Assembly (NCBI GenBank): GCA_009668945.1
Contig: SBEH01000004.1
Location: forward strand, 107,830 to 157,505
Direction of reading: 5' to 3'
From: Actinomycetota bacterium
GTDB lineage: Bacteria; Actinomycetota; Coriobacteriia; Anaerosomatales; Anaerosomataceae
Length of the DNA stretch: 49,676 nt
The position numbers were made by a program, and so were the translations under genes. Positions 1-49,676 of the stretch are shown here, in pieces. The notes beneath the pieces are model-generated. The model was not told the DNA's origin and ran no database searches. It saw only the letters and a program-made list of their open reading frames with translations. Position 1 is the first letter of the stretch. Every line of letters begins with the position of its first letter.

Positions 1-39
1 TTCGGCGAGCGTGCGGGCCTCCGCGGGAGCGAGTCTCAT
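1..39 (-). CDS. Start of a TldE/PmbA-like partner gene (partial)
   Basis: Only the first 13 codons lie in the window (MRLAPAEARTLAE...), and the gene continues past the left edge. Its ATG (37-39) overlaps the TGA of tldD (36-38) in an ATGA arrangement, so translation is probably coupled. TldD proteins normally work as a heterodimer with TldE/PmbA, and the two genes are often adjacent, so a TldE/PmbA partner is the natural expectation. That is inference from position; 13 residues cannot establish the family. Confidence 0.45.
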   Translation of the reverse strand, partial: MRLAPAEARTLAE

Positions 40-1478
40 CGGCCCACCCCCACCCGGACGCCGCGGAATCTGGCGGGCGCGGCGCCATGCGCGACGTGGG
101 CGACCTGCATCGGCTCGCCCTTCCCGCAGTTCGGGATGCCCCACACCTGCCAGTGATCGCGGTTGCACACCGCGTCGCACGATCCCCAGAACTCCGGCGT
201 GATGCCGGTGTAGTTGGGATTCTTGATCATCCGACCGAGCATCCCGTTCTCGATCTCCCAGCCGATCTCGCACGCGAACTGGAAGTTCAGGCGCCGGTCG
301 TCGATCGACCAGGAGTTGTTGGTCTCGAAGTAGATGCCGCGCTCGGTGTCGGCGATGAGGTCGGGCAGTGCCCACATGCCGGGCTCCAGGCTCACCGTGG
401 TCATGCGCACCAGGGGCTGACGGTTCCACCCGTCGGCGCGCATACATGCGTTGGATGTGCGGCCGATCTCGAGCGCGGACTCGCGCGAGCTCTGGAAGCC
501 GGCGAGGATCCCGTCGCGCACGAGGTAGTCGCGCTGCGCCGGCACGCCCTCGTCGTCGTAGCCGAAGCTGCCGAGCGAGCCGGGCACGGTCGAATCACTC
601 GTGACGGTCACGTGCTCCGAGCCGTAGCGCAGATCGCCGAGGTCTGGGACGCCGACCCACGACGTGCCCGCGAACGCGGCCTCGTCGCCGAGCACGCGGT
701 CGAGTTCGGTGGGGTGGCCGATCGACTCGTGCACCTGCAGCGCGATCTGCGAGCTGTCGATGATGACGTCGGTCGTGGTCGCAGGACATTCGGATGCCGA
801 CAAGAGCGCCGCTGCCTGCTCGCCCACGCGCGGGGCGTTGCCCGCGAGGTCGAGCGCGACGATCGTCTCCCAGCCGCCCTGCACCGCCTGCCCGCCGTGG
901 GAGTTGGGATACGAGCGGGGGAGCATCTCGCCATCGCCGAGCGCGTAGGCGGTCATCCCTGCCTGGCTCTCGTAGTACGACTGCTCGATAAGCGACCCTT
1001 CGGTGGAGCCGAACACCTTGCGGACGTGCAGGAATTCCATGCCGACGCTCGATATGCGCACCGCAGACTCGGCGCGCAGGGCCTCGTCGGCGGCGAGCAT
1101 GATCGCGAGCTTGTCGTCGAGCGAGATGCCGAACGGGTCGACCTCGCACGGACCCGTCCACGTGTCGGTGTACGCGCCAACGGGTGCGAGCCTCACGGGC
1201 GCGCGGAGTGTGGTGGCGGCCGCACGTGCTAGCGCCACGGCCTCGCGTGCGCACGCGCGCACCGCATCGGGCGCCAGATCGCTCGTGGCGGCGAAGCCCC
1301 ACGCGCCGCCCGCTATCACGCGGATGCCGACGCCGAGCGACTCGGCGTGCTCGATGCCCTCGACGCGGCCGGTCCGCACCGCAATGCCCTCGCGACGTGT
1401 CTCGACCACGCGCACGTCGGCGTACGTGGCACCTGCCGAGCGCGCTGCGTCTAGCGCGATTGCGACAGAATCCTTCAC
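36..1478 (-). CDS. tldD: TldD-family zinc metalloprotease
   Basis: TldD/PmbA (U62) family subunit of the TldD/TldE protease, a cytoplasmic metallopeptidase that trims unfolded peptides. In E. coli it is linked to microcin B17 maturation and to degradation of the CcdA antitoxin. The product is 480 residues, close to E. coli TldD. The metal-binding HExxxH motif is present as HESIGH at about residues 250-255. The C-terminus keeps the family's Cys in PNCGKGEP, the expected third metal ligand, followed by a conserved HG/R-rich tail. I chose GTG at 1478 because GGAGG lies 7 nt upstream and the GTG overlaps the abiEii stop as GTGA; ATG at 1484 would sit only 1 nt from that GGAGG. The gene is the third member of an overlapping chain behind an AbiE toxin-antitoxin pair, which is unusual company for tldD. 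Confidence 0.93.
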   Translation of the reverse strand: MKDSVAIALDAARSAGATYADVRVVETRREGIAVRTGRVEGIEHAESLGVGIRVIAGGAWGFAATSDLAPDAVRACAREAVALARAAATTLRAPVRLAPVGAYTDTWTGPCEVDPFGISLDDKLAIMLAADEALRAESAVRISSVGMEFLHVRKVFGSTEGSLIEQSYYESQAGMTAYALGDGEMLPRSYPNSHGGQAVQGGWETIVALDLAGNAPRVGEQAAALLSASECPATTTDVIIDSSQIALQVHESIGHPTELDRVLGDEAAFAGTSWVGVPDLGDLRYGSEHVTVTSDSTVPGSLGSFGYDDEGVPAQRDYLVRDGILAGFQSSRESALEIGRTSNACMRADGWNRQPLVRMTTVSLEPGMWALPDLIADTERGIYFETNNSWSIDDRRLNFQFACEIGWEIENGMLGRMIKNPNYTGITPEFWGSCDAVCNRDHWQVWGIPNCGKGEPMQVAHVAHGAAPARFRGVRVGVGR

Positions 1479-2374
1479 TTCCATCCCTCCCCGGGAGTCC
1501 AGCTCTTCATGAATCCCTGTTCTTCGGCGGCCGCCACTGCGGCGGGCATCACCAGGTCTGTTATGGTGCCGATGGCATCGTTGAGGTCCTCTGGGGTCTC
1601 GATACCGGAGACGAGTAGGCGACTTCGGAACACATGCCACATCCTCGTGGTCTGTGCCTGGCGAGCGAACTCCTCCGACAGCGCCACCGGCGGATTCGCA
1701 GGCAAGGGCGTCCCGCGCTTGCCGAACGTAGCTCGCAGAGCGTCCGCAAGTTGCTGGCCGTCAAGCGGTTGTGTCGACGCGAGCATCCACACGTCGTAGA
1801 AGTCCTTGACCCGGCTGTTGACCAGTCCGAGTGAAACCATCGCCTCGAACTTCTCAGCCACAGCCGTTTCAGGTGCATACGCAAGTATGCGGGGGGCAGG
1901 GCCGCCGAGCAGCGTTGGGTAGTCGACCCAGCCAGGATCCGGGACGAGGGCGTCGTCGATACCGATGTCCAGGCGCAGCACGAACCGGGCACCGGCCAGA
2001 TCCCCGCTGATCTTCGCGCGAACGCCGGGGTAGCGGTCATCAAAGGCGATCGGCTGCACAGCGATGGCGTTCGAGAAGACCAGTCCGTCTGCTGCGTCCA
2101 GCGCCAGGCATTCGGCGACAAGATCGCGGACAGCCTCTGGCGTAGTGTTGATCCGACCCGTGAAGTCGATGTCACGGGTAGGTCGGGCCACGGCACCCTC
2201 CCAAACGCGAAGCAGCGCGGCACCCCTCACGATCAGTCGGTCGGCCCACCGGCTTTGCGCAAGCCGGAAGAGGAACCGCTCCATGGCGTAGTACTGGAGA
2301 GCCTGCTGAAAGTCCAGACCAAGGTTGTCAGCGCGCAGCCGCAGTGCGCGTCTAGTCTCCTCAGCGAAGGTCAC
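1475..2374 (-). CDS. abiEii: AbiEii-type nucleotidyltransferase toxin
   Basis: Nucleotidyltransferase of the AbiEii/type IV toxin family, 299 residues. AbiEii toxins are DNA polymerase beta-fold enzymes that arrest growth, and they are encoded behind an AbiEi antitoxin. Visible family features are the RGAALLR segment followed by the metal-binding acidic motif TRDIDF near residues 65-72, and a downstream AEKFEAMVSLG...RVKDFYD block that carries the conserved Lys and Asp residues. The GTG start at 2374 overlaps the abiEi TGA (GTGA), with GAGG about 7 nt upstream. The stop overlaps the start of tldD in the same way. The toxin is therefore embedded between its antitoxin and a protease. The reading frame is intact with no lesion. 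Confidence 0.88.
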   Translation of the reverse strand: MTFAEETRRALRLRADNLGLDFQQALQYYAMERFLFRLAQSRWADRLIVRGAALLRVWEGAVARPTRDIDFTGRINTTPEAVRDLVAECLALDAADGLVFSNAIAVQPIAFDDRYPGVRAKISGDLAGARFVLRLDIGIDDALVPDPGWVDYPTLLGGPAPRILAYAPETAVAEKFEAMVSLGLVNSRVKDFYDVWMLASTQPLDGQQLADALRATFGKRGTPLPANPPVALSEEFARQAQTTRMWHVFRSRLLVSGIETPEDLNDAIGTITDLVMPAAVAAAEEQGFMKSWTPGEGWK

Positions 2375-2985
2375 AGGAGGGCCTCGAGGTACGGGCGCAC
2401 GACGTTTTCGACCCGATCGATCCTTGCGTAGCGCATGATCTCGCCCGGTGAGGCGCGGTGGTCGCGCACTACCTCACGGAGCGCCTCGACGGCGACGTCC
2501 AGGCCGATGCTATTGCGGTACTTGAAGCAGTCCGCCACGGTCTTGGCGATTCCAAAGGCGCGGAAGGCGACGCCGGCCTGCACGTGCTCCTCCAGCCCCG
2601 CATCCATGCTGGCCGGGCTCATGTGGAACACCCGGATGCGCGGGTAGTCGATCCGCGGCGGTTTCACATCCCGTGGAAGCGCGATCTGCACCTCGGAGGG
2701 GATCTGAGTTCCGATCTCATGTAGATCGAGTGCGCTCAGAAGGCACAGGACTGCCCGTGGTGTCCGCCTCATGACCGCCGCGACATCCGGTCTCGGCGGA
2801 AGCGGGTGCGAGGCAAGGTGATAGACTCCGCGGGTTAGCGGCTCGAGAACGCCGTGATCGCGCATCCAGTAGAGGGTGCGCGGTTCGACGCCCGCTGCCA
2901 GCGCTTCGGAGGTGCGCAGCACGCCGTCGTGGCTCTCGAATGTCGCCACCGCGGCGGCGATCAGTCTTTCGGAAGGCCCGCTCAT
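2371..2985 (-). CDS. abiEi: AbiEi-type antitoxin / transcriptional repressor
   Basis: Antitoxin partner of AbiEii, 204 residues from the ATG at 2985. The N-terminus reads as a winged-helix DNA-binding domain (about residues 5-55: helix, a GVEPRTLYWMRDHG recognition-helix region, then the RGVYHL wing). The C-terminal half has the AbiEi signature AFGIAKTVADCFKYRN followed by VAVEALREV. AbiEi proteins bind inverted repeats in their own promoter and repress the operon; matching inverted repeats lie directly upstream (2985-3032). An upstream in-frame start at 3003 would add six residues but falls inside that operator region, so I reject it. The stop overlaps the toxin's GTG. Confidence 0.88.
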   Translation of the reverse strand: MSGPSERLIAAAVATFESHDGVLRTSEALAAGVEPRTLYWMRDHGVLEPLTRGVYHLASHPLPPRPDVAAVMRRTPRAVLCLLSALDLHEIGTQIPSEVQIALPRDVKPPRIDYPRIRVFHMSPASMDAGLEEHVQAGVAFRAFGIAKTVADCFKYRNSIGLDVAVEALREVVRDHRASPGEIMRYARIDRVENVVRPYLEALL

Positions 2986-3032
2986 GCATAAAACATACCA
3001 CACTTTTCAATAAGTGCAGTAGATTGTATGCA
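2985..3032. promoter_or_regulatory. Probable AbiEi operator with nested inverted repeats
   Basis: Immediately upstream of abiEi are two nested palindromes. The inner one is CACTT (3001-3005) with AAGTG (3012-3016). The outer one pairs TGCATA (2985-2990) with TGTATGCA (3025-3032). On the minus strand, TACAAT (3028-3023) is a plausible -10 just upstream of the inner palindrome, which would place the repeat at the transcription start. Known AbiEi proteins repress through inverted repeats in this position. The assignment is by position and symmetry only. Confidence 0.45.
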
Positions 3033-3077
3033 GATGACCCTCCTCGCCTGGTGACCGAAGCAACGCCGAGTGCGCCT

Positions 3078-4283
3078 CTACCGCACCGCGTTCGCAGGGT
3101 CGACGACGGCCCCCGAGATCGGCGATGTGCGGTAGTCCCAGTCGTAGCGGCGTGCGCCAGCGTAGTCTGTGCGGTCCGCGAGCCTCGAAAGCTTCACGAA
3201 GTCGCCGGTATGCGGTGCGTGGACGAAGTACCCGGCGCCCACGTACATCCCCACGTGGTACACAGGCGAGCCGAAGAAGACGACGTCTCCCGGCTTCAGG
3301 TCGGCCGGAGCCACCTTCTCGCCGAGCTGGAACTGCGCGCCCGAGTAGTGCGGCAGGCTCACGCCGTGCTGCTTCATCACGTACATCACTAGACCTGAGC
3401 AGTCGAAGCCGCTCGGCGTCGCGCCGCCCCAGAGGTACGGGACGCCGTGGTAGGCGAGCGCGGTCTCCACCGGCGATCCCGGCTCGACCACGATGCCAGC
3501 GCTGCTCATCCCGGAGAGCACCTGGCGCAGCAGTTCGGCCTCGGCCTTCTGGCGCTCGGCGGCCTGGCTGTCGAGCAGCGCTAGCAGGTCGGCCTGCGCC
3601 GCGGCAAGCAGCATCTCTCGCTCCTGGATCCGCAGCATGACCTCGATCTGGCGAGCCTGCAGTTCGAGCTCGAGAGAGCGGGCGCGCAGTTCCTCGTCCT
3701 CGAGTTCGGCCGCCTGGATGGCTATCTGGTCGCGCTGCGCGGCGAGCGCTGCAGCGATCTCGGCATCGCTCTCACCTATAGAGTGTAGGAACTTGATGCG
3801 CGCCATGAAGTCGGTGATCGACTTCGAGCCGAGCAGCACCTCGATCACGTTGAGTTCGCCGTCGCGGTAGATGCCCCGCGCGCGCTCCGAGAGCGTGTCC
3901 TGCTGGATATCGAATGCGATCTGCGCGTTGGCCAGGTCGGCTTTGGTTGCGTCGAGATGATTGCGGGTGGCCTCGAGTTCCATGACCGCGCGGTTGTAGG
4001 CCTCAGCGGCGATCGCCAACTCCCGATCGAGCGCGTCGAGCTGCGCCTCGAGCTCGTCAAGCGCCGCCTGCTTGGCGGCGAGTTCAGCGCGGAACGCCTC
4101 TGTGGCTGCATCCGTGGGCGTCGGGATGGGGCTCTCAGCGGCCGGGTCCGCGGCGACCGGAGCCGGCGTGTCTGTCGCGGTCTCAGAGGGGAGTGCGAAT
4201 GCGGGCAGAGCGAGCACGAGCGTCGCCGCAGCTGCCAGCGCCGTCGTGCGCACCCACCATGCTCTGTGAACCCGAACCCGCAT
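3078..4283 (-). CDS. Secreted coiled-coil NlpC/P60 endopeptidase
   Basis: Cell-wall hydrolase that cleaves peptide stems in peptidoglycan outside the membrane, 401 residues from ATG 4283 (AAGGGA upstream). Residues 1-30 form a signal peptide (basic start, hydrophobic core, cleavage near AFA-L). A short Pro/Ala/Thr-rich stretch follows, then a long coiled coil (about 60-270) rich in Glu/Ala/Leu, as in actinobacterial RipA-like and CwlO-like proteins. The NlpC/P60 domain occupies about 278-390, with catalytic Cys295 in DCSG, His343 in YHVGMY and a third polar residue, His355, in HAPH. Function in cell separation or wall turnover is inferred from this architecture. It is a single gene with its own upstream region. 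Confidence 0.93.
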   Translation of the reverse strand: MRVRVHRAWWVRTTALAAAATLVLALPAFALPSETATDTPAPVAADPAAESPIPTPTDAATEAFRAELAAKQAALDELEAQLDALDRELAIAAEAYNRAVMELEATRNHLDATKADLANAQIAFDIQQDTLSERARGIYRDGELNVIEVLLGSKSITDFMARIKFLHSIGESDAEIAAALAAQRDQIAIQAAELEDEELRARSLELELQARQIEVMLRIQEREMLLAAAQADLLALLDSQAAERQKAEAELLRQVLSGMSSAGIVVEPGSPVETALAYHGVPYLWGGATPSGFDCSGLVMYVMKQHGVSLPHYSGAQFQLGEKVAPADLKPGDVVFFGSPVYHVGMYVGAGYFVHAPHTGDFVKLSRLADRTDYAGARRYDWDYRTSPISGAVVDPANAVR

Positions 4284-4404
4284 CGAATCCCTTCGGCCAG
4301 CGTCCTGATGAGACCTCAGCACGCCGCGCGTACCCGACTCTTGCGAAAACCTTGCCGAATCGTGAACCCGCCCGCTCGGCTTGCTCTTCCTCACGCCTCA
4401 GAGA

Positions 4405-4436
4405 ATCGGGGGGGGGGCAGCGTGTGCCCCCCCGAT
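4405..4436 (-). terminator. GC-rich hairpin between the cytochrome gene and the NlpC gene
   Basis: A 10-bp perfect stem pairs 4405-4414 with 4427-4436 (ATCGGGGGGG against its complement) around a 12-nt loop. It starts 30 nt after the stop of the multiheme cytochrome gene. There is only a weak T-rich tail on the minus strand, so it is an imperfect intrinsic terminator or an mRNA-end stabiliser. The plus strand contains a run of ten G (4408-4417), a slippage-prone tract. Confidence 0.55.
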
Positions 4437-4465
4437 GTGTCGCGGTTGCCGGAGCTCGGTGCGGC

Positions 4466-7400
4466 CTACGGCCAACGGCCCGCGATGTTGTAGTTGTGGT
4501 CGGCGTAACAGCCGCTATTGCAGTCGCCCGTATCCCACCCGGTCGCACCCCTCGTCCCCGGGGCCGTGACATTGTGGGGCCGGAGACCGTTGAGGCCATC
4601 GCCGGCCGCCTGAGTGCCGGTATACGGTGCTGGGTCGTCGTCGTACGCCATGAGACGTGGGCGCTTCCATCCGTGCGGAACACCGACGTGGCACACGGTG
4701 CAGTTGTACCCCGTGCCATGACCGGCCTCGGAGTGCACGAAGTTGTAGCCTCGGATGGTGCCATTGTGGCATTTCCCGCAGATCGAGGTCGTCCAGCTGC
4801 CAAGGGTTGCGCTCCGGTAGCTGAGCGGGTAGTCGGGATCGATGATCCAGGCCACCGACGATCCGTGCGGACCCCGTGCCTGGGTGACGGGATCGGCATT
4901 CGCTTCACCGGTGTGGCAATCAGTACACGTCAATTGGCTGTTCGATGTCCAGCCTGTCTGAAGCCAGAGGTTGTCGGCCGGCTTCGTCCAGGTGTAGGTT
5001 GTCGTGCCCACCGTGAAGGCTTCCTCCAGGCCGAGCGTCTGGCCGAGTACGTTGTGCTCGCTGAAGTTGCTCGGGTTGAACTCGAGCACCTGATTCGTGT
5101 ACGTCTTCGTGCCGATCGTGCTCTGGGCCGCGCTGTGGCACTTGAAGCAGAGGTAGGCCTCGAAGTCGCCGCTGCCACCCTTGAGCCTGATCGGCGACAA
5201 CGTCACCCCCGTGAGACTCCAGTTGCCCGCGTGCGGCGTCGTCGTCCCTGGAGGTGTTGCCTCGTGCTGCGGGAAACTCGGGGTCAGGCCCACGACTCCA
5301 TTCAGCGCCCCGCCCGCCACGCTGCTGCCCTGTGTGTGCACGGGGCTCACCGAGTTCGCCGTGCCCCTTGCGGCGTGTGGATCGTGGCAGTCGACGCACT
5401 CGCTGTGACGGGTGGTGTTGCCGTTCTCGACCGCGACGGCCGAGGCGCTTTCGAGGTCGCTGTGCGAACCTGCCGTGCCGAGCGTGCCCTGCGCGTGCTT
5501 GTACGTGGCGCTTGCGTCCGTGTAGACGTTGCGCGCGCCGTTGGCCCGCGGGTACGTCGCCGTGCCGTCACCGTGGCAGTTGTAGCAGAGTCGCTCCTCG
5601 GTGGCCGCGGCCGCGCTGTTCGCCCGGAGTCCCGCGATCGAGAAACCGCCGGCCCAAGTGACGCCTGCCGGGCGAGTCCAGGCGGTCAGACGCGCGTTAT
5701 CGCTCGCATGCGGGTCGTGGCAGTTCTCGCACAGGGCTTTGCCGTTTGCCGTGGTGGCGGCGTAGTGCCCGCTCGACTTGAATGCCACGCCGGTCGTCGT
5801 CTTGTCCCAGCCGGGGAAGAACGCATACGCGCTCTTGTCCGAGAACGCGGCAGTGTACGGAACGAGCGTCGTCGCGTTGATCGCCGCCGCCGGTGCGCCG
5901 CTGTCATGACACTTCAGGCAGAAGTCCGTAGGTGAGGACGGGGCAGGGTTCTTCGTGTTGTCCGGATCGGACGCTCGCGACATGTTCCACCAGTTGGCCG
6001 CCACCGTCTCGTCCGCGTTGCCGGGCGTCACGGAGTGTACGTTGTGGCAGTTCGCACAGGTGAGCGAACCGGAGGGGACGAACACCGGGTAGAGCGATGT
6101 TGCCCGCCAATCATCCAGGAACGGAGTGACGGTCTTCTGGGCGTCGGTCGTGTAGAGCTCGGCGTTGAGCCTGATCTTGGTGTAGGTTGCGACGCTCCGG
6201 CTCGAGAGGTCGATCCCGCTCGCGTCGATGTAGCCGCCGCTCAGGTCGTCCCACGTGCTCGTGCCCGAGTTGTAGCCTTCGACCTTGACCTTCACGACGG
6301 CGCCGGGCAGCGTCTCGCGCTCGGTCCAGGTGACCGTGCCCCATTTTGTCGCTGAGGCGTAAGGCGTGATGTCACCGGTGGTGAGGCGGCCGGTGCGGTA
6401 GTACTCGGCAGGACCGGAGTAGGGCAGCGGTGTCGCGTTTGCGAAGGCCATCGACGAGCCTGCGGCGAAGTTCGCGGCCGCGCCGGTGATCTGCGTCCAG
6501 GCACCCCAGTTGGAGCCGACCGTGGCCGGGATGGCGATGCGGTACATCTCGGTGTTCGCGCCGCCGCGGGTGGCGTACAGGTAGCCGCCGTTCACGCCAT
6601 CCCACTCAAGGTCGCATCCGTCCGCGAGCGCATTTGCTCCGAACGGATACGGCAGCGTGAGGCCGCCCACGATCGCCGGTGTGCCGTTGAGGCTGCCGAC
6701 GACCGTGGCGTAGAACGCCGTATTGCCGGTGTTGCGGCCGATGAACATGAGGTACTCGGTGCCACCCGCGTTCCTGAAGTAGGCCATGCTGCTCGAGTAC
6801 GCGTTGTTCGTGCTGTTGGTGAGTTGCACGCCACCGCCGTTCGGCAGGAAGTTCTGATTGCCGGTCTTGTTGTAAGGCGAGTCGAGGTAGTACAGGCGGC
6901 CGTTGACGGCCGTCCCACCGTTGCGGTTGACGAGGAACAAGCGCCCGCCCGTTGCAGCACCTGGCGCGAAGGCTATCGCAGAGCCCTGGCCCTGCGAGAT
7001 GGACGTGCCGTTGTCCTGGATGGTGATCGCGGCCGGCCACGTGTCGGTAGCGGTGTTCCAGCGCAGGAGCTGGTTGTTGCCACCGCCGCGGGTGTAGAAG
7101 ACGTAGCTGTTGGCTGCGTCTTTGGCGACACCGCTGCCTATGGCGATCGACGCGTTTGTGGTCGAGGAGTTGTTCTGCGTGTTCGACGCCGCCGCCCAGC
7201 TATCGGCTGTCGGGGCGCTCGCGGGCGTGTAGACCCATCGGGTGTTTGTGCCGTTGCCAGCGGTGATGTAGATCTTGTTGGCGACCTCGACGGCGGTCGA
7301 GCCGGTTAGCGGTGTGTTCTGGTCGATCGGGTCGTAGTTGTCCTGGTTCCAGCCCACTCCCGGCTTGTAGGCGTCGAAGGTCATCGCGTTACCGAAGTGG

Positions 7401-10400
7401 GTGAACAGGTAACTCGCCGTACCTGGCGTGATGGTCGGGTTGAACTGGGCGAGCTGTACCGAGCCGGGCGTGAGCGCTGTGGAGAGCGTGCCCGCAGGCG
7501 TGATCGTGTCGCTCGCGAACTCGGCCTGGGTGGTCTGGGAGAAGGACGTGTATGGGGTGTCGACGTAGTATCCCGGCTCGAAGTTGTCCCACGAGCCCGT
7601 GACCGTCCAATCATCCAGGAACGGAGTGACGGTCTTCTGGGCGTCGGTCGTGTAGAGCTCGGCGTTGAGCCTGATCTTGGTGTAGGTTGCGACGCTCCGG
7701 CTCGAGAGGTCGATCCCGCTCGCGTCGATGTAGCCGCCGCTCAGGTCGTCCCACGTGCTCGTGCCCGAGTTGTAGCCTTCGACCTTGACCTTCACGACGG
7801 CGCCGGGCAGCGTCTCGCGCTCGGTCCAGGTGACCGTGCCCCATTTTGTCGCTGAGGCGTAAGGCGTGATGTCACCGGTGGTGAGGCGGCCGGTGCGGTA
7901 GTACTCGGCAGGACCGGAGTAGGGCAGCGGTGTCGCGTTTGCGAAGGCCATCGACGAGCCTGCGGCGAAGTTCGCGGCCGCGCCGGTGATCTGCGTCCAG
8001 GCACCCCAGTTGGAGCCGACCGTGGCCGGGATGGCGATGCGGTACATCTCGGTGTTCGCGCCGCCGCGGGTGGCGTACAGGTAGCCGCCGTTCACGCCAT
8101 CCCACTCAAGGTCGCATCCGTCCGCGAGCGCATTTGCTCCGAACGGATACGGCAGCGTGAGGCCGCCCACGATCGCCGGTGTGCCGTTGAGGCTGCCGAC
8201 GACCGTGGCGTAGAACGCCGTATTGCCGGTGTTGCGGCCGATGAACATGAGGTACTCGGTGCCACCCGCGTTCCTGAAGTAGGCCATGCTGCTCGAGTAC
8301 GCGTTGTTCGTGCTGTTGGTGAGTTGCACGCCACCGCCGTTCGGCAGGAAGTTCTGATTGCCGGTCTTGTTGTAAGGCGAGTCGAGGTAGTACAGGCGGC
8401 CGTTGACGGCCGTCCCACCGTTGCGGTTGACGAGGAACAAGCGCCCGCCCGTTGCAGCACCTGGCGCGAAGGCTATCGCAGAGCCCTGGCCCTGCGAGAT
8501 GGACGTGCCGTTGTCCTGGATGGTGATCGCGGCCGGCCACGTGTCGGTAGCGGTGTTCCAGCGCAGGAGCTGGTTGTTGCCACCGCCGCGGGTGTAGAAG
8601 ACGTAGCTGTTGGCTGCGTCTTTGGCGACACCGCTGCCTATGGCGATCGACGCGTTTGTGGTCGAGGAGTTGTTCTGCGTGTTCGACGCCGCCGCCCAGC
8701 TATCGGCTGTCGGGGCGCTCGCGGGCGTGTAGACCCATCGGGTGTTTGTGCCGTTGCCAGCGGTGATGTAGATCTTGTTGGCGACCTCGACGGCGGTCGA
8801 GCCGGTTAGCGGTGTGTTCTGGTCGATCGGGTCGTAGTTGTCCTGGTTCCAGCCCACTCCCGGCTTGTAGGCGTCGAAGGTCATCGCGTTACCGAAGTGG
8901 GTGAACAGGTAACTCGCCGTACCTGGCGTGATGGTCGGGTTGAACTGGGCGAGCTGCACCGAGCCGGGCGTGAGTGCTGTGGAGAGCGTGCCCGCAGGCG
9001 TGATCGTGTCACTCGCGAACTCAGCCTGGGTGGTCTGGGAGAAGATGGTCCCGCTTGCGGGTACCCACCGTCCGCTGCCGGCCGCCGTCGGGTGCTTCGA
9101 CGCCTTCCCGAACTGCGCCTGCACGTCACGCTTGTTCCACGCGAGGTTCGTATCGCCTACCGACTTCGTGCCCTCAGCGGCCGACCCGGCGGCGCTGTGG
9201 CACTTGTAGCAGAGCGCGGCCTGCGAAAGTCCGCCGGTTTCGCGGTAGTCGATCAGCTTGTCGGCGCTCGACGCGTGCTTGTCGTGGCACGCGAGGCACT
9301 GAACGCGGGGGAGGTCGTTTTGGCGCGTGGCGCCGAAGTCGTTGCTGCGGACCAGCGTCGTGCCCGAGAGTCCGTGTGCGGCGGTCGCGTAGTTCGCCGC
9401 GTTGTGGTCCCCGGCGGTACCGGCATAGCCGGTCACGCTGACGTAGTCCATGTTCGTCGACGCAGACCCGTGGCATGCGAAGCAGAACCCGGTCGACTCG
9501 GCGGACGCGGAGTTCTGGCTGTAGTAGGTGTACGTGGGCGAGGCGTCCGTGCCGCCCGTGCGGACGCGGAGTCCCATGCGGAAGCTCCGGAGAGGGTCGT
9601 ACTCGAACGCAGTGCCGTCGGGCGACCGGAAGTAGTACGGCGCGCGGTGAGGCGTGTGGCATGCGCGGCACACCTGGTTGTCCGACACCATCTTAGCCGA
9701 ACGGTGCTGAGATCCGCCTGCCGGGAGGTTACCGTAGTCGTAGAAGTCGGTCTTCGTGTGCAGGGTGCTGCGATCGCCGACGGTCGCCGACGCGTTGTTG
9801 TCCGCCCGCCCGTGGCAGTAGTAGCAGAGCCAGCTGCTGCGGTCGAGGATGCCCGGAGGGCTAGGTGCGTCGTGGACCTTGTGGCATCGCTGGCAGGCGT
9901 CGACGTTGGTGTTGTCCGGGGCGGTGCGGTAGCCGTGCATGTTCGGCGACATGGCGTACGAGATCGTCGAGTATGCGGGCGTGGTGTCCTTGGCGCGTAC
10001 AACGTAGAACCAGACGTACGAGTCGAGCACTTCGCCGCCTGCCACGTCGGCGTTCACAACGGCCGTCCATGTCGATCCGCTGAGCGTCTGCGAAACGGTG
10101 GCAAGTGGGCCGGTCACGAGCACCGACTTGGTTGGCGTGATCATCGACTGCGTGATCGGCACCTTGGCCCGGTAGATCTCGTAGGTGATGGCGTGCCCGT
10201 CCGCGTCGGTCGACGTCAGCCACTGGAGCGTCACCTGGTCGCTGCCGCTCGGGAACACGTCGGAGAGTGTGGGCTGCGTCGGCGTGGCGGCATGGGCCGA
10301 CACGGAGAGCGTCAACGCGAAGGCCAGCGCGAGCAGTGCGATCACTGCGCACCTTCTCGTCGGCGTCCACGTGTGCGTCCTCATCGTGCCCACCCCCGTG

Positions 10401-10417
10401 CTGCTGTTGCTGCCCAT
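4466..10417 (-). CDS. Giant secreted 15-heme c-type cytochrome with duplicated propeller-like domain
   Basis: Multiheme c-type cytochrome of 1983 residues, exported and probably extracellular, with a likely role in moving electrons outside the cell. A signal peptide covers about 12-43 (basic start, hydrophobic core, AHA-A). A fibronectin type III-like domain follows (about 48-150). Six CxxCH motifs lie at about 175, 198, 250, 312, 374 and 403, and nine more in the C-terminal third (CANCH, CLKCH, CENCH, CYNCH, CVDCH, CFKCH, CTDCH, CGKCH, CTVCH). Between the heme clusters sit two almost identical 479-residue units (about 460-938 and 960-1438). Each has Kelch-like repeated Gly/aromatic strands that suggest a beta-propeller, and ends in a jelly-roll-like segment. 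No transmembrane anchor or sorting signal is visible at the C-terminus. It lies 19 nt behind a membrane-anchored protein gene and is probably cotranscribed with it. The electron-transfer partner is unknown. Confidence 0.9.
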   Translation of the reverse strand: MGSNSSTGVGTMRTHTWTPTRRCAVIALLALAFALTLSVSAHAATPTQPTLSDVFPSGSDQVTLQWLTSTDADGHAITYEIYRAKVPITQSMITPTKSVLVTGPLATVSQTLSGSTWTAVVNADVAGGEVLDSYVWFYVVRAKDTTPAYSTISYAMSPNMHGYRTAPDNTNVDACQRCHKVHDAPSPPGILDRSSWLCYYCHGRADNNASATVGDRSTLHTKTDFYDYGNLPAGGSQHRSAKMVSDNQVCRACHTPHRAPYYFRSPDGTAFEYDPLRSFRMGLRVRTGGTDASPTYTYYSQNSASAESTGFCFACHGSASTNMDYVSVTGYAGTAGDHNAANYATAAHGLSGTTLVRSNDFGATRQNDLPRVQCLACHDKHASSADKLIDYRETGGLSQAALCYKCHSAAGSAAEGTKSVGDTNLAWNKRDVQAQFGKASKHPTAAGSGRWVPASGTIFSQTTQAEFASDTITPAGTLSTALTPGSVQLAQFNPTITPGTASYLFTHFGNAMTFDAYKPGVGWNQDNYDPIDQNTPLTGSTAVEVANKIYITAGNGTNTRWVYTPASAPTADSWAAASNTQNNSSTTNASIAIGSGVAKDAANSYVFYTRGGGNNQLLRWNTATDTWPAAITIQDNGTSISQGQGSAIAFAPGAATGGRLFLVNRNGGTAVNGRLYYLDSPYNKTGNQNFLPNGGGVQLTNSTNNAYSSSMAYFRNAGGTEYLMFIGRNTGNTAFYATVVGSLNGTPAIVGGLTLPYPFGANALADGCDLEWDGVNGGYLYATRGGANTEMYRIAIPATVGSNWGAWTQITGAAANFAAGSSMAFANATPLPYSGPAEYYRTGRLTTGDITPYASATKWGTVTWTERETLPGAVVKVKVEGYNSGTSTWDDLSGGYIDASGIDLSSRSVATYTKIRLNAELYTTDAQKTVTPFLDDWTVTGSWDNFEPGYYVDTPYTSFSQTTQAEFASDTITPAGTLSTALTPGSVQLAQFNPTITPGTASYLFTHFGNAMTFDAYKPGVGWNQDNYDPIDQNTPLTGSTAVEVANKIYITAGNGTNTRWVYTPASAPTADSWAAASNTQNNSSTTNASIAIGSGVAKDAANSYVFYTRGGGNNQLLRWNTATDTWPAAITIQDNGTSISQGQGSAIAFAPGAATGGRLFLVNRNGGTAVNGRLYYLDSPYNKTGNQNFLPNGGGVQLTNSTNNAYSSSMAYFRNAGGTEYLMFIGRNTGNTAFYATVVGSLNGTPAIVGGLTLPYPFGANALADGCDLEWDGVNGGYLYATRGGANTEMYRIAIPATVGSNWGAWTQITGAAANFAAGSSMAFANATPLPYSGPAEYYRTGRLTTGDITPYASATKWGTVTWTERETLPGAVVKVKVEGYNSGTSTWDDLSGGYIDASGIDLSSRSVATYTKIRLNAELYTTDAQKTVTPFLDDWRATSLYPVFVPSGSLTCANCHNVHSVTPGNADETVAANWWNMSRASDPDNTKNPAPSSPTDFCLKCHDSGAPAAAINATTLVPYTAAFSDKSAYAFFPGWDKTTTGVAFKSSGHYAATTANGKALCENCHDPHASDNARLTAWTRPAGVTWAGGFSIAGLRANSAAAATEERLCYNCHGDGTATYPRANGARNVYTDASATYKHAQGTLGTAGSHSDLESASAVAVENGNTTRHSECVDCHDPHAARGTANSVSPVHTQGSSVAGGALNGVVGLTPSFPQHEATPPGTTTPHAGNWSLTGVTLSPIRLKGGSGDFEAYLCFKCHSAAQSTIGTKTYTNQVLEFNPSNFSEHNVLGQTLGLEEAFTVGTTTYTWTKPADNLWLQTGWTSNSQLTCTDCHTGEANADPVTQARGPHGSSVAWIIDPDYPLSYRSATLGSWTTSICGKCHNGTIRGYNFVHSEAGHGTGYNCTVCHVGVPHGWKRPRLMAYDDDPAPYTGTQAAGDGLNGLRPHNVTAPGTRGATGWDTGDCNSGCYADHNYNIAGRWP
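6107..7544. repeat. 1438-bp direct repeat, copy A (inside the cytochrome gene)
   Basis: This unit matches 7607-9044 with an exact 1500-bp offset. Reading both copies line by line, I see no differences over 6107-7456 and four substitutions near 7457, 7475, 7511 and 7523, all silent in the encoded protein. The unit contains no transposase or terminal repeats. It is an in-frame duplication of a protein domain rather than a mobile element. Confidence 0.97.
7607..9044. repeat. 1438-bp direct repeat, copy B (inside the cytochrome gene)
   Basis: Second copy of the unit at 6107-7544. The 62-bp spacer (7545-7606) encodes about 21 residues that link the two protein domains. The 1500-bp period equals 500 codons, so loss or gain of one unit by recombination would keep the reading frame. 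Confidence 0.97.
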
Positions 10418-10436
10418 GTCCGTCGCGCCTTCCCGG

Positions 10437-11171
10437 TCAGATCTGAACAGACTGTATGAACAGAAGGTCCGGCGAGTCGCCCAGAGTGGTCAGGCTCCAC
10501 TCGCCGTTCACGTACCTCATCACGATCGGGATCGTGTGCTCTGAGATGATTCCTGCGTCGGTCCACTGGACCACCGAATAGCCGAAGTACAGCGTGGTTC
10601 CGCCGGCCGAGAAGATGTTCACCGTGCTCGCTGGTTGGGAGGTGAGGATCGTCGGATACGTGTCGGCAAGCTGGTTCGCGAACTGCGTGCCACCCGGCTC
10701 GTCCGGAGGCAGGTAGCCCTTGAGCGCCCCGGCATCGCCGCTCCCGAGCGCGGTGGTGATCGCCGAGACCGCTACGGTCAGGTCGCCTGCATTCGTGGTC
10801 ACGACCTGGCGGGTGTCCGCGAGGTACCTCTGCCAGACGGGGTCCTCCGCAGGGATCTCCGGGTTGACGCCCGGGGCGGCCGGTGTCGTGGCCGCCGTGC
10901 TCTTCTTGGTCGTCTTCTTCGGTGGGGCGACTTCTCCGGTCGCGGCGGTATCGATGAGCGGAGCCGTGGACGCGGCGGTCTCATCAGGGGCGCTGTCGCC
11001 GTCCTGATCCTCGTCGGCGTCCTTGCGGTCGAAGATCGCGGCGATCGGATTGTCCGGTGTGCCGTCCTCTTCCGGAGCGCGGTTCGCGAGCACCGCAACG
11101 CCGCCGCCGATGAGCGCCAGCAGCGCCAACACGGCTACTATCACGCGCCAGTCCTTCAACCTGGACACCAT
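10437..11171 (-). CDS. Membrane-anchored protein of unknown function
   Basis: No family recognised. The product is 244 residues from ATG 11171 (GGAGG just upstream; GTG 11168, the next codon, is an alternative). One N-terminal transmembrane helix (about 9-29, Ile/Val/Ala/Leu-rich) is followed by an acidic then Thr/Lys/Pro-rich linker (about 35-100). A compact extracytoplasmic domain follows (about 108-244) with alternating aromatic strands (YFGYSVVQW, EWSLTTL), which could be an NTF2-like or similar small fold. It ends 19 nt before the giant cytochrome gene and overlaps that gene's ribosome-binding region, so the two are probably cotranscribed. A role in assembling, anchoring or partnering the cytochrome is a guess from position. 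Confidence 0.75.
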   Translation of the reverse strand: MVSRLKDWRVIVAVLALLALIGGGVAVLANRAPEEDGTPDNPIAAIFDRKDADEDQDGDSAPDETAASTAPLIDTAATGEVAPPKKTTKKSTAATTPAAPGVNPEIPAEDPVWQRYLADTRQVVTTNAGDLTVAVSAITTALGSGDAGALKGYLPPDEPGGTQFANQLADTYPTILTSQPASTVNIFSAGGTTLYFGYSVVQWTDAGIISEHTIPIVMRYVNGEWSLTTLGDSPDLLFIQSVQI

Positions 11172-11340
11172 GCACCTCCGGAGAGACTCGTCCACTTCCA
11201 CCTATCGTCACGCGCGCGTACTAACAACAGTGCTGCAGCGCACACTTCATCAAGATTCTTGCCGGGTCCCGCGCTTGTCCTCGCGAAACTACCGCTCGTC
11301 ACCGCACTTTCCGACGAACGGTTGCCGGTTGAGCGGGCGG

Positions 11341-11369
11341 TTGCGCACCGTCTCCCCGCGTGCTAACCT
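11341..11369 (+). promoter_or_regulatory. Candidate promoter of the initiator tRNA gene
   Basis: TTGCGC (11341-11346), a 17-nt spacer and TAACCT (11364-11369) resemble -35 and -10 boxes. They predict a start about 5 nt before the tRNA at 11381. The surrounding stretch 11172-11340 contains no gene I can support; it must also hold the divergent promoter for the minus-strand gene starting at 11171. Confidence 0.5.
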
Positions 11370-11380
11370 AACGCTCCCAT

Positions 11381-11456
<76 letters not shown>

Positions 11457-11464
11457 ACGAATCC

Positions 11465-11496
11465 GCAGGTCCGAGGCTCAAAGGCTTCGGGCCTGC
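11465..11496 (+). terminator. Terminator hairpin after tRNA-fMet
   Basis: A 14-bp stem with two G-U pairs (11465-11478 with 11483-11496) and a CAAA loop, followed by TCCGTTTCC. It starts 9 nt after the tRNA CCA. The T tract is poor, as usual in GC-rich genomes. Confidence 0.65.
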
Positions 11497-11645
11497 TCCG
11501 TTTCCGGCGGCCACTTCCATCCGTCTGCCAGCGCGGGTGGCGACCGCTCGTCGTGCGATCTCAACCGTTTGTGTGCGCAATCACCGACTGGGTATGTAGC
11601 GTTCGACACAATCTGTGCGTGCTCGACCCAAGCGGAGGACTCGCG

Positions 11646-12065
11646 ATGAGCATGCTCGGAGTGATGGTCGGCGCCACATGCGCTCTATACGGGATGGAGA
11701 TGGACTTCGTCCACCGTCCCGTCGTAGGGCGCGACAACTGCTGCCTGGTGAAGTGGACCGAGGGCTCCATCACCCGCATCTGCTGGTCCGAGGGGGATCC
11801 GGATCGTCTTGAGTTCCAGGTGCGCATCCACTTGCCCGGGGGATTGTCCCTGGATGATCGCGAGCGGCTGGTGGCGCTGCTCGATGTCGTTTCGCCCAGC
11901 GGTGAGGACGCTTTGCCGGTCGATCGCACCGCGCGATTGGACGGTGACGACCTCATCGTAGAGTCGACTATCCCCATCCAGGACGCGTCATACGTAGGCG
12001 AGGTGGAGCAGGCCTACATGCAGGTACTCCAGGACGTCATGACCATCGAAAACTCGCTGCACTGA
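11646..12065 (+). CDS. Hypothetical protein, possibly YbjN-like
   Basis: 139 residues from ATG 11646, with GGAGGA about 6 nt upstream. There is no signal peptide or transmembrane helix. The alternation of short strands and the C-terminal helix, with strands around residues 55-65 and 100-110, recall small YbjN/chaperone-like sensory folds, but I see no diagnostic motif. It stands alone between the tRNA and the hydrogenase operon. The frame is coding-like, with GC-rich third positions and no overlap with another gene. Function unknown. Confidence 0.7.
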   Translation: MSMLGVMVGATCALYGMEMDFVHRPVVGRDNCCLVKWTEGSITRICWSEGDPDRLEFQVRIHLPGGLSLDDRERLVALLDVVSPSGEDALPVDRTARLDGDDLIVESTIPIQDASYVGEVEQAYMQVLQDVMTIENSLH

Positions 12066-12123
12066 GATTCCTCCGGGTCGAGGCAGGAATCGGGCCGCCG
12101 ACTTCGTATCGTTCAGTTACAAA

Positions 12124-12159
12124 TTGGGTATTGCCAAACAACTCGTCAGCGGCGACTAT
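12124..12159 (+). promoter_or_regulatory. Candidate promoter/operator of the hydrogenase operon
   Basis: TTGCCA (12131-12136), a 17-nt spacer and GACTAT (12154-12159) form a moderate promoter 52 nt before the hydB start. The -35 box overlaps an inverted repeat, TTGG (12124-12127) and CCAA (12134-12137) around a 6-nt centre, a possible regulator site. No known regulator consensus was matched. Confidence 0.35.
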
Positions 12160-12210
12160 CTGAACACTGTGCCGCCCTAGATTGCCCGTATTCCCGTGAG
12201 GGGGGACGCC

Positions 12211-13245
12211 ATGGGTTACCTCTACCTGGAGGAGAAGGACTTCGCGGCGTTTGTCGATGCGCTGATCGCGGCCAAGCGCGTGGTCGGCCCGACTGCGAAG
12301 CGCAACAAGTTCGTCTACGAGCAACTCGCCTCGGCAGACGAACTCCGCCTGGACTTCGATGTGACCATCCTGCCGCCGAAGAAGGTCTTCTTCCCGCCCG
12401 CGCAGGACATCGTTCGCTTCGGAGAGCAGGCGATCGAGGGCTGCATCGCGCCGGTCGACACGGTGCTGCTCGGCGTTCACTTCTACGACGTCAAGGGCAT
12501 CGACATGACCGACTACCTCTTCCGCGAGCGCAAGGAGGACTGGAACTACCTTGCGCAGCGAGAGGCCACCACGGTCGTCGCCTCCAACATCCAGGCCATC
12601 TCGCCACGGGCCTTCTGGGATTCGGTCGGCGCCGAGGTCAAGCCGAAGGGGCACGACGCCTTCCTGACGAAGCTTGCCGGCGGCTGTGTCCTCGAGACGC
12701 TTACACCGAAAGGCGAGGCGCTCGCCGCATTCGGCGCGTTCCGCGATGCGACTGCAGACGAGATCAACGCGGCCCAGCAGACCAACGACTCGGTCATGGG
12801 CCAGTGTTCCGAGAAGCTCGGGTACACGAGCGAGGCGATCGCCGCGAAGGTCCGCGATTCCTTCGACAACGAGGAGTTGTGGGACGAGCTCGCGATGGAC
12901 TGCTTCAGCTGCGGATCGTGCAACACCGTATGCCCCACGTGTTACTGCTTCGACGTCAAGGACGCGTGGAACCTCAACCAGGTCTCGGGCTCGCGCACCA
13001 GGTACTGGGACGCGTGTCTGACACGCGAGTTCGCCGCAGTGACTATGGCCGGTGGCGACAAGGAGAACTTCCGGGAGCGTCACCAGTCCCGGTTCCGTCA
13101 CCGGTTTATGCGCAAGACTGCATACCTCAACGAGAAGCTCGGCGGTCCCGCCTGCACCGGATGCGGCCGCTGCTCGCAGGCGTGCACCGTGAACATCGCG
13201 GACCCGGTCAGAGTCATCACGGCGATCATGGAGGTGGGATCATGA
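12211..13245 (+). CDS. hydB: Sulfhydrogenase beta subunit, 4Fe-4S dicluster protein
   Basis: Iron-sulfur subunit of a four-subunit cytoplasmic group 3b [NiFe] hydrogenase (sulfhydrogenase). It relays electrons between the hydrogenase module and the flavin subunit. It is 344 residues from ATG 12211 (GAGGGGGG upstream). The C-terminal region carries two ferredoxin-type clusters: CFSCGSCNTVCP with nearby CYC (about 231-245), and CTGCGRCSQACT (about 316-327). The N-terminal part matches the HydB/AsrA-like domain that precedes these clusters. It is the first gene of hydBGDA, and the next gene overlaps its stop (ATGA). An AsrA sulfite-reductase subunit is the main alternative, but the downstream hydrogenase subunits settle the assignment. 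Confidence 0.92.
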   Translation: MGYLYLEEKDFAAFVDALIAAKRVVGPTAKRNKFVYEQLASADELRLDFDVTILPPKKVFFPPAQDIVRFGEQAIEGCIAPVDTVLLGVHFYDVKGIDMTDYLFRERKEDWNYLAQREATTVVASNIQAISPRAFWDSVGAEVKPKGHDAFLTKLAGGCVLETLTPKGEALAAFGAFRDATADEINAAQQTNDSVMGQCSEKLGYTSEAIAAKVRDSFDNEELWDELAMDCFSCGSCNTVCPTCYCFDVKDAWNLNQVSGSRTRYWDACLTREFAAVTMAGGDKENFRERHQSRFRHRFMRKTAYLNEKLGGPACTGCGRCSQACTVNIADPVRVITAIMEVGS

Positions 13246-14084
13246 GCGACGATTTGCGCGCCGCGCACGAGAACATCTTCCTGCCCCGTGAGGCGAGGAT
13301 CCTGCACACCGCGCGCCCGACTGCGAGTGAGAAGCACTTCACGCTCCAGATGGCCGACGGCGAGCCGCTCGACTACGTGCCCGGCCAGATCCTGGAGGTC
13401 GGCGTGATGGGCTATGGCGAGATCCCGATCGGACTCGCGAGCTCGCCTACGCGCAAGGGGAGCTTCGACATCGTCGTCCGCACCGTCGGGCGGGTGTCGA
13501 CCGCCATCAACTCCAAGGAAGTCGGCGATTCGCTGTGGGTGCGCGGACCGCTCGGCCACGGCTTCGACCTCGACTCGCTCAAGGGCCAGGATGTCCTCAT
13601 CGTCGCCGGCGGCATCGGCCTGTGCCCGACCCGGAGTCTGATCCAGTACATCCTGGACCGTCGGGACGAGTTCGGCCGGTTCCTGCTCTTCTACGGCGCC
13701 CGTGATCCGCTGCAGCTCCTGTTCACCGAAGACCGCGTTGAGTGGCGCGCCTCGAAGGAGATCGACTACCACGAGACCGTCGACCGCGCGGACGTCACCT
13801 GGACGGGCAACGTCGGCGTCATTACCACGCTCTTCCACAAGACCACGCATCTAGACCCCAACACCCGGGTCGTCATCTGCGGCCCGCCGGTCATGTTCGA
13901 GTTCGTGATCAAGGAGCTCGACCAGCTCGGGATCGCCCGCGAGAACATATTCGTGGACCTCGAGCGGCGGATGAAGTGTGGTGTCGGCAAGTGCGGGCAC
14001 TGTCAGATCAACGACAAGTACTGCTGCATCGATGGACCGGTGTTCACCTTCGCCGCCATCCAGGAACTCGAGGAGGCGATATAG
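13242..14084 (+). CDS. hydG: Sulfhydrogenase gamma subunit, FAD/NAD(P)-binding reductase
   Basis: Diaphorase subunit that exchanges electrons with NAD(P)H, 280 residues. It has an FAD-binding ferredoxin-reductase barrel (about 15-95, with IGLASSP as the flavin motif) and an NAD(P)-binding Rossmann part starting at VLIVAGGIGLCPTRS (about 111-125). ICGPPVMFEF lies at about 210-219. A C-terminal [2Fe-2S] site has Cys in KCGVGKCGHC and a following CC. This is the architecture of HydG and of dihydroorotate-dehydrogenase electron-transfer subunits. The ATG overlaps the hydB stop, so translation is coupled. The preference for NADP or NAD cannot be read from sequence alone. Confidence 0.92.
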   Translation: MSDDLRAAHENIFLPREARILHTARPTASEKHFTLQMADGEPLDYVPGQILEVGVMGYGEIPIGLASSPTRKGSFDIVVRTVGRVSTAINSKEVGDSLWVRGPLGHGFDLDSLKGQDVLIVAGGIGLCPTRSLIQYILDRRDEFGRFLLFYGARDPLQLLFTEDRVEWRASKEIDYHETVDRADVTWTGNVGVITTLFHKTTHLDPNTRVVICGPPVMFEFVIKELDQLGIARENIFVDLERRMKCGVGKCGHCQINDKYCCIDGPVFTFAAIQELEEAI

Positions 14085-14828
14085 GTGGCAAAGCCAAAGA
14101 TCGCATTCTTCGATTTCGCGAGCTGCGAGGGCTGTCAGATAGAGTTCACCAACTTCGGTGACGCTGCCACGCTCGAGCTGCTCAACCACGTGGAGATCGT
14201 CGAGTTCCGCGAGGCGATGACGGAGACCACCACAGGCCGCATCGACATCGCGCTGATCGAGGGAAGCTTCACCCGCGAGGCCGACCGGGTCCGCCTGCAG
14301 CAGATCCGCCACCGCGCGAAGTACGTCATCGCATACGGCGCGTGCGCGTGCACCGGCGGCATCAACGCGCTCAAGAACCACCAGGACGACTTCGCCGAAT
14401 ACGTGTACGGTGGCGACGCCCGCATGCCACACCTGCGCAGCGGCACCGCGCAGCCGATCTCCGCGGCCATCAAGGTCGACTACGAGGTCAAGGGCTGCCC
14501 GATGAGCAAGGACGAGCTGCTGCTGGTGATCTCGAACCTGCTCCACGGGACCGAGCACGTCATCCCCACCTACCCGGTGTGCGTGGAGTGCAAGCGGCGG
14601 GAGACGATCTGCCGCTACGACGAGGGCGACCACTGCATGGGACAAGTCGCGCGCGCCGGTTGCGGCGCTCCTTGCCCGGCCGACGGCATCCCGTGCGAGG
14701 CGTGTCGCGGGTTCGTGGACGACGCCAATCTGCCCGCGCTCGAGAAGGTTTTGATGGAGCGCGCGGGGTTCAGCCAGAAGCGCGCCGTCGGCAAGTCCCG
14801 CATGTTCACCGCCAACCTGAGGAGCTGA
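14085..14828 (+). CDS. hydD: Sulfhydrogenase delta subunit, [NiFe] hydrogenase small subunit
   Basis: Small subunit, 247 residues, that carries electrons from the NiFe site through iron-sulfur clusters. The proximal-cluster motif is at the N-terminus (FASCEGCQ, about 11-18), with the later Cys in GACACTGG (about 86-93) and GCPM. Further Cys-rich segments (VCVECKR, ICRYDEGDHCMGQ, GCGAPCPADGIPCEAC) supply medial and distal clusters, as in group 3 enzymes. It starts with GTG directly after the hydG stop with no gap, with GAGGAGG overlapping the end of hydG. Confidence 0.93.
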   Translation: MAKPKIAFFDFASCEGCQIEFTNFGDAATLELLNHVEIVEFREAMTETTTGRIDIALIEGSFTREADRVRLQQIRHRAKYVIAYGACACTGGINALKNHQDDFAEYVYGGDARMPHLRSGTAQPISAAIKVDYEVKGCPMSKDELLLVISNLLHGTEHVIPTYPVCVECKRRETICRYDEGDHCMGQVARAGCGAPCPADGIPCEACRGFVDDANLPALEKVLMERAGFSQKRAVGKSRMFTANLRS

Positions 14829-14835
14829 CGGCGAT

Positions 14836-16152
14836 ATGCAGCGAAACGTCAACATCGACGTCCACCACCTGACCCGCGTCGAGGGTCATGGCAACATCGT
14901 CGTGAACGTCACGGACGGCGTGATCGAGAAGTGCGAGTGGCAGGTACCCGAAGCTCCGCGGTTCTTCGAGGCGATGGTGCGCGGCCGTCACTACACCGAG
15001 GTCGCGCGGATCACGAGCCGCATCTGCGGCATCTGCTCGGTCGGTCATACGCTCGCGTCGGTGAAGGCCACGGAGGCGGCGCTCGGCATCGAAGTGACTC
15101 CGCAGACCAAGAAGCTGCGCACTCTCCTGAAGCACGCCGAGAACTTCGACAGCCACGTGCTGCACGTCTACGTCCTCGTCGCGCCCGACCTGCTCGGTGC
15201 GCAGTCGGCGTTCGCGCTCGTGCCCACGCACGGTGAGGTCGTCGCCCGCGCGCTGCGTCTCAAGCGCCTCGGCCACGAGTGGGGCTCGCTCATTGGCGGA
15301 CGCACCACGCACCCGACGACCGTCGTCCCCGGCGGCTTCTCGAAGCTGCCGACGGTAGCCGAGCTGAAGGCCCTGCGCGAGAAGATCGTGGCAGCGGTGC
15401 CCGATCTCACCGCGACGCTCGAGACTGTAGCCGCGCTCGCGCCGGCCATTCCGGCGTTCGACCGTCCGACCGAGTACATGGCGGTCTCCTCGGATGACGA
15501 GTACGGCATGTACGACGGCTACGTGCAGACGATTCTGTCGGACGGCGACCGGGCGAAGTACGCGGTTGCCGACTACCGCAGCTGCACCAACGAGTACGTC
15601 GCGCCGCAGTCGACCGCGAAGTTCTGTCGGAACCGCCTCGACAGCTATGCCGCCGGCGCACTCGCGCGGTTCAACGTCAACTACGACCAGTTGCATCCCG
15701 AGGCCAAGAAGGTTGCGGAATCCCTCGGTATGCAGCCGATATGCACGAATCCGTATATGAACTCGGTGGCCCAGGTCGTAGAGGTCGTGCACTCGGCCTA
15801 CGAGGGCCTGCGTCTGCTGGACGAACTGATCGCTGAAGGAATCAAGGACGAGGGACTCGTCGCGCCGACGAAGTACGCGACCGGCGCCTCGGCGGTCGAG
15901 GTGCCTCGCGGCATCCTCTTCCACGAGTACACCTACGACGCCGACGGCTTCTGCACCGGCGCCGACTGCATCATCCCCACGGGCCAGAACCACGCGAACA
16001 TCCAGCGTGACTTCGATGCGCTCCTCCCGGGACTGCTTGCCTCCGAGAAGTCTGAGGACGAGATGCGGCTGGCATTCGAGATGCTGGTCCGCGCGTACGA
16101 CCCGTGCATCTCCTGCTCGACGCACTACGTGGACGTGACCTTCGTCCGCTGA
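14836..16152 (+). CDS. hydA: Sulfhydrogenase alpha subunit, [NiFe] hydrogenase large subunit
   Basis: Catalytic subunit, 438 residues, that oxidises H2 or reduces protons (and possibly sulfur) at the NiFe(CN)2CO site. Both nickel-binding motifs are intact: RICGICSVGH near residues 60-69 and DPCISCSTH at about 422-430. An eight-residue tail (YVDVTFVR) follows the final His and should be removed by a maturation protease, whose gene lies next. The Cys ligands are ordinary cysteines, not selenocysteine. Size, gene order B-G-D-A and the motif set point to group 3b. Direction in vivo is probably H2 evolution from NAD(P)H during amino acid fermentation (inference). Confidence 0.95.
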   Translation: MQRNVNIDVHHLTRVEGHGNIVVNVTDGVIEKCEWQVPEAPRFFEAMVRGRHYTEVARITSRICGICSVGHTLASVKATEAALGIEVTPQTKKLRTLLKHAENFDSHVLHVYVLVAPDLLGAQSAFALVPTHGEVVARALRLKRLGHEWGSLIGGRTTHPTTVVPGGFSKLPTVAELKALREKIVAAVPDLTATLETVAALAPAIPAFDRPTEYMAVSSDDEYGMYDGYVQTILSDGDRAKYAVADYRSCTNEYVAPQSTAKFCRNRLDSYAAGALARFNVNYDQLHPEAKKVAESLGMQPICTNPYMNSVAQVVEVVHSAYEGLRLLDELIAEGIKDEGLVAPTKYATGASAVEVPRGILFHEYTYDADGFCTGADCIIPTGQNHANIQRDFDALLPGLLASEKSEDEMRLAFEMLVRAYDPCISCSTHYVDVTFVR

Positions 16153-16169
16153 GCGCGGAGTGTGTGAAT

Positions 16170-16204
16170 CGCGCCCGTCTGCGCCTCGCGCGCGGGCGGG
16201 CGCG
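16170..16204 (+). terminator. Hairpin between hydA and the maturation protease gene
   Basis: An 8-bp perfect stem (CGCGCCCG, 16170-16177, with 16197-16204) and a 19-nt loop, with a weak TTCTC tail. It lies in the 93-nt gap before the protease gene and may attenuate or stabilise the hydrogenase transcript rather than end it. Confidence 0.35.
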
Positions 16205-16245
16205 TTCTCGCAGAGTGAGTGCGCGCGGCATCCGGGAGGAATCGA

Positions 16246-16707
16246 GTGCGGTACCTGATCGGCATCGGCAACTACACGGGTTTCGACGACTCGATCGGCC
16301 TACGCGTGGCCGAAGTTGTCGGCGAGGCGGGGCTGGACGTCGGCTTCAGGGCGATCGACCTCGGTGGCAACATACTCGATCTGCTGCACTACATCGGGGA
16401 AGACGCGGAGCAGGTGCTGATCGTCGACTCGGCGCGCATGGGTCTCGAGCCCGGCGCGCATGCGTTCTTCGCGCCGGACGCCGTTGAGACGCGCAAGGAG
16501 CTCGCCGGATTCAGCTCGCACGAAGGCGACCTCGTGAAGGTGCTGGAATTTGCGGCTGCGCTCGGCGGACCGCTCGCGCCGATCACGATCCTCGGCATCG
16601 AGCCCGACGAGATCCGGGCCGAGGTCGGCCTGTCGGCGACACTCGAGCGCCGGATGGACGAGTACGTGGCAGCGGCTGTCGCATTCTTCGGCGAGTCGCA
16701 GGCGTGA
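16246..16707 (+). CDS. [NiFe] hydrogenase maturation protease (M52 family)
   Basis: Endopeptidase, 153 residues, that removes the C-terminal tail of the hydrogenase large subunit after nickel insertion. The N-terminal family motif is present as GIGNYTGFDDSIG (about 6-18), and an acidic metal ligand region reads IVDSARMGLEPG (about 60-71). A His in SSHEG near residue 95 matches the third metal ligand of HybD-like proteases. The start is GTG 16246 with GGGAGGA 6 nt upstream; a longer in-frame extension to 16219 lacks a ribosome site. The position directly after hydA indicates the substrate. Confidence 0.88.
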   Translation: MRYLIGIGNYTGFDDSIGLRVAEVVGEAGLDVGFRAIDLGGNILDLLHYIGEDAEQVLIVDSARMGLEPGAHAFFAPDAVETRKELAGFSSHEGDLVKVLEFAAALGGPLAPITILGIEPDEIRAEVGLSATLERRMDEYVAAAVAFFGESQA

Positions 16708-16826
16708 CCGGGCTGTTCGCCCGTCACGTACTGATTGCGACGCAGGTATGGCTAATCGCGGTCCGAGTGCCATACTATGCGCTACCACCAGGATAGCGAC
16801 TGCTATCGACGACTAAGGGGGTAGGC

Positions 16827-18038
16827 ATGCTGCACGAGCGGACACGCAAGGTCCTTGCGCTCGCGCTGGCTGTCGTTCTCGTGTTCGGCCTGTTCACCAT
16901 CTCAGGCTGCAAGACGGACGACGGCGGCGAGGGCGGGGACGCCACCGGCGAGGCCGAGACGATCAAGATCGGCGTCCAGACTGCGCTAACCGGACCGCTG
17001 CCGGACTACGGTGCCGCGGCCAAGAACGGTGTCGAGCTGGCTCTTGAGGACTTCGGCACGTTCGAGATGGACGGCAAGACCTACCAGGTCGAGATCGTCG
17101 TCCTCGACGACAAGGCTGAGCCTGCCGAGTCCGGCATCGTGGCGCAGTCGATGGTAGACGAGGGCGTCGTCGGCGTCATCGGCAGCCTCACCACAGGCGC
17201 GACACTCTCGGCGATTCCGATCTACGCCGAGTACCGCATCCCGCAGATCTCCGGCTCGGTGACTGGCCCGAAGGCGAACGCCGACAGCGTCGACACCTTC
17301 TACCGCACCTGCTGGAGCGATGCGATCCAGGGTGAGGCACTTGCCGCGTGGGCCATCGAGCTCGGCGCGAAGAAGGTCGTCCTCATGGACGACAACGGCG
17401 CGTACGCCGTGGGTCTGGCGGACGTGGCCGAGGCTGCGCTGGAGGAGGGTGGCGTCGAGACGCTGCGCCAGAACTGCCAGAGCGGCGACAAGGACCTCTC
17501 GGCCCAGGTGGCCAACGTCAAGGAGTTCGCTCCTGACGCGCTCATCTTCACCGGCTACCACCCGGAGGCCGGTCTGATGCGCAAGCAGATGATCGAGGCC
17601 GGTCTTGGCGACGTCATCTTCATGGGTGGCGACGGCATCAAGTCGGCCGAGTTCGTGGCCGAGGCCGGCGGCACCGCGAACGCCGCAGGCTGCTACGCGA
17701 CCTTCGGCGGCTTCCCGGAGGACCAGCAGCCGGGCTATGAGGCGTTCGCCGAGAAGTACAAGGCGAAGTTCGGCGAGGACGTCGGTCCGTACGCGCAGAA
17801 CAACTACGACGCGTTCGGCGCTCTGATCGCTGCGATCAAGGCCGCCGGCTCGACCGAAACCGAGGACATCATCGCCGCACTCCAGGATCTTGAGTACGAG
17901 GGTGTCACCGGAACGTTCAGCTTCGCTTCTGAGACGGAGGGCGCAGTCCAGCGCGGCGACATCGTCGTGGCAGGGCTAACCCCAGCGAACGTACCTCGGT
18001 ACGTCATCGAAGGCGAGGACTGGGTAGCGGTCGAGTAG
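16827..18038 (+). CDS. livK: Branched-chain/hydrophobic amino acid ABC transporter, substrate-binding lipoprotein
   Basis: Type I periplasmic-binding-fold (Leu/Ile/Val-binding) lipoprotein of 403 residues that captures amino acids outside the membrane. The signal sequence ends in a lipobox, TISGC, with lipidated Cys28, followed by a Gly/Asp/Glu-rich linker. The mature part begins with the family pattern IKIGVQTALTGP and contains VVGVIGSLTTGAT and the IPQISGS ligand-site region. GGGGG lies upstream of the ATG. It precedes livHMGF, separated by a strong hairpin that would let this protein be made in excess. The exact substrate (Leu/Ile/Val or another amino acid) cannot be read. Confidence 0.93.
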   Translation: MLHERTRKVLALALAVVLVFGLFTISGCKTDDGGEGGDATGEAETIKIGVQTALTGPLPDYGAAAKNGVELALEDFGTFEMDGKTYQVEIVVLDDKAEPAESGIVAQSMVDEGVVGVIGSLTTGATLSAIPIYAEYRIPQISGSVTGPKANADSVDTFYRTCWSDAIQGEALAAWAIELGAKKVVLMDDNGAYAVGLADVAEAALEEGGVETLRQNCQSGDKDLSAQVANVKEFAPDALIFTGYHPEAGLMRKQMIEAGLGDVIFMGGDGIKSAEFVAEAGGTANAAGCYATFGGFPEDQQPGYEAFAEKYKAKFGEDVGPYAQNNYDAFGALIAAIKAAGSTETEDIIAALQDLEYEGVTGTFSFASETEGAVQRGDIVVAGLTPANVPRYVIEGEDWVAVE

Positions 18039-18068
18039 CAGCGAAGACCGCTGGGTTCGGGACTCGAG

Positions 18069-18104
18069 ACGGGGGGCGCGGGACGCAGGTCCGGCGCCCC
18101 CCGT
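18069..18104 (+). terminator. Strong hairpin between the binding-protein gene and livH
   Basis: An 11-bp perfect stem (18069-18079 with 18094-18104) and a 14-nt loop, 30 nt after the livK stop. There is no T tract. Such hairpins after binding-protein genes partly terminate or protect the upstream message, giving more binding protein than permease. The rest of the gap (18105-18242) shows no gene. Confidence 0.6.
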
Positions 18105-18242
18105 GCGTTCCGCGATCTGACGTGCTTCGCACCACACCACAAGCGACAGGACGACTGATGCGTGCGAGCGCGATATGGTGGAGAATGCTCGGAGCGTCTG
18201 CATGTTCCAGCCCAAGTACTGATCACGGCTAGGAGCCGTCCT

Positions 18243-19463
18243 TTGAGTCTGGACCACATCGTCACCGTCACCGTCGGCGGCCTCACGGTGGGCATGATCT
18301 ATGCCCTGATCGCGCTGGGCTACACGATGGTCTATGGCGTCCTCAAGTTCATCAACTTCGCGCACGGTGAGGTCTTCACCATCGGTGGCTACACGGCGGC
18401 GTTCACGCTGCTGGCGCTGGGCGTGAACGACGCGATGTCGCCGATCGTGATGGCCGGGTGCATCTTGCTGGCGCTGCTAGCGGCCGTGATCGCCCCGATG
18501 ACTGTCGGGTTCCTCATCGAGCGCATCGCGTACCGGCCGCTCCGAGGGCGTTCGCGCATCATCCCGCTGCTGTCGGCCATCGGCGTTTCGATCGTGATGC
18601 AGCAGCTGATCATCCTCGTCTTCGGTCCGACACCGGTCTCGATGCCTGCGCTTGCCCTCGGGTCGGCCTCGTTCAGTCTGGGTGGGATCCGCATTCGCGT
18701 ACTGGCGGTAGTGATCATCGTGGTCTCGGCGCTGCTCATGATCGGGCTTACCTACCTCGTGAGGTCCACGCGCATCGGCAAGGCGATGCGCGCCACTTCG
18801 CAGGACATGGAAGCCGCCGAGATGATGGGCATCGACACGAACAAGACCATCGCGTTCACGTTCATCGTCGGGTCGGCTCTGGCCGGCATCGGCGGTCTGC
18901 TGGTGGTCATGTATTACGGCTCGCTGAAGTACGACGCCGGCTTCCTGTACGGACTCAAGGCGTTCACTTCGGCGGTTCTCGGCGGCATCGGCAACATCCC
19001 GGGCGCCGTCGTCGGCGCGCTCGTCCTCGGCATGACCGAGACCTACGGCGTGAGCCTCGACCTTGGCTTCCTCGCATGGTTCGTGCTGGCAGGTCTTGTC
19101 CTCGGGCTATACATCCAGATGGTGCGCGTGCCCGGAAGGCGCCTTCAGCACATCGCCGAGGATCGCCGTACGCCCGAGTACGAGAAGTCGGTCAAGAACG
19201 TCTATCGTCTTGCGCCATACTTCGCCGTAAAGACTCTGCTCGCCGAGCGGACCGACGCGTTGCTCTCAGTGTCAGCCGAGCATGCGGTGCGGCTGATGTG
19301 CGGCAATGCGTTCCTCGCCGCGTCAGCGGCGGCGATGTTCGTCTTCGGCGACGTTCGTATCGACACGCGCTGGCAGCCCGTCATCGCATTCGTCGTCCTG
19401 ATGGTCATCCTCATGTTCCGGCCCTCGGGCATACTCGGCGAAGCCATCACGGAGAAGGTGTAG
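18243..19463 (+). CDS. livH: Branched-chain amino acid ABC transporter permease LivH, with insertion
   Basis: Inner-membrane permease, 406 residues from TTG 18243 (AGGAG about 8 nt upstream; the first ATG would cut into helix 1). Typical LivH features are YALIALGYTMVYGVLKFINFAHGE at the N-terminus (about 20-43) and the cytoplasmic ATPase-contact loop RIGKAMRATSQDMEAAEMMGI (about 177-197). GGIGNIPGAVVGALVLG follows, and the ending is FRPSGILG. LivH is normally about 290-310 residues. Here roughly 100 extra residues (about 272-377) lie between the GALVLGMTE segment and the last helix; they include a polar stretch and what looks like an added hydrophobic helix (GNAFLAASAAAMFVF). The frame is intact. 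Confidence 0.92.
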   Translation: MSLDHIVTVTVGGLTVGMIYALIALGYTMVYGVLKFINFAHGEVFTIGGYTAAFTLLALGVNDAMSPIVMAGCILLALLAAVIAPMTVGFLIERIAYRPLRGRSRIIPLLSAIGVSIVMQQLIILVFGPTPVSMPALALGSASFSLGGIRIRVLAVVIIVVSALLMIGLTYLVRSTRIGKAMRATSQDMEAAEMMGIDTNKTIAFTFIVGSALAGIGGLLVVMYYGSLKYDAGFLYGLKAFTSAVLGGIGNIPGAVVGALVLGMTETYGVSLDLGFLAWFVLAGLVLGLYIQMVRVPGRRLQHIAEDRRTPEYEKSVKNVYRLAPYFAVKTLLAERTDALLSVSAEHAVRLMCGNAFLAASAAAMFVFGDVRIDTRWQPVIAFVVLMVILMFRPSGILGEAITEKV

Positions 19464-19466
19464 CCG

Positions 19467-20624
19467 ATGACCGCGATCACCGGCCGCATCCGGTCCGTTA
19501 CCGCTCCCGTCAGGGCGGCCTTCGCTCGCGTGCCGCGCGGCGTGTACTCGGCACTCGGCCTGGCTGCTGCTGCGATATTCCCGCTCCTCAACGTATGGGG
19601 CGTCGTGGAGACCGCTTGGCTGAGGGTAGGCGTGCTGTCGCTGCTCTTTGTGATGCTTTCGCTCGGGCTGAACATCGTCATGGGCGAAACTGGACTGTTG
19701 AACCTCGGCTACATCGCGTTCTTCGCCTTCGGGGCGTACACGACCGCGCTCCTGTCTTCGCCGAAGTTCGAGCTCCGGTGGCCGTTCTTGGCGGTAGTCG
19801 CGCTCTCGACCGTGATCGCGATGATCGCCGGCTTCGTGATAGGTCTGCCGACGCTTCGGCTCCGCGGCGACTACCTGGCGATCGTGACGCTCGCGTTCGG
19901 CGAGATCGTGCGTCTGACGATCATCAACCTGCAGGACTTCACGAACGGTCCGAACGGCATCACGGGGATCTACCCGCCGCGGCTTGCCTCCGAAGGCGCG
20001 ATCGCCTCGCTCGGCGACGCCGCGTGGGCGAAGTGGCTGACCGTCGACAAGCCGATCGAGTACTACTACCTCGTGCTCGTCTGCGTGGTCGTTGTCGCGA
20101 TTCTGCTCTCGAACCTCAAGAACTCGCGTGTCGGCAGGGCGTGGAACGCACTGCGCGAAGACGAGCTGGCCGCAGTCTCGACCGGCATCACCGCCGCCCG
20201 CGCGAAGATGCTCTCCGTGGTTCTCTCCGCCGGTATCGCCGGGTTTGCGGGCGCGCTTTACGCCTACTACTCCAACGTCATCAGTCCCGAGTCGTTCTTG
20301 TTCATGCAGTCGGTGATCGTCGTATGCATGGTCGTGCTCGGCGGCATGGGATCGATTCCCGGCGTGATCCTCGGCGCGATCGTGCTGCAAGCCCTTCCGC
20401 AGATGATTCGCGAGGCAGCGGGGGCGGCCAGGAGTGAGTTCGAGGTCTACCGGATGCTCATCTTCGGTGTGATCATCGTCGTGATGGTCATCTTCCGTCC
20501 CGAGGGCCTCCTGCCCGACAAGCTGTGGCGCAGCGAGTCTCATGAAGTGGACCCGCGCGAACTCGAGAAGACCCGCCAGAGCCTCTTCGACCTCGAAGAG
20601 GGCGAGAAGGACCTGGAGGTGTAG
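19467..20624 (+). CDS. livM: Branched-chain amino acid ABC transporter permease LivM
   Basis: Second inner-membrane permease of the importer, 385 residues, starting 3 nt after livH. Family features are LSLGLNIVMGETGLLNLGYIAFFAFGAYT (about 65-93), LRLRGDYLAIVTLAFGEIVRL, the ATPase-contact loop SRVGRAWNALREDELAA, and the ending GGMGSIPGVILGA...FRPEGLLP. A charged C-terminal tail of about 35 residues (Glu/Asp/Lys-rich) follows the last helix and faces the cytoplasm. Confidence 0.94.
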   Translation: MTAITGRIRSVTAPVRAAFARVPRGVYSALGLAAAAIFPLLNVWGVVETAWLRVGVLSLLFVMLSLGLNIVMGETGLLNLGYIAFFAFGAYTTALLSSPKFELRWPFLAVVALSTVIAMIAGFVIGLPTLRLRGDYLAIVTLAFGEIVRLTIINLQDFTNGPNGITGIYPPRLASEGAIASLGDAAWAKWLTVDKPIEYYYLVLVCVVVVAILLSNLKNSRVGRAWNALREDELAAVSTGITAARAKMLSVVLSAGIAGFAGALYAYYSNVISPESFLFMQSVIVVCMVVLGGMGSIPGVILGAIVLQALPQMIREAAGAARSEFEVYRMLIFGVIIVVMVIFRPEGLLPDKLWRSESHEVDPRELEKTRQSLFDLEEGEKDLEV

Positions 20625-20627
20625 CTC

Positions 20628-21416
20628 ATGACAGCCACTCTCGAACTTCAGGGCGTGTCCATGAGCTTCGGCGGCCTCAAAGCCGTGGACAACCTCTCCT
20701 TCGCCGTGAACGAGAACGAGATCGTCTCGATCATAGGGCCGAACGGTTCTGGCAAGACCACGACGTTCAACGTCATCAGCGGTCTGTACGAACCGGACTC
20801 GGGCGAAATCTTGCTCAAGGGCGAGAGCGTGGCCGGCCTGCGTCCTGACCAGGTGCACGACAAGGGCATCTCGCGGACTTTCCAGTCGCTCCGGCTGTTC
20901 TCCAACATGAGCGTGCTGGAGAACGTGCTGGTCGGGATGCACGCGGTGACGGACGCCGGCGTGCTGTCGTCGATGCTCAGGCTGCCGAGCGTGCGCCGCG
21001 AGGAGAAGGCGATGCGCGAGAAGGCTCAGGAGATCCTCGGCATGTTCCCCGGCCGCTTCTCGGGTCCGCGGCAGCAGCAGCCGGCGTACTCGCTCTCGTA
21101 CGCCAACCGCCGCCGTCTGGAGATCGCTCGCGCGCTCGCGTCGGACCCCACGCTACTAATGCTCGACGAGCCGGTGGCCGGCATGAACCCGATGGAGTCA
21201 CGCGAGGTGATGGAGCAGATCAAGGTGCTCCGCGACCGCGGCCACACGATTCTAATGATCGAGCACGACATGCACGTGGTCGAAGGCGTGTCCGACCGCG
21301 TGATCGCGATGGACCACGGCGTGAAGATCGCCGAAGGAAGCTACCACGACGTAGCCAATGACCCGCAGGTTGTGGAGGCCTATCTTGGCAAGCGAGCAGC
21401 TGAAGCCACTGCTTGA
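20628..21416 (+). CDS. livG: Branched-chain amino acid ABC transporter ATPase LivG
   Basis: Cytoplasmic ATPase that powers the importer, 262 residues. Walker A is GPNGSGKTT (about 38-46), Walker B LLMLDEPVAG, and the signature appears in the family's form LSYANRRRLEIARAL. The H-loop His lies in MIEHDM. It starts 3 nt after livM, and its 3' end overlaps livF by 32 nt. Confidence 0.95.
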   Translation: MTATLELQGVSMSFGGLKAVDNLSFAVNENEIVSIIGPNGSGKTTTFNVISGLYEPDSGEILLKGESVAGLRPDQVHDKGISRTFQSLRLFSNMSVLENVLVGMHAVTDAGVLSSMLRLPSVRREEKAMREKAQEILGMFPGRFSGPRQQQPAYSLSYANRRRLEIARALASDPTLLMLDEPVAGMNPMESREVMEQIKVLRDRGHTILMIEHDMHVVEGVSDRVIAMDHGVKIAEGSYHDVANDPQVVEAYLGKRAAEATA

Positions 21417-22113
21417 GTTCCGGGGCGTCGAGACCTACTACGGGCGCATCCAGATTCTTAAGGGTGTAGATTACCGGGTCAATCCCGGCGAGATCGTCTG
21501 CCTGCTCGGCGGAAACGCTTCGGGCAAGTCCACGACGATGAAGACAATCCTCGGCATCGTGAAGCCCGCCAAGGGCGAGGTGCTGTGGGAGGGTGAGGTC
21601 ATCAACGGTCTGCGCACGGCGGAACGCATCAAGCGTGGTGTGGCGACCGTCCCCGAGAACCGGCGCCTGTTCCCGCACCTCACCGTGCTCGAGAACCTCG
21701 AGATGGGCGCGTACACGCGGAGTGACGCGGCGGGCGTCGCCGAGGATCTCGAGCGCGTGTACGGCTTCTTCCCGAAGCTCGCCGAGCGCCGCAAGCAGCG
21801 GGCCGGGACCCTCTCGGGAGGCGAGCAGCAGATGGTGGCGTTCGGCCGAGCGCTCATGAGCCGGCCGAAGCTCATCTGCATGGATGAGCCCTCGATGGGC
21901 CTCTCGCCCGCGCTCGTGGACCAGAACTTCGATCTCATCCAGCAGGTGAACGAGCAGGGCGTCGCGGTGTTCGTCGTCGAGCAGAACGCCACTGCCGCGC
22001 TATCGATCGCCGACCGCGGATATGTGCTCCAGGGCGGACGCGTGGTCATCGACGGCACCGCTGCCGAGCTGCTGGAGAACCCCGAACTCAAGCGCGCGTA
22101 TCTGGGGGCGTAG
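21385..22113 (+). CDS. livF: Branched-chain amino acid ABC transporter ATPase LivF
   Basis: Second ATPase of the Liv importer, 242 residues. Walker A is GGNASGKSTT, the signature LSGGEQQM, Walker B LICMDEPSMGLSP, and the switch residue lies in VVEQNA. The start is TTG 21385, which has GGAGG 6 nt upstream and lies inside the end of livG; ATG 21358 is in frame but has no ribosome site. Note GGNASGKST where most relatives have GxNGAGKST. It is the last gene of the livKHMGF unit and converges on the exporter genes 51 nt away. Confidence 0.95.
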   Translation: MASEQLKPLLEFRGVETYYGRIQILKGVDYRVNPGEIVCLLGGNASGKSTTMKTILGIVKPAKGEVLWEGEVINGLRTAERIKRGVATVPENRRLFPHLTVLENLEMGAYTRSDAAGVAEDLERVYGFFPKLAERRKQRAGTLSGGEQQMVAFGRALMSRPKLICMDEPSMGLSPALVDQNFDLIQQVNEQGVAVFVVEQNATAALSIADRGYVLQGGRVVIDGTAAELLENPELKRAYLGA

Positions 22114-22164
22114 GCCGCTCGGACGTGCGCCGGCCCGGGTCGCCGGGGCGGGGCGTTGTCTCCG

Positions 22165-23280
22165 CTAAATGCGCCGGTATTTCCGAAGCGCCGCTACGTT
22201 CGCCACGAACAGCACCGCTATGAAGGCCCAGAGCACGGCCAGGTCGGCGCTCACGCCTGAGAGTCCTTCGCCACGCAGCATGACCGCGCGCATCGCATCG
22301 GCGCCGTAGGTCACCGGGAAGATGCGGCTCAAGAACTGCATCCACGCCGGCGTCTGCGACAAGTCGAGCATGCCCGAGAGAAGGATCTGGGGGATCACGA
22401 CGATCTGCAGCAGCTGCATCACCTGCAGTTCGGTATTGGCGAACTCGGACACGAGGACGCCGAGGAGTAGTGACACGAGCGCCATCGACAGCGCGATCAC
22501 CAGCACGAGCCAGAAGCTGCCGAGATTCGGGAACTTCACCCAGTAGATAGCTGCTGCCACGACGATCGTGCTCTGCAAGAGCGTGAACAGCCCGAAGCCC
22601 TGCACGTACCCCAGTACGAGCTCCCATCGGCGTATGGGCGATGCGAGCAGCCGCTCGAGAGTGCCGCCCGTGCGCTCGCGCACGAAGCTGATGCCGCTCG
22701 TGATGAAGACGAAGAAGAAGATGAAGACGCCTATGAACACCGGGCCGTAGTAGTCGAAGATCTGCATGTCCTCGCTGCCGTGCACGTAGGTCACCTCAGG
22801 CGCGGCGGGCGGCTCGAAGTCGGGGAGCGACAGGAACTCGGAGGGGTCGATCACCATCCCGCCCGGGAGGGTGACCGGCTTCAAGTCGAGTTCCAGCGAG
22901 ACGAGAGTCTTCATCTGCGCCTGGGTGACCGCGCGCACCACCGCGCCGGTCTTGGACACGTCCGAGCCTTCCACCCACACGCGCACGGTGTCGTCTTCGA
23001 GTGTGACGAACCCGTCGGCCTCGGCGTCCTCGAGGCGTCGTACGGCGTTGTCCTGTCCGGCGGATTCGGTCTTCGCGCCGGCGTCCTCAAGAGCGGTGAC
23101 GAAATCCCCCGGGACGTCACCGGTCAGGATCAGGGGCTCGTAGTCGGGCGCGCCGAAGATCGTGTTGAGGATGAACAGCGCCAGGATCGGCGCGACCAGC
23201 ATCATGAAGAGGGTGCGCGGGTCGTGCTTGAACTGGCGAAGGATACGGATGGTGACCGCGACTGCACTACGCATCGCCAT
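22165..23280 (-). CDS. ABC-2 type transporter permease
   Basis: Membrane subunit of an ABC-2 exporter, 371 residues. It has one N-terminal helix (about 20-40), a large extracytoplasmic domain (about 45-180), then five to six helices. The hallmark RERTGGTLERLLASPIRRWELVLGY segment lies at about 205-229, as in drug-, lipid- or Na+-exporting ABC-2 permeases (YhgE/NatB-like layouts). The start overlaps the end of the ATPase gene; ATG 23280 is preferred, with GTG 23283 or ATG 23274 possible. The substrate cannot be inferred. Confidence 0.9.
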   Translation of the reverse strand: MAMRSAVAVTIRILRQFKHDPRTLFMMLVAPILALFILNTIFGAPDYEPLILTGDVPGDFVTALEDAGAKTESAGQDNAVRRLEDAEADGFVTLEDDTVRVWVEGSDVSKTGAVVRAVTQAQMKTLVSLELDLKPVTLPGGMVIDPSEFLSLPDFEPPAAPEVTYVHGSEDMQIFDYYGPVFIGVFIFFFVFITSGISFVRERTGGTLERLLASPIRRWELVLGYVQGFGLFTLLQSTIVVAAAIYWVKFPNLGSFWLVLVIALSMALVSLLLGVLVSEFANTELQVMQLLQIVVIPQILLSGMLDLSQTPAWMQFLSRIFPVTYGADAMRAVMLRGEGLSGVSADLAVLWAFIAVLFVANVAALRKYRRI

Positions 23281-24001
23281 CACCGCCCTCTCCGCGGGCG
23301 AAGTGCAGGAACGCGTCCTCGAGGGTCGCCGCGCTCGCGCGGTCCTTGAGCTCGGCAGGCGAGCCGATCGCGATGAACACGCCGTCGCGGATCATCGCCA
23401 GGCGGTCGCAGCGCTCGGCCTCGTCCATCACGTGCGTGGTGACGATCAGGGTCGTACCGGCGGCGGCCATCTTCCGGAACGACTCCCAGATGTCCACGCG
23501 GTGCAGCGGATCCAGGCCGATCGTCGGCTCGTCGAGGATCAGCAGCTCCGGCTCGTGGAGGATCGCCGTGGCAAGCGAGAGGCGACGGCGCATCCCGCCC
23601 GAGTAGTCGCGGGCCTGCTTGCGCGGCTCCACGCGCAGGTGCGCCGTCTCGAGCGCCTTGGCGGCCGCTGACTTGAGCGCATCGCCGGTCAGTCCGTAGA
23701 TGGTACCGAAGAACCCGAGGTTCTCGCTTGCGGTGAGGTCCAGGTACAGCGCATCCGACTGCGCCATGTACCCCATGCGCCGCATGAGAGCGAGGGATGG
23801 CATCGGCTGGCCGAATGCCTCCACCGAGCCGGACACCGGCTCGGCCACCCCAGCGATGATGTTCACGAACGTCGTCTTGCCCGCGCCCGACGGGCCGAGC
23901 AGGCCGAGGATCTCGCCGGGCTCGACGCCGAGGGAGACGCCGTGCAGCACCTCCTGGCGTCCGAACCGCTGGACGATGTCGCGTGCTGCGAGGAGCGGCA
24001 T
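23267..24001 (-). CDS. ABC-2 type transporter ATPase
   Basis: ATPase of the exporter pair, 244 residues from ATG 24001 (GGGAG 7 nt upstream). Walker A is GPSGAGKTT, the signature YSGGMRRRLSLA, Walker B LLILDEPTIGLDP, and the H-loop lies in VTTHVMDEAERC. It resembles daunorubicin/NatA-type ATPases. It overlaps the permease gene by 14 nt. It lies about 100 nt after atpC on the same strand, so read-through from the ATP synthase operon is possible, though the gap (24002-24102) contains no clear terminator. Confidence 0.93.
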   Translation of the reverse strand: MPLLAARDIVQRFGRQEVLHGVSLGVEPGEILGLLGPSGAGKTTFVNIIAGVAEPVSGSVEAFGQPMPSLALMRRMGYMAQSDALYLDLTASENLGFFGTIYGLTGDALKSAAAKALETAHLRVEPRKQARDYSGGMRRRLSLATAILHEPELLILDEPTIGLDPLHRVDIWESFRKMAAAGTTLIVTTHVMDEAERCDRLAMIRDGVFIAIGSPAELKDRASAATLEDAFLHFARGEGGDGDA

Positions 24002-24102
24002 GCGCGTCTCCCGGGTCGGGTTCGTTGGGCAAAGGATACCGCGGGAACCCCTGTCCCGTGCAGGCTGCGCTTCATGCAAGTTGTGCGCGCCAGGCGCTGC
24101 GA

Positions 24103-26887
<2,785 letters not shown>

Positions 26888-26905
26888 GGACCGTCATGAC
26901 GCGCG

Positions 26906-29086
26906 CTACGCGTCTTCCGCCTCCTCGTCACTCCCGAAGACCTCACCGACATCGAGCAAGGGCTCCGTCGGCTCCACGCCTGTCACGAACGATCCTCGCG
27001 CCTCGGCGATTGCCGAGCGCATCGCGGTCTCTACTGCCGACTCCAGCCGAACGCCGGTTTCCAGCGTGGAGAGGAGCCCCGGCTGAGCACGAACGACGTA
27101 CTCGATGAGGTGTGCCTCGAACCGTCCGATCTCAGTCAGCGGCAGATCATCCAACAGCCCGTTGACCCCCGCGTACAGGACGAGGACCTCATGTGCCTCC
27201 GGCAGGGGCCGGTTGATGCCTTGCTTGAGCAGTTCGCGGCACCGTTCGCCGCGGGTCAGCTGATCGAGGGTCGCCTGGTCGACCTCGGCGCCGAACTTCA
27301 CAAACTGCGCCATCTCTTGGTACTGCGCGAGGTCGATTCGCAGCCGGCCGGCGACCGACTTCATCGACGCGTTCTGAGCGGCACCGCCCACGCGAGAGAC
27401 CGACAGACCCACGTCCATTGGGGGCCGGATAGACTCATTGAACGCGGCCGTGTCGAGCATGATCTGCCCGTCGCAGATCGAGATGACGTTGGTCGGGATG
27501 AACGCCGAGATGTCGCCGGCGAGCGTTTCCACGATCGGCAAAGCGGTAAGCGACCCGCCGCCGAGTTCGTCGGACATCCGCGCGGCACGCTCCAGTAGCC
27601 GCGAGTGCACGTAGAAGATGTCGCCCGGATACGCTTCCCGCCCGATTGGCCGCTTGAGCAGTGCCGACATCTCGCGATAGGTGACCGCGTGTTTGCTCAA
27701 GTCGTCGTATATGACGAGCGCGTCGCCCCCGCCGTCCATGACGTACTCGCCGATCGCACAGGCCGTGTACGGTGCTTCGTGACGAAACGCTGGCTGCTCA
27801 TTCGGCAGCGCGACGACAACGGTCGTGTACTCGAGCGCCCCATGTTCTTCGAGGGTGTGCACGACTCGCGCGACCGACGATGCCTTCTGCCCGATGGACG
27901 TGTATACGCATTGGACTCCGGTGCTCCGCTGGCTCAGGATCGTGTCGATGGCAATCGTCGTCTTGCCGATGGTGCGGTCTCCGATGATTAGTTCGCGCTG
28001 TCCGCGGCCGAGCGGTACGAGCGCATCGATCACCTTGAGACCGGTGTGTAGCGGTTGATTGACCGGTTGCCTGTCGACCACGCCGGGGGCCTTGCGTTCG
28101 ACCGGACGGTAGACATCGGCGGCAATCGGCCCCCGGCCGTCGATCGGCCGTCCGAGTGCGTCGACAATGCGGCCTTTGAGTCCCGGCCCGACCGGGACCT
28201 TCAGCACGTGTCCGGTCCGCTTCACACCGCTGCCCTCACGGATATCGTCTTCGGGGCCGAGGAGGATGCATCCGACCTTGTCCGCCATCAGGCTGAACGC
28301 GATTCCGTACGCGCCATTCTCGAACTCGACGACCTCCTGGGATCCGACTGTCCCCATGCCGCTTACGACCGCGATGCCGTCACCGACTTCCAGCACGTGT
28401 CCGCTCTCGACGACCTCCTCGAGCCGCAGCTCGGGCTCGGTCGTCTCGATCACTGTGCGGAGATGCTCGTACGTGTCCTCCGTCGAGTAGCCCGCCTGCC
28501 TCCGGCGCTCGATTTCATTCGCCACGTCTCTCAGCCACGCGAATCGCGCGTCGAGCACGATGCGGCGGTCCTCGCCGAGGAACAGCACCGCGCTCGCGTC
28601 CAGCCGGGGGTCGACTCGGGTCTCGACCTCGATATCTCGGCCGGCTGCGGAGGACAGTCGTTCCGCAAGACGCTCGACGACGGCCGGCTCGATGGGGATG
28701 CGCGCCCTGAGAGTCGCACGGGTGCCGCGCATTCCGTCCATGGCGCGCTTGAGGTTCGTGTCCGTGAGCTCCATCGAAGCGCGCGTATCGGCCTCGGCTA
28801 TGATGTGCGCCGCGTCCCCGCGCTCGACCGCCTCGGCGCCGAGCGCTGTCGCGAAGCGGCGCTCCAGATCGCGCAACGGCGCGGTCAGGTCCAAGGTAAG
28901 CTGTCGGCGGTCGTCGATCACCATGACGGCGCCGGCGACTCGCGGGTCAAGCGCCTGCTCGAGTACGATCTCGCGGCCGAGCAGATCCGCAAGGCGACTC
29001 CGCAGCAGCTCGAGCACGTCAGCATCGAGTTTCGCTTGCGTCCGTACGACGACCGTGTCGTGCGGCTGCGCCGTGACCCTCTTCAT
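26906..29086 (-). CDS. atpA: ATP synthase F1 alpha subunit fused to two delta-like domains
   Basis: Non-catalytic alpha subunit with an unusual N-terminus, 726 residues against about 500-510 normally. Residues about 12-78 and 123-195 each match the C-terminal domain of the delta (OSCP-like) subunit. Each has a helix LxxLxxLLGREI or LAERLSSAAGRDI, then VLExxLDPRVAGAVMVIDD or VETRVDPRLDASAVLFLGED, and ends in LDLTAPLRDL or LDARFAWLRDV. The alpha subunit proper begins near 200. Its P-loop reads GDRTIGKT (369-376; usually GDRQTGKT), and the arginine-finger region VGLSVSRVGGAAQ is intact. No separate delta gene exists in the operon, and this fusion sits where atpH-atpA normally lie. Start ATG 29086, with GGGGG 7 nt upstream. 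Confidence 0.95.
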   Translation of the reverse strand: MKRVTAQPHDTVVVRTQAKLDADVLELLRSRLADLLGREIVLEQALDPRVAGAVMVIDDRRQLTLDLTAPLRDLERRFATALGAEAVERGDAAHIIAEADTRASMELTDTNLKRAMDGMRGTRATLRARIPIEPAVVERLAERLSSAAGRDIEVETRVDPRLDASAVLFLGEDRRIVLDARFAWLRDVANEIERRRQAGYSTEDTYEHLRTVIETTEPELRLEEVVESGHVLEVGDGIAVVSGMGTVGSQEVVEFENGAYGIAFSLMADKVGCILLGPEDDIREGSGVKRTGHVLKVPVGPGLKGRIVDALGRPIDGRGPIAADVYRPVERKAPGVVDRQPVNQPLHTGLKVIDALVPLGRGQRELIIGDRTIGKTTIAIDTILSQRSTGVQCVYTSIGQKASSVARVVHTLEEHGALEYTTVVVALPNEQPAFRHEAPYTACAIGEYVMDGGGDALVIYDDLSKHAVTYREMSALLKRPIGREAYPGDIFYVHSRLLERAARMSDELGGGSLTALPIVETLAGDISAFIPTNVISICDGQIMLDTAAFNESIRPPMDVGLSVSRVGGAAQNASMKSVAGRLRIDLAQYQEMAQFVKFGAEVDQATLDQLTRGERCRELLKQGINRPLPEAHEVLVLYAGVNGLLDDLPLTEIGRFEAHLIEYVVRAQPGLLSTLETGVRLESAVETAMRSAIAEARGSFVTGVEPTEPLLDVGEVFGSDEEAEDA

Positions 29087-29120
29087 CCAAGCACCCCCGT
29101 TCCCGTCAGCCGCTCGAGCG

Positions 29121-29678
29121 CTAGGACGACAACGCGAGCGAGTCGAGGTCCTCGATTCCGGCAATGATGGCTCGTTGGACGACCGCCCGCTGTTCGGCCG
29201 GGGACAGACCCTGCTCGAGCACCTGGTGCGTCGAGGCGGTGACGACGTCCACTAGCTGGTCGCGGATGCCTTCGAGCATGTCGGCCTGCTCCTTGGCCAG
29301 CGCCTCGTGGGCCTCCACCACGATCTCGGCGGCACGGCTCTCACCTTCGGCGAGAATCGCGCGCTTCTGCTCGCGGGCGTTCGCGCGCGCCTCGCGCAGG
29401 ATCGAGCGTGCGATTGCGTCGGCTCTATGCTGGATCTCGGAGACCCGTTCCGCGGCGTTCTGGAGGGCCTCTTGCCCGGCGTCGGCTTCAGCGAGCTCCG
29501 CTAAGATGCGTTCCCGTCGTTCGGCGAGCATGTTCGTGACCATCCCCTTGCGCTTGCCTATGCCGAAGGCGACCGCCTTGATGATGAAGACCAGGATGGC
29601 GAACTGGGCGATCTCGACGGCGAAAACCACGGGTTTGGCCGCTATCTCATGCCAGACCTCGGTGATGAGTTCTTCCAT
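29121..29678 (-). CDS. atpF: ATP synthase Fo b-type subunit (second copy, b')
   Basis: Peripheral-stalk subunit, 185 residues from ATG 29678. One N-terminal transmembrane helix (about 15-36) is followed by a long charged helix with heptad-like Ala/Glu/Arg pattern (about 45-140). A C-terminal part (about 145-180) reads like a stalk-tip domain with an S-P-A-E-Q turn. It occupies the position of atpH or of the mycobacterial b-delta fusion, but carries no recognisable delta domain; those domains are attached to alpha instead. Together with the upstream b gene it should form a b-b' heterodimeric stalk (inference). Confidence 0.85.
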   Translation of the reverse strand: MEELITEVWHEIAAKPVVFAVEIAQFAILVFIIKAVAFGIGKRKGMVTNMLAERRERILAELAEADAGQEALQNAAERVSEIQHRADAIARSILREARANAREQKRAILAEGESRAAEIVVEAHEALAKEQADMLEGIRDQLVDVVTASTHQVLEQGLSPAEQRAVVQRAIIAGIEDLDSLALSS

Positions 29679-29705
29679 GGCACACCACTCCACTCGGGCA
29701 GTACG

Positions 29706-30200
29706 TCAGTGGACGCGCTTGGCGATGACGCTGTCGACTATGACCTCTGTCGTATGCGGTTCGATCGGCACGAGCAGCTTCTCGCAGGCCATGCGCACGC
29801 ACTCAACGGCCTCGCTGCGCAGTGCAGCGACCTCCGTATCGCGCGCGGCCGCAATCGTGGAACGACCGGCCTCCAGCACGGCGGCCGCCTCGGCCGCGGC
29901 GGCGGCGACACGCTCATCGCGGATCCGCTCTGCCTTCTCGCGTGCGACCCGCGCGACGCGTTCGCCCTCCAGACGGGCGAGCCGCTCGTTCTCGGCGGCA
30001 GCGGCTTCGGCCTCCTCGACGATCGTGCGTGCTTCTTCCGCCGCCCGGCGGCCCTCCGCCACATACTCGAACCGGTCCTGCATCGCGCCGACCAGCGGTC
30101 CGAATACCGCCTTCTTGAGCACGAAATGGGTCGCTGTGAACACGGCAATCGTCGCGCCGATCGTTACCGGATGGAGCTGATCGATCGGGTTGAGGTTCAT
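29706..30200 (-). CDS. atpF: ATP synthase Fo subunit b
   Basis: Peripheral-stalk subunit of 164 residues. A membrane helix lies near residues 13-35, then the conserved turn FGPLVGAMQDR, then a long Ala/Glu/Arg coiled coil. GGAGGGCGAGGCG precedes the ATG. It lies 12 nt before the b' gene's region and follows atpE, the usual position of atpF. Confidence 0.9.
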   Translation of the reverse strand: MNLNPIDQLHPVTIGATIAVFTATHFVLKKAVFGPLVGAMQDRFEYVAEGRRAAEEARTIVEEAEAAAAENERLARLEGERVARVAREKAERIRDERVAAAAAEAAAVLEAGRSTIAAARDTEVAALRSEAVECVRMACEKLLVPIEPHTTEVIVDSVIAKRVH

Positions 30201-30228
30201 CGCCTCGCCCTCCTTTGCGCCGGAAGCA

Positions 30229-30462
30229 TCAGCCCGTCACGCTGCCGGCGAGCATAAGCGCCACGACGAGGCAGTAGATGCACAGAGCCTCGACGAGGGC
30301 CATACCGATGAGCATTGCGGTGAACAGCTGCGGAGCGATTTCCGGCTGGCGTGTCATGCCCTCGATTGCGGATACCGAGATGCGCCGCATCGACAGCGCC
30401 GCCACCGTCGCCCCCAGCCCGATCGGGAGGGTGGTGATCAGTGCCAGCAGGACGATGTCCAT
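30229..30462 (-). CDS. atpE: ATP synthase Fo subunit c
   Basis: Rotor-ring proteolipid, 77 residues, a two-helix hairpin with the conserved polar loop RQPE. The ion-carrying carboxylate is the Glu in MALVEALCIY in helix 2. Sodium-type c subunits carry Gln in helix 1 and Ser/Thr after the Glu (Q...EST..Y). Aligned on RQPE, helix 1 has Met at the Gln position and helix 2 has Ala-Leu after Glu, keeping only the Tyr. Proton coupling is therefore more likely than sodium. AGGAGGAG precedes the ATG. Confidence 0.95.
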   Translation of the reverse strand: MDIVLLALITTLPIGLGATVAALSMRRISVSAIEGMTRQPEIAPQLFTAMLIGMALVEALCIYCLVVALMLAGSVTG

Positions 30463-30502
30463 CGTTTTCTCCTCCTCATGGCGGGTACCGTGCCCGCCGG
30501 TC

Positions 30503-31243
30503 CTACGCGGTTGTGACGTCGCCTTCCACGGCGATCGGCGCAGTCTCGTCGTCGGCGGCCTTCACGGCCGCTTCCTGGCGGGCTGCCTCGTGTTCTTCGT
30601 GCCGATGCGTGACGCCCGCGATGAAGCTGGCGGTCAGGAGCGTGAAGACGAGCGCCTGCACGAACGCCGGTATGAGTCCGAGTACGTGCAAGACGAGCGG
30701 GATTCCGACTGCCACCGAGCTCGTGACCAACACAAGGGTCATGTGTTCCCCGCCGATGTTGCCGAACAGTCGCAGTGACAGTGACAGTACGTCGGTGAAC
30801 TCGGAGATCAACTGGAGCGGGTTGGGCCAGAACAAGTGCTTGATTGCACCGAGGAAGCCGTTGAACACCCCGCTCAAGACTAGCGTCCCGCCGACGGCAC
30901 ATATCGCAAGTGCGAGCGTAACGCTGAAGTACGCGGTCGGCGGGTTGTTCACAATCGGGATCGGCAGCATTCCCATCAGGTTCGAGACGAGGATGAACAG
31001 GAAGCAGGTGGCCAGGAAGGGTGCCACCTTGAGCACCACGTCGCGGTCCCCCATGCTCCTGGCCTTCGACACAAAGAAGTTCACGATGAACTCGGCCACG
31101 TTCTGCCGCCTATCAGGTGCGCCCGCTGTGAGCGCGTGCTTCCTAACGAGTGCGCGTCCGCCGACGAACAGCACCACCGACACGATGGCGGCGTTCAGGA
31201 TGACGATGTACGGCATGAACTGCTCGAGTGCGGTTTCTTCCAC
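30503..31243 (-). CDS. atpB: ATP synthase Fo subunit a
   Basis: Stator membrane subunit forming the ion channels, 246 residues from GTG 31243 (AAGGGGG about 8 nt upstream). GTG 31252 is in frame but abuts that ribosome site. It has five to six helices. The essential stator Arg is in SLSLRLFGNIGGEH, and the VSNLMGMLPIP and NPLQLISEFTDVLS motifs are typical. The C-terminus carries a charged tail of about 35 residues beyond the last helix (EHEAARQEAAVKAADDE...), longer than usual. Confidence 0.93.
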   Translation of the reverse strand: MEETALEQFMPYIVILNAAIVSVVLFVGGRALVRKHALTAGAPDRRQNVAEFIVNFFVSKARSMGDRDVVLKVAPFLATCFLFILVSNLMGMLPIPIVNNPPTAYFSVTLALAICAVGGTLVLSGVFNGFLGAIKHLFWPNPLQLISEFTDVLSLSLRLFGNIGGEHMTLVLVTSSVAVGIPLVLHVLGLIPAFVQALVFTLLTASFIAGVTHRHEEHEAARQEAAVKAADDETAPIAVEGDVTTA

Positions 31244-31258
31244 GCGTTTCACCCCCTT

Positions 31259-31681
31259 TCAGCGTGAGGTGCTATCGGGCCGGAACGCGCGCAGTGCCGC
31301 GGCCGGTCCGCCAGCGATGACCATGGTCGTGTCCACGACGAGAACGCCCGCGACCGTTCCCCAGAAGGGGAAGACCTGAGGCATGAGAGCGGCGAGGGCG
31401 AGCAGGACGGCCTTGACCGCGAGCCGGCCGCCGACGAGTGCGGCAAGTGCACTCTGCCCGGTACTGATTGCACCATCACGGGCGATCGCGTCGCGTCCAC
31501 GCTCGGTTATCGCCGAGAGCATCCAGATGTCGATGGCGGCAGCGATCGCGCAGGCGAGTCCGAACCGGAGGTCGCGGGTGATCGCCGAGCCGGCTAGCGC
31601 GGTCGCGAGCGCAATCCATCGCGACCAGCGCGCGATAGCGTGCAGGAACGCGAGCGACTCGTCATGTGCGGAGAGGGCCAA
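31259..31681 (-). CDS. atpI: ATP synthase subunit I-like membrane protein
   Basis: Small four-helix membrane protein of 140 residues. AtpI proteins act as assembly factors for the c ring or in Mg2+ supply. It lies directly upstream of atpB, the canonical atpI place. The start is TTG 31681 with GGAGG close by. The sequence is poorly conserved, as usual for AtpI; the assignment relies on topology and position. Confidence 0.75.
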   Translation of the reverse strand: MALSAHDESLAFLHAIARWSRWIALATALAGSAITRDLRFGLACAIAAAIDIWMLSAITERGRDAIARDGAISTGQSALAALVGGRLAVKAVLLALAALMPQVFPFWGTVAGVLVVDTTMVIAGGPAAALRAFRPDSTSR

Positions 31682-31697
31682 GGCCCTCCGCCTCCCC

Positions 31698-31940
31698 CTA
31701 CCACTCCCGACGCAATCGCAACATGTCGCGCACCGCGAGGACGAGTGCGAGGAGGAGGCCTACTCCTGTGAGGTAAGGGAAGACGTGGAGCCAGGTATCG
31801 AGACCGTAGCCGATAAGGCCCCCCGCCACGAGGTAGCTCGGGATGAGCGACCACGCGGCAATGAGTCTGAGGTACTCACGGGGGATCAGATCGGTACCCC
31901 TACCGTGCGCTGGATGCGCCTTATCTCCCTGCGGATCCAC
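31698..31940 (-). CDS. atpZ: AtpZ/AtpQ-like ATP synthase accessory protein
   Basis: 80 residues with two transmembrane helices. The family pattern is visible in GGLIGYGLDTWLHVFPYLTGVG, matching the Gly-rich first helix and the D-x-W-L/F turn of AtpZ/AtpQ proteins (Mg2+/Ca2+ transport or assembly role). GTG start at 31940. It is the first gene of the ATP synthase operon, and the gene order then follows the classical I-B-E-F-(H)-A-G-D-C pattern. It is not the N-ATPase order, which begins with atpD-atpC. Confidence 0.82.
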   Translation of the reverse strand: MDPQGDKAHPAHGRGTDLIPREYLRLIAAWSLIPSYLVAGGLIGYGLDTWLHVFPYLTGVGLLLALVLAVRDMLRLRREW

Positions 31941-32223
31941 GGTGCGCCTTCTTCGCGGTCCACTTGAGGGATTCTTTGCGGGGTCGTTGATACAGCTTGC
32001 ATATACCCGTCTTCAGCCAGGAATCACCGTAGCGCATGCTAATTTTGACGAACCATGCGGTCACCGCAGGAGCGTGGCTCCAGCCTGCGCCTGGTGATCA
32101 TCGTCGAGAAGTACCCGCTGCCATCTCGCGCGTGTCCGAGTAGCACGCTATCGTCTATGCATACGAGTTTGCGGGTTCTGCATACGCCGGCGGCGTACGG
32201 ACACGACGTCAGGAGGAGTACCG
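31941..32223. promoter_or_regulatory. Divergent intergenic region, ATP synthase / ornithine operon
   Basis: 283 bp that must hold both promoters. No convincing -35/-10 pair stands out. The side toward ord contains two direct copies of TGCATACG (32158-32165 and 32179-32186), 21 bp apart start to start (two helical turns), a possible regulator site. AGGAGGAG precedes the ord ATG. No gene is supported here. Confidence 0.45.
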
Positions 32224-33234
32224 ATGATCAAGGTGGCGGTCTGGGGAACCGGAATGATGGGGCAAGGGCTCCTCGGCTACATCCTCGAACGGCCGAAGGA
32301 CATCGAGCTCGTCGGCGCGATCGTCACGAATCCCGCGAAGGAGGGCAAGCGTGTAGGCGAGCTCCTCGGCTGCGACTGCGACGTGCGCATGACGACAGAC
32401 GCGGCGGCAGTTCTCGCCAAGGACCCCGAGGTCGTGTGCATCTGCACACAGAGCAACCTGAACGAGATCGCCGAACAGGTCGAAGCGTGCGTGAAGGCTG
32501 GCGCGAACGTGCTGTGCATCGCAGAGAAGCTCGCGTATCCCTGGGCGAGTGACGCTGAGTGGGCCGAGAGTTTCGACACGCTCGCAAAAGAGAACGGCGT
32601 CACGATCCTCGGCACGGGCATCAACCCCGGATTCATCCTCGACGCGCTCATCGTCGCCTGGACCTCTGTCTGCCTGCGCGTCGACAAGATCTGCGCCGAG
32701 CGCGTGAACGACCTCTCGCCATTCGGCCCGACCGTGATGCAGAGCCAGGGAGTGGGGACCTCGGTCGAGGAGTTCGAGCGCGGTGTAGCCGACGGGACGA
32801 TCGTCGGGCACATCGGCTTTCCCGAGTCGATCAACCTCATCGCGGATGCCATCGGATGGGAGATCGACGAGATCGTGGAGACGCGCGAGCCGATCGTCAC
32901 GAAAGTGCCGCGCGAAACGCCGCATGTGAAGGTGGCGCCGGGCGACGTTTGCGGATGCCGCCACATCGGCCGCGGGTACAGCAGCGGCGAACTCAAGATC
33001 GAACTCGTCCATCCGCAGCAGATCCACCCGCATCTCGGAGGCGTCGAGACCGGAGACTACATCCGGATCTCCGGCGACCCGTCGGTGAACATGGCGAACA
33101 AGCCGGAGGTCCCCGGCGGCAAAGGCACCTATGCAAGCACGGGTAACTACATCCCGATGATCGTCGAGGCGCCTGCCGGGATACTGACAGTCACCGATCT
33201 GCCGATCCCGCGCTTCTGGGCGCCAACGGAGTAG
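32224..33234 (+). CDS. ord: 2,4-diaminopentanoate dehydrogenase
   Basis: NAD(P)-dependent oxidative deaminase of the ornithine-fermentation pathway: (2R,4S)-2,4-diaminopentanoate to 2-amino-4-oxopentanoate plus ammonia. 336 residues. The N-terminal Rossmann motif is GTGMMGQG (8-15), followed by a dihydrodipicolinate reductase-like fold with VCICTQSN and GTGINPGFILD. The C-terminal part has KPEVPGGKGTYASTGN and IPRFW. AGGAGGAG is placed well before the ATG. It is the first gene of the ord-ortAB-oraSE cluster, which makes the assignment firm. Confidence 0.93.
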   Translation: MIKVAVWGTGMMGQGLLGYILERPKDIELVGAIVTNPAKEGKRVGELLGCDCDVRMTTDAAAVLAKDPEVVCICTQSNLNEIAEQVEACVKAGANVLCIAEKLAYPWASDAEWAESFDTLAKENGVTILGTGINPGFILDALIVAWTSVCLRVDKICAERVNDLSPFGPTVMQSQGVGTSVEEFERGVADGTIVGHIGFPESINLIADAIGWEIDEIVETREPIVTKVPRETPHVKVAPGDVCGCRHIGRGYSSGELKIELVHPQQIHPHLGGVETGDYIRISGDPSVNMANKPEVPGGKGTYASTGNYIPMIVEAPAGILTVTDLPIPRFWAPTE

Positions 33235-33280
33235 GGGAGCGACTGTTCGCCCGAGCGGTGCGAGTCACGAAAGGGCTGCG

Positions 33281-33607
33281 ATGTCTGACGAATTCCGCTG
33301 CTTGCCCGGCGACTGGGTGGAAGTCGAGTATGTCCTGCTTCAGCCGGCGGACCGCGCGACCGGCTTGCCGGAGGATACTGCAGCGCAGCCCCTGCGTGCG
33401 TGGGTGAAGGGCTTCGCGCTCGCCGACGGGATGATAGGTGACGAGGTCGAGGTCGAGACGATGTCGGGCCGGCACGTGCGCGGGCACCTCTCGGCGACGA
33501 GCCCGGGATACACGCACACCTTCGGCACGCCGCCGCCGGAGATCGTGGGGATCGGCAGGGACCTGCGTGTGCGCGTGGCGGAGTACCGCGCGAAGGCGGG
33601 TGAGTGA
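33281..33607 (+). CDS. ortA: 2-amino-4-ketopentanoate thiolase, alpha subunit
   Basis: Small subunit, 108 residues, of the PLP-dependent thiolase that cleaves 2-amino-4-oxopentanoate with CoA to acetyl-CoA and alanine. Recognised by the N-terminal GDWVEVEYVLL and LPEDTAAQPLRAWVKGF segments and the C-terminal TPGYTHTFG-like stretch (here SPGYTHTFGTP), and by its place just before ortB. AAAGGG precedes the ATG. The protein is small and beta-rich, without a catalytic motif of its own. Confidence 0.9.
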   Translation: MSDEFRCLPGDWVEVEYVLLQPADRATGLPEDTAAQPLRAWVKGFALADGMIGDEVEVETMSGRHVRGHLSATSPGYTHTFGTPPPEIVGIGRDLRVRVAEYRAKAGE

Positions 33608-33608
33608 C

Positions 33609-35021
33609 GTGGCCACCCGCTACGAGGCCGTCATGGCCCGCAAGGGCGAGATCATGAAGCGCGCGCTCGGCATGGACTACGCCGAGTTCGAGTGGAGCCC
33701 GATAGCGTTCGACTACGAGGGCATGATGGGTGCGCACGGCTACACGCTCGAGCAGATCCGCGGGATCCAGCGGGCGGCTGGAGTGGGAGGGACGCCGCTT
33801 CTCGAGTTGAGGAACCTCACCGACCTCGTGCGGTCCTACGCGGAGCCGGGGTGTGGCGCCCGGATCTTCGTGAAGGATGAGGCCGCCAACATGGCCGGCT
33901 CGTTCAAAGACCGGCGGGCATCCGTGAGCATCCACTTGGCGGTCGAGAAGGGCTTCGCGGGCGTGATCGCGGCCACAAGCGGCAATTACGGCGCCGCGGT
34001 TGCGAGTCAGGCCGCACGGGCCGGTCTGGCGTGCATCATCTGCCAGGAGACGTTCGACTCGCGTCACGTCGGACAGCCGGAGATCGTGGAGAAGTCGCGC
34101 ATCTGTGAGGCGTTCGGTGCCGAAGTCGTGCAGATGACCGTCGGCCCGGAACTCTTCTTCCACATGCTCGAGCTGCTCGAATCCACCGGCTACCTCTCGG
34201 CGTCGCTGTACTCGCCTTTCGGCGTGTCGGGCATCGAGTCGCTCGGCGCCGAGCTCGCGGAGGAGATGACGGCGCTCACCGGCGCGCCGCCGACGCACGT
34301 CGTGGTCACGCACGCCGGAGGCGGAAACACGACCGGCACCGCGCGCGGCTTGAGGCGCCTGGGGGCGCGCACGGAGATCGTCAGCGCATCGGTGGACCTC
34401 TCCGGCCTGCACATGGCCAGCGATACCGACTTCAACCGCAAGAGCTTCACTACCGGCCACACCGGCTTCGGCGTGCCGTTCGCCACGTGGCCCGACCGCG
34501 CGGACGTCCCCCGCAACGCCGCCCGCTCGCTCCGGTACATGGACCGCTACCTAACGGTGAGCCAGGGCGAGGTGTTCTACGTGACCGAGGCGCTCTGCAA
34601 GCTCGAGGGTCTCGAGCGTGGTCCGAGCGGCAACACCGCGATGGCAGCCGCGATGTCGCTCGCCCGCGATCTGCCGGGCGATGCCACTGTCGTGGTGCAG
34701 GAGACCGAGTACACCGGCGCCGGCAAGCACCACTGGGCGCAGCTCGCGTTCGCACGTGCGCAGGGCATCGAGGTCACCTTGGGCGATCCTGCCGACAGCG
34801 TGCCGGGCGCCTCGATCGTGATCCCCGAGCGCCCCGAACAGATCAGGGCCACCGAGGTGGATCTCGGCAAGCTGCATCGTTCGTATGTGCGCAACGCGCT
34901 CAGGCACGCGGGCGAGGGGTACGCGCCGACACCCGAGGACATCGTGTTCATGGCCGAGGACACCAACACGTCTCCTGCTACCATCGAGGAGATGGTGGCG
35001 GGGCTCTCCGCCGGCGCATAG
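33609..35021 (+). CDS. ortB: 2-amino-4-ketopentanoate thiolase, beta subunit (PLP)
   Basis: Catalytic subunit of the thiolase, 470 residues, fold type II PLP enzyme related to threonine synthase. The PLP Lys is in NMAGSFKDRRAS (about residues 95-106). ATSGNYGAA and a Gly-rich phosphate cradle (HAGGGNTTG) follow. The N-terminus YEAVMARKGEIMKRALG is characteristic of OrtB. GTG 33609 is used; an in-frame GTG at 33600 would overlap the ortA stop and add three residues. It is tightly coupled to ortA. Confidence 0.93.
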   Translation: MATRYEAVMARKGEIMKRALGMDYAEFEWSPIAFDYEGMMGAHGYTLEQIRGIQRAAGVGGTPLLELRNLTDLVRSYAEPGCGARIFVKDEAANMAGSFKDRRASVSIHLAVEKGFAGVIAATSGNYGAAVASQAARAGLACIICQETFDSRHVGQPEIVEKSRICEAFGAEVVQMTVGPELFFHMLELLESTGYLSASLYSPFGVSGIESLGAELAEEMTALTGAPPTHVVVTHAGGGNTTGTARGLRRLGARTEIVSASVDLSGLHMASDTDFNRKSFTTGHTGFGVPFATWPDRADVPRNAARSLRYMDRYLTVSQGEVFYVTEALCKLEGLERGPSGNTAMAAAMSLARDLPGDATVVVQETEYTGAGKHHWAQLAFARAQGIEVTLGDPADSVPGASIVIPERPEQIRATEVDLGKLHRSYVRNALRHAGEGYAPTPEDIVFMAEDTNTSPATIEEMVAGLSAGA

Positions 35022-35036
35022 AGAGGCAGATAGCAG

Positions 35037-35684
35037 ATGGGCGCTCTCGCGGTTGCCGCGGTTCTGGGATCGGCCGCTTCGGCGTACCTGCTCGGATTCG
35101 CGTTCCAGGCGCCGAGGCACAGCTTCTGGCGCAGCAAGCGCGGCATCTGGGCGCTCGTTCTCGTCTCGGTCTCGATGCTGACTCTGCCGCCTCAGGTGGT
35201 CGCGCTCGGCTCGTCGATGTCCGTCATGAGCGTAGCTGGTACGGCGGTGGAGGGCTTCACGCTGCCGCAGGGGTTCAATACCGGCGTCTACCTGGCGGCC
35301 TGGCTGGTCACCTCGGTGCTGGGCTTTCTCGCGGGAATCCGCATCTGGAAAGCGGGGCAGCCGGGCTGGCGCGAGGGGAGCTCGAAGGCCTACGACGCCT
35401 CTGGCGTGAGCCGCGTGAACGCGATGCTGCCGATGGCCGATACGCTCCCTGACGCGCTCGACGTGATCGCCCGCGCCGGTCTTTCCGAACGCGACGCCGA
35501 GCGTGCCGCCGCGGACATCCGCGAGGCGGGCCGAAGGTTCGCGAATGCGTTGCCGCCGAGCGACGGTGCGGCGTGGTCGCTGGTTGCCTCGAAGATTCCG
35601 GGCGCGGTGGCCGGGAAGGTGACGGGATACCTGCTCGAGGGTGCGGGCCGACGCGGTGCCGGAAGGGCGTCGGCCGAAGGCTAG
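35037..35684 (+). CDS. Unknown membrane protein inside the ornithine cluster
   Basis: No family recognised. 215 residues with three hydrophobic helices (about 3-23, 38-60 and 82-102), then a soluble Ala/Arg-rich C-terminal region (about 115-215). It sits 15 nt after ortB and 15 nt before oraS, within a tightly packed single-strand operon, so it is very probably cotranscribed and related to ornithine use. A transport, anchoring or B12-related role is possible but nothing in the sequence shows it. Confidence 0.75.
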   Translation: MGALAVAAVLGSAASAYLLGFAFQAPRHSFWRSKRGIWALVLVSVSMLTLPPQVVALGSSMSVMSVAGTAVEGFTLPQGFNTGVYLAAWLVTSVLGFLAGIRIWKAGQPGWREGSSKAYDASGVSRVNAMLPMADTLPDALDVIARAGLSERDAERAAADIREAGRRFANALPPSDGAAWSLVASKIPGAVAGKVTGYLLEGAGRRGAGRASAEG

Positions 35685-35699
35685 CCAGAAGGAGCGCCG

Positions 35700-36059
35700 A
35701 TGGCACGCGAGGACACGTTCGCCGAAGCCCGAAAGCACCTCGCGGGGCTGGGTGACGCGGAGCTCGAGGCGCGGTTCTGGAGTCTCGCGCAGGAGTGCGT
35801 GGACCCTCTCGTCGAGCTCGCGCGCACCCACACGTCGCCGTCGATCGAGCGCAGCGTGCTGATGCGGATGGGCGTCGACTCGGTCACGTGCAAGGCCGTG
35901 GTCGCCGAGTGTGAAGCACGCGGCCTGCTCGGTCACGGCGCGGGGCACGTCGTCCTGGAGTGCATGCGGGCATGGAGTGTCGATTCGCCGGCCGCCGCGG
36001 CGAGATTGGCTGCAGGCGAGGGCTGGGATCTCGTCGAAGCGAAGTGGGGCGTGCGATGA
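35700..36059 (+). CDS. oraS: D-ornithine 4,5-aminomutase, small subunit
   Basis: 119-residue subunit of the adenosylcobalamin- and PLP-dependent mutase that converts D-ornithine to 2,4-diaminopentanoate. It is recognised by size, by helical segments with LARFWSLAEEIVDPL-like spacing (here FWSLAQECVDPLVELA) and TSPSIERSVLMRMG, and by overlap with oraE. AAGGAG lies upstream. The stop overlaps the oraE ATG (ATGA), ensuring equal synthesis. Confidence 0.9.
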   Translation: MAREDTFAEARKHLAGLGDAELEARFWSLAQECVDPLVELARTHTSPSIERSVLMRMGVDSVTCKAVVAECEARGLLGHGAGHVVLECMRAWSVDSPAAAARLAAGEGWDLVEAKWGVR

Positions 36060-38314
36060 CCGACCCCGATGCTCGCTTCGGCAAGCCGCTCACAGACGCG
36101 CCGCTCGATCCGAACGAGAAGCTCGATGTCGGCGCGCTGCTCGACGGGTTGGCCGAGTATCGGCCCCGCCGTCATGGTTGGACGTGGCGCACACTCGTGC
36201 CCGGCCAGCGTACCCACGAGTTCACCTATCACGAGACGTCCGAGCCGCTCGAGCGGGGGATCCCGCTGCCGGCCGCGCACTACTTCGAGAGCATCGATCC
36301 GCAGCCCGAGTGCGTGATCACCACCGAGATCGCCTCGGGACGCCCCGAAGACGACATCCGCCGGATGCGGATGGCCGCCTGGCACGGTGCCGATCACATC
36401 ATGGTCATCCGCACCGCAGGACAGAGCCACATGGACGGACTGCTCGAGGGCACTCCTGAAGGCGTAGGAGGCATCGCGGTCACCCGGAAGCAGGTGCGCC
36501 TCTCCCGCCGCGCGCTCGATCTCATCGAGGACGAGGTCGGCCGGCCCATCAACTTCCACAGCTACGTGAGCGGTGTCGCCGGACCCGAGATCGCCGTGAT
36601 GTTCGCCGAGGAGGGCGTGAACGGCGCGCACCAGGACCCGCAGTACAACGTCCTCTACCGCAACATCAACATGTACCGGAGTTTCGTGGATGCCGCTGTG
36701 GCCAAGCACATCATGGCGGCGGCGGGCATTCTGCAGATCGACGGCGCGCACAACGCGAACGCCACGGCGGTCAAGGCGTGGAAGGTCATGCCCGAACTGC
36801 TAGTGCAGCACGCCATCAACTGTGCATACTCCGAGGCCGTCGGCATGCCGGCCGATCGCATCGCGCTCTCAACGGTGCCGCCGGATGCTGCTCCCGCGCC
36901 TTGCATGCGCATGGACCTGCCATTCGCGATAGCGCTGCGAGACCTCTTCGGCAGGTACAAGATGCGAGCCCAGCAGAACACGCGGTACATGGAGTCCGAC
37001 GGGCGCGACGCCACCGTATCGCACGTCATGAACCTGCTCATCTCGCGTCTGACGAGTGCGGACATCCAGTCCACGATCACTCCGGACGAGGGCCGGAACG
37101 TCCCGTGGCACTACAACAACGTGGCAGCGGTGGACACCGCAAAGCAGTCGCTCATCGGGATGGACGGGCTGCGCGAGATGGTGCGGGTGGATCGCGAGAA
37201 CCCGGAACTCAAGGCGCGCGTTCGGGAGATCAAGGAGCGCGCGGTGCTCTTCCTCGAAGCGATGCTCTCCGACGGCGGGTACTTCGCCGGTGTGGAGAAG
37301 GCCTACTTCGTGGACTCTGGCGAGTATCCGGAGACCAACGACGACGGCATCGCGCGCGATAGCGCAGGCGGTGTGGCGGTCGGCTCGATCGTACCGCGCG
37401 CGGCGGACTATCTCGCACCGGTCTGCCATCACTTCGGCGAGAACCATCTGCCTGCAGGGTACCGCGGGCGCTCCTTCGGCGAGGCGGCCCCGTGCGACCT
37501 CATCGGCGGCTGCACGCTGTGCGACGACACGAAGGTGCCGTTCATCGACGAACTCGACCCAGAAGACAACGCGAAGACGAGGCTTGCGCAGACCGCGGAA
37601 GCACGTCGAGCCGGCCTCATCACACCCGAGGTCGAGTGGGCGGGTGATGGGATCGTGGCGGTCACGATGTTCCTGCCCGCCGCCGAGCCGGTCGCTGAAG
37701 CGGCTGCGCTCGAACTCGGCCGTGCGATGAACCTCGAGGACTGCGAGGTCATCCACAAGCGCGTGATGCACCCGGCCGAAGGCACGCTGATCGAGCTCAA
37801 GGGCCGGCTTGACGTTGCTGTCGATCCGGCGTCACTTACCCTCCTCGAACCGGCGGACCTGCTAGGTGACGACGAAATGCGCGAGTTCGTCCACGCGCGC
37901 AACGTACGCGTGGTGGCCGCTACCGTCGGTGAAGACGAACACTCGGTGGGCATGCGCGAGATCATCGATATCAAGCACGGCGGCCTGGAGAAGTGGGGTT
38001 TCCGGGTCACCTATCTCGGCACGAGCGTGCCCATCGAGAAGGTGCTGGACGCTGCCATCGAGCATGCCGCGAGCGCCGTGCTCATCTCGACGATCATCAC
38101 GCACGCCGACGTGCACCGGGAGATGATGGAGAAGCTGAGCGCTCTGGCCGAGGAGAAGGGCGTGCGCGACAAGTTGCTGCTCATCGCCGGCGGTACGCAG
38201 GTGAACGACGAGATCGCACGCGAGAGCGGAATGGACGCGGGCTTCGGCAGACGCACCAAGGGCGCGGCGGTCGCGAGCTTCATCGTGCGCAAGATGTGCG
38301 AGCGCGGGCTGTAG
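36056..38314 (+). CDS. oraE: D-ornithine 4,5-aminomutase, large B12/PLP subunit
   Basis: Catalytic subunit, 752 residues. The N-terminal TIM-barrel part includes RTAGQSHMDGLLEGTPEG and INFHSYVSGVAGPEIAVMFAEEGVNGAHQDPQYNV-type conserved segments. The C-terminal cobalamin-binding Rossmann domain carries the base-off motif DxHxxG as DEHSVG (627-632), with His629 as the cobalt ligand, and later GGTQVNDE. The first ATG overlapping oraS (36056) is the natural start. It requires reactivation by a chaperone; a MutL/GlmL-type gene follows 15 nt downstream. Confidence 0.95.
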   Translation: MTDPDARFGKPLTDAPLDPNEKLDVGALLDGLAEYRPRRHGWTWRTLVPGQRTHEFTYHETSEPLERGIPLPAAHYFESIDPQPECVITTEIASGRPEDDIRRMRMAAWHGADHIMVIRTAGQSHMDGLLEGTPEGVGGIAVTRKQVRLSRRALDLIEDEVGRPINFHSYVSGVAGPEIAVMFAEEGVNGAHQDPQYNVLYRNINMYRSFVDAAVAKHIMAAAGILQIDGAHNANATAVKAWKVMPELLVQHAINCAYSEAVGMPADRIALSTVPPDAAPAPCMRMDLPFAIALRDLFGRYKMRAQQNTRYMESDGRDATVSHVMNLLISRLTSADIQSTITPDEGRNVPWHYNNVAAVDTAKQSLIGMDGLREMVRVDRENPELKARVREIKERAVLFLEAMLSDGGYFAGVEKAYFVDSGEYPETNDDGIARDSAGGVAVGSIVPRAADYLAPVCHHFGENHLPAGYRGRSFGEAAPCDLIGGCTLCDDTKVPFIDELDPEDNAKTRLAQTAEARRAGLITPEVEWAGDGIVAVTMFLPAAEPVAEAAALELGRAMNLEDCEVIHKRVMHPAEGTLIELKGRLDVAVDPASLTLLEPADLLGDDEMREFVHARNVRVVAATVGEDEHSVGMREIIDIKHGGLEKWGFRVTYLGTSVPIEKVLDAAIEHAASAVLISTIITHADVHREMMEKLSALAEEKGVRDKLLLIAGGTQVNDEIARESGMDAGFGRRTKGAAVASFIVRKMCERGL

Positions 38315-38329
38315 GGCGAGAATGTCCCC

Positions 38330-39676
38330 ATGCCTGACTCCCGCCGCATAGACGCACTCGTCGCCGAGATTGGCTCCACCACCACCCTGGTGTGCGCTTT
38401 CGACGGGCTGTCCGACGGTGCCGAAGGCGGTCCGCGACTCGTCGGCCAGGGGTTCGCGCCGACGAGCGTGGCCGCGGGCGACGTGGGGATCGGGCTGGCG
38501 GCCGCGCGCGCGATGCTCGAGGAGCAGGTCGGACTGCTGGAGCCTGCCATAACCCTCGCGACGTCTTCGGCGGCAGGCGGCCTGCGCATGACGGTGCACG
38601 GCCTCACGCAGAAGATGACAGCGATGGCGGCGCGCGAAGCGGCGCTCGGCGCAGGTGGCGTCGTCGAGTATCAGACCGCCGGACGGCTGCGTGAGAGAGA
38701 CCTCGAGGCGATCGATCGTGCGCGCCCCGGGCTCGTCCTGCTCGCAGGCGGTGTCGAGGGCGGCGACAGCGAGGTCGTGCTCCACAACGCACGGCAGCTG
38801 TGCGGCCTCAGCTCGCGTCCGACTGTCGTGTACGCGGGCAACTCCGCGGCCGCTGAAGAATCGCAAGCGGTGCTCGAGGCCGCCGGATTCCGTGTGACTG
38901 TCACGAGCAACGTCTACCCGGTCGTCGACGAGCTCGACATCGTACCTGCGCGCCATGCGATCCACGACGCGTTCGAGGAGCACATCACGCGTGCGCCCGG
39001 GATGGAGCACATCGCCGAGTTCGTGAGCGGCGGGATCCTGCCCACGCCTGGCGCCGTGCTCATGGCAACCGAACTGCTTGCCGAAGAGATCGGCGACCTC
39101 GTGGTGATCGACGTCGGCGGCGCGACCACCGACGTGCACTCCGTGACCGACGGCTCTCCGGAGTACGCCGCGATCGCCACCGACCCGCAGCCGCACGCCA
39201 AGCGCACGGTGGAGGGCGACCTGGGGACGTACGTGAGCGCGAGCCACACCGCCGCTCTCCTGCCGCCCGCCGAGCGCCCGCGGCTGCTGCCACCGGCCGT
39301 TCCGGCTACCGACGAGGAGCGCGCAGCAGCCGCGGCGCTGGCGCGCGCCGCCGCCCGGACGGCGGTGGAGCGACACGCCGGAAGGCTCGCCCACCTGTAC
39401 ACGCCTCGCGGTCGCCAGACGGTCGCGCGTGGGCGAGACCTTACGGCGTGTCGCCTCGTGATCGGCACGGGCGGCGCGCTCACGCGCCTGCCCGGCGGCC
39501 TCGCGACGCTGGAGAGCGTGCGGGCAGGCGCGGCGGGCGGCGAGGCGCTGCTGCCGCCGGCCGACGCGCGTGTAGCGCTCGACGCACTGTACGTCTTCGC
39601 GGCGTGCGGGGCGCTTTCCACGCACTTCCCGGCGAGCGCGTGCGTCGCGCTGATGCGCGCGAGCGCGTGCGTCTAG
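38330..39676 (+). CDS. MutL/GlmL-type B12-mutase reactivating chaperone
   Basis: 448-residue actin/Hsp70-fold ATPase of the MutL/GlmL family, thought to remove damaged cobalamin from adenosylcobalamin mutases. Phosphate-binding motifs are visible at the N-terminus (EIGSTTTLVCAFD) and in the middle (VVIDVGGATTDVHSV), as in diol-dehydratase reactivases. GTGGALTRLPGG near residue 380 fits the adenosine motif. Its position after oraSE indicates OraSE as the client. The C-terminal segment (ALDALYVFAACGALST) aligns with the family's end, so the gene is complete. The following 214 bp (39677-39890) carry no supported gene. Confidence 0.92.
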   Translation: MPDSRRIDALVAEIGSTTTLVCAFDGLSDGAEGGPRLVGQGFAPTSVAAGDVGIGLAAARAMLEEQVGLLEPAITLATSSAAGGLRMTVHGLTQKMTAMAAREAALGAGGVVEYQTAGRLRERDLEAIDRARPGLVLLAGGVEGGDSEVVLHNARQLCGLSSRPTVVYAGNSAAAEESQAVLEAAGFRVTVTSNVYPVVDELDIVPARHAIHDAFEEHITRAPGMEHIAEFVSGGILPTPGAVLMATELLAEEIGDLVVIDVGGATTDVHSVTDGSPEYAAIATDPQPHAKRTVEGDLGTYVSASHTAALLPPAERPRLLPPAVPATDEERAAAAALARAAARTAVERHAGRLAHLYTPRGRQTVARGRDLTACRLVIGTGGALTRLPGGLATLESVRAGAAGGEALLPPADARVALDALYVFAACGALSTHFPASACVALMRASACV

Positions 39677-39890
39677 CTTCGGCGGAGCGCGTGCTGGCGC
39701 CCGTGCCGTTCGCCGCCGCCAACGCGCCGCTCGCGCGCGGCCGTCTTCCGCTCTCCGAGCGCCTTCTACCGCCTCCGGCGTGCCCTCTCCCGCTATCGGA
39801 TTCGTGGGCCGACACTATGCGCATGACGGGAGCAACGCGTCCGAGGGCCCTCGGAAGCGACTCCCCCGACGAGTAATGAAGGAGGGAATC

Positions 39891-41381
39891 ATGGTTGACG
39901 CAGTGGCCGTCCACGACAAGGAGTTCGAACTCCCGAAGAAGGAAATGGTCAGGATCATCACCGCCTCGTCGATGGGGACGATGATCGAGTGGTACGACTT
40001 CTACATCTTCGGGAGCCTCGCGGCAGTCATCGCGAGCAAGTTCTACCAGACCGGCACGCCGATCGGTGACATGATCGCCTGGCTGGCCGCGTTCGCAGTC
40101 GGCTTCATCGTCCGGCCGTTCGGCGCAGTCGTGTTCGGCCGCGTGGGTGACATCATCGGCCGGAAGTACACGTTCCTCGTGACGATGACGCTCATGGGCG
40201 TGTGCACGTTCGCAGTCGGCCTGTTGCCGACCATCGACAAGATCGGTCCGATCGCCGGTGTCATCTTGATCTTCCTGCGTATCCTGCAGGGCCTTGCACT
40301 CGGCGGCGAGTACGGTGGCGCGGCGACGTACGTGGCGGAGCACGCTCCGCACGGCAAGCGCGGTTTCTACACGAGCTTCATCCAGATCACCGCGACGGCC
40401 GGCCTGTTCATGTCACTCGGCGTCATCCTTGCATCGCGGACGTTCCTCGGCGAGGAGACGTTCGATGCTTGGGGCTGGCGTATCCCGTTCCTGCTCTCGA
40501 TCTTGCTCGTCATGGTCTCGCTGTACATCCGCTACAAGATGCGTGAGTCCCCGCTGTTCGCCAAGCTGAAGAAGTCGGGCGGCACGTCGAAGAACCCGAT
40601 CCTCGAGAGCTTCGGCAACAAGTACAACCTCAAGTGGGTTCTGCTCGCACTCTTCGGCGCCACGATGGGCCAGGGCGTGGTGTGGTACACCGGGCAGTTC
40701 TACGCGCTGTTCTACCTGCAGAAGGTGTTCAACGTGAGCCTGGTGGAGTCGAACTACATCGTTGCGGGCGCGCTGCTGCTCGCCACGCCGTTCTTCGTGG
40801 TCATGGGCAAGCTCTCCGACACGGTCGGCCGCAAGAAGATCATGCTCACCGGCATGGCGCTGGCTGTGACCACGTACTACCCGATCTACAACCTGATGGC
40901 ACGCTATGCGCCCGCGTTCCCCACAGACCCGGCTGTCATCGAGAAGCTCGCGGTGAAGAGCCAGGTCATCGGTTGGTTCGGCTACTCCGGATACAACCCC
41001 TGGATTCTCGCAGCGTGCATATTCGTGCAGGTGTTCTACGTGACGATGGTCTACGGCCCGATCGCCGCATTCCTGGTCGAGCTCTTCCCGACCAAGATCC
41101 GGTACACCTCGATGTCTCTGCCGTACCACATCGGCAACGGTGTGTTCGGCGGCCTCGTTCCGATCATCGGCCTCTCGCTCCTCGAGAAGACGGGCAACGG
41201 CTTCGCCGGTCTGTGGTACCCGATGGGCATCGCGGCGATCTGCTTCATCGTCGGCGCGAAGATGGTGCAGGAAACGAACCACATCGACATCCACAAGGAC
41301 GAGTCGATCGCACAGTCCACTGGCCAGGTCGTGAACTTCCCGTTCGCGGAGCCAGGCCCCCCCGAGCACGGTACCACGTAG
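39891..41381 (+). CDS. MFS metabolite/H+ symporter, possible ornithine or amino acid carrier
   Basis: Twelve-helix major facilitator transporter of the metabolite:H+ symporter (ProP/ShiA/KgtP-like) family, 496 residues from ATG 39891 with GGAGGG upstream. Family hallmarks are SSMGTMIEWYDFYIFGSLA at the N-terminus, FGRVGDIIGRKYT in the first cytoplasmic loop, LRILQGLALGGEYGGA, and GKLSDTVGRKKIM in the second half. An insertion between helices 8 and 9 (about residues 330-360, AFPTDPAVIEK...) is longer than usual. Its place between the OraSE chaperone and the ornithine racemase suggests ornithine or a related amino acid as substrate (inference). Confidence 0.88.
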   Translation: MVDAVAVHDKEFELPKKEMVRIITASSMGTMIEWYDFYIFGSLAAVIASKFYQTGTPIGDMIAWLAAFAVGFIVRPFGAVVFGRVGDIIGRKYTFLVTMTLMGVCTFAVGLLPTIDKIGPIAGVILIFLRILQGLALGGEYGGAATYVAEHAPHGKRGFYTSFIQITATAGLFMSLGVILASRTFLGEETFDAWGWRIPFLLSILLVMVSLYIRYKMRESPLFAKLKKSGGTSKNPILESFGNKYNLKWVLLALFGATMGQGVVWYTGQFYALFYLQKVFNVSLVESNYIVAGALLLATPFFVVMGKLSDTVGRKKIMLTGMALAVTTYYPIYNLMARYAPAFPTDPAVIEKLAVKSQVIGWFGYSGYNPWILAACIFVQVFYVTMVYGPIAAFLVELFPTKIRYTSMSLPYHIGNGVFGGLVPIIGLSLLEKTGNGFAGLWYPMGIAAICFIVGAKMVQETNHIDIHKDESIAQSTGQVVNFPFAEPGPPEHGTT

Positions 41382-41417
41382 GCACGCGGGACCACCCCCA
41401 GGGTCCCGTAGCCGAAG

Positions 41418-41450
41418 GGCGCGCATCCGGTTCACCGGGTGCGCGCCTTT
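41418..41450 (+). terminator. Intrinsic terminator after the MFS gene
   Basis: A long GC-rich hairpin (GGCGCGCA at 41418-41425 with TGCGCGCC at 41440-41447, extended inward by CCGG/CCGG-type pairs), followed by TTT. It separates the ord-to-MFS transcript from the racemase gene, which therefore likely has its own promoter within 41451-41540. Confidence 0.75.
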
Positions 41451-41540
41451 CACATTCGGCGGGACCGCGGCCGCATCGCCGATTCCTGCGTGGCGTACCA
41501 TAGGCAGCGTACGCACCACTCGCCCGATACTGGAGCCGCC

Positions 41541-42605
41541 ATGCTCGCCAGGGCCACCGTCACCACCGACCTCGGCAAGGTCGAGGAGAACACGCGCACC
41601 ATCGTCGACGCGCTGGACGGACGCGGTGTCATCGGCGTCACAAAGGTGACATGCGGTTCGCCCGAGGTTGCACGCGCCATGCTAGCCGGTGGAGCGGCCG
41701 GGATCGCCGACTCCAGGCTCGAGAACATCGAGCGCATGCGCGAGGCTGGCGTACCGGCCGAGTTCTGGTTGCTCCGCGCACCCTCGCCGTTGCTCGCCGA
41801 TGAGACGGTCCGCCTGGCTGACGTCTCGCTTGAAAGTGAACTCGAGACGGTGGGAGCGCTCGCCACCGCCGCCGCGCGGCTCGGCAAGACGCACCGCATC
41901 GTCGCGATGGTGGACCTCGGTGACCTGCGTGAGGGTGTCATGCCCGCGGATCTGCCCGCGTTCGTGGAGGCTGCCGATGCACTGCCGAACATCGAAGTCT
42001 ACGGCATCGGCACGAGCCTTACGTGCTATGGCGCCGTCGTGCCCGACGCGCAGAACCTCGGCGAGCTCGCGGCGCTTGCGCAGTCTGCGGAATCCCGGCT
42101 GGGCCGACGGCTGCACCTGAGCGGCGGCATGTCGAGCTCGCTCGATGCGCTCATCGAAGGCGCGCTGCCGGCGCGCGTGGACGGCCTGCGGATCGGCGAG
42201 AGCATCCTGCTCGGTGTCTCCACGGTGACGCGCAAGCCGATCCTCGGCCTGCACACCGACGCCATCGTCGCGAGCGCCCCGGTGATCGAATGCCTCCGGA
42301 AGCCGAGCATGCCGCGCGGGACGATCGCGCAGGACGCCTTCGGCGGCACGCCGGCGTTCGAGGACCTCGGCGAGCGGATGCGCGCCATCTGCGCCATCGG
42401 GCACCAGGACGTCGTGCCGACCGACATCGCACCGCTCGATCCGCGGGTGCGCGTGCTCGGTGCGTCGAGTGACCATCTCGTGCTGGACGTGGAGGACCTG
42501 CCAGAAGCGCCGCGGCCGGGTGATGCGATTTCGTTCGTGCCCGGCTACTCGGCCACGCTGCGGCTGTTCACGTCTCCGTACGTGGAGAAGCGCTTCGTCG
42601 GCTGA
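41541..42605 (+). CDS. orr: Ornithine racemase (alanine racemase-like, PLP)
   Basis: 354-residue PLP racemase of the alanine racemase N-terminal family, predicted to convert L-ornithine to the D-ornithine needed by OraSE. The PLP Lys is in GVTKVTCG (about 32-39). MVDLGDLREGVMP (about 131-143) is typical of ornithine racemases, and SGGMSSSLDAL and RIGESILLG bind the cofactor phosphate. The context with the complete oxidative ornithine pathway separates it from ordinary alanine racemases. ATG 41541 with GGAG upstream. Confidence 0.9.
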   Translation: MLARATVTTDLGKVEENTRTIVDALDGRGVIGVTKVTCGSPEVARAMLAGGAAGIADSRLENIERMREAGVPAEFWLLRAPSPLLADETVRLADVSLESELETVGALATAAARLGKTHRIVAMVDLGDLREGVMPADLPAFVEAADALPNIEVYGIGTSLTCYGAVVPDAQNLGELAALAQSAESRLGRRLHLSGGMSSSLDALIEGALPARVDGLRIGESILLGVSTVTRKPILGLHTDAIVASAPVIECLRKPSMPRGTIAQDAFGGTPAFEDLGERMRAICAIGHQDVVPTDIAPLDPRVRVLGASSDHLVLDVEDLPEAPRPGDAISFVPGYSATLRLFTSPYVEKRFVG

Positions 42606-42607
42606 AG

Positions 42608-42631
42608 CGCCGCCCGGCGAGCTAGGCGGCG
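42608..42631. terminator. Short hairpin between convergent genes
   Basis: A 7-bp stem (CGCCGCC 42608-42614 with 42625-42631) just after the orr stop, overlapping the end of the minus-strand small frame. It could serve both directions. It is weak and has no T tract. Confidence 0.3.
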
Positions 42632-42804
42632 GCTCTCGGCTTCGGCGGCTTCTTCGGCACGAACCAGCCGAGCAGCGTGAGTCCCGTGACTGTCGCGCAG
42701 ATGATGTAGGCGGTCTTCTCGGTCCAGTGGAAGAGGTACACGCTCCCGGCGTATACGACCACGAGTCAAACGACGAGTCCGATGATCCTGCCGACCCACT
42801 TCAT
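42622..42804 (-). pseudogene. Small two-helix membrane protein frame interrupted by an in-frame TGA
   Basis: From ATG 42804, preceded by a good GAGGGAG ribosome site, the frame reads MKWVGRIIGLVV, then TGA (42766-42768). It continues without interruption as LVVVYAGSVYLFHWTEKTAYIIC... to a TAG at 42622-42624, 60 residues in all. Both parts make sense as one protein: two transmembrane helices and a basic C-terminus (VPKKPPKPRAAA). The simplest reading is a nonsense change, for example Trp TGG to TGA, inside the first helix, or a sequencing error. Nine nucleotides after the TGA is an imperfect 8-bp hairpin (GTATACGC, loop CGGGA, GCGTGTAC), so recoding cannot be excluded. Confidence 0.55.
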
Positions 42805-42881
42805 GATCGCACTCCCTCGACTGCCGGCATCCACCCGACATCATACCCGCCCGCACCGTAGCGCTCCCGTACAATCGCTGC

Positions 42882-43400
42882 ATGCGCAGACGTGCCGCCA
42901 TAGCGCTCGCCCTCACCGCGGCTCTCGTGTACGGTTGCACGCCGGCGCCCGAGCCGTCGGCCGACGCGCCCGCCACCACGCGCGCGGTAGTGGTGCGCCA
43001 GACCGACGGAGATACCGCACGCTTCGTCCTCGACGGAGGCGCTGAGGAGAGCGTGCGCTTCATCGGCATCGACACACCGGAAATCGGCGAGAACGCGGAG
43101 CCATTCGGCGAGGAAGCCGCTGCGTACACGGCCGGAGCGATCCCTGTCGGTGCGACGGTGTGGCTTGAGACCGACGCAGAACTGCGCGACAGGTACGGAA
43201 GGTTGCTCGCGTACGTGTGGCTCGAGGAGCCGGTGACCGGTGATGGGGCCGAGGTACGGGAGAAGATGCTCAACGCGCTTCTGGTGCTCGACGGATACGC
43301 CAACGCATATACCTACCCGCCCAACGTGAAGTACACGGACGTGCTGCGCGCGTGTGAACGCGAGGCGCGCGAGTCCGGCCGAGGGTTCTGGGCCGAGTAG
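42882..43400 (+). CDS. Thermonuclease-family (SNase-like) lipoprotein
   Basis: Extracytoplasmic nuclease with a staphylococcal-nuclease fold, 172 residues. The N-terminal signal sequence ends at YGC (Cys19), a slightly unusual lipobox, followed by a Pro/Ala linker. The SNase core shows DGDTARF (about 42-48), VRFIGIDTPE (with the first catalytic Arg and Asp) and RDRYGRLLAYVW (second Arg). These carry the expected catalytic Arg/Asp/Arg positions. It likely degrades extracellular nucleic acid for nutrient supply. It stands alone, with its own short upstream region. Confidence 0.9.
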   Translation: MRRRAAIALALTAALVYGCTPAPEPSADAPATTRAVVVRQTDGDTARFVLDGGAEESVRFIGIDTPEIGENAEPFGEEAAAYTAGAIPVGATVWLETDAELRDRYGRLLAYVWLEEPVTGDGAEVREKMLNALLVLDGYANAYTYPPNVKYTDVLRACEREARESGRGFWAE

Positions 43401-43471
43401 CCCTCCGGGTCCCTCCCGCGAACGCATGCGAGGTTGTAGACTGCGGGAGAGGCCCACTCAAGGAGGACTGC

Positions 43472-44470
43472 ATGCCGGCTCCCGAACCGCTCGAGCGACT
43501 CACTTTCGACGCTGCCGCACTGGTGGCAGAGCATCCGCCGGTCCTCCGTCACACCAACAAGCTCGTCGTGTTCACCATCGGCTGTGGTGAGGGGAGTGCG
43601 CCGCACTCCGGCACGATCGGCTATACGCGCTGGGCGGCAATGACGCTACCGGAGCACGTCGATGCCGGCGCAGCGGTCGGCATCGCCGAGAGCGCGCCAT
43701 CCATCTACACCTACGCACCGGTGGATCCGAAGGCGCTTGAGTGGCACGTGAACTTCGCCGATCCGCTCCTCTTCTACGCCTACGGCTCGGGTCTCTTCGC
43801 GCAGGATGAGATGCAGTCGGCCGAACACCCGGCTCTCGGGTCGCTCGTCGAGGCGCTGCATGTCGGCCCGCACCGCGCCGTCACCGAGGACGAGACCGGC
43901 CCGACTCCGGTGCTCGTGACCGGCGTGGAGCGCAGGGTGCACGTGGCGACCGACCGCAACGAGGCCGCTGGGCGTCCGAGAGGACTGTACGGCAATGAGT
44001 TCTCGGCGGCCTCGGTGGACGTCATCCGAACGGCCACGAGCCGTATCGACCCGCCGACGGTCTCGAACCTGATCGCGCTTGCGGCCCCGTCATACGGCGT
44101 GGGCGCCTACACTCGCGAGCAGATCGAGCGCATCTTGGTGACGGCCTACACCGGCTTCGCGGCGGCCGCGGCCGAATCCGCACGCGTGTGCGAAGACGCA
44201 CCCGTTGTGATCCACACCGGCTACTGGGGTTGCGGCGTGTTCGGCGGCGACCGCGTGCTGATGTCGACCCTGCAGGTGCTCGCCGCGGGCATGGCCGGGG
44301 TCGGCCGCCTCGTGTTCCACACGGTCTCGGAGGAGGGCGCGGCGCCCTTCGCCGAAGCACTCGGCATCATTTCCGAGAAGCTCGCAACTGCTGACGGGAT
44401 CAGCGCCGATGACCTCGTCGACCGCGTGCATGCGCTGGGCATCACCTGGGGCATGAACGACGGCCGTTAG
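43472..44470 (+). CDS. Divergent poly(ADP-ribose) glycohydrolase-like protein
   Basis: 332 residues, no signal peptide. The segment HTGYWGCGVFGGDRVLM (about 248-264) closely resembles the PARG-domain motif TGNWGCGAFGGD. Upstream, NFADPLLFYAYGSGLFAQDEMQ (about 94-115) lies where PARG has its ADP-ribose loop and catalytic GGG...QEE. Here Gln-Asp-Glu (111-113) replaces Gln-Glu-Glu, keeping the last Glu. I infer a macrodomain-like ADP-ribose hydrolase that would remove ADP-ribose from proteins or nucleic acid. AAGGAGG precedes the ATG. No ADP-ribosyltransferase gene is visible nearby. Confidence 0.7.
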   Translation: MPAPEPLERLTFDAAALVAEHPPVLRHTNKLVVFTIGCGEGSAPHSGTIGYTRWAAMTLPEHVDAGAAVGIAESAPSIYTYAPVDPKALEWHVNFADPLLFYAYGSGLFAQDEMQSAEHPALGSLVEALHVGPHRAVTEDETGPTPVLVTGVERRVHVATDRNEAAGRPRGLYGNEFSAASVDVIRTATSRIDPPTVSNLIALAAPSYGVGAYTREQIERILVTAYTGFAAAAAESARVCEDAPVVIHTGYWGCGVFGGDRVLMSTLQVLAAGMAGVGRLVFHTVSEEGAAPFAEALGIISEKLATADGISADDLVDRVHALGITWGMNDGR

Positions 44471-44572
44471 GCGTCGACCCCCTCGCATCTCCACAGCACC
44501 TCCACACGCGAATTCGTGGCGAGATCACTCCCGCCGAGTACGGCGAGATCAGGAAGGCTCTAGAATAGCCGC

Positions 44573-45394
44573 ATGACGAAGATCCTAGCCGCGCTCGGCC
44601 TGCTCGCCATCATAGCCGCCGCCGCGTGGGCGTTCATGTCGTACGGTCCCGCAGGTCGCGAGCCCGCCGAATGGCTCATCGCGCGACCGGTAGCGCACCG
44701 CGGCTTCTGGACCGAGGGGCCGGAACGGCCGGAGAACTCGCTTGCGGCCTTCGACGCGGCGGCCGCGAAGGGATACGCCATCGAGCTTGACGTACATTCC
44801 TCGGCCGAAGGCGTCACCATCGTCTTCCATGACAGCGGGCTCGCGCGCATGACCGGCGAGGACTCACTCGTGGAGGACCTCACCCTGGAGGAGCTGAAGG
44901 CGCTGCGCCTTCTCGGCGGGAAGGAGCCGATTCCGACGCTCGAAGAGGTGCTAGCGCTCGTGGACGGGCGCGTCCCGGTCTTCGTGGAGATCAAGAACGA
45001 GGACGAGGTCGGCGCGCTCGAAGACGATGTGGCGAAACAGCTTGCCGACTACGACGGCGATGCCTGCGTGATGTCGTTCAATCCATATTCGCTCGCGCGG
45101 GTGGCCGAGGCGGCGCCCGACATCCAGCGCGGCCAACTCTCAGGCGGCTTCGAGGGCGAGGACCTCGCCTGGTACAAGAAGTTGCTGCTCAAAGGCATGC
45201 TCATGAACTGGACGTCCAAGCCCGACTTCATCGCCTACGAGCTCACCGAGCTTCCATCGATAGACGTCACGGCGCAGAGGTGGCGCGGCCGTCCCGTCCT
45301 TGTGTGGACGATCGACGACGCGGACGACCTTGCTGTTGCGCGGATGTACGCAGACGGCGGGATCTTCGATCCGAGCGGGCTCGAGGCGCAGTAG
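44573..45394 (+). CDS. Glycerophosphodiester phosphodiesterase
   Basis: Hydrolyses deacylated phospholipids to glycerol-3-phosphate and an alcohol. 273 residues: an N-terminal transmembrane or signal anchor (about 4-24), then the GDPD TIM barrel. Catalytic and metal residues are visible in VAHRGFW (His-Arg), PENSLAAF (Glu-Asn), ELDVHSSAEG and VFHDSGLARMT (second His). PTLEEVLALV and VEIKNE are conserved too. The last barrel strand is WTIDD. Located outside the cytoplasmic membrane by its anchor. It stands alone with a 102-nt upstream gap. Confidence 0.9.
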   Translation: MTKILAALGLLAIIAAAAWAFMSYGPAGREPAEWLIARPVAHRGFWTEGPERPENSLAAFDAAAAKGYAIELDVHSSAEGVTIVFHDSGLARMTGEDSLVEDLTLEELKALRLLGGKEPIPTLEEVLALVDGRVPVFVEIKNEDEVGALEDDVAKQLADYDGDACVMSFNPYSLARVAEAAPDIQRGQLSGGFEGEDLAWYKKLLLKGMLMNWTSKPDFIAYELTELPSIDVTAQRWRGRPVLVWTIDDADDLAVARMYADGGIFDPSGLEAQ

Positions 45395-45475
45395 TCCATC
45401 GGCGGTTTGTCCCCCGGCCGTGAGGCGAATACACTCCCCAGAGCGCTCCCGGCGGGGTGCGACGCGAGGAGGACC

Positions 45476-47593
45476 ATGATGCTGACCAGGCGCGACTTCG
45501 TGAAGTGGTGTGCAGCCACCGGCGCCTGGGTCTACGTCGGCGGACTTGCCGGCTGCGCTCGCAGGCCGTTCGATCCCGGAAGCCCCCGGGGCGAAGGGGC
45601 GTTGACGCCGCTGCGGCCAGAGTCGATTCCAAAGTACGCCACTCCGCTTCTCGTTCCGCCCGCGATGCCGCGCGCGGAAGGCCCGGACGGCATCGACTGC
45701 TACGAGATCTCGATGCGTCAGTTCGAGCAGCAGATCCTGCCGGATACGCTGCCCAAGACCACCGTATGGGGCTACGGCCCGGTCGCCGCCGCGGCCGCCA
45801 ACGCGCCGATGATCCACAATGCGCCGTCGCTCACGATCGAGGCAAGGCACGGCGTACCCACCCGCGTGAAGTGGATCAACGACCTCTGCGACGAGAACGG
45901 CGCGCATCTTCCGCACCTGCTCCCGGTGGACCCCACGCTTCACTGGGCCAACCCGCAGGGCAAAGAGGCCGGTCGCGACACACGGCCGATCTTCACCGAA
46001 ACGCCGGGGGCCTACACCGGCCCGGTGCCGATCGTCACGCATGTGCACGGCGCCGTGGGCGTGGGCGACGAGAGCGACGGGTATGCCGAGGCCTGGTACC
46101 TCTGCGACGGACCGGTCGTGGGCTACGCGCGCAACGGCAGCTGGTACGACTTCTTCGCGGCGAAGGCGAAGGCAGAACTCGGCGTGGAGTGGGGCGACGG
46201 TTTCGCGATCTTCCAGTACCCGAACGAGAACCGCGCCTCCACGCTCTGGTACCACGACCACGCACTAGGCATGACGCGCCTGAACGTCTACGCCGGCCCG
46301 GCCGGCTTCTTCATTCTTCGCGGTGGCGACGATGGCGATGTGAGCGTGAAGGACAGTCGCACGGGCGCCGCCGCGGTGCTCCCCGGGCCCGCACCCGCCG
46401 AGGGGGATTCGGCCGGTATCCGCTACTACGAGGTTCCGATCGCCATCCAGGACCGCGCTTTCAACGAGGACGGCTCGCTCTTCTACCCCGGCGACCGCGC
46501 ATTCTTCGATGAGATCGCCGGTCCGTTCATCCCCGAGCCCGGCGGCTTCTCGCCCATCTGGAACCCGGAGTTCTTCGGCAATACGATCATGGTCAACGGC
46601 GCCACGTGGCCGTACCTCGAGGTGGAACGTCGGCGCTACCGCTTCCGCTTCCTCAACGGCTGCCAGAGCCGCTTCCTCGTCCTCGACTTCGGTGCGATCG
46701 ACGGCGCGCGCGTGTGGCAGATCGGGAATGAGGGCGGCTTCCTTTCCGGGCCCGTTAGCATCTCGTCGGCCACCGGTGCCGGGCGGCTGGTGATGGGTCT
46801 GGCCGAGCGCGCCGACATGATCGTCGACTTCACCGACGTGCCCGAAGGCGAGTACGTGCTGAAGAACGTAGGTCCTGACGAGCCCTATCGCGGCGGCGAG
46901 CCGGGCGCGGACTTCGAGCCGGCGAACTCCGAGACGACCGGCCAGGTAATGCAGTTCCGCGTCGTAGCCGCAACTGGCGCCGACGACAGCACACCGCCGG
47001 AGTTCCTCGCGCTGCCGCCGATCACGGCGCTTCCCGCTGAGACGGTCACCCGGAAGCTCGCGCTCGTCGAGGTGATGGGCATGGGCCGCGACGCGGAGGG
47101 CGAGGAAGTCGAGGGGCCAGCCGAGGCGGTCCTCGGCATCGTGAACGAGGACGGCGAGGCCGAACCGCGCGAGTGGGGAAGTGAGGTCACCGAGAATCCC
47201 GAGGTTGGCGCGGTGGAGCTCTGGGAGATCTACAACACCACCGGCGACGCGCACCCGATGCACGTGCACGAGACTGTGTTCGAGCTGGTGAACCGCCAAC
47301 CGCTGGCCATGCAAGAGGAAGAGCTCATCACGCCTCTCGATCCGGTTGGAGATCCCGTAGGTCCGCTGCCGCACGAGACCGGCTTCAAGGACACGGTCAT
47401 CGCGTATCCGGGGCAGGTCACGCGGATCCGGGCGCGCTTCGGCAGGGCAGGGCAGTTCGTGTGGCACTGTCACATCGTCGAGCACGAAGACAACGAGATG
47501 ATGCGGCCGTTCCGCATTGGCCCGAAGCAGCCCGGGCAGCCGGAGCCCAAGGCCATGCCGGACGCCGAGAACGCGATGGAGCAGGACGCTTGA
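45476..47593 (+). CDS. Tat-exported multicopper oxidase (CotA/bilirubin oxidase-like)
   Basis: 705-residue three-cupredoxin oxidase acting outside the membrane, coupling substrate or metal oxidation to O2 reduction. The N-terminus has a twin-arginine signal (TRRDFVKW) ending in a lipobox-like LAGC. All four copper-binding blocks are present: HVHGAVG, WYHDHALGM, HPMHVHETVF and WHCHIVEHEDNEMMRP (type 1 Cys plus axial Met). The insertion pattern and the LPxxxxxDP-rich N-terminal half resemble CotA and bilirubin oxidases. GAGGAGGACC precedes ATG 45476. An O2-using enzyme is notable in an otherwise anaerobic gene set. Confidence 0.93.
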   Translation: MMLTRRDFVKWCAATGAWVYVGGLAGCARRPFDPGSPRGEGALTPLRPESIPKYATPLLVPPAMPRAEGPDGIDCYEISMRQFEQQILPDTLPKTTVWGYGPVAAAAANAPMIHNAPSLTIEARHGVPTRVKWINDLCDENGAHLPHLLPVDPTLHWANPQGKEAGRDTRPIFTETPGAYTGPVPIVTHVHGAVGVGDESDGYAEAWYLCDGPVVGYARNGSWYDFFAAKAKAELGVEWGDGFAIFQYPNENRASTLWYHDHALGMTRLNVYAGPAGFFILRGGDDGDVSVKDSRTGAAAVLPGPAPAEGDSAGIRYYEVPIAIQDRAFNEDGSLFYPGDRAFFDEIAGPFIPEPGGFSPIWNPEFFGNTIMVNGATWPYLEVERRRYRFRFLNGCQSRFLVLDFGAIDGARVWQIGNEGGFLSGPVSISSATGAGRLVMGLAERADMIVDFTDVPEGEYVLKNVGPDEPYRGGEPGADFEPANSETTGQVMQFRVVAATGADDSTPPEFLALPPITALPAETVTRKLALVEVMGMGRDAEGEEVEGPAEAVLGIVNEDGEAEPREWGSEVTENPEVGAVELWEIYNTTGDAHPMHVHETVFELVNRQPLAMQEEELITPLDPVGDPVGPLPHETGFKDTVIAYPGQVTRIRARFGRAGQFVWHCHIVEHEDNEMMRPFRIGPKQPGQPEPKAMPDAENAMEQDA

Positions 47594-47608
47594 GACACGA
47601 GGATCGCC

Positions 47609-47894
47609 ATGCACAGGGCCCGCTCGGTTGCCCGCACGCTGCTCCTCCTCATGGTACTCGCCCTGCTCCGCTGCGCGTGATCGAGCGCGACTTCAGCATC
47701 CTGGAGAGTTGCGGCGAGGCCAAGTAGCCATGCCAGCAGGGCCGGAAGCTCGCCCCGGCGCTCCTCGATGCGATGCTCGCGCCCGGTGTCTCCGTGTCCG
47801 GTGGGACGCCGCTGCCCGAACCCTGTACGATGTACGAGTTCGGTGCGCGCGGTTCTGGGGAGTGCGACCGCGTTCGCGTCCTGAGGGGAGGCGC
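47609..47894 (+). pseudogene. Remnant of a secreted protein with an FGE/SUMF1-like C-terminal motif
   Basis: GAGGATC precedes ATG 47609, which encodes a 23-residue signal-like peptide (MHRARSVARTLLLLMVLALL...) ending at a TGA. The adjacent frame from 47677 continues with coding-like GC-rich third positions (VIERDFSILESCGEAK), meets a TAG at about 47725, and then runs on to MYEFGARGSGECDRVRVLRGGAWLN. The last part matches the formylglycine-generating-enzyme/SUMF1 pattern RVLRGGSW. One frameshift and one stop imply a decayed gene, probably with an internal deletion. Its last codons overlap the ribosome site and start of the next gene. The family call rests on one short motif. Confidence 0.4.
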
Positions 47895-49646
47895 GTGGCT
47901 GAACCATCGGCAGGGCGGGACACCCGTCGTCTGCGTATAGTCCGCTGGCTTCGGGATCATGAAGCGCGGCTGGTTGCCGTGCTGGCCGTCACCGTCGTAG
48001 CGCTCACGTTCGGCGGATATGCCTTCAACCCGGGAGTGCGGGCGCGGGTGAGCCTTCCCTCGGCGATCTACCACTCGCTCGCGAGTCTCGCTGGGGGTGT
48101 CGAGTGGGACGAGTACGGGTGGCAGGGCAACCTGTCCACGTGGCTCGACCTGCTTCTCGTCGCGTGGGTTGCGGTCAAGGCAGCCATGCTCGCGTTCGCC
48201 AACGCAATCGATGGCGCCTGGGCGCGGCGTCGCCGCGGTCACACGATACTGTGCGGGATCGGTCACTACGGTCGGATCCTGAGCGAGGCCCTCCTTCGTA
48301 GTGGTAGCAAGCTAACGATCATCGAGCCCGACAGAGCGAACCCCGATGCATTGCTTCTCCGCGCGCAGGGCGCGTGTGTGTTGATCGGGGACCCGACCGG
48401 TGCCGAGGCGCTCGATGCTGCTCGTGCGGATCGCGCCACCCGCGTAATCTGCATGATGGACAGCGACGACGCGAACGCAGTGGTGGCGCGCGAGGTCGCC
48501 CGTCTCGTTCCCGCCGGGACCCCGGCATGCTTCATTCGCAACGAGAGTCCGTCGACATGGGCTTCAATCGACTCGGCCAGGGACAATGCGGTGGTGCCGT
48601 TCTCTGTCCTATCCAGCGCCTCCAGCAACGTGTTCCTCGCAATAGACCTGGAGTCGCTGAAGGGCGATGTCGACATCGCCGTATTCGGAACGGGAGTGGC
48701 CTCGGAATCGGTGATCGTGCGGGCGGCGAAGGTCTGGCAGGCGATCGCCGTGCGACGCGGTGGTGCCGGCGTCTTGCGGTTGCACGTCGTCGGCCCCGAT
48801 GGCGGATCGTTCGTCTCCCGGGTGCTTCCGCTTCGCTACGACGGCATCGATGCCCTGTGCGAGCTCGTAGGCTCCGATGTCGACTCGTGGGACGTTGCCG
48901 AGCACGTTGCGGCCTGCGCTCTGGAGGGTGCGGAGAGTCTGGCCGCTGCAGTCGTCGCAACCGGCCGGGACACCGCCAACGTCCAACTCGCACTCGCTCT
49001 GGCCCGCCGCGCTCCCGACACGATTCGCATCGTCGCGGTGACCGACACCAGACCTGGTGTTCTCGAGCTTGTCGCGTCTGCGGATTCCGGGCTTGCCGCA
49101 AGGCTGGATATCGTCGACGTCAGCAGTGCGCTACGCGATTCCGGGACCGTACTCGGAGGGACTCGCGAGGAGATGGCGCGTCTCGCCCACGAGGACTGGC
49201 TGCGCACGCAGTTGAGGCACGGAGCGGAGCTGGATTCCCGTGGCCCGATGCAGCACTGGAGTTCGCTGCCGGAGTCGTTCAAGCAATCGAATCGTGAGCA
49301 GATGCGTGCGGTCTTTGACGCCATGGTGCCCCGACTCGCATCCACCGTGGTGCCGCTCGCTGACTGGGACGCCCGGCCGTTCGAGTTCCGCCGCGGCGAG
49401 GTGGAGGCCCTGTCTCGGCTGGAGCACGAGCGCTGGTGTGCCGAGCGCACAGCTGCCGGGTGGCGCCTGGATGCCTCGCTTGCCGAGCGTGACGCCCGGA
49501 CGAAGCGCACGCCGTGGCTCGTGTCCTACGACGATCTGCCGGACGTGCAGAAGGACAACGACCGCGATGCCGTGACTCGGATCCCGGTCACGCTCGCACG
49601 CGCAGGGTTCCGGCTTCAGCGTAATGGCGACTCGGCGGGGGGATAG
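47895..49646 (+). CDS. Membrane TrkA-N protein fused to a bacterial RyR domain
   Basis: 583 residues from GTG 47895 (GGGGAGG 5-6 nt upstream). Two transmembrane helices (about 25-45 and 82-102) flank a short loop (AIYHSLASLAGGVE) that lacks the K+ filter TVGYGD. A TrkA-N Rossmann domain follows with GIGHYG (121-126) and an acidic residue closing strand 2 (E144), suited to NAD(H). A second nucleotide-binding-like half covers about 255-440. The C-terminus (about 504-575) is a ryanodine-receptor-type domain: LEHERWCAERTAAGW, then TPWLVSYDDLPDVQKDNDRDAV. Such TrkA/RyR proteins are predicted nucleotide-sensing membrane proteins. The ligand and physiological role are unknown. Confidence 0.88.
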   Translation: MAEPSAGRDTRRLRIVRWLRDHEARLVAVLAVTVVALTFGGYAFNPGVRARVSLPSAIYHSLASLAGGVEWDEYGWQGNLSTWLDLLLVAWVAVKAAMLAFANAIDGAWARRRRGHTILCGIGHYGRILSEALLRSGSKLTIIEPDRANPDALLLRAQGACVLIGDPTGAEALDAARADRATRVICMMDSDDANAVVAREVARLVPAGTPACFIRNESPSTWASIDSARDNAVVPFSVLSSASSNVFLAIDLESLKGDVDIAVFGTGVASESVIVRAAKVWQAIAVRRGGAGVLRLHVVGPDGGSFVSRVLPLRYDGIDALCELVGSDVDSWDVAEHVAACALEGAESLAAAVVATGRDTANVQLALALARRAPDTIRIVAVTDTRPGVLELVASADSGLAARLDIVDVSSALRDSGTVLGGTREEMARLAHEDWLRTQLRHGAELDSRGPMQHWSSLPESFKQSNREQMRAVFDAMVPRLASTVVPLADWDARPFEFRRGEVEALSRLEHERWCAERTAAGWRLDASLAERDARTKRTPWLVSYDDLPDVQKDNDRDAVTRIPVTLARAGFRLQRNGDSAGG

Positions 49647-49676
49647 ACTGCGCCGGCTAGAAGAGCAACGCACGAG

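What the first reader, a model, noticed from the sequence alone, without database searches (positions are those of the whole stretch)
47895..49646. TrkA-N/RyR membrane protein with a filter-less pore region
Two helices, a Rossmann sensor and a C-terminal RyR domain are arranged like a ligand-gated K+ channel, but the loop between the helices lacks the K+ selectivity sequence. RyR domains in bacteria are predicted to bind nucleotides in conflict or signalling systems, so this could be a membrane effector triggered by a nucleotide.
Basis: partly seen in the sequence, partly recalled or inferred. Interest (0 to 1): 0.55.

Follow-up and report, generated by a model that had tools for sequence, protein, structure and literature searches.

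The report
Bacterial nucleotide-gated pore protein candidate
A bacterial membrane protein joins a channel-like pore that lacks the potassium filter to the nucleotide-binding module of animal ryanodine receptors; many of its relatives sit near genes that make or sense immune nucleotide signals, so it may be a pore opened by such a signal, although its own neighbours lie beyond the end of the assembly.

Summary
Window 47895-49646 encodes a 583-aa protein: two membrane helices with a pore helix but no K+ filter, two Rossmann (RCK-like) domains, and a C-terminal RyR module. No K+ filter follows the pore helix in any of 51 rows compared. The contig ends 30 bp after the gene, so its partners cannot be read.

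Among 51 loci of relatives, the gene lies beside a small SLOG-fold gene in 19, has TIR genes in the stretch read in 13 (0 of 20 control regions), and RelA/SpoT-RyR genes in 4. DUF4062 lies within 10 kb in 4 of 9 channel genomes checked (about 0.1 expected; post hoc). Two 2026 preprints report that DUF4062 is a TIR-like NADase of phage defence and that phage RyR domains bind or cleave cyclic ADP-ribose signals. The window keeps four of five RyDEP residues (H100 is Thr).

Best reading: a gating-ring membrane effector opened by a nucleotide signal. Architecture is strong; mechanism is inferred. The window's assembly has no DUF4062 gene and no other RyR gene.

The parts
47895..49646 (+). whole gene: 2TM-pore-helix / double Rossmann / tandem RyR protein, 583 aa, GTG start
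47964..48026 (+). first membrane helix (residues 24-44)
   Evidence: AF2 helix 6-44; 19-residue hydropathy peak 2.19
48054..48089 (+). pore helix (residues 54-65)
   Evidence: aligned with the family's YxxLQLF segment
48090..48119 (+). loop where a K+ channel has its filter (residues 66-75); no TVGYG-like sequence
48120..48194 (+). second membrane helix (residues 76-100)
   Evidence: AF2 helix 76-112; hydropathy peak 2.04
48234..48647 (+). first Rossmann / RCK domain (TrkA_N, residues 114-251)
   Evidence: Pfam TrkA_N; RCK structures Z about 17-18, rmsd about 2
48663..49124 (+). second Rossmann domain (residues about 257-410)
   Evidence: alignments to GsuK, KtrA, TrkA and the DMI1/CASTOR gating rings run through it
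49155..49364 (+). RyR repeat 1 (residues 421-490), not recognised by Pfam; carries Q469 (aligned with RyDEP Q54)
49380..49628 (+). RyR repeat 2 (residues 496-578): H511, W514, T539, D556 align with RyDEP H75, W78, H100, D117

Best explanation
It is a membrane effector built like an RCK-gated channel. Two membrane helices and a pore loop without a K+ filter would form a multimeric, weakly selective pore. Two Rossmann domains form the gating ring, and a tandem RyR (Repeat12-like) module on each subunit binds a small nucleotide signal. In relatives the signal would come from a neighbouring or distant enzyme (TIR or DUF4062 NADase giving ADP-ribose-type molecules, or a RelA/SpoT-family synthetase), with SLOG-fold proteins as a second sensor. 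Binding would open the pore and collapse the membrane potential, most likely as an infection-triggered shutdown. Shown by computation: architecture, missing filter, tandem RyR fold, kept ligand residues, gene context of relatives. Inferred: oligomer, conduction, ligand identity, role in defence, and that the window's copy works as its relatives do.
For: Fold: GsuK 4gx0 Z 20.7 (346 residues, rmsd 15.6 with the membrane part) and 4gx5 Z 20.5 (281, rmsd 4.1); DMI1 ring Z 18.3 (312, 3.5), CASTOR rings 16.9-17.0; human RyR3 Repeat12 Z 13.9 (151, 3.0). Ligand residues: positions of RyDEP Q54, H75, W78 and D117 are unchanged in the window; PMC13232231 reports that RyDEP binds and cleaves 2'/3'cADPR and that 6 of 8 tested homologues bind them (text parts 1-2 of 6 read). 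Context: a SLOG-fold gene beside the channel gene in 19 of 51 loci, 18 downstream on the same strand, gaps -112 to +179 bp, 0 of 20 control regions; the model of one (L040) matches YpsA (Z 18.4, 156 residues, rmsd 2.9) and, more modestly, ThsA (9.8, 129, 3.9), the TRPM2 chanzyme (9.2, 149, 4.0) and ThsA SLOG with 3'cADPR (8.2, 124, 3.2). TIR neighbours in 13 of 51 loci against 0 of 20 control regions, p 0.014. DUF4062 within 10 kb in 4 of 9 channel genomes checked, 0.10 expected, P about 5e-6, post hoc. RelA/SpoT-RyR genes in 4 of 51 loci with D..G.R and E.QVR motifs present. In a same-family genome the design is split: a SLATT-family 2TM gene overlapping a RyR-only gene, beside DUF4062-STAND. 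The nearest relative (47%) follows a DUF4062-NACHT gene and a DnaJ gene on one strand. Patchy: 42 of 150 genomes of a Micromonospora genome's family, 4 of 240 and 3 of 246 in two other phyla at E 1e-50, the centre genomes included. PADLOC: one RelA-RyR neighbour (L034) matches the candidate family PDC-S33 (6.7e-14, in its RelA part) and one TIR-WD40 neighbour (L144) matches TIR models including ThsB.
Against: The window's own partner genes are off the contig. Its assembly (99.26% complete) has no DUF4062 gene, one RelA/SpoT gene on another contig, and one clear TIR gene on another contig. T539 replaces the phosphate-contacting H100. The window pair branches long (1.78) and has lost the family's LQLF/ARF pore signature. 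TIR enrichment within Micromonosporaceae alone is not significant (6 of 32 against 0 of 20, p 0.07), and the TIR model was seeded from channel loci. The DUF4062 count was made after I had seen DUF4062 beside several of these genes; 5 of the 9 genomes do not fit (G742, G573, G309, G452, window). PADLOC has no match to the window protein, the SLOG gene or the two DUF4062 proteins scanned. FxSxx-COOH peptide-system genes, not defence genes by name, are the neighbours in a cluster of 10 loci (NCBIfam-checked only for L130 and L042). No test of conduction or binding was possible.
Confidence: 0.48

Rival explanations
1. A physiological cation channel: gated by ordinary adenine nucleotides or NAD(H) like GsuK or TrkA rings, serving ion homeostasis or stress, not defence.
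For: GsuK was crystallised with ADP and NAD and TrkA with ATP analogues (titles). RyR3 Repeat12 was crystallised with ATP or AMP-PCP (titles). The window's upstream neighbours look metabolic, and several Micromonosporaceae loci have metabolic-looking neighbours.
Against: No K+ filter. Patchy among relatives. Loci of relatives hold SLOG, TIR, DUF4062 and RelA-RyR genes.
Confidence: 0.25
2. Not a channel: a two-helix membrane anchor that carries a nucleotide-sensing ring and signals to another protein, for example the SLOG partner.
For: The pore loop lacks any filter I know, shows by eye no conserved acidic residue, and the membrane part is modelled at about 62-79 pLDDT.
Against: A pore helix and a conserved family pore-loop signature (YxxLQLFxLxS...P.L..ARFxAP) are kept in most rows other than the window pair, which suggests that the loop itself matters.
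Confidence: 0.17
3. The RyR module is an enzyme like RyDEP that destroys the signal, so the protein resets signalling at the membrane.
For: Both members of RyDEP's catalytic pair are kept in the window (H511, D556).
Against: The aspartate is missing in 18 of 19 SLOG-partnered relatives, and the histidine in seven rows (L043, L044, L130, L131, L132, L142, L146); the paper reports that the other tested homologues did not cleave despite conservation; H100 is lost here.
Confidence: 0.06
4. A decaying or stranded gene of no current function at an assembly break.
For: Long branch shared with one relative; at a contig end.
Against: Full-length open frame with all domains, codon use not unusual (divergence 0.062 per codon; other genes over 150 aa average 0.086), 47% identity with G139 over 561 columns.
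Confidence: 0.04

Closest known systems
GsuK (PDB 4gx0-4gx5), two-TM K+ channel with tandem RCK domains
   Same: 2TM, pore helix, two Rossmann RCK-like domains in one chain; best structural match (Z 20.7)
   Different: no TVGYG-type filter here; carries a tandem RyR module that is not part of GsuK
Animal ryanodine receptor Repeat12 domain (PDB 9l91, 6uhe)
   Same: tandem repeat matched over 151 residues, Z 13.9; Q/H/W/D positions kept
   Different: small bacterial 2TM protein with RCK ring, not a giant Ca2+ release channel; phosphate His is Thr
Phage RyDEP (DyoEdafos gp78), glycosidase or, in homologues, sponge for 2'/3'cADPR (PMC13232231)
   Same: same Pfam family (PF02026), four of five compared residues kept
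   Different: RyDEP is a small evasion protein of 138 aa; here the module is fused to a membrane gating ring in a bacterial genome
DUF4062 NADases / Swarozyc (PMC13174449)
   Same: DUF4062 genes near the channel gene in some relatives
   Different: Swarozyc acts by NAD+ depletion itself; the words TrkA, RyR and channel do not occur in its main text
Thoeris (TIR + SLOG-domain effector ThsA)
   Same: TIR genes near 13 of 51 relatives; SLOG partner resembles the ThsA SLOG modestly
   Different: effector here is a membrane pore candidate with RyR sensor; SLOG and TIR neighbours co-occur in only 1 of 51 loci
SLATT 2TM effectors of SMODS/SLOG systems
   Same: two-helix membrane effector logic; in L036 a SLATT gene is paired with a RyR-only gene
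   Different: window protein has no SLATT match; it has a pore helix and RCK ring
TRPM2 (ADP-ribose-activated channel; SLOG and NUDIX-like domains recalled)
   Same: bacterial loci hold a channel, a SLOG-fold partner and, in two loci, a NUDIX gene
   Different: no sign of a related pore; parts are separate genes; ligand unknown

Membership tests
2TM/P-loop RCK-gated K+ channels (GsuK, MthK) | two membrane helices with a pore helix between | tested here: met
   (membrane part at moderate confidence)
2TM/P-loop RCK-gated K+ channels (GsuK, MthK) | K+ selectivity filter T-V/I-G-Y/F-G after the pore helix | tested here: not met
   0 of 51 rows with the region, by eye after the pattern scan
2TM/P-loop RCK-gated K+ channels (GsuK, MthK) | tandem RCK/Rossmann gating ring | tested here: met
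   fold match to GsuK, TrkA, DMI1, CASTOR rings
2TM/P-loop RCK-gated K+ channels (GsuK, MthK) | tetramer that conducts ions | not testable with these tools
   only monomer prediction is offered
CASTOR/POLLUX (DMI1) channels | gating-ring fold | tested here: met
   Z 16.9-18.3, rmsd 3.5-4.0, 301-320 residues
CASTOR/POLLUX (DMI1) channels | ADSGNHA-type filter (recalled) and the family's Pfam domains | tested here: not met
   motif absent from the pore region; Pfam lists only TrkA_N and RyR at E up to 1
RyR domain family PF02026 | match over the curated cut-off | tested here: met
   42.9 bits against 27.4
RyDEP-type nucleotide-binding RyR domains | residues Q54, H75, W78, H100, D117 | tested here: inconclusive
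   four kept, H100 is T539
RyDEP-type nucleotide-binding RyR domains | binding or cleavage of 2'/3'cADPR | not testable with these tools
   needs purified protein
Thoeris / TIR-SLOG systems | TIR gene in the same operon as the effector | tested here: inconclusive
   no TIR seen upstream in the window; downstream off the contig; TIR elsewhere in the genome
Swarozyc (DUF4062) | DUF4062 protein | tested here: not met
   none in the window's assembled genome; present near some relatives
SLATT 2TM effectors | SLATT Pfam match | tested here: not met
   no SLATT match to the window protein

The most novel reading that the evidence does not exclude
A bacterial counterpart of the ADP-ribose-gated and ryanodine-receptor channels: a filter-less RCK-ring pore whose tandem RyR module is opened by NAD-derived signals made by TIR or DUF4062 NADases (or, in the Ser/Thr-at-H100 group that includes the window, by a different nucleotide, perhaps from a RelA/SpoT-family synthetase), tuned by SLOG and NUDIX partners, and acting as a membrane-depolarising executioner in phage defence. 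The joint presence of RyR, SLOG and NUDIX around one channel would tie two separate animal channel-gating modules to bacterial immunity.
Probability: 0.27. Interest if true: 0.85.

Novelty: new variant of a known kind. Interest (0 to 1): 0.55.

Why it matters
If right, it adds an ion-channel-type effector with a defined sensor (RyR Repeat12) to nucleotide-signal immunity, gives a small bacterial model for how Repeat12 binds adenine ligands in animal RyRs, and predicts a testable link between NADase defence genes and membrane depolarisation. The split of the family by ligand residues (mostly His at H100 with Asp lost in SLOG-partnered members; Ser/Thr with Asp kept in the window and several others) makes ligand choice directly testable.

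Tried and rejected
Horizontal origin from composition: GC3 is 0.768 against 0.840 (SD 0.042; 2 of 36 other window genes over 150 aa are lower), but codon-use divergence is ordinary, so I do not claim an island. Synteny: the multicopper oxidase upstream is in 3 of the 40 relatives searched at E 1e-40, and the two best cases have other genes around it and no blastp match to the channel, so the channel gene is an accessory there. Contig continuation: the last 200 bases match nowhere else in the assembly. Mobile carriage: no tblastn match of the whole protein at E 1e-5 in 72,556 plasmid or 50,697 phage records; in viral contigs 3 stretches matched a pattern and none was confirmed. The viral fold library gave nothing at E 0.001 or better. 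Ligand-class idea: D117 is kept in 10 of 11 scored TIR-neighboured loci (2 of 13 not scored) and lost in 18 of 19 SLOG-partnered ones, but this follows the tree, so it is a lead, not independent evidence. NCBIfam gives the window protein only partial TrkA/KefC/K+ channel matches far below their cut-offs. A Nudix-box pattern found 2 of 51 channel loci (L034, L133) and 0 of 20 controls, and missed the Pfam-confirmed NUDIX gene of L123.

Rows dropped before counts: L041 and L045 (near copies of L040), L037 and L038 (same contigs as L035 and L033), and loci with RyR but no channel called (L036, L084, L085, L156-L161). Closely related loci were kept, so the Micromonosporaceae rows are not independent. 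Neighbour genes come from my own simple ORF caller, which missed three anchors that I then forced in. TIR and SLOG models were seeded from channel loci and iterated on channel and control sets together. The 20 control regions are at round coordinates that I chose, in Micromonosporaceae genomes only. The ten genomes were chosen by me after DUF4062 had been seen near some of them; one, G016, has no channel gene and was left out of the 9. Literature: going by the titles and abstract starts shown, searches listed no paper on a TrkA-RyR membrane protein; the lists were capped. The 2015 nucleotide-conflict survey by Burroughs and colleagues, which I recall as treating RyR and SLOG domains in such systems, is not held, so I cannot say what it shows of this architecture.

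Full report
WHAT IS THERE. The gene at 47895-49646 is full length: 583 aa, with TrkA_N and RyR matches over Pfam's cut-offs. An AlphaFold2 model from 12 aligned sequences (mean pLDDT 82.4) shows a first membrane helix, a short pore helix (54-65), a second membrane helix, two Rossmann domains and a helical C-terminus. Structure comparison puts the GsuK channel first (4gx0 Z 20.7, 346 residues, rmsd 15.6 with the membrane part included; 4gx5 Z 20.5, 281 residues, rmsd 4.1), then KtrA (19.2, 262, 3.2), the DMI1 gating ring (18.3, 312, 3.5), MthK (18.0, 214, 14.2), TrkA (17.3, 285, 4.6) and CASTOR rings (16.9-17.0), and, for residues 421-576, the human RyR3 Repeat12 domain (13.9, 151, 3.0) and a bacterial/human RyR chimera (13.9, 150, 2.8).

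First, the RyR part is a tandem of two repeats. Profile comparison of residues 419-492 with 496-580 gives probability 98.5% and E 3.5e-15, while four pairs of a repeat with a Rossmann piece give 1.3% or less, and the two Rossmann pieces with each other 49%. Animal Repeat12 has the same two-repeat design. Second, the loss of the K+ filter is not peculiar to this protein. In the 51 of 53 rows that hold the region, no filter follows the pore helix; most share another pattern, YxxLQLFxLxS...P.L..ARFxAP, which the window and its nearest relative have themselves changed.

FAMILY AND SPREAD. Relatives over the length of the protein: G139 in the same family at 47% identity, then others at about 22-30%, one of them (G013) without the RyR module. 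With the 11-row profile, 7 of 396 genomes of the phylum, the window's own included, gave a long match at about E 1e-129 or better, one of them (G636) cut by a contig end. At E 1e-50 there were 4 of 240 genomes of G654's phylum (Verrucomicrobiota by L039's record title), 3 of 246 of G655's (Planctomycetota by L047's title) and 42 of 150 of G656's family (Micromonosporaceae), each count including the centre genome and some partial matches. The tree pairs the window with G139 on a long branch (length 1.78, support 100/100). No whole-protein match was found in plasmids or phages, and none confirmed in viral contigs.

NEIGHBOURS IN RELATIVES. I took 51 loci with a channel gene and called genes with my own script. 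(a) A 155-238-aa gene (330 aa as called in L042) lies beside it in 19 of 51, 18 downstream on the same strand with overlaps or short gaps and one on the other strand; 0 of 20 control regions have it. Pfam and NCBIfam did not name the two examples scanned, but the model of the L040 one (pLDDT 90) matches the SLOG superfamily: YpsA Z 18.4, DprA about 14, ShosA 13.3, LOG about 12.5, ThsA 9.8, TRPM2 chanzyme with ADP-ribose 9.2, ThsA SLOG with 3'cADPR 8.2; the last three are modest. (b) TIR genes occur in 13 of 51 loci and in 0 of 20 control 20-kb regions (Fisher p 0.014; within Micromonosporaceae 6 of 32, p 0.07); Pfam confirmed TIR in seven proteins of six of these loci (L144, L042; L082, L077 twice, L123, L126), the other seven loci were not scanned. 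(c) A RelA/SpoT-RyR protein of 835-902 aa occurs in 4 of 51 loci, in two phyla: next to the channel in L033 and L080, one gene away in L123, several genes away in L034. Of three scanned by Pfam, all have RelA_SpoT and RyR over the cut-off; the SLOG (LSDAT_prok) match is over the cut-off in L034 and below it in L080 and L123. Motifs D..G.R and E.QVR are in place in all four (their meaning in synthetases is recalled). (d) DUF4062 with AAA/NACHT: within 10 kb in 4 of the 9 channel genomes that I checked (G139 3.0 kb, G097 2.4 kb, G013 4.1 kb, G654 9.9 kb), where chance predicts 0.10 genomes (P about 5e-6, post hoc, because DUF4062 had been seen near some of them first); not near in G742 (11 copies, nearest about 23 kb) or G573 (other contig), and absent from G309, G452 and the window's own assembly. 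(e) A NUDIX gene sits directly upstream in L034 and L123, two phyla, both with a RelA-RyR gene. (f) In G016, of the window's family, the parts are separate genes: a SLATT/DUF4231 two-helix gene overlapping a RyR-only gene by 4 bp, near the genome's single DUF4062 gene. The nearest relative, G139, has DUF4062-NACHT-TPR, then a DnaJ-domain gene (28.9 bits against a cut-off of 27.8), then the channel, on one strand. PADLOC: L034's RelA-RyR protein matches candidate family PDC-S33 and L144's TIR-WD40 protein matches TIR models including ThsB, while the window protein, two SLOG genes and two DUF4062 proteins have no match.

LIGAND RESIDUES. PMC13232231 (parts 1-2 of 6 of the text read, plus passages) reports a phage RyR protein, RyDEP, that binds and cleaves 2'/3'cADPR, with contacts H75, W78, H100 and D117 and mutants that include Q54, and homologues that bind without cleaving. 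I took RyDEP's sequence from its record and aligned it. The window has Q469, H511, W514 and D556 at four of these positions and T539 in place of H100. Ser or Thr there is shared with G139, G097, G309, G452, G573, G636, G639, G742 and G886, with three Micromonosporaceae rows (L043, L130, L131), and with three of the four RelA-linked RyR proteins; it is not a clean branch of the tree. The H75 position is changed in seven Micromonosporaceae rows. Among SLOG-partnered channels 18 of 19 lack the aspartate and 17 of 19 keep H100; among other scored rows 20 of 29 keep the aspartate. This follows the tree and so is only suggestive, but it makes two ligand classes plausible, with the window in the class that may not hold ADP-ribose phosphates in the RyDEP way.

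WHY AN EFFECTOR. PMC13174449 (parts 1-2 of 6 read, plus passages) reports that DUF4062 is a TIR-like NADase that makes ADP-ribose and defends against phages. TRPM2 is activated by Ca2+ and ADP-ribose (start of the abstract of PMC6759353 in the listing). So, around one channel gene, relatives carry enzymes that make, or by family could make, NAD-derived or alarmone signals, and three fold families (RyR, SLOG, NUDIX) whose known members bind or process such molecules. A pore without a K+ filter suits a killing role better than K+ homeostasis. Shown: architecture, fold, residues, neighbourhood. Inferred: oligomer, conduction, ligand, direction of control, defence role.

LIMITS FOR THIS GENE. The contig ends 30 bp after the stop and has no overlap elsewhere in the assembly. 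Upstream genes look ordinary. The genome holds one clear TIR gene (contig 13), a weak second TIR match below the cut-off (contig 4), and one RelA/SpoT gene (contig 22), none linked, and one RyR gene, this one. The window's copy could therefore act with an unlinked or unassembled partner, or have another role.

VERDICT. The domains are known to Pfam as separate families and the neighbours belong to known nucleotide-signal systems, so I file it as a new variant of a known kind, with interest 0.55.

Noticed in passing
L036 5841-10487 (G016 contig 3): SLATT/DUF4231 two-helix gene overlapping a RyR-only gene by 4 bp, near the genome's only DUF4062-STAND gene: a split form of the same idea in the window's family.
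   Followed up: partly
L034 14446-14892 and L123 8814-9380: NUDIX hydrolase genes directly upstream of the channel gene in two phyla, both loci also holding a RelA/SpoT-RyR gene.
   Followed up: partly
L034 14926-16248: Channel homologue without any RyR module (440 aa), in a locus whose RelA/SpoT protein carries a RyR domain.
   Followed up: no
L142 13697-14386, L145 4258-4758, L146 8401-8871: Second, stand-alone RyR genes near the channel gene, in loci that also have TIR proteins; Pfam finds two RyR stretches in the L142 one.
   Followed up: no
L043, L130, L042, L149: Channel gene near FxSxx-COOH peptide-system genes, including the TIR-like FxsC protein (NCBIfam hits for L130 and L042; the others by sequence cluster).
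   Followed up: partly
L077 6907-9123 and L080 4171-6561: Double AAA (Cdc48/ClpB-like) proteins close to the channel gene in two relatives of the same phylum.
   Followed up: no
G000 contig 13, 95710-96069 (L204): TIR domain in a 1048-aa frame in the window's own genome, unlinked to the channel gene.
   Followed up: no
phage records: 150 phage records match a RyR-only query at E 0.001; among the 40 listed most are named hypothetical. A pool of candidate signal sponges or hydrolases.
   Followed up: no
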